Shown piece by piece: positions 1 to 21,657 of a stretch of DNA of 21,657 nucleotides (positions are counted from its first letter, which is position 1; every line of letters begins with the position of its first letter). Made by a program: the position numbers and the translations under genes. This DNA is from a virus. The stretch is from positions 1 to 21,657 of the IMG/VR virus record IMGVR_UViG_3300031951_021131. One strand, 5' to 3'. The notes beneath the pieces are model-generated. The model saw nothing but the letters and a program-made list of their open reading frames with translations. It had not been told where the DNA came from and did no database searches.

Positions 1-376
1 CGGGGATCGACCACTTGCCCCCGCCGCGGCTGGTCCACGAGGCCCCGGTCAGGGCCACGGCGTTGATCCCGCCGTCGGCGATGAACTGCGGGAACCCAAC
101 CCGCGGCGCGATGGTGATGTCGCTGACGGACCAGCGAATCCGCCGCGGCCCGCTGGCGTTGCCGTACAGGTTGTACGTCTCCACGCGGTCCCCGGCCTGG
201 AGCGTCACGCTCCCGCTCTCCACGCTGGTGAAGGTGTTGTTGCCGGTCCACGTGTCGGTCAGGCCGTTGAAGTAGTACGTGGCGGCAAGCACCGCCGCGG
301 AGTGGCCAAGCACGGCAAAGGCGATCGCCGCGGCGAGAACGATGGACCGCAGACGTGAAAAGGCGTTGGTCTTCAT
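1..376 (-). CDS. Secreted protein of unknown function (N-terminal part only)
   Basis: The reading frame opens at an ATG at 376 and stays open to the left edge, giving 125 residues of an incomplete protein. The first 31 residues form a clear Sec signal peptide: MKTNAFSRLR, then a hydrophobic core (IVLAAAIAFAVLG), then a likely signal-peptidase site after AVLA. The exported part begins ATYYFNGLTDTWTGNN and is rich in Thr, Ser, Gly and aromatic residues with alternating hydrophobics, which suggests beta structure. I do not recognise the family. It follows the lysis-like genes in the same direction, after a 115-base gap containing repeat-like sequence. It could be the first host gene beyond the phage or a phage-carried exported protein; nothing here decides that. 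Base use matches the neighbours. Confidence 0.7.
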   Translation of the reverse strand, partial: MKTNAFSRLRSIVLAAAIAFAVLGHSAAVLAATYYFNGLTDTWTGNNTFTSVESGSVTLQAGDRVETYNLYGNASGPRRIRWSVSDITIAPRVGFPQFIADGGINAVALTGASWTSRGGGKWSIP

Positions 377-491
377 GGTGGGATAGGGAAAAGGGATCAG
401 GGAATAGGGATGAGGGCCGAGGCCTCAGAGCCGTGCGCCTCTTTCTCTCGCCTCTCGCGACTCACGACTGGCTTTCAGTGGCCTCACCGCG
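377..491. repeat. Degenerate short repeats and partial copy of a dispersed palindrome
   Basis: This gap contains an AGGGATnAGGGAATAGGGATGAGGGCCGAGG-like run of degenerate 8-bp units (about 381-424). It also has CAGAGCCGTGCG at 426-437 followed by a CTCTTTCTCTC tract. The second part matches the right arm and flank of the perfect inverted repeat at 12155-12176, so the same dispersed element is present here with its left arm missing or decayed. The segment ends with GCGACTCACGACTGG-like sequence, which relates to the AGTCGCG heptamers elsewhere. No gene is apparent. Confidence 0.6.
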
Positions 492-737
492 TTACTTCTT
501 GAGCTGCCCTTCGATCGTCGAAACCCGGTTGACGATGTTGTTCAGCGTGGGCTTCGTGTCGTTCTTGAACTCGGAGAGTTGCTCTCTGATGGCGGCGATC
601 GACGCCTGCGTGTTTCCCCACGCGATGAGCACGGTGGCGATCACGCTACCGATGGCCAGCACAGCCGTCACCGCCGCCCAGGACAGCGGGATGACCATCG
701 CCTGCCGCTCGGTCCCGTCGTTCTCTCTGATCGTCAT
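492..737 (-). CDS. Small membrane protein with C-terminal coiled coil (XhlA-like in layout)
   Basis: This 81-residue protein starts at ATG 737 with an AAGGA ribosome site six bases upstream. Residues 1-13 are polar. Residues 14-40 form one hydrophobic segment (MVIPLSWAAVTAVLAIGSVIATVLIAW). Residues 43-80 form a charged amphipathic helix (IAAIREQLSEF, then IVNRVSTIEGQLKK) with heptad spacing typical of a coiled coil. One membrane span plus a coiled coil in about 80 residues, placed beside a holin-like gene, fits small phage lysis-associated membrane proteins such as the XhlA type. Sequence alone does not prove homology, because XhlA usually carries its membrane segment at the C-terminus. It is probably co-transcribed with the lipoprotein gene upstream (42-base gap). 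Confidence 0.75.
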   Translation of the reverse strand: MTIRENDGTERQAMVIPLSWAAVTAVLAIGSVIATVLIAWGNTQASIAAIREQLSEFKNDTKPTLNNIVNRVSTIEGQLKK

Positions 738-779
738 GGCTTGTCCTTCTCCGGCGGCGGTGTGTCATATCGCCCGTGA

Positions 780-1034
780 TTACCGTTCAGCCGCACGCTT
801 CAATGCATTGAAATGCTCTTCGGGCATCGCCACCCACCCGCCGACGTCGAAGCTCGCCACGCCGCCGCCGTCGAGCCTTCGCCCTTCAAGCGTGCGGTTT
901 TCGAGGATCAGGATCGGGTTCCCCGGCGTGACCAGGACGTACTCCGTCTTGACCGTCGGCCCGAGCGTGAGTCCGCACCCCGAGCTGACGCAGCAGATCA
1001 TCATCAGGCAGAGCAGGCACAGCGTTCGGACCAC
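780..1034 (-). CDS. Small lipoprotein, candidate outer-membrane spanin (Rz1-like position)
   Basis: The 84-residue protein starts at GTG 1034, preceded by GAGGTGA four to five bases upstream. Residues 1-20 form a short lipoprotein signal: two Arg/Thr residues, a hydrophobic stretch LCLLCLMMICC, then a lipobox-like VSSGC. The predicted lipidated Cys is followed by GLTLGPTVKTEYVLVTPGNPILILENRTLEGRR. The mature part is about 64 residues, small for a cellular lipoprotein and in the size range of phage o-spanins. The phrase YVLVTPGNPI resembles small lipoproteins I associate with phage lysis cassettes (recall only). Its 5' half lies inside a second frame (886-1131), the overlap style seen for Rz/Rz1 pairs. 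The spanin role is inference; lipoprotein export is well supported. Confidence 0.75.
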   Translation of the reverse strand: MVRTLCLLCLMMICCVSSGCGLTLGPTVKTEYVLVTPGNPILILENRTLEGRRLDGGGVASFDVGGWVAMPEEHFNALKRAAER

Positions 1035-1131
1035 GTTTCACCTCGATTTCGCGCGGCTTGTCGGTGCCGAAGATGATCTTCAGCGCCGAGGCGAGCCCCT
1101 TGATGAGCCCTTCGACCCAGCCCCACCACAC
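886..1131 (-). CDS. Small protein overlapping the lipoprotein gene, function unknown
   Basis: A frame starting at GTG 1131, two bases after the stop of the holin-like gene, encodes 81 residues beginning VWWGWVEGLIKGLASALKII. The first 33 codons have the G/C-rich third positions of a real gene and encode an amphipathic, Trp-rich helix followed by FGTDKPREIEVK. Beyond 1034 the frame overlaps the lipoprotein gene, and codons there lose the third-position bias, as expected when the other frame carries the selection. The real selected product is therefore perhaps the N-terminal third, with the tail tolerated. Position and overlap recall an inner-membrane spanin partner, but there is no clear membrane span or long periplasmic helix, so I do not assign it as Rz. 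Without this gene a 100-base gap would separate the holin-like and lipoprotein genes. Confidence 0.5.
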   Translation of the reverse strand: MWWGWVEGLIKGLASALKIIFGTDKPREIEVKRGPNAVPALPDDDLLRQLGVRTHARADGQDGVRPGHAGEPDPDPRKPHA

Positions 1132-1133
1132 GG

Positions 1134-1370
1134 TTACTTGCCGCCCTTCTCTTGCTCGCTGCTGACGCCCTTGTCGCGGGCGAACCAGCCGATGCCCAGC
1201 GCCGCCAGACCGGCGACGAGGTTCTGCCAGTTGAAGACGGTCTCGGGCGAGTTGTCGAGGAGGTTGTTCAGCTCGCCGAAGATGATGGCCAGCCCGGCGA
1301 CAACGCCGATGACCGTCGTCCGCCACGAAGCCGGGATCAAACCGATGATCTTGTCAACCACGATGCCCAT
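1134..1370 (-). CDS. Holin-like small membrane protein
   Basis: This 78-residue protein has two hydrophobic segments: residues about 15-32 (ASWRTTVIGVVAGLAIIF) and about 50-63 (LVAGLAALGIGWFA). They are joined by a polar turn (NNLLDNSPETVFNWQ), and the tail is ARDKGVSSEQEKGGK. The ending matches the 'ARDnDkTSE' tail common in a phage small membrane protein family annotated as holins, and the size fits. Such proteins make the inner-membrane lesion that times lysis. ATG 1370 touches its AAGG motif with no spacing; GTG 1361, giving a start at MVDKIIGL, has AAGGA about eight to ten bases upstream and may be the true start. No endolysin gene is visible next to it. Confidence 0.7.
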   Translation of the reverse strand: MGIVVDKIIGLIPASWRTTVIGVVAGLAIIFGELNNLLDNSPETVFNWQNLVAGLAALGIGWFARDKGVSSEQEKGGK

Positions 1371-1381
1371 CCTTTCAGGTA

Positions 1382-1469
1382 AGTCGCGAGTCGCGAGTGG
1401 TCAGTGCTGAGTGCTGAGTGCTGAGTCTTCTTTTTATTTGCCATTTGCCATTTGCTATTTGCCATTTGG
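1382..1469. repeat. Tandem heptamer arrays (AGTnnnn x7, then yATTTGC x5)
   Basis: Seven consecutive 7-bp units starting with AGT run from 1382 to 1430: AGTCGCG twice, AGTGGTC, AGTGCTG three times, AGTCTTC. After a short T tract, five units of (C/T)ATTTG(C/G) run from 1435 to 1469. The block fills almost the whole gap between two phage genes. The same two arrays, in the same order around a pyrimidine tract, recur at 1799-1873 and, inverted, at 11190-11260. Confidence 0.9.
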
Positions 1470-1471
1470 TC

Positions 1472-1783
1472 TCACCCCGCTACGGCAAACGTCGGCTGCA
1501 CCACGGCGGTGGTGGTCTTGCTGGAGGCGGTCTTGAGGTAGACCTCCCGCACGGTCGGCATTGAGCCGACGACGCAGCGGAACGAGACGTTCATCCCCGG
1601 GCCCACCCATCCGAAGTCGGTGGCGCCGTGCAGGGTGGGGATGCGGACATACAGGTCCTCGGCCCCGGTGTTGGTGACGTTGACCTCCGAAACCGCAGGA
1701 CCATCCGCGCCGCCAACCGCGTTGGAGGCAAAGACCCGGGCTTCCACATCCGTCACCGGAACATTGACCGAAACACGAGCCAT
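1472..1783 (-). CDS. Small beta-rich protein, probable virion accessory protein
   Basis: This 103-residue protein starts at ATG 1783 with AAGG about eight bases upstream. It has no signal peptide or membrane span. Alternating hydrophobic residues (VSEVNVTNTGAEDLYVRIP, then REVYLKTAS) and few charges suggest a single beta-sandwich domain. The pattern 'VTNTGAEDLYV' followed by a glycine/proline turn (VGPGMNVSFR) resembles small accessory or decoration proteins in other phages, by general character only. It lies directly downstream of the major capsid gene in transcription order, but a 189-base gap with two hairpins and repeats separates them. It may be made in different amounts from the capsid protein. 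I do not recognise a named family. Confidence 0.7.
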   Translation of the reverse strand: MARVSVNVPVTDVEARVFASNAVGGADGPAVSEVNVTNTGAEDLYVRIPTLHGATDFGWVGPGMNVSFRCVVGSMPTVREVYLKTASSKTTTAVVQPTFAVAG

Positions 1784-1798
1784 AGTGAGAACCTTTCA

Positions 1799-1873
1799 AG
1801 TCGAAAGTCGCGAGTGGTCAGTGCCGAGTGCTTTTTCTTATTTGCTCTTTGCAAATTTGCCATTTGCCATTTG
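1799..1873. repeat. Second copy of the composite heptamer arrays
   Basis: Five AGTnnnn heptamers run from 1799 to 1833 (AGTCGAA, AGTCGCG, AGTGGTC, AGTGCCG, AGTGCTT). A TTTCTT tract and then degenerate ATTTGCt, CTTTGCa, AATTTGC and CATTTGC units follow to 1873. Order and strand are the same as at 1382-1469, but units are more diverged and fewer. Confidence 0.85.
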
Positions 1874-1903
1874 TCTTCGCGGGGCGATGCCCCGCGAAGA
1901 CAA
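1871..1903. terminator. Perfect 15-bp inverted repeat downstream of the capsid gene
   Basis: The arms at 1871-1885 (TTGTCTTCGCGGGGC) and 1889-1903 pair perfectly around a 3-base centre. On the leftward transcript the hairpin forms about 70 bases after the capsid stop codon. It is followed by AAATGG rather than a U-run, so it is not a canonical Rho-independent terminator. It could act as an attenuator, protect the capsid mRNA 3' end, or be a dispersed palindromic repeat. Confidence 0.6.
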
Positions 1904-1904
1904 C

Positions 1905-1940
1905 CGGCCCGCCGCCCGCGGTGAGTGGGCGAGCGGGCCG
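1905..1940. repeat. Second GC-rich hairpin after the capsid gene
   Basis: CGGCCCGC at 1905-1912 pairs with GCGGGCCG at 1933-1940. Inside it, CGCCC at 1913-1917 pairs with GGGCG at 1927-1931, giving a 13-bp stem with a one-base bulge and a 9-base loop. It sits between the capsid stop codon (1973) and the 15-bp hairpin, so the leftward transcript would carry two strong stem-loops in tandem right after the capsid gene. Confidence 0.6.
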
Positions 1941-1972
1941 AGTCGCGCGGGCGGTGATCGGATGTTTCCGGC

Positions 1973-2971
1973 TTACGCCAGGACGTTCGTGAAGCGGAAG
2001 GCGCAGTTCCAGTCGAAGACCCGCTCGTCGGTGCACTGGGCAACCTCGACGATGTCGTTCTCGCCGTTGGGGTCGTTCCAGTACCGCGGGGTGTACAGGC
2101 CCTTCCACTTGGTCCAGTAGAAGGTGCGGCCGAAGGTCGGCTTCATCGTGGGGTGCTCCCCCTCGCTGTCGGCCACCAGGTAGAGCCCCGCCTGCGTGCG
2201 CGGCCACTGGTCCTGACCGGCCACCGGCAGGTTCACCGCCGCCCCGTCGACCACGGCCATATCGCAGACCACACGCTGGATCCCCAGCGCCGCCGCCAGG
2301 GCGGGCAGTTCCATGAGCCCCTGCGGGTTCACCGGGGCCAGCCGCCCGCCGTACTTGCCGCCGTAGCTCTCCATGATCTGCTGGTTGCCCGAGAGGGCCC
2401 GCCACTGCTCCCAGTTGATCACCAGCAGGTTCGGCAGCCGCCCGGACTTCAGGCGGATGGCGTTCATGCCGACGCCGATGTCGCTCACCGGCGTGCTGCT
2501 GGCCTGGTTGCTCCACGGGGTGGAGACGTTCAGACCCGTCGTGCCGCTGTTGGGCAGGTTCGTCGGGTCCAAAGCCAGCGCGATGCACCGGGCGTTGTGA
2601 TCACGGAAGAGCTCGGTGCTCTTCAGGGTGCTGATGGACAGGGTGATGTCGAAGTTCTCGTTGTAGTCCTCGCGGGTTTCGGCGGGGATCTCCTCGCCGT
2701 ACTTCCGCGTGGTGCACCCGAAGGTGTACGTCTCAAACCGCGTCTGCGTGCGGGCCGCGGGCGAGCCGGGTCCGCTGACGTTGTCGCCGCGTGCCGGGCG
2801 CAGGGCCTCCTTCGCGCCCAGGCGGTCGCCGATGCCGCGGCGCTTGGGCACGCCGTAGGGAACGAAGATCGCCAGCCCCGCGCCGGAGACAAGCGTGGGC
2901 TCGGCGGCGGTCAGAAGACCGCCGATGTCGTGACGGACGGTGGCGGTTGCGCCGCTGGGAATCGCTGCCAT
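1973..2971 (-). CDS. Phage major capsid protein
   Basis: This 332-residue protein starts at ATG 2971 with AAGGA nine bases upstream and forms the head shell. Features consistent with a lambda gpE-type capsid are the length, the polar N-terminus (MAAIPSGATATVRHDIGG) and the segment TRKYGEEIPAETREDYNENFDI near residues 90-112, which resembles the region where these capsids contact neighbours. There is a long middle domain with NAIRLKSGRLPNLLVINWEQWRAL, and a C-terminal part rich in aromatic and Gly residues (GRTFYWTKWKGLYTPRYWNDPNGENDIVE split over 285-315). It follows the protease/scaffold and decoration-like genes, the usual order. No protease-cleaved N-terminal scaffold domain is present, consistent with scaffold being encoded with the protease. 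Exact family membership would need a profile search. Confidence 0.85.
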   Translation of the reverse strand: MAAIPSGATATVRHDIGGLLTAAEPTLVSGAGLAIFVPYGVPKRRGIGDRLGAKEALRPARGDNVSGPGSPAARTQTRFETYTFGCTTRKYGEEIPAETREDYNENFDITLSISTLKSTELFRDHNARCIALALDPTNLPNSGTTGLNVSTPWSNQASSTPVSDIGVGMNAIRLKSGRLPNLLVINWEQWRALSGNQQIMESYGGKYGGRLAPVNPQGLMELPALAAALGIQRVVCDMAVVDGAAVNLPVAGQDQWPRTQAGLYLVADSEGEHPTMKPTFGRTFYWTKWKGLYTPRYWNDPNGENDIVEVAQCTDERVFDWNCAFRFTNVLA

Positions 2972-3100
2972 GGTTCTGGTCCTTGCTCAAGTCGGCCGTG
3001 CGCCGGTCAATGCGACCGCGCTCCGCCGTGTGTGTGCGTGCGTCTGTTGCCGCTGGTGCTGCTGGTGCTTCTGCGCGTGTGCCCGTGTCGCCGCCCGGGG

Positions 3101-3487
3101 TTACGAGGCGTGGAACAGGAAGGCCTCGGCCAACTCGGTGTCAGCGCCGGCGGAGGTCTTGTAGAGCTTGCCGCGGATGCTGCCGTTGCCCGAGGAGGTC
3201 GACGTATAGACGCCGCCCGTGGTGACGTAGAGGTTCGCCCCCGCCGCGGGGGTGCCGCTGAGGCGGATGATGTGGGTGGTGGCGGCCTTGATCGGCATCA
3301 CCGTGCCGCGCTGCCCGGCGGGGATCACCCCGTTGGCCCCGGGGCCGGAGACGACAATCGCGTCGGGGGCAACCCCGGCGGCGCACAGCTCCCAATCGGT
3401 GCCGTCGAACCGCACGGCGCACCCGACCGGCAGGTCGGTGGAACCGGCGAGAATCTCCATCGTTCCGAGCGGGCGGTACTGGCTCAT
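3101..3487 (-). CDS. Probable capsid decoration protein (DUF2190/gpD-like position)
   Basis: This 128-residue protein starts at ATG 3487 with AAGGACC nine bases upstream, the same spacing and motif as the capsid gene. The sequence is Gly/Ala/Thr-rich and beta-like: VPVGCAVRFDG-type opening strands, DAIVVSGPGANGVIPAGQRGT, and AGANLYVTTGGVYTST. The 'G.A.GA.VYV.. GGV' pattern with control of a small-molecule-like accessibility loop is common in capsid cement proteins of the DUF2190 type. Gene order protease, decoration, major capsid is that of lambda C/Nu3, D, E, which is the strongest support. The protein would stabilise the expanded head from outside. A direct match to the lambda gpD fold cannot be shown by eye. 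Confidence 0.7.
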   Translation of the reverse strand: MSQYRPLGTMEILAGSTDLPVGCAVRFDGTDWELCAAGVAPDAIVVSGPGANGVIPAGQRGTVMPIKAATTHIIRLSGTPAAGANLYVTTGGVYTSTSSGNGSIRGKLYKTSAGADTELAEAFLFHAS

Positions 3488-3612
3488 GGCGTTGGTCCTT
3501 GTCTTTCAGCGGTCAAAGCCCACCGCGCACCGTCGCGTTTGGCGGGTGTGGCCGGTGGTTGTGTGTGCGGGGAAAAAGGGGGAGCTCTTGGCGGCGATAC
3601 GTTCGCCGGGGC

Positions 3613-4194
3613 TTACTCGGCGGCCTTCTCAGCGTCGGCGTCCACGGCCGCGCTGTTCTTCTTGGCGTAGTCCTTGTACAGGTCCTGACGCTCGCAGTAG
3701 ACCGCACGCGTCGCGGCGATGCGGTCGTTCTTGTAGAGCGGGTGGGCCTTGATCGCCGCCAGGTACGGGTGCTCGCCCGTGCCGCCGGTGGCCAAACCGG
3801 CCGCACCAACGTTCACCGGCTGCGTCGCGGCGTGCTGAGCGAGCTTTGCCCGCGCGGCGGCGGCCGCCTGGTTCGCCTGAGCGCTGCGCTCAAGCTCCGC
3901 CAAACGGGCGGCGTCGGCGTCGGCCTTCTGCTGCCGGGCCTGGGCCTCGGTGGTCTTGGCCTTGAAGCACGCCAGCACCTGCGGGTTGTTCTCGCCGAAG
4001 ATCGCTTCGAGCTGCTCGATGCTCGCGGGCTGGTTGTTCTGTGCCTGCAGCTTGGCCAGGGCCTTCGCCTCGGCCTGACGCTCGATCTCGGCGATGACAT
4101 CCGCCCCGCCGGCCATCTGCGCGATCTGCTGCGCGGTGAGCTTGGCGGATGCGGCGGAAGTGCTGGCGGCGGCGTTGGTGTTCGCGGTGCTCAT
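3613..4194 (-). CDS. Internal start: probable free scaffold protein (Nu3-like)
   Basis: Inside the protease gene, codon 362 is ATG (4194), preceded by GGAG nine bases upstream. It would give a 193-residue in-frame product starting MSTANTNAAAS. It covers exactly the Ala/Gln/Glu-rich helical part after the acidic linker (EEVSEEEDNPDRADSPG) that ends the protease region. This is the layout of lambda C and Nu3, where the scaffold is translated from within the protease gene in larger amounts. Expression is inferred from the ribosome site, domain boundary and family precedent. Confidence 0.6.
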   Translation of the reverse strand: MSTANTNAAASTSAASAKLTAQQIAQMAGGADVIAEIERQAEAKALAKLQAQNNQPASIEQLEAIFGENNPQVLACFKAKTTEAQARQQKADADAARLAELERSAQANQAAAAARAKLAQHAATQPVNVGAAGLATGGTGEHPYLAAIKAHPLYKNDRIAATRAVYCERQDLYKDYAKKNSAAVDADAEKAAE

Positions 4195-5277
4195 GGTCGT
4201 TGGCTCCAGGTCCACACCGGGCGAATCCGCCCGGTCGGGGTTGTCCTCTTCTTCGCTCACCTCTTCCCCACTTTGCACACGGTTTTCTGTGACAACCTCG
4301 CGCACGGGCGAAGAAAAGAAGTCCGCCACCGCCTCCTCCTCGGTGGCGCACACCGCGTCGGCCAATCCGGCAAGAACGCCCTTTTCCCCGCAGTAAAACT
4401 GGTCTTTCTTGATTTGCTCCAGCCGCTGCGCGTTCATCCCCGGCAGGGCCAGCAGCACGTTGTCGAACATCTTGCCGAGTTCGTCGATTTCGCTCTGCAG
4501 AATCCGCCGCCCGTTCTCGCTCAGCGGCTGGTAGGGGTTGACGGCGGCCTTGTTCTCGTTGCTGGCCAGCACGCTGACGCCGACGCCCTCCTCGGCGAGC
4601 ATCCGCGAGATCTCCATGTGCACCTGCATCGCCCCCACCGAGCCGATGAAGGCCCCCGGGGTGATGCAGCGCCGGTTCGCCGCCGTGGCCAACACCAGCC
4701 CGGCGGAAAATGCCGCCGCCGGCACGAAGGCCAGCACCGGCTTGACCTCGGCGAGCTCGGCGATGCGGGCCCGGGCCTCGAAGAGCCCGGCGCACGACCC
4801 CCCCGGCGTGTCGAAGATCATCACCAGCCCGTCGAGTTCCTTCTCCACGACGTCGCAGTACTCCATCACGCGTTCGTAGCTGGTGCTCATCTCCACGCCG
4901 TGGCTGTCCTGCACGTCGCGGGCGCAGCGGTCCAGCGGGCCGACCACCGGCAGCATGAGCATCCGCTTCGGCCCCTCCGCCGTGGCAAAGACCGCGATTC
5001 TCGGCATCACGCCGTAGGCGTTGGGATCCTTCGGCGGCGTGTCGACGACGACGTCGTCGTCCTCCATCGCCGACGGACCACGCGGGATGCCACGCCCACC
5101 GGCACGCTGCGAGAGCGACCAGCGACGCAGCGCCTTGCGCGTCGGCGAGCCGTTGTCATCGGCGCCGGGCGTGGTCAGGGCCCGCCGCAGCAGGGGCGAA
5201 AGCGTCCCCACGGCCTCGGGTCGCATCATCAGCGGCTCGCCGCTGGCAATTTGGATCAGTCGGTCACGTCGTGACAT
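3613..5277 (-). CDS. S49-family prohead protease with C-terminal scaffold region
   Basis: This 554-residue protein is the SppA-like (lambda gpC-type) head maturation protease. The ClpP/SppA core spans about residues 90-320. Visible motifs are MIFDTPGG at 153-160 (oxyanion region), AAAFSAGLVLATAA at 187-200, and IGSVGAMQVH at 211-220 with the nucleophile Ser213. NENKAAVNPYQPL at 240-252 supplies Lys243, the expected general base. Both catalytic residues are present, so the enzyme should be active. Residues about 362-554 are Ala/Gln/Glu-rich and helical (AEIERQAEAKALAKLQAQNN, ARLAELERSAQANQ), as in scaffold proteins. ATG 5277 overlaps the portal gene by 14 bases. An internal start at 4194 probably makes the scaffold alone. 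Confidence 0.9.
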   Translation of the reverse strand: MSRRDRLIQIASGEPLMMRPEAVGTLSPLLRRALTTPGADDNGSPTRKALRRWSLSQRAGGRGIPRGPSAMEDDDVVVDTPPKDPNAYGVMPRIAVFATAEGPKRMLMLPVVGPLDRCARDVQDSHGVEMSTSYERVMEYCDVVEKELDGLVMIFDTPGGSCAGLFEARARIAELAEVKPVLAFVPAAAFSAGLVLATAANRRCITPGAFIGSVGAMQVHMEISRMLAEEGVGVSVLASNENKAAVNPYQPLSENGRRILQSEIDELGKMFDNVLLALPGMNAQRLEQIKKDQFYCGEKGVLAGLADAVCATEEEAVADFFSSPVREVVTENRVQSGEEVSEEEDNPDRADSPGVDLEPTTMSTANTNAAASTSAASAKLTAQQIAQMAGGADVIAEIERQAEAKALAKLQAQNNQPASIEQLEAIFGENNPQVLACFKAKTTEAQARQQKADADAARLAELERSAQANQAAAAARAKLAQHAATQPVNVGAAGLATGGTGEHPYLAAIKAHPLYKNDRIAATRAVYCERQDLYKDYAKKNSAAVDADAEKAAE

Positions 5278-6787
5278 CGTCGGCTCCGTTCGTGCTTGGG
5301 TTCTCGCCGCTTCCCTGGCTGGCCGTCTTCGCCCCCGGCGCGTTGACCGGCTCGATGCCGTACTCGCGTTCGAGCTTCCGCTCGGCTCGTCGCTGCCGCA
5401 TAGTGGCGCGATAGTCCAGCCCGCGCCGCTCCAGCTCGGTCTTCTGCGTGGTGAGGTTGCCGTTCAGCGCGTCCAGCGTCGCCTTGATTTCCTTGTCCGG
5501 CTCGAAGACCAGCGGCGGCGGGGCGATCCACGTGTGCGCGTGGCGGTCGGGGCGATCGGGCAAAATCCCCGCCTCCACCGCGCAGTCGATGAAGAACCGC
5601 CACGTGGGCGCAAGAAACTGGCTGATGAAGACCTTCCGCCGCGGCTCCAGCCCGCGCAGATAGACCTGCACCCCCGTGCGCCCGGCGTACGCGGAGCTTG
5701 CCGAGAAGTCCAGGGCCCCGAGTTCCAGCGGCATCCCCTGGTCCGAAGAGATCAGCCGCATCACCGTGCGGATGAAGGGCTCGGCCTGCTCGTTGGGCTG
5801 GTTGGGGTTGAAGCTCGTCACATCCCCGTTCTGCTCGGTGAAGTGGACCATCCCCGGGGTCAACTCCATCGTCCGCTGTGAGCTGCCGTCCTCGCGGGTG
5901 ATGGTCTCACCGAGCAAAGTCGCCTGCTTATCGGCGGGGTTTTCCGTCTTGAAGATGAGCGTCTGGCACGCCGCCACCTCGCTGGCCACCGCCGTGGCCA
6001 CCAGGTACCGGCTGACGATCTCCACCAGCCCGGAGAGGGCGCTGGCGGCGGGCTCCCCGCGGCTCTGCCCCGACGTGCGGCGGAAGGCCACGTGCATGGC
6101 GTGCTCCGCGGGGACAAAGGTGCACCGGCTCGGGTCCGGCAGACCGTGGGCGTACGGCGCGACATAAAACCCTTCCACCCGCCCGGCGATGCTGCGGCGG
6201 ACCCCCGCCACCACCGTGCTCCCGGCGGGTATCTCCGAAAGGGCGAAGGGTGTCACGATCTGGGCCGCGTCGATGATCTGCAGCGTGAAGAGCCCCGCCC
6301 CGTCCAGCACGCGGATGACCAGCTTGTCCCCGTCGCTGAGTGCGTCCCGCCAGGTCAGCCGCTGGATCTCGTCAAAGGCAAAGATCCCCGCGTGGTCCGC
6401 CGAGTTTGCCGCCCACGCGGCGAAGGCTTCCTCGGCGGCGGTGTTCCACGCCTCGTCCTCGGTGCGGGCCTGCGGGATCAGCCCCGAGCCCACGCCCAGA
6501 TCCGCCGCGCGCTCGATGATCCCGCGCAGAATGACGTTGTTGCGGGCCAGCCGCTTGGCGTCGGCACGCAGGATCTTCAGCGTCCGCTCGGTCAGCTCCG
6601 CGTCCGCCGAGCGGTCCCCCTCGATCCCGCGACGTCCTCCCCCGGTTCGCTTCAGCGAGTTCTTCACGCCGTCGTAATCACCGATGCCCCCCTCGATGGT
6701 CGAGACGGGCCCAACGGGCAGCACGGGCACGATCGGCGCCGACCGTGCCTTCTTGGCGGTACTGATGTTCTCGATATCAACGGCCAT
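5264..6787 (-). CDS. Lambda-type portal protein
   Basis: This 507-residue portal forms the dodecameric ring through which DNA enters the head. I chose ATG 6787, with GGAGGA three bases upstream, over TTG 6790 because it overlaps the preceding stop as TGATG. Family-like segments are LARNNVILRGIIERAADLGVGSGL (80-103), the 'RNN..RG......VG.G' signature of lambda gpB-type portals; TWRDALSDGDKLVIRVLDG (145-163); HVAFRRTSGQSRGEPAASAL (232-251); and SDQGMPLELGALDFSASSAYAGRTG (348-372). The last resembles the lambda region with 'YSSARA', here SSAYAGRTG, followed by a long helix ending FLAPTWRFFIDCAVEAG. The C-terminal 100 residues are charged and then disordered. Length fits the family, and it lies between the connector-position gene and the protease, as in lambda. 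Confidence 0.93.
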   Translation of the reverse strand: MAVDIENISTAKKARSAPIVPVLPVGPVSTIEGGIGDYDGVKNSLKRTGGGRRGIEGDRSADAELTERTLKILRADAKRLARNNVILRGIIERAADLGVGSGLIPQARTEDEAWNTAAEEAFAAWAANSADHAGIFAFDEIQRLTWRDALSDGDKLVIRVLDGAGLFTLQIIDAAQIVTPFALSEIPAGSTVVAGVRRSIAGRVEGFYVAPYAHGLPDPSRCTFVPAEHAMHVAFRRTSGQSRGEPAASALSGLVEIVSRYLVATAVASEVAACQTLIFKTENPADKQATLLGETITREDGSSQRTMELTPGMVHFTEQNGDVTSFNPNQPNEQAEPFIRTVMRLISSDQGMPLELGALDFSASSAYAGRTGVQVYLRGLEPRRKVFISQFLAPTWRFFIDCAVEAGILPDRPDRHAHTWIAPPPLVFEPDKEIKATLDALNGNLTTQKTELERRGLDYRATMRQRRAERKLEREYGIEPVNAPGAKTASQGSGENPSTNGADDVTT

Positions 6788-7068
6788 CAATCCTCCCGGT
6801 CCGCATGCGTCGGCGAAGAAAAACTCCCGCCGCGGTGGCTGGTGATGCTCACCCCGCCGCCGATCAACCCCACACGACGCTGCAGCTTCTCACGCTGCTC
6901 CTCAAGCCGTTGCACCATCTGCGCGATGGCGTTCGACGAGCGGCTCTTGCCGTCGCCGCTGATCTCCGCCGTCACGGCGTCGCTGAGTTCCTGCAGGTGC
7001 AGGTTCAGCTTCGCCAGCTGCGCCGCCGGCGTCGTCTCCGACCGCCAGTTGGAATAGAGCCAGGCCAT
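6787..7068 (-). CDS. Small protein in the lambda gpW position, probable head-tail joining or unknown
   Basis: This 93-residue protein starts at ATG 7068 with an excellent AAGGAGG site five bases upstream and ends one base into the portal start. Residues 15-65 form a helical, coiled-coil-like region (AAQLAKLNLHLQELSDAVTAEI, AQMVQRLEEQREKLQRRVGL). The tail is Gly/Ser-rich (GGGVSITSHRGGSFSSPTHADRED). In lambda the gene at this place, between large terminase and portal, is W (head completion, 68 residues). The similarity is positional, and the sequence does not obviously match gpW. Tight coupling to the portal suggests comparable expression. Confidence 0.75.
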   Translation of the reverse strand: MAWLYSNWRSETTPAAQLAKLNLHLQELSDAVTAEISGDGKSRSSNAIAQMVQRLEEQREKLQRRVGLIGGGVSITSHRGGSFSSPTHADRED

Positions 7069-7078
7069 ATCCGCCTCC

Positions 7079-7894
7079 TTACTTCGCCTTCGCCGCGGGT
7101 TCGGCCAGCAGCCCGGTCAGCCGCGCGGCCCGCTCACGCTCCGCCGCGGAGAACTTGGCGATCTCGCCGTCGATGGCCAGGACCAGGTGCCCGCGCCGCT
7201 CAAGGTCCACCTCGGCGTTCACGCGGCGGCGCTCGGCCTGCGCCTTCTTCTCCATCGCATCGGCGATGCTCTTCTCGATGAGGGCAATCGCCGCACGCCC
7301 CTCCTCGGCGGTGCGCAGGTAAACCGTCGCGGCCGCGTCAGCCTCTTCGCGCAGCGTGCCCAGATCCGCCGTGGCGGCCTTGGCTCCTTCCAGCCGCCGG
7401 CGGGCATCGGCGCTCAGCTGCCGCAGATGGGCCAGCTCACCGATGAGCGTCAGGGCCAGGCTCTGCTCCGCCTCCGGCAGCACCTTCAAACGCGGCGCGG
7501 CGATCTCGTCCTTCACCAACTCCGCCATCGGCGCGGTGAGCTGAAGCACCGCCGCCACCTCGGCGACAAAGGCCTCGTCGGCCCGCTTCGTGTCCTCCTT
7601 GGTCTTCGTCTGCGGCGGCGCCTTGGACTCCTCGGCCTTCGTCTGCGGGGGGGTTTGCGGGGGGGTCGGGGGGGTCGGGGGGGTCTGGGGGGGGGTGGGC
7701 TCGCTGAGCAGATCGTCCCCGGGCTCACTCGTCGGCGGCGTCGTCGGCGGCGTCGTCGGAGGCGTGGTTGCCTGCCCCCCCTCCCCCCCCCGCAAGCCGT
7801 CCGAGGGGGCCGAAGATGAGGCGGGGCCGCGCTGGGCCGCGTCCTTGGTGGTCTCGGTCTTGGTGGTTGCCTCGGACGTGGTCTTCTTGCTCAT
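7079..7894 (-). CDS. Pro/Thr-rich coiled-coil protein of unknown function
   Basis: The chosen start is ATG 7894, with GGAG about eight bases upstream, giving 271 residues. The N-terminal 110 residues are low complexity: Lys/Thr/Ser/Glu, then TTPPTTPPTTPPTSEP and PPTPPTPPQTPPQT repeats. Residues about 110-271 are strongly helical and charged (RADEAFVAEVAAVLQL, LAHLRQLSADARRRLEGAK, KKAQAERRRVNAEVDLERRG), indicating a long coiled coil. The Pro repeats are encoded by C-tracts of 7-9 bases on the sense strand. The gene starts inside the 3' end of the large terminase gene (170-base overlap). Position between terminase and portal suggests an assembly or accessory role, but no family is recognised. 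Homopolymers make this gene vulnerable to frameshifts or assembly error. Confidence 0.75.
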   Translation of the reverse strand: MSKKTTSEATTKTETTKDAAQRGPASSSAPSDGLRGGEGGQATTPPTTPPTTPPTSEPGDDLLSEPTPPQTPPTPPTPPQTPPQTKAEESKAPPQTKTKEDTKRADEAFVAEVAAVLQLTAPMAELVKDEIAAPRLKVLPEAEQSLALTLIGELAHLRQLSADARRRLEGAKAATADLGTLREEADAAATVYLRTAEEGRAAIALIEKSIADAMEKKAQAERRRVNAEVDLERRGHLVLAIDGEIAKFSAAERERAARLTGLLAEPAAKAK

Positions 7895-10013
7895 GGTGCG
7901 CTCCGGTTCCTGGTGCAAAGGGCGTTGCCGCCCTCGGCGGCGTCGCGGGTGTTGGGAATGCGGGGGGTAATGGCGGGGACGGTGCGGGCTTGATCGCCGC
8001 GCGGGTTTGCTCGAATCGGGCCCTGGTGATCGACCGTCCGTTGAGTGCGTCGCAGAGGGCGTAGCACGCCACGGCGGTGTCGAAGTGGTGGTTGTCCTGT
8101 CTTCCGGGCCGCAGCTTCCAGACGCGTTTGGTGAACCCGGCCCGGTTCCCGGCGCGGATTGTCTCGGTGACCAGCTCCTCCGCCGTGAGCTGCCGCACGT
8201 ACTCGCCGACGCCGAGGGTGTCCCCACCCCCCTCCCCACCCCCACCCCCCACCCCGCTCTCGATCTCCGGCAGGTACATCCGCCCCGGCTCGACGAGTTC
8301 AACCCCGTCGCTCTCCCCGCAGACCTCACGAACGGCCGCCCGCAGATCGCTGAGCACCCGCGCTTTCCACAGGTTCGTGTTGATGACGATGAAGGGAACC
8401 CTCTCCGGCACCGCCACCCCCGCCCGCGACTTGTTCTTGAAGGTCTCCCGCGGGTCGTGCTGTTCGAGCTTGTGCGGCTCGCTGCCGTTCATCTGCCCCG
8501 AGCCCTTGCTGGCGAACCACTTGGCAAATCCCTCCTCACGAAGCTCGGTGACAAGCTGATAGACCTCCAGCGTCGATTCCGGGTCCCCCGAGTCGATGCA
8601 CCCCGCCACGACCTTCACCGGCTGCCGGTCGTACGCATGAATGAATCGCATCGCCGCGATGTCCTTCACCGCCGCCCGCAATCCCGCCAGCCCCACGGCC
8701 TTGTTCCGCTCCGCCCGCCAGATCAGGTAGCTCTCGCGCATCCCCTCGGTGAAGCCGCGCACCTCCGCATAGACGCGGTCCCGCTGCACGTCCACCGCCG
8801 CCACCAGCACCAGCACGTCCTTGGGCACCAGCCGCGGCACGCTCTCGGCGATCCCCGCCCCGTTTGGCAGACACAGCCGGTACCCACCCATGCTCGCCGG
8901 CACACAGACCGACAGGGCCCGGTCCTCCTTGACGTGCTCGCCCGCCTGCACGTACGGCTCGCCGAGCTCGCCGTTGACCCACTGCCGCGTCGCCCCGCCG
9001 CCACGCACAAACTCCGCCGCCACGTACGCAAAGCTCAGCTTGGGGGCGTAGAGGCTGGAGAGCTGGAACGAGCGGTGCTCCGTGGTTGGGTTCTCCGGCG
9101 TGCCGACGATCGTTCCGTCGCGATTCACGCTCGTCCCGGCCCGGGCCCAAACACCCCGCAGCAGCATCGCCGGCTTCGCCGAATCGCCGATGACCTTCTC
9201 GCACCGCTGGCAGTGGTACTTCGCCGTCCGGGCCACCTCGTCCGGGTCCGCCCGCAGCCCGTTCTCCCACTTCAGCTGCCCGAACCGCAGCACCTGATAC
9301 TCCCCGCAGTGCGGGCACGGCACGTGGTACTGCTCGCGTGATCCGTCGAGATACTCGCGGTGAACGCCGTGCCCCTCCAGGCTCGGCTTGCTGTTCACAA
9401 GCGTCTTGCGGCGGCGAAAACTCTTCTGCCGCTGCCTCGCCCAGCTCATGGCGCTCTCATGGAACTCGCCGGCGTCCAGTTCGTCCACCAGCAGGTTCTT
9501 TACCGGGCGTGATTCAAGGTTCGTCTGCGAGTTGCTCCCCACCCCCCAGACCGTCATGCGGTCAAACTGGAGTTTTAAAGCCTTCAGGTCGCTGCTGCGT
9601 TGCCCGGGCTCCTTCGCCCCGCTCCGCAGCCTCTTCAAGATCCGGTCGGTGCTGAGCATCGCCGGGCGGATGCGTTCTTCGTTGACGTCCTTGGCCAAAT
9701 CCAGCGACGGGTAGATCAGGAGCGTCGGCCCCGGCTCCTGATCGACGATCCACTGCAGGACGTTGATAAGCACCTCGGTCCCGCCGACCTGCGACCCCTT
9801 CATAAAGGTCACCTGCCGCACCGCCGGGTCGCTCCACGCCCGCATGATCTCCCGCTGATACGGGGCGCGATCGGTGATCCACCGCCCCTGATGTTCGCCC
9901 GTCCCAACCGCGAGCCGGCGGTACTTATCCGCCCATTCGTCCACCGCCAGCCGCTGCTCAACGACGAGGCTCGCCGCCGCCCGGGCAAAGATCACGCTCT
10001 GGGCCCGGCTCAT
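7725..10013 (-). CDS. terL: Large terminase subunit, GpA family (packaging ATPase and nuclease)
   Basis: This 762-residue protein pumps DNA into the prohead and cuts it. ATG 10013 overlaps the small-subunit stop as ATGA. The ATPase domain has the GpA-type Walker A, MKGSQVGGTE (71-80), and Walker B, NLLVDELDAGEF (173-184). A zinc-ribbon-like motif has Cys233, Cys236, Cys268 and Cys271 (CPHCGE, CQRCE). The region WVNGELGEPY (345-354) is typical of the family. The nuclease domain opens with VAAVDVQRDR (403-412; Asp408), then CIDSGD (472-477) and PGRQDNHHFDTAVACY near 636-651. A Gly-rich insert (586-597) is encoded by G-tracts. The last 57 codons run under the next gene and look like non-selected tail. 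Length is slightly above lambda gpA (641). Confidence 0.95.
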   Translation of the reverse strand: MSRAQSVIFARAAASLVVEQRLAVDEWADKYRRLAVGTGEHQGRWITDRAPYQREIMRAWSDPAVRQVTFMKGSQVGGTEVLINVLQWIVDQEPGPTLLIYPSLDLAKDVNEERIRPAMLSTDRILKRLRSGAKEPGQRSSDLKALKLQFDRMTVWGVGSNSQTNLESRPVKNLLVDELDAGEFHESAMSWARQRQKSFRRRKTLVNSKPSLEGHGVHREYLDGSREQYHVPCPHCGEYQVLRFGQLKWENGLRADPDEVARTAKYHCQRCEKVIGDSAKPAMLLRGVWARAGTSVNRDGTIVGTPENPTTEHRSFQLSSLYAPKLSFAYVAAEFVRGGGATRQWVNGELGEPYVQAGEHVKEDRALSVCVPASMGGYRLCLPNGAGIAESVPRLVPKDVLVLVAAVDVQRDRVYAEVRGFTEGMRESYLIWRAERNKAVGLAGLRAAVKDIAAMRFIHAYDRQPVKVVAGCIDSGDPESTLEVYQLVTELREEGFAKWFASKGSGQMNGSEPHKLEQHDPRETFKNKSRAGVAVPERVPFIVINTNLWKARVLSDLRAAVREVCGESDGVELVEPGRMYLPEIESGVGGGGGEGGGDTLGVGEYVRQLTAEELVTETIRAGNRAGFTKRVWKLRPGRQDNHHFDTAVACYALCDALNGRSITRARFEQTRAAIKPAPSPPLPPAFPTPATPPRAATPFAPGTGAHHEQEDHVRGNHQDRDHQGRGPARPRLIFGPLGRLAGGGGGAGNHASDDAADDAADE

Positions 10014-10867
10014 GCCGCCTCCGAGATCGCCGCGGTGTATTCCTCGGCCTTGGCCGCCGCCGCGGCGTGCATCGCCTGCAGCGCCCGCTCCACGGCGGAG
10101 CGAACCACGTCGACCACCACCTGCGTCTGCGCGGCGTCCAGAGACAACTCCGCCGCCACCTCCGCCCCGACCTCCTCGGGTGCCGCCTCCAGCCCGTCGC
10201 GGAGGACCTGGCACAGCTCGCTGACCCCGCGTTCAACCTCCGCCTTCGGCAGCACCGACCGCTCAAGCTGCTGGGCCTCGATGGTCCGAATCCGCCCCTC
10301 GGCGATGACTTTCAGCCGCTGGGCCTCGGCGAGCGTGATCCCCCCGTCGTCTTCCTTCCGCATCGCCTCGGCGAGCAGGTTCGGGTCCGTGAGCCTGTGC
10401 AGACGATTCCGCCGCTCTTCCTCTTCGCGTCGTTTTTCCTCGGCCCGCTTGCGTTCCTCCGCGTCGGCGGTGAGCCGCTCGATCACGGCGGGTTCATCCG
10501 GGCCCTTCTCCGTGCTCATGTGGGGGGTGGGGGCCTTCTTCTTGCGTCCAACGCCCGGGCGTGCCCCGCCGTGGCGTCCGTAGCGGGGCTTGTTGCGGGC
10601 GATCCACGCGGCGCACGCCGCGGGGTAATACATCCGGTCCTGACCGACCATCACCCACCGCGGCGGGTCGTTTTCGTGTGCAGCCCCGGGGCCCATCTCC
10701 CCGCTGGCGGCCCAGTTCAAAAGCGACTGATCACTGACGATGACCCCGTGATCCGCGCGAATAACCGCCGCGGCCTTGCGGGCCGAGAGGGGCTGTTCGG
10801 ACGCGTTCAAAGGCGGCACTACGCCGCCGCTGTCCGGTTCTTCCTGCTGCTGGGGCCGCTGCTGCAT
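10010..10867 (-). CDS. terS: Small terminase subunit (Nu1-like)
   Basis: The chosen start is ATG 10867 (285 residues); GTG 10879 is an alternative, and neither has a strong ribosome site. Residues about 25-100 form a winged-helix-like DNA-binding region (SARKAAAVIRADHGVIVSDQ, SLLNWAASGEM, RMYYPAACAAWIARNK), similar in plan to the N-terminal domain of lambda Nu1. After a Lys/Arg-rich linker (GRKKK) and a charged coil (EERKRAEEKRREEEERR), the C-terminal half has TLAEAQRLKVIAEGRIRTIE and a helical stretch, the usual pattern of Nu1/DUF1441-type small terminases. It is immediately upstream of, and coupled to, the large subunit. It would recognise the packaging site and assemble with GpA. Confidence 0.82.
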   Translation of the reverse strand: MQQRPQQQEEPDSGGVVPPLNASEQPLSARKAAAVIRADHGVIVSDQSLLNWAASGEMGPGAAHENDPPRWVMVGQDRMYYPAACAAWIARNKPRYGRHGGARPGVGRKKKAPTPHMSTEKGPDEPAVIERLTADAEERKRAEEKRREEEERRNRLHRLTDPNLLAEAMRKEDDGGITLAEAQRLKVIAEGRIRTIEAQQLERSVLPKAEVERGVSELCQVLRDGLEAAPEEVGAEVAAELSLDAAQTQVVVDVVRSAVERALQAMHAAAAAKAEEYTAAISEAA

Positions 10868-11106
10868 GGCAGCCCGCACAGCCCGCGGAGGGTCTCATCA
10901 CTGGCGCCGCTGATCTCCGCGGCCCTGCGGGCGGACTCCTGAAACTGCTTGACGTAGTAGCCCACGGTGTTGCGCGAGAGGCCCAGTTCCCGGGCCACCT
11001 CGGCCCGGGTCTTCTCACCGGCAAGCACGGGCAGCACCGCCCGGGCGGCGTTCTTCCGCTTCCCGGCCCAGAGCTGCACCATGATCGCCACCACCGATTG
11101 GCTCAT
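10819..11106 (-). CDS. Small helix-turn-helix protein
   Basis: The 95-residue protein starts at ATG 11106 with AAGGA four bases upstream; the frame is open to GTG 11145, but that start would lie over the inverted repeat at 11124-11144. Residues about 18-60 carry a helix-turn-helix of the sigma/Homeodomain-like type: VLAGEKTRAEVARELGLSRN, then TVGYYVKQFQESARRAAE. The remaining C-terminus (CGLPCSSGPSSRKNRTAAA) overlaps the small terminase start by 49 bases and is probably unstructured. It could regulate the packaging/head operon or take part in packaging-site recognition. The palindrome just upstream suggests self-control, which is inference. Confidence 0.72.
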   Translation of the reverse strand: MSQSVVAIMVQLWAGKRKNAARAVLPVLAGEKTRAEVARELGLSRNTVGYYVKQFQESARRAAEISGASDETLRGLCGLPCSSGPSSRKNRTAAA

Positions 11107-11123
11107 CCGTTCCTTCCCCACTT

Positions 11124-11144
11124 TGTCACAGGGGGTGTGTGACA
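11124..11144. promoter_or_regulatory. Inverted repeat upstream of the HTH gene, possible operator
   Basis: TGTCACA at 11124-11130 and TGTGACA at 11138-11144 form perfect 7-bp arms with a 7-base spacer. Centre-to-start distance is about 28 bases upstream of the HTH protein's ATG. Size and symmetry suit a dimeric HTH regulator. No clear promoter is visible in the repeat-filled sequence behind it. Confidence 0.45.
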
Positions 11145-11149
11145 CGAGA

Positions 11150-11326
11150 GGGCCGAGGGATCAAGGGACCAAGGGACCGAGGGTGTGAAAATGGCAAATG
11201 GCAAATGGCAAATGGCAAATAAGAAAAAAGCTCAGCACTCAGCACTCGATCCCTTGCTCCCCCAGTCCCTCAGTCCCTCAGTCCCTCTGTCCCTCAGTCC
11301 CTCGATCCCTCGCTCCCTCCCCCCCC
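11150..11326. repeat. Intergenic gap composed of 7- and 8-bp repeat arrays
   Basis: Almost the entire 177-base gap is repeats. At 11155-11185 there are AAGGGACC/GAGGGATC-type octamers. At 11189-11220 there are four-plus ATGGCAA heptamers (the inverse of the ATTTGCC array). At 11230-11248 there are CTCAGCA/CTCAGCACT heptamers (the inverse of AGTGCTG). At about 11249-11320 there are octamers of the form CAGTCCCT, CGATCCCT and CGCTCCCT. Order and composition are the reverse complement of the arrays at 1382-1469, with an added octamer block. No gene or clear promoter is seen. Confidence 0.9.
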
Positions 11327-12016
11327 TCACCTCCGCAGCACTTTCTCAAACACCGCCCGCTTGCCCTTGCCGTCGCCGTTCGATTCCGCCCGCCGCACGA
11401 GCTCCTCGCGCTGCACCAGCGCCGCCGATCGGCTCTCCACCACGCTCCCGCCGTGGCGGTAGTGGTTCTCCCTCACCCCCACACCCGGAATCCCCGCCAG
11501 CGCCACCGCCCGCCGATGCGTCTCATCAAAAACCGAATCAATCGCCACCCCCCCACACCCACCCCCACCCCCTCCCCCCAAACCCTCACCAGCCCGAGCT
11601 CCCCGCCCACCCGCTCCGCCCACATTCGCCATCTGCGAGAGTGGGTACCGCCGCGGCTTCGCCTGGTCGTTGCCAAGCTGCTCCGCCGGCAAAAGCCCCG
11701 TGGTCAACTGCCCCTGGCCGTTGGTGATGGTCCCGAAGACCTTGTGGGCCCGGTCCGCCCGATCGGCGGTGGGGATGAGCCCCAGCCGCCGCTTCTCCGC
11801 CTCGCGAGCCTTGAGGCGCTGCTGCCAGCACCCAACCCCCACCCGGATCGGCCGATCGGCGGGCGGATACGGCAGCCGCTCCACGTCGTCAGGGATGCAC
11901 ACGAGCACCACCGCCGCGTTCGCACCACCCAACCCTCCCACTCCGACCGCACCCTCCCCCTTCTTCTTCACCGCCCCCGCCTTCTTCTTCGTCTTCGTCT
12001 TCGTGCTGAGGTTCAT
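11327..12016 (-). CDS. Protein of unknown function with basic N-terminus and Gly-rich linker
   Basis: This 229-residue protein starts at ATG 12016 with GGAAGGA nine bases upstream; the open frame continues upstream only through repeat sequence. Residues 1-25 are Lys/Thr-rich (STKTKTKKKAGAVKKKGEG). Residues about 35-135 include VVLVCIPDDVERLPYP, RLKAREAEKRRLGLIPTADR and VFGTITNGQGQLTTGLLPAE. A Gly-rich linker (GEGLGGGGGGGCGGVAID) is encoded by C-tracts on the + strand. The end is basic (SNGDGKGKRAVFEKVLRR). The basic ends suggest nucleic-acid binding, but no motif identifies a family. Repeat arrays isolate it on both sides. Confidence 0.65.
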   Translation of the reverse strand: MNLSTKTKTKKKAGAVKKKGEGAVGVGGLGGANAAVVLVCIPDDVERLPYPPADRPIRVGVGCWQQRLKAREAEKRRLGLIPTADRADRAHKVFGTITNGQGQLTTGLLPAEQLGNDQAKPRRYPLSQMANVGGAGGRGARAGEGLGGGGGGGCGGVAIDSVFDETHRRAVALAGIPGVGVRENHYRHGGSVVESRSAALVQREELVRRAESNGDGKGKRAVFEKVLRR

Positions 12017-12034
12017 CGTGTGGTCCTTCCGTGA

Positions 12035-12192
12035 CCGGTGGTCAGAGTCGCAAGTGCTGGGGGACAAGGGATCAAGGGAGCAAGGGATCAAGTGCTTTTC
12101 AGAGCCCCCGACTTCAGTCGCGGGTGCCTTTTTCAGCCGCCTTGGCCTTTGGTGGCACGGCTCTCCAGAGCCGTGCGTCTTTCTCTCTTGAA
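12035..12192. repeat. Repeat-filled gap with two dispersed palindromes
   Basis: This segment carries AGTCGCA and AGTGCTG heptamers at about 12047-12060, then AAGGGATC/AAGGGAGC octamers to about 12090. A hairpin sequence (CCCCCGACTTCAGTCGCGGG, about 12105-12124, one mismatch in the stem) follows. The perfect inverted repeat GCACGGCTCT-CC-AGAGCCGTGC occupies 12155-12176, with a CTTTCTCTC tract beside it. Both palindromes resemble dispersed REP/MITE-like elements. No gene is apparent. Confidence 0.8.
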
Positions 12193-12711
12193 TCACCCGC
12201 CCTTGGTGATCGTCTGGTTCGGCGGCGCGGGCGGCGGCGCGGGCGGCCCGGGAATCTCGCCCGGATCAATCGGTTGTGCAGTCACAATCAAATCGCAATC
12301 CCCTGAGATGACGATGCAAGCACCCAGATCGGCAGACTCACCGGGCTTCAATCGCACCTCGGTTCTCTGCTTTGGTGGCTCGCTCGCATCAGGCTTCAGC
12401 ACGGTCACGTGACATCGCTCGGGTTTGATTTGTGAAACTGGCGGCGGTCCCGCTGGCGCTGGGTTCGGGTTGTCATTCGCGTAGAGGATGCGAGGCACAG
12501 GTGCGGGTTGGTATACAGCACCCCGGCTCTGCTTCGCCGGGTTCGCAATCGGGCCATCGATGCGAGGAGACGGCTCCGTGGGCCGCATGCCGCGAGCCAC
12601 AGGGGGTTTCGCGTAGCTGTCAACCCAATAATTCATCGCCGTCAGCACCCCGCAGGTCGCATAGCCCGCGATGAATCCAACCACGATCGCAACCACAAGC
12701 GCAAAGTCCAT
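12193..12711 (-). CDS. Membrane-anchored Pro-rich protein of unknown function
   Basis: The start chosen is ATG 12711, with GGAG seven bases upstream, giving 172 residues (GTG-type starts slightly upstream are possible). Residues 3-26 are one hydrophobic segment (FALVVAIVVGFIAGYATCGVLTAM), an uncleaved anchor. The rest is hydrophilic: a Pro-rich stretch (KPPVARGMRPTEPSPRIDGP, NPNPAPAGPPPVS), then a small beta-like domain (RCHVTVLKPD, RTEVRLKPGESADLGACIVI, CDLIVTAQP), and a Pro-rich end. Two Cys residues in the C-terminal domain could pair outside the cytoplasm. The layout is that of a bitopic protein exposing a small domain. Base composition is less GC-biased than the neighbours. No family recognised. 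Confidence 0.7.
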   Translation of the reverse strand: MDFALVVAIVVGFIAGYATCGVLTAMNYWVDSYAKPPVARGMRPTEPSPRIDGPIANPAKQSRGAVYQPAPVPRILYANDNPNPAPAGPPPVSQIKPERCHVTVLKPDASEPPKQRTEVRLKPGESADLGACIVISGDCDLIVTAQPIDPGEIPGPPAPPPAPPNQTITKGG

Positions 12712-12732
12712 TTCAAGTCTCCGTCTCGCCAC

Positions 12733-12815
12733 TCAGCCACCCTCGATCCCTCGATCCCTCACCCTCGGCCCTCGGCCCTATCCCCTCGGCCCTTCCTATT
12801 TGCCATTTGGACTCC
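12733..12815. repeat. Degenerate octamer and heptamer repeats overlapping a gene end
   Basis: CCCTCGAT/CCCTCGGC/CCCTCACC-type octamers run from about 12741 to 12792, and TATTTGCCATTTGG heptamers lie at about 12797-12810. The block overlaps the last 19 codons of the next gene, whose stop lies at 12759. Confidence 0.75.
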
Positions 12816-14129
12816 CCCTCCCCTCCCCGCCCGCTCCGCCGCCCATCCCGCCCGCTCCTCTTCGATCTTCTTCAGCAGTTCCGCCATCGCCACCGACACT
12901 TCGGCGGTGGTGACGCCGGCGGTGTGCACCGCGTACCGCGGGTCGTCGGCGCGGGCCCCGCGCGGGCGTGCGTGGTGCGGCACCGCCAGGTCCGCGGAGA
13001 CCTGCACGTTCCTGATCTCGCCGATCTTCCCCGTCGCCGGGGCGCTCTCGAAGAGCACGTTCTCGATCGCCCCGCCGCCGATGAGCGAGCCCTGCCGCAC
13101 CTGCCGCATGAGCGTGAGGTACGCGTGCCCGACCATGGCGCACAGGGCCACGTGGGGCTGGTGCTCGACGCCGTCAATCTCCCACCGCGTCCGCCCGGTT
13201 TCGCGGTCCGTGTACCGCCGCACGATCGGCGTCCCGTCGCTGCCGGGTCGGCTGCGCGGCCCGCGATACTCAGAGGGAAGCAGGTCGTAAAACTCGTCCT
13301 CCTCACGCTGCCGCCCGCCACCCCCCTCACTGGCGCGGGGTGCTTCCTTGTCAACCACGCCGTCAGTCAGCGCCACACCACCACCACCACCACCACCCCG
13401 CCCCCCCGACGCACGCACGCCCTCGCCGCGGCCTTCGCCAACCCCGTGCTCATCCCGCTCTCCGTGCCCAACAAGCACGCCGTCGTCGTCGTCGTACTCA
13501 TCACCGCCCACGCTCGCGTCCATCGCCGCCGCCTCTTCGGCGGAGATCCGGCCACGATCCCCACCCCCCTTTCCACCACCAGCGCCCGTCACATCGGCGC
13601 GGTTCTTTGTTTGCTGCGGTCCACGCCGTCCGGTGCGTGGTTGGGCGTTTTGGCCCTGCTCGGCGGCGTAGCTCTCGCGGCCGAGTCGGCAGACCATCTC
13701 AGCGGCACCGGCGCCGCCGTGGAGTGCTTCCTCCATCGCCGCGTCGAGCCGCTGGACCAGTTCGCGGTAGCGCCGGGCCTCGGCGTGGTCGTCGCGCAGG
13801 GCCACGTCGTACCGCCGCGCCCCGCTGTAGACCGAGTCCGCGCAAGCAAGCTCGCACGCGGCCGCCACGTGCGGGGCGGCGAACCCGCGCACGCGCAAAA
13901 GCCAGTGCATCACCGAGTACCCGCGCCGCGTGCGAAGGACCACCTCGGCCCGCCGCGCATGGTCGTTGGGCCTCCGCCCCACCGGCGGCAGAACATCCTT
14001 CGGCGTCATGCCCAAAAGCTCAAAGGCCACGCGCGCCGCAAGCACCGCCCGCCCGCGAGCCACCACACTCCCCAGCCGGGCCTCGTTCATCACCACCTCG
14101 CCACTCCCCGCAACGTGCACACCCATCAT
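12759..14129 (-). CDS. Large unknown protein with disordered acidic/Gly-rich middle
   Basis: This 456-residue protein starts at ATG 14129 (second ATG 14126), with AAGGAG eight bases upstream, and overlaps the preceding stop. The N-terminal domain (about 1-150) is Ala/Arg-rich and helical: VVARGRAVLAARVAFELLGM, EVVLRTRRGYSVMHWLLRVR, ARRYRELVQRLDAAMEEALH. Residues about 170-290 are low complexity, with GGGKGGGDRGR, DEYDDDDGVLVGHGERDE and a Gly run encoded by CCA repeats. The C-terminal domain (about 290-430) contains YDLLPSEYRGPRSRPG, RRYTDRETGRTRWEIDGVEH and AVSVAMAELLKKIEEERAGW-like sequence. Family unknown. The final residues (QMANRKGRGDRAEGRG) are encoded by intergenic-type repeats. It lies between the methyltransferase block and packaging genes. 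Confidence 0.7.
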   Translation of the reverse strand: MMGVHVAGSGEVVMNEARLGSVVARGRAVLAARVAFELLGMTPKDVLPPVGRRPNDHARRAEVVLRTRRGYSVMHWLLRVRGFAAPHVAAACELACADSVYSGARRYDVALRDDHAEARRYRELVQRLDAAMEEALHGGAGAAEMVCRLGRESYAAEQGQNAQPRTGRRGPQQTKNRADVTGAGGGKGGGDRGRISAEEAAAMDASVGGDEYDDDDGVLVGHGERDEHGVGEGRGEGVRASGGRGGGGGGGVALTDGVVDKEAPRASEGGGGRQREEDEFYDLLPSEYRGPRSRPGSDGTPIVRRYTDRETGRTRWEIDGVEHQPHVALCAMVGHAYLTLMRQVRQGSLIGGGAIENVLFESAPATGKIGEIRNVQVSADLAVPHHARPRGARADDPRYAVHTAGVTTAEVSVAMAELLKKIEEERAGWAAERAGRGGGVQMANRKGRGDRAEGRG

Positions 14130-14395
14130 CGCCCTTGCTCCTTCTTCTTCTCTCGCCCCCGCACCGCGCCGGTCACGACCGCCGCCGGCACGCCATACGC
14201 CACACAGGCCACAAGCGGCCCTGTCTCTTTGAACGCCATCGACAGCGACCCGACAAAGACCACCCGCAGCACGCACACGGCGAAAGTCCACGCCCCAGCG
14301 GCCCACGGCGTGCCGTGCGTCGCGCGGTAGCGGTTCTGGTAGGCCACGGCCTCCAGAGTCCCGACGACGACCAGCAGCACCAGGGCGGTGGTCAT
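14126..14395 (-). CDS. Small membrane protein of unknown function
   Basis: This 89-residue protein starts at ATG 14395, overlapping the methyltransferase stop as ATGA. It has three hydrophobic segments: residues 4-16 (ALVLLVVVGTLEA), about 34-53 (AGAWTFAVCVLRVVFVGSLS) and about 58-76 (TGPLVACVAYGVPAAVVTG). A basic tail (RGREKKKEQGR) follows and would face the cytoplasm. Between the first two segments lies YQNRYRATHGTPWA. It is translationally coupled on both sides. The size would suit a holin, but it is far from the lysis-like genes, so I leave it unassigned. Confidence 0.7.
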   Translation of the reverse strand: MTTALVLLVVVGTLEAVAYQNRYRATHGTPWAAGAWTFAVCVLRVVFVGSLSMAFKETGPLVACVAYGVPAAVVTGAVRGREKKKEQGR

Positions 14396-15615
14396 GGTGT
14401 CGCTCCGGTGAAAAGCGACGCATCACCGATCACGCGCGGGTCCGCGAACGTCTGCGGTCGCTCAGCCTTGCCGATTCGGATGCGGGCCAGTTCGGCGTAC
14501 TTCGGGTTCAACTCGCAACCAACGCCGTGCCGTCCCAACTCGCGGGCGACGGCAACCGTGGTGCCAGATCCAAGGAACGGGTCCAGCACAACGCACGGTA
14601 CAGGATGGTGCGGCGGGCATTGGCATGACGGCTCCCATGCGATGGTCTTCGAAGACACCCCCGCGACGGTATTTGCGCATGAATTGCCCGTGCCTTCCTC
14701 GCCATCGCGTTTGGTGAAGTCGTTTGGGCGCTCGCGCGTCAACTTCGTTCGCTCAACCACCCGCGTCCACGGCGCTCCGCACGATGGGCAGCACCCCTTC
14801 TCGCTGGTGCCGGCCTTGATCGCTCGGCGGGGAATCTCGGTGGGGAAGGTGGCGAAGTGTGCCTCGGCGTAGGGCTCGGGGCCGAGGTTCCAGACGTTGC
14901 GTTGATTCCGGCCACTCGGCCATTCGGGACGGTCGCCTGAATACGTCGGGTTCCCGTTATTCCCCGCGTGCTTCACACCACCGATGGGTGGCATTCGACC
15001 GCCAGCGGCGGGGCGTTCAACACCGTCGAGCGTGCCAACGGGGGGACGCTGATCGTTCGGCCAAGCGAGCGCCTCCTTCACCGCCTCCGCGTCGTAGAAG
15101 TACCGCTCTTGCTTCGCCAGCAGATAGATCGGCTCCCAGCTCGACGTGGGCCGGTCGCGGCACGACTCGGGCATCGGCGACTTCTTCGCCCACACGATCT
15201 TGGAACGCACGTACCACCCGTCCGTCTGAAGCGCTAGCACCACACGCTCGGGGATCATGCAGAGGTCTTTGGGCTTGCCCCACTTGATTCGCGGCGACGC
15301 GGATGCCTTCTTTCTACCGTTTACGTCCCCATCTTGATTCGTATCAAACCCACTACCTTGGTTGGCGTTGTACGAATCGCCGATGTTCAACCACAGCGTC
15401 CCGTCGCGCAGCACGCGCCACACCGCGCGGAACACCGCAACCATTTTTCCCACGAACGCCTCGGGCGACTTTTCAAGCCCGATCTGCCCGTCCACGCCGT
15501 AGTCGCGCAAGCCCCAATAGGGCGGGCTGGTGACAGCGCAATGCACCGACCGCTCAGGCAGCGTGTTCATCATCTCGATGCAGTCGCCGACCAAGATTCG
15601 TGCGCCCTCACTCAC
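14392..15615 (-). CDS. DNA methyltransferase, amino type (SPPYW, beta order)
   Basis: This 407-residue protein starts at GTG 15615 with GGAGG six bases upstream, overlapping the preceding stop as GTGA. It is an amino-methyltransferase of the N6-adenine/N4-cytosine fold. Motif IV, TSPPYW (29-34), comes first, and the S-adenosylmethionine motif I, DPFLGSGTT (345-353), comes near the C-terminus: the beta-class order. SPPYW favours N4-cytosine, but this cannot be settled by eye. A long middle region (80-340) includes a cysteine cluster, CCPSCGAPW (275-283) and CQC (331-333), that may bind zinc. No endonuclease partner is adjacent. A phage enzyme of this kind would protect its DNA from host restriction or mark it. 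Both ends are coupled to neighbours. Confidence 0.92.
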   Translation of the reverse strand: MSEGARILVGDCIEMMNTLPERSVHCAVTSPPYWGLRDYGVDGQIGLEKSPEAFVGKMVAVFRAVWRVLRDGTLWLNIGDSYNANQGSGFDTNQDGDVNGRKKASASPRIKWGKPKDLCMIPERVVLALQTDGWYVRSKIVWAKKSPMPESCRDRPTSSWEPIYLLAKQERYFYDAEAVKEALAWPNDQRPPVGTLDGVERPAAGGRMPPIGGVKHAGNNGNPTYSGDRPEWPSGRNQRNVWNLGPEPYAEAHFATFPTEIPRRAIKAGTSEKGCCPSCGAPWTRVVERTKLTRERPNDFTKRDGEEGTGNSCANTVAGVSSKTIAWEPSCQCPPHHPVPCVVLDPFLGSGTTVAVARELGRHGVGCELNPKYAELARIRIGKAERPQTFADPRVIGDASLFTGATP

Positions 15616-16019
15616 TCTCCACCTCCATCCCGCACGCGGGCGGGCTCGACTTCCACCCGTGCGGCCTTGCGCCCCGTGCATCTCAGTTCCCACTTCAAAT
15701 CGATCTCGACCGTCCACACTTCGCCGGACCACGCGGTCACTTTGAAGACGACGCGACACTCCCCCCCGCTTTGGTCGGTTTCGTCGTACCACGCCTCGGC
15801 GGCCTCCTGCGCGGCTAACTCTGCCGAGTTGTTGCACACGGACATCCGATGCAGAAGAACCTCGGTCCAATACTTCCGCTCCTCGCTCATGCCAGTGCCG
15901 TCGATGACCGTCTGCACCTCGCAGAGCCACGAATAGCGCTCCAACTTGGTCGGCTTCGCCCCGGCGCTCCGCTCGGTCCACACGGGCCTCGGGTCACGTT
16001 CGATTCCGTTGATGTTCAC
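15612..16019 (-). CDS. Unknown protein between methyltransferase genes
   Basis: This 135-residue protein starts at GTG 16019, overlapping the upstream stop as GTGA, with a purine-rich GAAGGGGAAG upstream. It is mixed alpha/beta, acidic and Trp-rich (PVWTERSAG, WLCEVQTVIDG, WYDETDQSGGECRVVFKVTA, VWTVEIDLKWELRC). Residues 40-80 are helical (MSEERKYWTEVLLHRMSVCNNSAELAAQEAAEAWYDE). The regular strand-turn-strand C-terminus resembles a small beta domain. No motif points to a function. Its lock between two other genes by 4-base overlaps makes it a real gene. Base use is slightly less GC-rich than the packaging genes. Confidence 0.72.
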   Translation of the reverse strand: MNINGIERDPRPVWTERSAGAKPTKLERYSWLCEVQTVIDGTGMSEERKYWTEVLLHRMSVCNNSAELAAQEAAEAWYDETDQSGGECRVVFKVTAWSGEVWTVEIDLKWELRCTGRKAARVEVEPARVRDGGGE

Positions 16020-16381
16020 TTCTTCTTCCCCTTCTTTGTGTACTCCCGCCACGCCTCGCAAATCTGGCCGAAGTAACGCGACTGGATGATGACGACCGAC
16101 GCGGCACGCTTGAACGGCTTGCCATCGGCACCCATCAGCCTGATGCCGTCGTGCAGCTCCCCCGCGTTCGCGTGATAGACCTTGCCGACGGACCATTGGT
16201 TGCGGGGCTTCGGCGGTCCTTCGCCCCCATGCAGCTTCTTCCGCGTCGCGTGCATTGCACCCTTGAACGAGCCATCCAGCACGCGGTACCTGTGCCAGCC
16301 CTTGGAAGACGAAACGTGTTCGAGCTTGCACGCCACGCCGCGATCAATCGTGTGGTTGATGGTAGTTTTCTTCTTGCTCAC
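16016..16381 (-). CDS. Small basic protein of unknown function
   Basis: This 121-residue protein starts at GTG 16381, with GGAG eight bases upstream and a GTGA overlap with the C5 methyltransferase stop; GTG 16390 is possible but badly spaced. It is Lys-rich (KKKTTINHTIDRGVACKLEH, YTKKGKKK at the end) with strand-like segments WHRYRVLDGSFKGAMH and ASVVIIQSRYFGQ. The basic charge suggests nucleic-acid contact. I find no known domain. It is part of the coupled methyltransferase block. Confidence 0.7.
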   Translation of the reverse strand: MSKKKTTINHTIDRGVACKLEHVSSSKGWHRYRVLDGSFKGAMHATRKKLHGGEGPPKPRNQWSVGKVYHANAGELHDGIRLMGADGKPFKRAASVVIIQSRYFGQICEAWREYTKKGKKK

Positions 16382-18339
16382 GCCGCACACTCCTCTCGCC
16401 CCTTCGCCCCACGATCACCATCGCCCCGGCCACTGCGCCCGCCCGGCAGGTTCGCCAGGATCAGCGCCCGACCCACGATCGGCGACACCGCGTTGCCGAT
16501 CAGCCGCACCGCGTGCCGTTGCACGGGCGGCAGGATGTAGTCCTCGCTGAACCCCATCGCCCGGGCCAGCTCGCGCGGCTTGAGCATCCGGAAGAGCAGA
16601 TCGACGATCACGCGCGGCACACCGTCCGGCAGCGTCACCACGACCAGGCCGTCCGCGTCCAGCGTCAGGTTCTCGCGCCCGAGCAGATCCACGAGCAGCG
16701 CCGCACACTTGCGACCACGCTCGATCATCGCCGCCGTCAGCGGGTGCGCGTCGATCACCGCGGAGCCCACGCCCCGGTCCTCGCGAGCCAGCAGCGTGTT
16801 CATCGGCTGGTTCACCGGGCTGGGCTGCCGCTTCGGCCCGCCGCACGGTGCGATCACCGGCGCAACAAACCCGTGCCGGTCCTTGGTCACCACGGTGCCG
16901 AGCCGATCATCCACGCGGTGCGGGCGTCCGTTGCCGTAATACTCGATCAGCACGGGCGTGGTCAGCCCGTGGTGCGTGCCGCCGCTGGTGATGGTCCCCA
17001 CCGGCCCCACCACGCTCGCCGCGTCGCAGTTGTTGCGTGCCACGTGCAGCACCGGGGTTGCAAGCCCCTCCTTCACGCCGCCAGCCACCACCGACCGCAG
17101 CGGATCGAGCACTGAATGCACACGCGCCGCCTGGCCGTCGCGCTCGCCATAGCCGACCGTGCCGAGCACCGGCGTGCAAACCGCCAAGTCTTGCCGGGTC
17201 GTCTGCGTCGGCAGCGGAGCCCCGATCGCCGAGACCTGCCAGCCAAAGCCCTCCCCGTGCGTCACACGCAGGACGAACGGATCGGCGTCGTTCAGGACGA
17301 ACCGCCGGACCCCTTCCGCGATCCGCCCGAGCGTCTTCCGCGCAAGCGCCCTCGGCCGGTCAAAGAGCGACCGCCCGAGGTCCGACCAGTCGATGACGTC
17401 GCAGGCTCGGCCACGGCTCATGCTGGTGCGTAAACCCGCCACATCTTCGGGTCTGCCGATCTGCAAGCCTTCTCCGCAAGCTCCCGCGCCTTCTCGAACC
17501 CCGCTTTGGCCCGCATCATCGAAGAGCGTTCTTTGCCCTTGACCGCGTGCTCCCCCTCGATTCGCAGCATGGCGTCGATCTGCAAAATGTTGTCGTCGAG
17601 CCGCCGAATCATTTGATCGAATGCCTCGTGACGAATCTCCCCGTAGCTTCGAGTCGCACGAACCGTCATCTCGCACATCCTCCGGCCAGCGCGCCGCAAC
17701 ACCATCGCGGCGCAGGACCAGAAACAACCGCTTCCGCTTGCTGGCAGCGCCGAACGTCGACGCCTCAAGCACGCGCTCTTCAACCGTGTACCCCAGCCCC
17801 TTCATCCGCCGCACGAAGGCGCGGTAGTGCTGCCCCTTCCGCTTCGGGTCGTGCACCTTGACGATCCGCCCCTGCGGGTCGCGCACGGGCCTGCCGTGCT
17901 CGTCCCGCTTGACCATCAGCGGCCCCCACTCCCGCCACTCGCAGACGTTCTCGATCATCAGCACCCGCGGCGAGAGGATGCGGGCGAACTTCACGATGCA
18001 CCAGCCCAGGTGATGCACGCGCGGCGAGACCGGCGCCGACCCACGCGCCCGGCTGTGCGTCGTGCACGCCGCCGAGGCGAGCATCAGCCCCACGCCGGCA
18101 AACCCGCGTTCCTTCAGCCACGCCAGCAGCGCCAGCGGCTTGACCTGCCAGGCGTCCCCCTGCTCGTGCACGCACGCGGGGTTGTTCTTCGTGTGATAGG
18201 CGATGGCCGTAGCGTCATGGTTCACCGCCACGTCGGGCACAATCCCCGCGTCGCCGCAGAGCGCCGTCCACCCGCCCCCGCCACAGAACAGGTCCACCAC
18301 CGCCTCATCACGCGCAAGCTGCATGAGCTGACGATTCAC
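16378..18339 (-). CDS. C5-cytosine DNA methyltransferase with an inserted segment
   Basis: The 653-residue frame starts at GTG 18339 (AAGGGGG seven bases upstream; GTGA overlap). It methylates cytosine at C5. Motifs seen are motif I VVDLFCGGGGW (14-24), the catalytic loop LASAACTTHS with Cys92, ENV (130-132), FGAASKRKRLFLVLRRDG (196-213) for the QxRxR region, DVIDWSDLGRSLFDRPR, and the C-terminal MGFSEDY and RLIGNAVSP. The catalytic loop has SAAC where most C5 enzymes have PC and the related phage subfamily has SPDC. Residues about 222-307 are a poorly coding insert that overlaps a small gene in another frame (17418-17669). Four degenerate repeats like TxTxGxxHGLxTPVL follow, which may relate to target recognition. 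Either one fused enzyme or, through ATG 17421, a two-part enzyme could be made. Confidence 0.9.
   Translation of the reverse strand: MNRQLMQLARDEAVVDLFCGGGGWTALCGDAGIVPDVAVNHDATAIAYHTKNNPACVHEQGDAWQVKPLALLAWLKERGFAGVGLMLASAACTTHSRARGSAPVSPRVHHLGWCIVKFARILSPRVLMIENVCEWREWGPLMVKRDEHGRPVRDPQGRIVKVHDPKRKGQHYRAFVRRMKGLGYTVEERVLEASTFGAASKRKRLFLVLRRDGVAARWPEDVRDDGSCDSKLRGDSSRGIRSNDSAARRQHFADRRHAANRGGARGQGQRTLFDDAGQSGVREGAGACGEGLQIGRPEDVAGLRTSMSRGRACDVIDWSDLGRSLFDRPRALARKTLGRIAEGVRRFVLNDADPFVLRVTHGEGFGWQVSAIGAPLPTQTTRQDLAVCTPVLGTVGYGERDGQAARVHSVLDPLRSVVAGGVKEGLATPVLHVARNNCDAASVVGPVGTITSGGTHHGLTTPVLIEYYGNGRPHRVDDRLGTVVTKDRHGFVAPVIAPCGGPKRQPSPVNQPMNTLLAREDRGVGSAVIDAHPLTAAMIERGRKCAALLVDLLGRENLTLDADGLVVVTLPDGVPRVIVDLLFRMLKPRELARAMGFSEDYILPPVQRHAVRLIGNAVSPIVGRALILANLPGGRSGRGDGDRGAKGREECAA
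17418..17669 (-). CDS. Small helical protein nested in the C5 methyltransferase gene
   Basis: A second frame inside the methyltransferase gene starts at ATG 17669 with a full GGAGG site nine bases upstream (17679-17683). It encodes 83 residues: MTVRATRSYGEIRHEAFDQM, then IRRLDDNILQIDAMLRIEGE, ERSSMMRAKAGFEKARELAE and a short end (MWRVYAPA). The composition is that of a soluble helical protein with charged faces. Third-position G/C is higher in this frame than in the methyltransferase frame over the same stretch. Its stop overlaps an in-frame methyltransferase ATG (17421) as ATGA, as between other genes here. The family is unknown. The evidence favours a real gene inserted into the methyltransferase, but expression is unproven. 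Confidence 0.65.
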   Translation of the reverse strand: MTVRATRSYGEIRHEAFDQMIRRLDDNILQIDAMLRIEGEHAVKGKERSSMMRAKAGFEKARELAEKACRSADPKMWRVYAPA

Positions 18340-19238
18340 GCTTGACCCCCTTCCCACGGCACATCCTCCGCCTTCACCGCCACGCACAGATCCTCGTGGT
18401 CGATTCTCGGCGTTCCCTTCGCCTCCGCCATGCGACGGAACATCCCCTTGTACTCGCGCACGCACACCACCTCGCCGCCGAAGAGCGTCTTCTCCTGCCA
18501 CTCATCCCGCTGCATGAGCATCACGCGGCGCACGATGGTGAACCCCGCCGCACGCAGCAGCTCGCGGTGCCGCTCGTGCACCGCCACCACGCGCCCGTCG
18601 CGCACGTGGTCCTTGGTGTGCACCACCGCCACGCCGCCGATGGGCAGGGCCGCGTTCACCGCCGCGTAGATCCGCCCCATCAGCGGCCAGAAGGCCCCGT
18701 CCTTCTCCGCGCCCAGGTTCCCCTCCGTCCGGCCATAGTCCGCGTCGGCAAAGTGCATCGCCGTGCGCGGCATCCCGCTGGCGGCATAGTCGCGCGGCGG
18801 CTTCCCCGTCTCGCCGAAGGGCGGCGAGGTGAAGACCGCGTCAACACGCAGCAAGCCGAACCGCCGCGTGCTGTCGCCCAGGTGCATCGTCGGCTGCGTC
18901 CCCGGCCAACCCCGGCACAGCGACCACGCCCGCCGGTAGCTGTTCCAGGTCTTCTTCGCCGCGTGCACAAACCGCGGCTCGATCTCCATCCCCTCAAACC
19001 TCAACCCGCGCGGCGGGCAGAAGACGCCCGTCGAGCCCACACCGCCGAACGGATCGCCGATGGTCTGCCCAACGCTCCACCAGCCACGCACGAGGCCCTC
19101 CTCGAGCACCCGCCGGATGAGCTGCGGCGAGAGCTTCGCCGGATGCTCGCGCGCTTCCCGGCACAGCCCGCTGTCCCACCGCTCGCCGTAGCACCCCGTC
19201 CACGTCTCCACAACCCCGTTGCGATCACCATCACCCAT
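18336..19238 (-). CDS. DNA methyltransferase, amino type (SPPF, motif I first)
   Basis: This 300-residue protein starts at ATG 19238 with GGAGG six bases upstream. The N-terminus has EHPAKLSPQLIRRVLEEGLV (31-50), the HPAK element common just before motif I in phage amino-methyltransferases. Motif I, GDPFGGVGSTG (61-71), precedes motif IV, FTSPPFGETG (136-145), the reverse order of the SPPYW enzyme nearby, so the two are not recent duplicates. Further parts include AVVHTKDHVRDGRVVAVHERH-like sequence near 205-225 and VMLMQRDEWQEKTLFGGE. It should transfer methyl to adenine N6 or cytosine N4. No restriction enzyme is next to it. It overlaps its neighbours by 8 and 4 bases. Confidence 0.92.
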   Translation of the reverse strand: MGDGDRNGVVETWTGCYGERWDSGLCREAREHPAKLSPQLIRRVLEEGLVRGWWSVGQTIGDPFGGVGSTGVFCPPRGLRFEGMEIEPRFVHAAKKTWNSYRRAWSLCRGWPGTQPTMHLGDSTRRFGLLRVDAVFTSPPFGETGKPPRDYAASGMPRTAMHFADADYGRTEGNLGAEKDGAFWPLMGRIYAAVNAALPIGGVAVVHTKDHVRDGRVVAVHERHRELLRAAGFTIVRRVMLMQRDEWQEKTLFGGEVVCVREYKGMFRRMAEAKGTPRIDHEDLCVAVKAEDVPWEGGQA

Positions 19239-19575
19239 CCGCCACCTCCGTGCTTTTCGCTTGACCCGTCCCGCCCGTGCGGGGCGACGACTCCGATTCG
19301 TCCATAAACCGGATCACCGCCGCCCAGATCTTCACGCGCCCAAACCGGGCAGAGCTTTGCTGCCGATACTGCTCCGCGCTCAGCCCGAAAGGCCAGTTGT
19401 CCACGTACACCCGCAGGCACGCGTCGGTGAACTCAATCAAGGCCACGTCTTTCGTCAGGCCGTGCTCAACGGCCAACTTCCCGACCACATCACCAGCGAC
19501 GCGGTCAAGGCCATACCGCGGCCCCATCTCAAAGAGGGCCTTCAAAAAGCCATCAATCCGCTCGCGGATCGTCAC
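19231..19575 (-). CDS. Unknown small protein
   Basis: This 114-residue protein starts at GTG 19575, sharing GTGA with the preceding stop. It is largely helical (ERIDGFLKALFEMGPRYGLD, VVGKLAVEHGLTKDVALIEF, FGRVKIWAAVIRFMDE), with a polar, likely disordered tail (SESSPRTGGTGQAKSTEVADG). No signal, membrane segment or known motif is seen. The final 8 bases overlap the methyltransferase start and contain its ribosome site. Function is unknown; its place in the early-type operon suggests a regulator or host-interaction protein, without direct evidence. Confidence 0.7.
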   Translation of the reverse strand: MTIRERIDGFLKALFEMGPRYGLDRVAGDVVGKLAVEHGLTKDVALIEFTDACLRVYVDNWPFGLSAEQYRQQSSARFGRVKIWAAVIRFMDESESSPRTGGTGQAKSTEVADG

Positions 19576-19817
19576 AAGGCACCCCCTTCAGCCTTGATCC
19601 CGCGATAGACCAGAATCCCCAGCCGTGTAGGCTTCCACGAACGCTTCTCTCCACGCCTTCGAAAGAACAACATCCCAAACAACCGAAGTTGATAGGAAGG
19701 AACGCGCCCACGCGGCACGTACTTGAACAAAACCTCGCTCGGCAGCCACCCGCCAGCATGACGCTCCACCACACACACCAGCACCGCACGCTGGGTTTTG
19801 GTCAGGTTCGTGAGCAT
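19572..19817 (-). CDS. Small basic protein, possibly winged-helix
   Basis: The 81-residue protein starts at ATG 19817 with an AAGGGGGTG purine run seven bases upstream, and overlaps the previous gene by 16 bases. Residues 4-30 (NLTKTQRAVLVCVVERHAGG, WLPSEVLFKYV) have the opening helix, turn and helix of many winged-helix readers ('T..Q..VL..v......l...eL'). Residues 40-75 are basic and strand-like (RLFGMLFFRRRGEKRSWKPT, RLGILVYRGIKAEGG). A DNA-binding fold is plausible, but no specific family is recognised. Confidence 0.65.
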   Translation of the reverse strand: MLTNLTKTQRAVLVCVVERHAGGWLPSEVLFKYVPRGRVPSYQLRLFGMLFFRRRGEKRSWKPTRLGILVYRGIKAEGGAL

Positions 19818-20092
19818 GAGGCACCCCCTTTGGTCAGCCGCAGCTTCAGCGACTCGCGGACCCGCTCGGCCATCGCCCGGTTGGCATCGCCTTCGACCGA
19901 AGACAGCGACTCAGCCTTCACGCTCCGCTCAACAACAAAGCCGTCGGTCTTCCGAACCGCGATCCGCACCCGCTTGCCCGTGCAACGAACGACCACGCAC
20001 GGCACCACGTGGATGTACCCATACCCACCACGCGGCAGATGATGCCACACCGCCAGCGCCCCGGTCTTGAACTGGTTCGCGTCGATCGTCAC
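19802..20092 (-). CDS. Unknown small protein
   Basis: This 96-residue protein starts at GTG 20092 and shares GTGA with the preceding stop. The N-terminal two thirds look like a small beta barrel (AVWHHLPRGGYGYIHVVPCV, VVRCTGKRVRIAVRKTDGFV). The C-terminal third is a charged helix (ANRAMAERVRESLKLRLTKG). The strand pattern recalls small SH3/Tudor-like folds, which is only a guess. The last residues overlap the next gene's start. Confidence 0.65.
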   Translation of the reverse strand: MTIDANQFKTGALAVWHHLPRGGYGYIHVVPCVVVRCTGKRVRIAVRKTDGFVVERSVKAESLSSVEGDANRAMAERVRESLKLRLTKGGASCSRT

Positions 20093-21069
20093 TTCCCACC
20101 CCCGATCACCCGCGGCTTCAACTCCGCCGCGCTCGGCTCAATGAACACCGCCGAGCCGATCTCCGACTCCACACCCGGCCCATAGACCAGCACGCCCCGC
20201 GCGTCGCAGACCCCGTGCAGCATCGCGCGGCACACCGCCCGCTCGTTGTCGCACGCGATCCGCGCCGCCGCCTCACGATCAAACGTCCTCGACTTCGCCA
20301 GCGCCCGCCACCACCGCTTCCCATCGCGACGCTCCATCGCCCGCTCGCCACGCGTCAGCCCCGCACCCGTCAGCCGCCAGCAGACCCGGAAGGGCCCAAC
20401 CCGAACCGCCGTCTCGGCGTCCGACCACGCCGGGCCCGGCTCGCCGTCCAGCGACACCGTGCAGGCCGTCACCTCCACACGCTCGCCGCCGATGCTGAGA
20501 TTCGTCTCACGCCCGCCCGTGATGAACCGCGACTCCGACCACGCCAGCAGCGCGGCGTCGGCCGCATACCCCACCCCCAGCCCACGCCGCACCGCCTCGG
20601 CAATGTCGCGGTTCACGCCCCCCACCGAGGCCGTCTCCGCGAGCCCCAGCTCGCCCCCCAGGGCCGCCGCAAACTCCGGCGCCACCACCGCCGCCCGCAC
20701 CTTCGCCAGCAGATGCCGCGCCACCTCCGCCTCGACATCAACAACAACCCGCCGAACCTCCGCCGGCGTCATCGCATCAACCGCCACCCCTCCTTCCCTC
20801 GCCGCCTCCGCCAGCGCGGCCTGCACGCGATAAAGCATCAGCGAGTGCAGCACCGCCAGCGTGCGTGCAAGCTCACAGCGACGGCACGCAATCGCCGTCG
20901 GCGTCACCCGGCCAGGCCGAGCCGAGCACATCGAACACGCTTGAAATGCACCACCGCCCGCACCGCCCTCGCCAGCCCCACCGCCGCCGCCAGCTCCGCC
21001 ATCACCACCGGCCCCACCACCCTGACCGCCGCCAACCCCAACAACAGTGTCGCTCACGACCGCCGCCAA
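20089..21069 (-). CDS. Unknown protein with Gly-rich N-terminus and Cys4 zinc-ribbon-like motif
   Basis: The frame gives 326 residues from TTG 21069; GTG 21057 is equally possible, and neither has a clear ribosome site, so the start is uncertain. Residues about 10-42 are Gly/Ala low complexity. A zinc-ribbon-like motif follows, CSMCSARPGRVTPTAIACRR plus CE, with two CxxC pairs. The remainder is mixed: a helical part (ARTLAVLHSLMLYRVQAALA, VEAEVARHLLAKVRAAVVAP) and a beta-containing part (NLSIGGERVEVTACTVSLDG, VRVGPFRVCWRLTGAGL). The C-terminus includes KSRTFDREAAARIACDNERA and VLVYGPGVESEIGSAVFI. It is the first substantial gene after the promoter. I do not recognise the family. Confidence 0.72.
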   Translation of the reverse strand: MAAVVSDTVVGVGGGQGGGAGGDGGAGGGGGAGEGGAGGGAFQACSMCSARPGRVTPTAIACRRCELARTLAVLHSLMLYRVQAALAEAAREGGVAVDAMTPAEVRRVVVDVEAEVARHLLAKVRAAVVAPEFAAALGGELGLAETASVGGVNRDIAEAVRRGLGVGYAADAALLAWSESRFITGGRETNLSIGGERVEVTACTVSLDGEPGPAWSDAETAVRVGPFRVCWRLTGAGLTRGERAMERRDGKRWWRALAKSRTFDREAAARIACDNERAVCRAMLHGVCDARGVLVYGPGVESEIGSAVFIEPSAAELKPRVIGGGK

Positions 21070-21264
21070 ACCGCTTCAACCACACACCCAGGCCTACCCC
21101 CGCCCCCCCGCCGCCCTCACCCCGCCCTCGCCACCGCTCAACGCAGCACGATAGACAAAGCACGCAAACGCCATCACGCGGGCTACGCCCGCCGACGCCG
21201 CTCAGCCCAGGATGTTGGTTTCGCGCATAAGGCCCTCTGCCGGGGTCGTGATCCCAGCACGCGA

Positions 21265-21293
21265 AGTATCCCACACCGCCCCCGCGCTGTCAA
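21265..21293 (-). promoter_or_regulatory. Sigma70-type promoter reading leftward
   Basis: On the minus strand, TTGACA (21293-21288) is followed after exactly 17 bases by GATACT (21270-21265). The -35 is consensus and the -10 matches four of six. Transcription would start near 21258 and enter the coupled gene block. It is the only promoter I can defend in the window. Confidence 0.75.
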
Positions 21294-21368
21294 GCGACCA
21301 ACGTTCTCCACAAAATCCTCTGCACGCGATCACGCGCTATCTCTTACATCCAAACGTGAGCAAACTAA

Positions 21369-21404
21369 GTGTGCGCACAATTGTGCGCACAAATATGCGC
21401 ACAC
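21369..21404. promoter_or_regulatory. Three-unit palindrome array, probable operator or iteron
   Basis: Three 10-bp units lie at 21370-21379, 21382-21391 (both TGTGCGCACA, perfect palindromes) and 21394-21403 (TATGCGCACA, one change), with AT or AA between them, for a strict 12-bp period. The whole block is nearly symmetric about the middle unit. It lies 76 bases upstream of the -35 of the leftward promoter, in locally AT-richer DNA. A cooperative repressor or initiator site is the likely role. Confidence 0.7.
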
Positions 21405-21657
21405 TATTTTCGACTGAACCCACCGTAGAGGTGCGGATCATCGCGTGCCCGGACCCGCAAGAAGGCGCAGCCGCCGCACGCGTGCCCCGACCACAAACCA
21501 AACCAGTCTGTAAGGGTCTACCACCCGCACCCAACCCCCCGCCCGCCGCCGCAGCGCCCCCCGGCCAAACCACCCACCACCGCCGCCGAACCCCTCACCA
21601 ACCCCGCCAATCAACCCAAAACCCCACCACAAACCCCAAAACCGCGAAGTTGTGACC

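Follow-up and report, generated by a model that had tools for sequence, protein, structure and literature searches.

A composite of intergenic heptamer repeats in a phage and the dispersed repeats of a Phycisphaerales genus

Tandem heptamers positioned between genes and present in many copies per genome are known from cyanobacteria, where they are termed STRRs. The phage sequence considered here raises the question of how AGTnnnn heptamers, a pyrimidine tract and ATTTGCC heptamers came to follow each other in the same order in separate gaps between genes, and whether such composites have been copied as units or have arisen by separate slippage events. The window, as the whole stretch of DNA analysed is called here, is the complete IMG/VR record IMGVR_UViG_3300031951_021131 of 21,657 bases, which encodes on its minus strand a lambda-type head module (large terminase gpA, portal, S49 protease, major head protein and small terminase) and contains three DNA methylase-like ORFs. 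Relatives of its TerL share 25-33% identity only.

Anatomy of the repeat loci

The AGTnnnn heptamers (module A), the pyrimidine tract (Y) and the ATTTGCC heptamers (module B) occur in the order A-Y-B in three gaps (U1, U2 and U3), at the places where the initial annotation had located them, and partial forms are found in two more gaps (U4 and U5; Table 1). An octamer module C (GGGANCAA type), which had been overlooked, participates in three of the five phage loci and breaks the simple A-Y-B order in two of the five. In the alignment, A directly adjoins Y without a spacer in U1 to U4, and U1 with U3, as well as U3 with U4, can be aligned across the module junctions. Module B of U2 is of a different subtype than module B of U1 and U3. 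Adjoining U2, a perfect hairpin (TCTTCGCGGGGCGATGCCCCGCGAAGA) is located at window positions 1874-1903; GGGGCATCGCCCC was not encountered in any other sequence compared. Equally, U5 encodes the 3' end of ORF 12759-14426 (window 12759-12812), so that arrays can be read into protein.

Table 1. Positions of the repeat loci and their modules in the window
Feature	Position	Strand	Content
U1, whole composite	1382-1469	+	A-Y-B
U1, module A	1382-1426	+	AGTCGCG x2, AGTGGTC, AGTGCTG x3, AGT; prefix AAGTCGCGAGTCGCGAGTGGTC
U1, tract Y	1427-1435	+	CTTCTTTTT; directly abutting A
U1, module B	1436-1469	+	ATTTGCC/ATTTGCT array
U2, whole composite	1799-1873	+	A-Y-B
U2, module A	1799-1831	+	degenerate; AGTCGAA, AGTCGCG, AGTGGTC, AGTGCCG, AGTGC
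U2, tract Y	1832-1839	+	TTTTTCTT
U2, module B	1840-1873	+	carries irregular GCAAATTTGC, common to host copies
U3, whole composite	11189-11247	-	A-Y-B, reversed
U3, module A	11231-11247	-	AGTnnnn heptamers
U3, tract Y	11221-11230	-	pyrimidine tract
U3, module B	11189-11220	-	ATTTGCC heptamers
Octamer array C before U3	11250-11319	-	GGGACTGA type on minus strand
Octamer array C after U3	11148-11183	+	GGGANCAA; inverted relative to 11250-11319
U4, whole locus	12044-12100	+	partial; A remnant, octamer array, then AAGTGCTTTTC; without B
U4, remnant of module A	12044-12059	+	
U4, octamer array C	12061-12091	+	inside A
U4, A/Y junction	12090-12100	+	AAGTGCTTTTC; aligned with U2 and U3
U5, whole locus	12739-12810		partial; octamers, TTCCT, then ATTTGCCATTTGG; without A
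U5, octamer array C	12739-12761	-	
U5, Y and B	12793-12810	+	TTCCT (Y), ATTTGCCATTTGG (B)

The four arrays of period 7 and five arrays of period 8 in the window compare with means of 0.01 and 0.02 and a maximum of 1 in 300 dinucleotide shuffles of the window, and arrays of period 4, 5, 10 or 11 are absent from it. The phage arrays thereby possess the tandem unit of 5-11 nt in longer runs than expected by chance that characterizes the heptameric SSR/LSSR class; a similar bias to period 7/8 can be seen in the genomes G004, G001 and G338. A layout in inverted pairs was considered as a rule for the phage and rejected, with 3 of 12 arrays compared to 16% in controls.

The modules in the putative host genus and beyond

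In the genus of G004 (Phycisphaerales MAG JACVCS01, Desfum bin_9_GBBB08), copies of all three repeat types, A, YB and C, are dispersed over intergenic positions. With U1 as a query, at least 51 and at least 50 matches were obtained in two genomes of this genus, which cover either A or B and hardly ever both; the best among the matches listed connects module A of U1 to G004:C34 with 98% identity over 45 nt (E 4e-15). Window-type octamers gave 36 matches in G004 and 16 in G505 and none in the 20 other planctomycete genomes of the 22 searched. Host-genus A consists of AAGTCGCGAGTCGCGAGnGGTC followed by AGTGCTG heptamers, while YB reads TCTT-ATTTGCC-ATTTGC(AA)ATTTGC.. and, as TT directly precedes ATTTG in 10 of 15 host YB copies (typically TCTT/ATTTGCC), Y is part of B, constituting its 5' end. 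Y, although initially listed separately, is thus not an independent module. Several host YB copies have the irregularity GCAAATTTGC, which breaks the 7-nt phase of B, in common with U2, and several host A copies have the prefix AAGTCGCGAGTCGCGAG..GGTC in common with the phage. Both types are intergenic (YB in 15 of 15 and A in 12 of 13 copies) and located apart from each other, with no same-sense A up to 120 nt away from any of 15 YB copies and no B near any of 13 A copies. Arrays resembling GGGAATC also occur in G004. At one locus of G621 (L433), two YB copies lie approximately 126 nt apart with flanks that look similar, which suggests a larger tandem duplication including YB.

The palindrome CACGGCTCTCCAGAGCCGTG at window positions 12154-12176 (given also as 12156), near U4, was otherwise encountered only in G004 loci among all sequences compared. 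Furthermore, the tetranucleotide correlation of the phage is highest with G004 (0.856 versus 0.18-0.82 for five others); a homologue of the MCP was not found in G004 or G621. Judged by repeats and sequence composition, the probable hosts of the phage are Phycisphaerales closely related to the genus of G004, and the phage repeats would be host-derived.

Individually, the heptamers are distributed more widely. ATTTGCC arrays have a wide but scattered distribution, with at least 118 stretches in Anaerolineae, Thermoflexia, Phycisphaerales, Acidobacteria, rumen Clostridia, Nostoc and others. AGTGCTG arrays were detected in 51 viral stretches and are clumped in Phycisphaerae, where 11 of 298 genomes possess them, most of these at many sites, and the rest none. 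Searches for the A-Y-B composite yielded no further viral contig, and neither the 294 genomes of a phylum sample nor the 61 genomes of the family of G004 contained a match; three matches in the 298 Phycisphaerae genomes, none a repeat composite, and one in a set of seven Phycisphaerae genomes (in G621) are chance-like. The search patterns for the composite differ in strictness, with some being strict, and all of them would miss U2, save perhaps for a chance match. Among the sequences searched, the A-Y-B fusion is thus found in this phage alone. The module counts that the initial annotation called for reveal A and YB as dispersed but separate repeats in the inferred host genus.

Array layout in other replicons is diverse. 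The 40.8 kb phage contig IMGVR_UViG_3300005578_000008 (L146, L152, L160, L168, L180) contains about a dozen AGTGCTG arrays, several of which are followed by the inverted form. In a sample of the 7.2 Mb Phycisphaerae genome G338 (L346-L365), an inverted partner is present within 200 nt for 27 of 35 period-7/8 arrays (77%; control 6.6%), whereby arms match within a locus and units differ between loci. Equally, with gene edges defined by a simple codon-usage gene caller and not by annotation, the 5' end of A arrays in other Phycisphaerae is the end nearer to an ORF edge in 18 of 19 loci (median 6 nt versus 72 nt, p 8e-5), with values of 6 of 9 (not significant) in the genus of G004, 23 of 35 (p 0.09) in viral contigs and, for the 5'-ORF proximity of B arrays, 8 of 18.

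Origin of the composite

We consider it rather probable that dispersed 7/8-nt repeats of the host lineage were joined and copied in the phage in a mainly neutral process of mutational and recombinational spread. Irregularities common to different copies indicate copying and not repeated slippage and, together with the common A prefix and the abutting A/Y junction, argue for copied units rather than separate slippage events, the part of the initial proposal that is upheld. The simplest reading would be one fusion with subsequent duplication among phage gaps. The phage would have carried repeat types A, YB and C of the G004 genus, and, as the abutting junction suggests, an A and a YB would have been joined directly in the phage lineage. 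Recombination or template switching between gaps that already contained similar repeats is the most likely way in which the joined unit may have reached other gaps. Polymerase slippage, to which the differing unit counts point, would then have altered the copy number within arrays, and some copies (U4, U5) may have acquired octamers or lost one of the two halves. Repeats at gene edges would do little harm, with any effect on transcript ends being secondary. As the B subtype of U2 differs and only three full composites exist, at least one of them could have been assembled separately.

That each gap gained A and YB independently, whether drawn from the repeats of the host or produced by slippage, with the order reflecting chance or an insertion polarity at gene edges, is possible, if unlikely. 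The fixed A-Y-B order is by itself weak evidence, because the chance that three junctions of two modules agree in their arrangement, out of four possible ones, is 1 in 16, and the abundance of A and YB as separate repeats in the host genus as well as the deviating B of U2 would agree with independent gain. The spacer-free junction in four phage loci, as opposed to the 15 host YB copies with no A in their vicinity, speaks against it. A further reading, which we view as rather doubtful, assigns the repeats to the replication and repair machinery of the host, which would write lineage-specific 7/8-nt repeats at ORF edges of any replicating DNA, phages included; if true, the intergenic arrays of a phage would record its host. 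The gap downstream of the MCP fits this reading. Since no close phage relatives were found in IMG/VR by portal and MCP peptides, empty sites were compared not at the nucleotide but at the protein level, by way of four prophages from the same family, whose MCP homologues have 23-28% identity. This gap contains A-Y-B in the phage, is without arrays in prophages L447 and L448, and contains CAAAGCT heptamers and GGCATCGA octamers in L449 and AGATGGCC octamers in L446, contents that fit host-written repeats. Insertion-free homologous gaps, as looked for at the outset, thus exist, although at such a distance they are not strict empty sites.

The array-free gaps of two prophage relatives speak against a selected cis-element, an RNA-level signal, located for instance at transcript ends or ahead of start codons, that the phage would keep for gene expression. 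In accordance with such an element, which we nevertheless hold to be improbable, every phage copy sits at a gene boundary, A arrays in Phycisphaerae abut ORF edges, and a role in translation has been proposed for TAACTGA heptamers (PMC4679880). Furthermore, a strong RNA fold (z -4.8) is obtained for the stretch 11140-11325, in which the octamer arrays flanking U3 in inverted orientation pair to give a long predicted hairpin. The composites themselves, on the other hand, show weak folding or none (z -2.07, +0.44, +1.80 and +2.22), the strong fold of the U2 stretch being mostly due to the adjoining hairpin; U1 and U2 run opposite to their genes, whereas U3 runs along its genes, and no Rfam family match was found. 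We find neutral filler at gene edges to be more probable than an element under selection. A small non-autonomous mobile element of the MITE or REP type, mobilized in trans by a host-encoded RAYT transposase or similar enzyme, could account for dispersal, intergenic location, the irregularities in common that imply copying and a host-type palindrome near U4, but appears very improbable, as terminal inverted repeats or target duplications were not seen at the phage composites, U1 and U3 lack a palindromic structure at the RNA level and the unit number varies freely. A transposase or retron that could mobilize the repeats, as looked for at the outset, did not materialize either, with no transposase or reverse transcriptase, the hallmark of retrons and diversity-generating retroelements, found among 26 ORFs of the window (Pfam). 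As, in addition, A and YB are separate in the host genus, the composite was found nowhere else among the sequences searched and octamers interrupt two of the five loci, a mobile composite, the other part of the initial proposal, is not supported.

Relation to known heptameric repeats

The resemblance to STRR-type repeats noted at the outset is borne out, as the modules are likewise tandem heptamers between genes with many copies per genome. Membership in the cyanobacterial STRRs does not follow, since the units deviate from the STRR consensus and the host lineage concerned is Phycisphaerales; composite structure, accompanying octamer arrays and the planctomycete lineage are further differences. 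Being mainly intergenic and dispersed, with all three module types in the inferred host genus and five loci in the phage, the repeats belong to the known intergenic heptameric class (STRR/LSSR/GGGAATC type). Within this class, GGGAATC in Xanthomonas and GGGGA(C/T)T in Nostoc are dispersed intergenic heptameric SSRs, some in inverted pairs, with GGGAATC-type repeats located nearer to the 5' than to the 3' neighbouring ORF and none of the heptameric SSRs found on plasmids (Rehm et al. 2015, PMC4692102). The phage repeats resemble them in the unit of 7, intergenic location, dispersal and the occurrence of some inverted pairs, and A arrays in other Phycisphaerae, though not significantly those in the genus of G004, have the same 5' polarity; the present repeats differ in that they are located on a phage, with two families fused in one order, and AGTGCTG and ATTTGCC contain no GGG and hence lack the G runs of a quadruplex unit. 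Similarly, TAACTGA repeats of Beggiatoaceae and Cyanobacteria are short heptamer arrays near gene starts in few scattered lineages with unexplained origin, a scattered occurrence reminiscent of the present repeats; they consist of one unit only, and composites or phage copies are not described in the portion of the article considered (MacGregor 2015, PMC4679880). Heptanucleotides are the commonest class of long simple sequence repeats in most genomes studied, for which slippage has been proposed (Mrazek et al. 2007, described in PMC4679880); as a length statistic for simple repeats, the LSSR concept alone does not explain irregular units copied between loci.

New here are the presence on a phage, the fusion of two families and the evidence of copied units. 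Heptameric intergenic repeats are known in few bacterial lineages, with origin and role unexplained, and the occurrence of the same families in a phage and one Phycisphaerales genus provides a second, fast-evolving replicon for testing the spread of repeats. Equally, the repeat families are a possible marker to link uncultured phages to their hosts.
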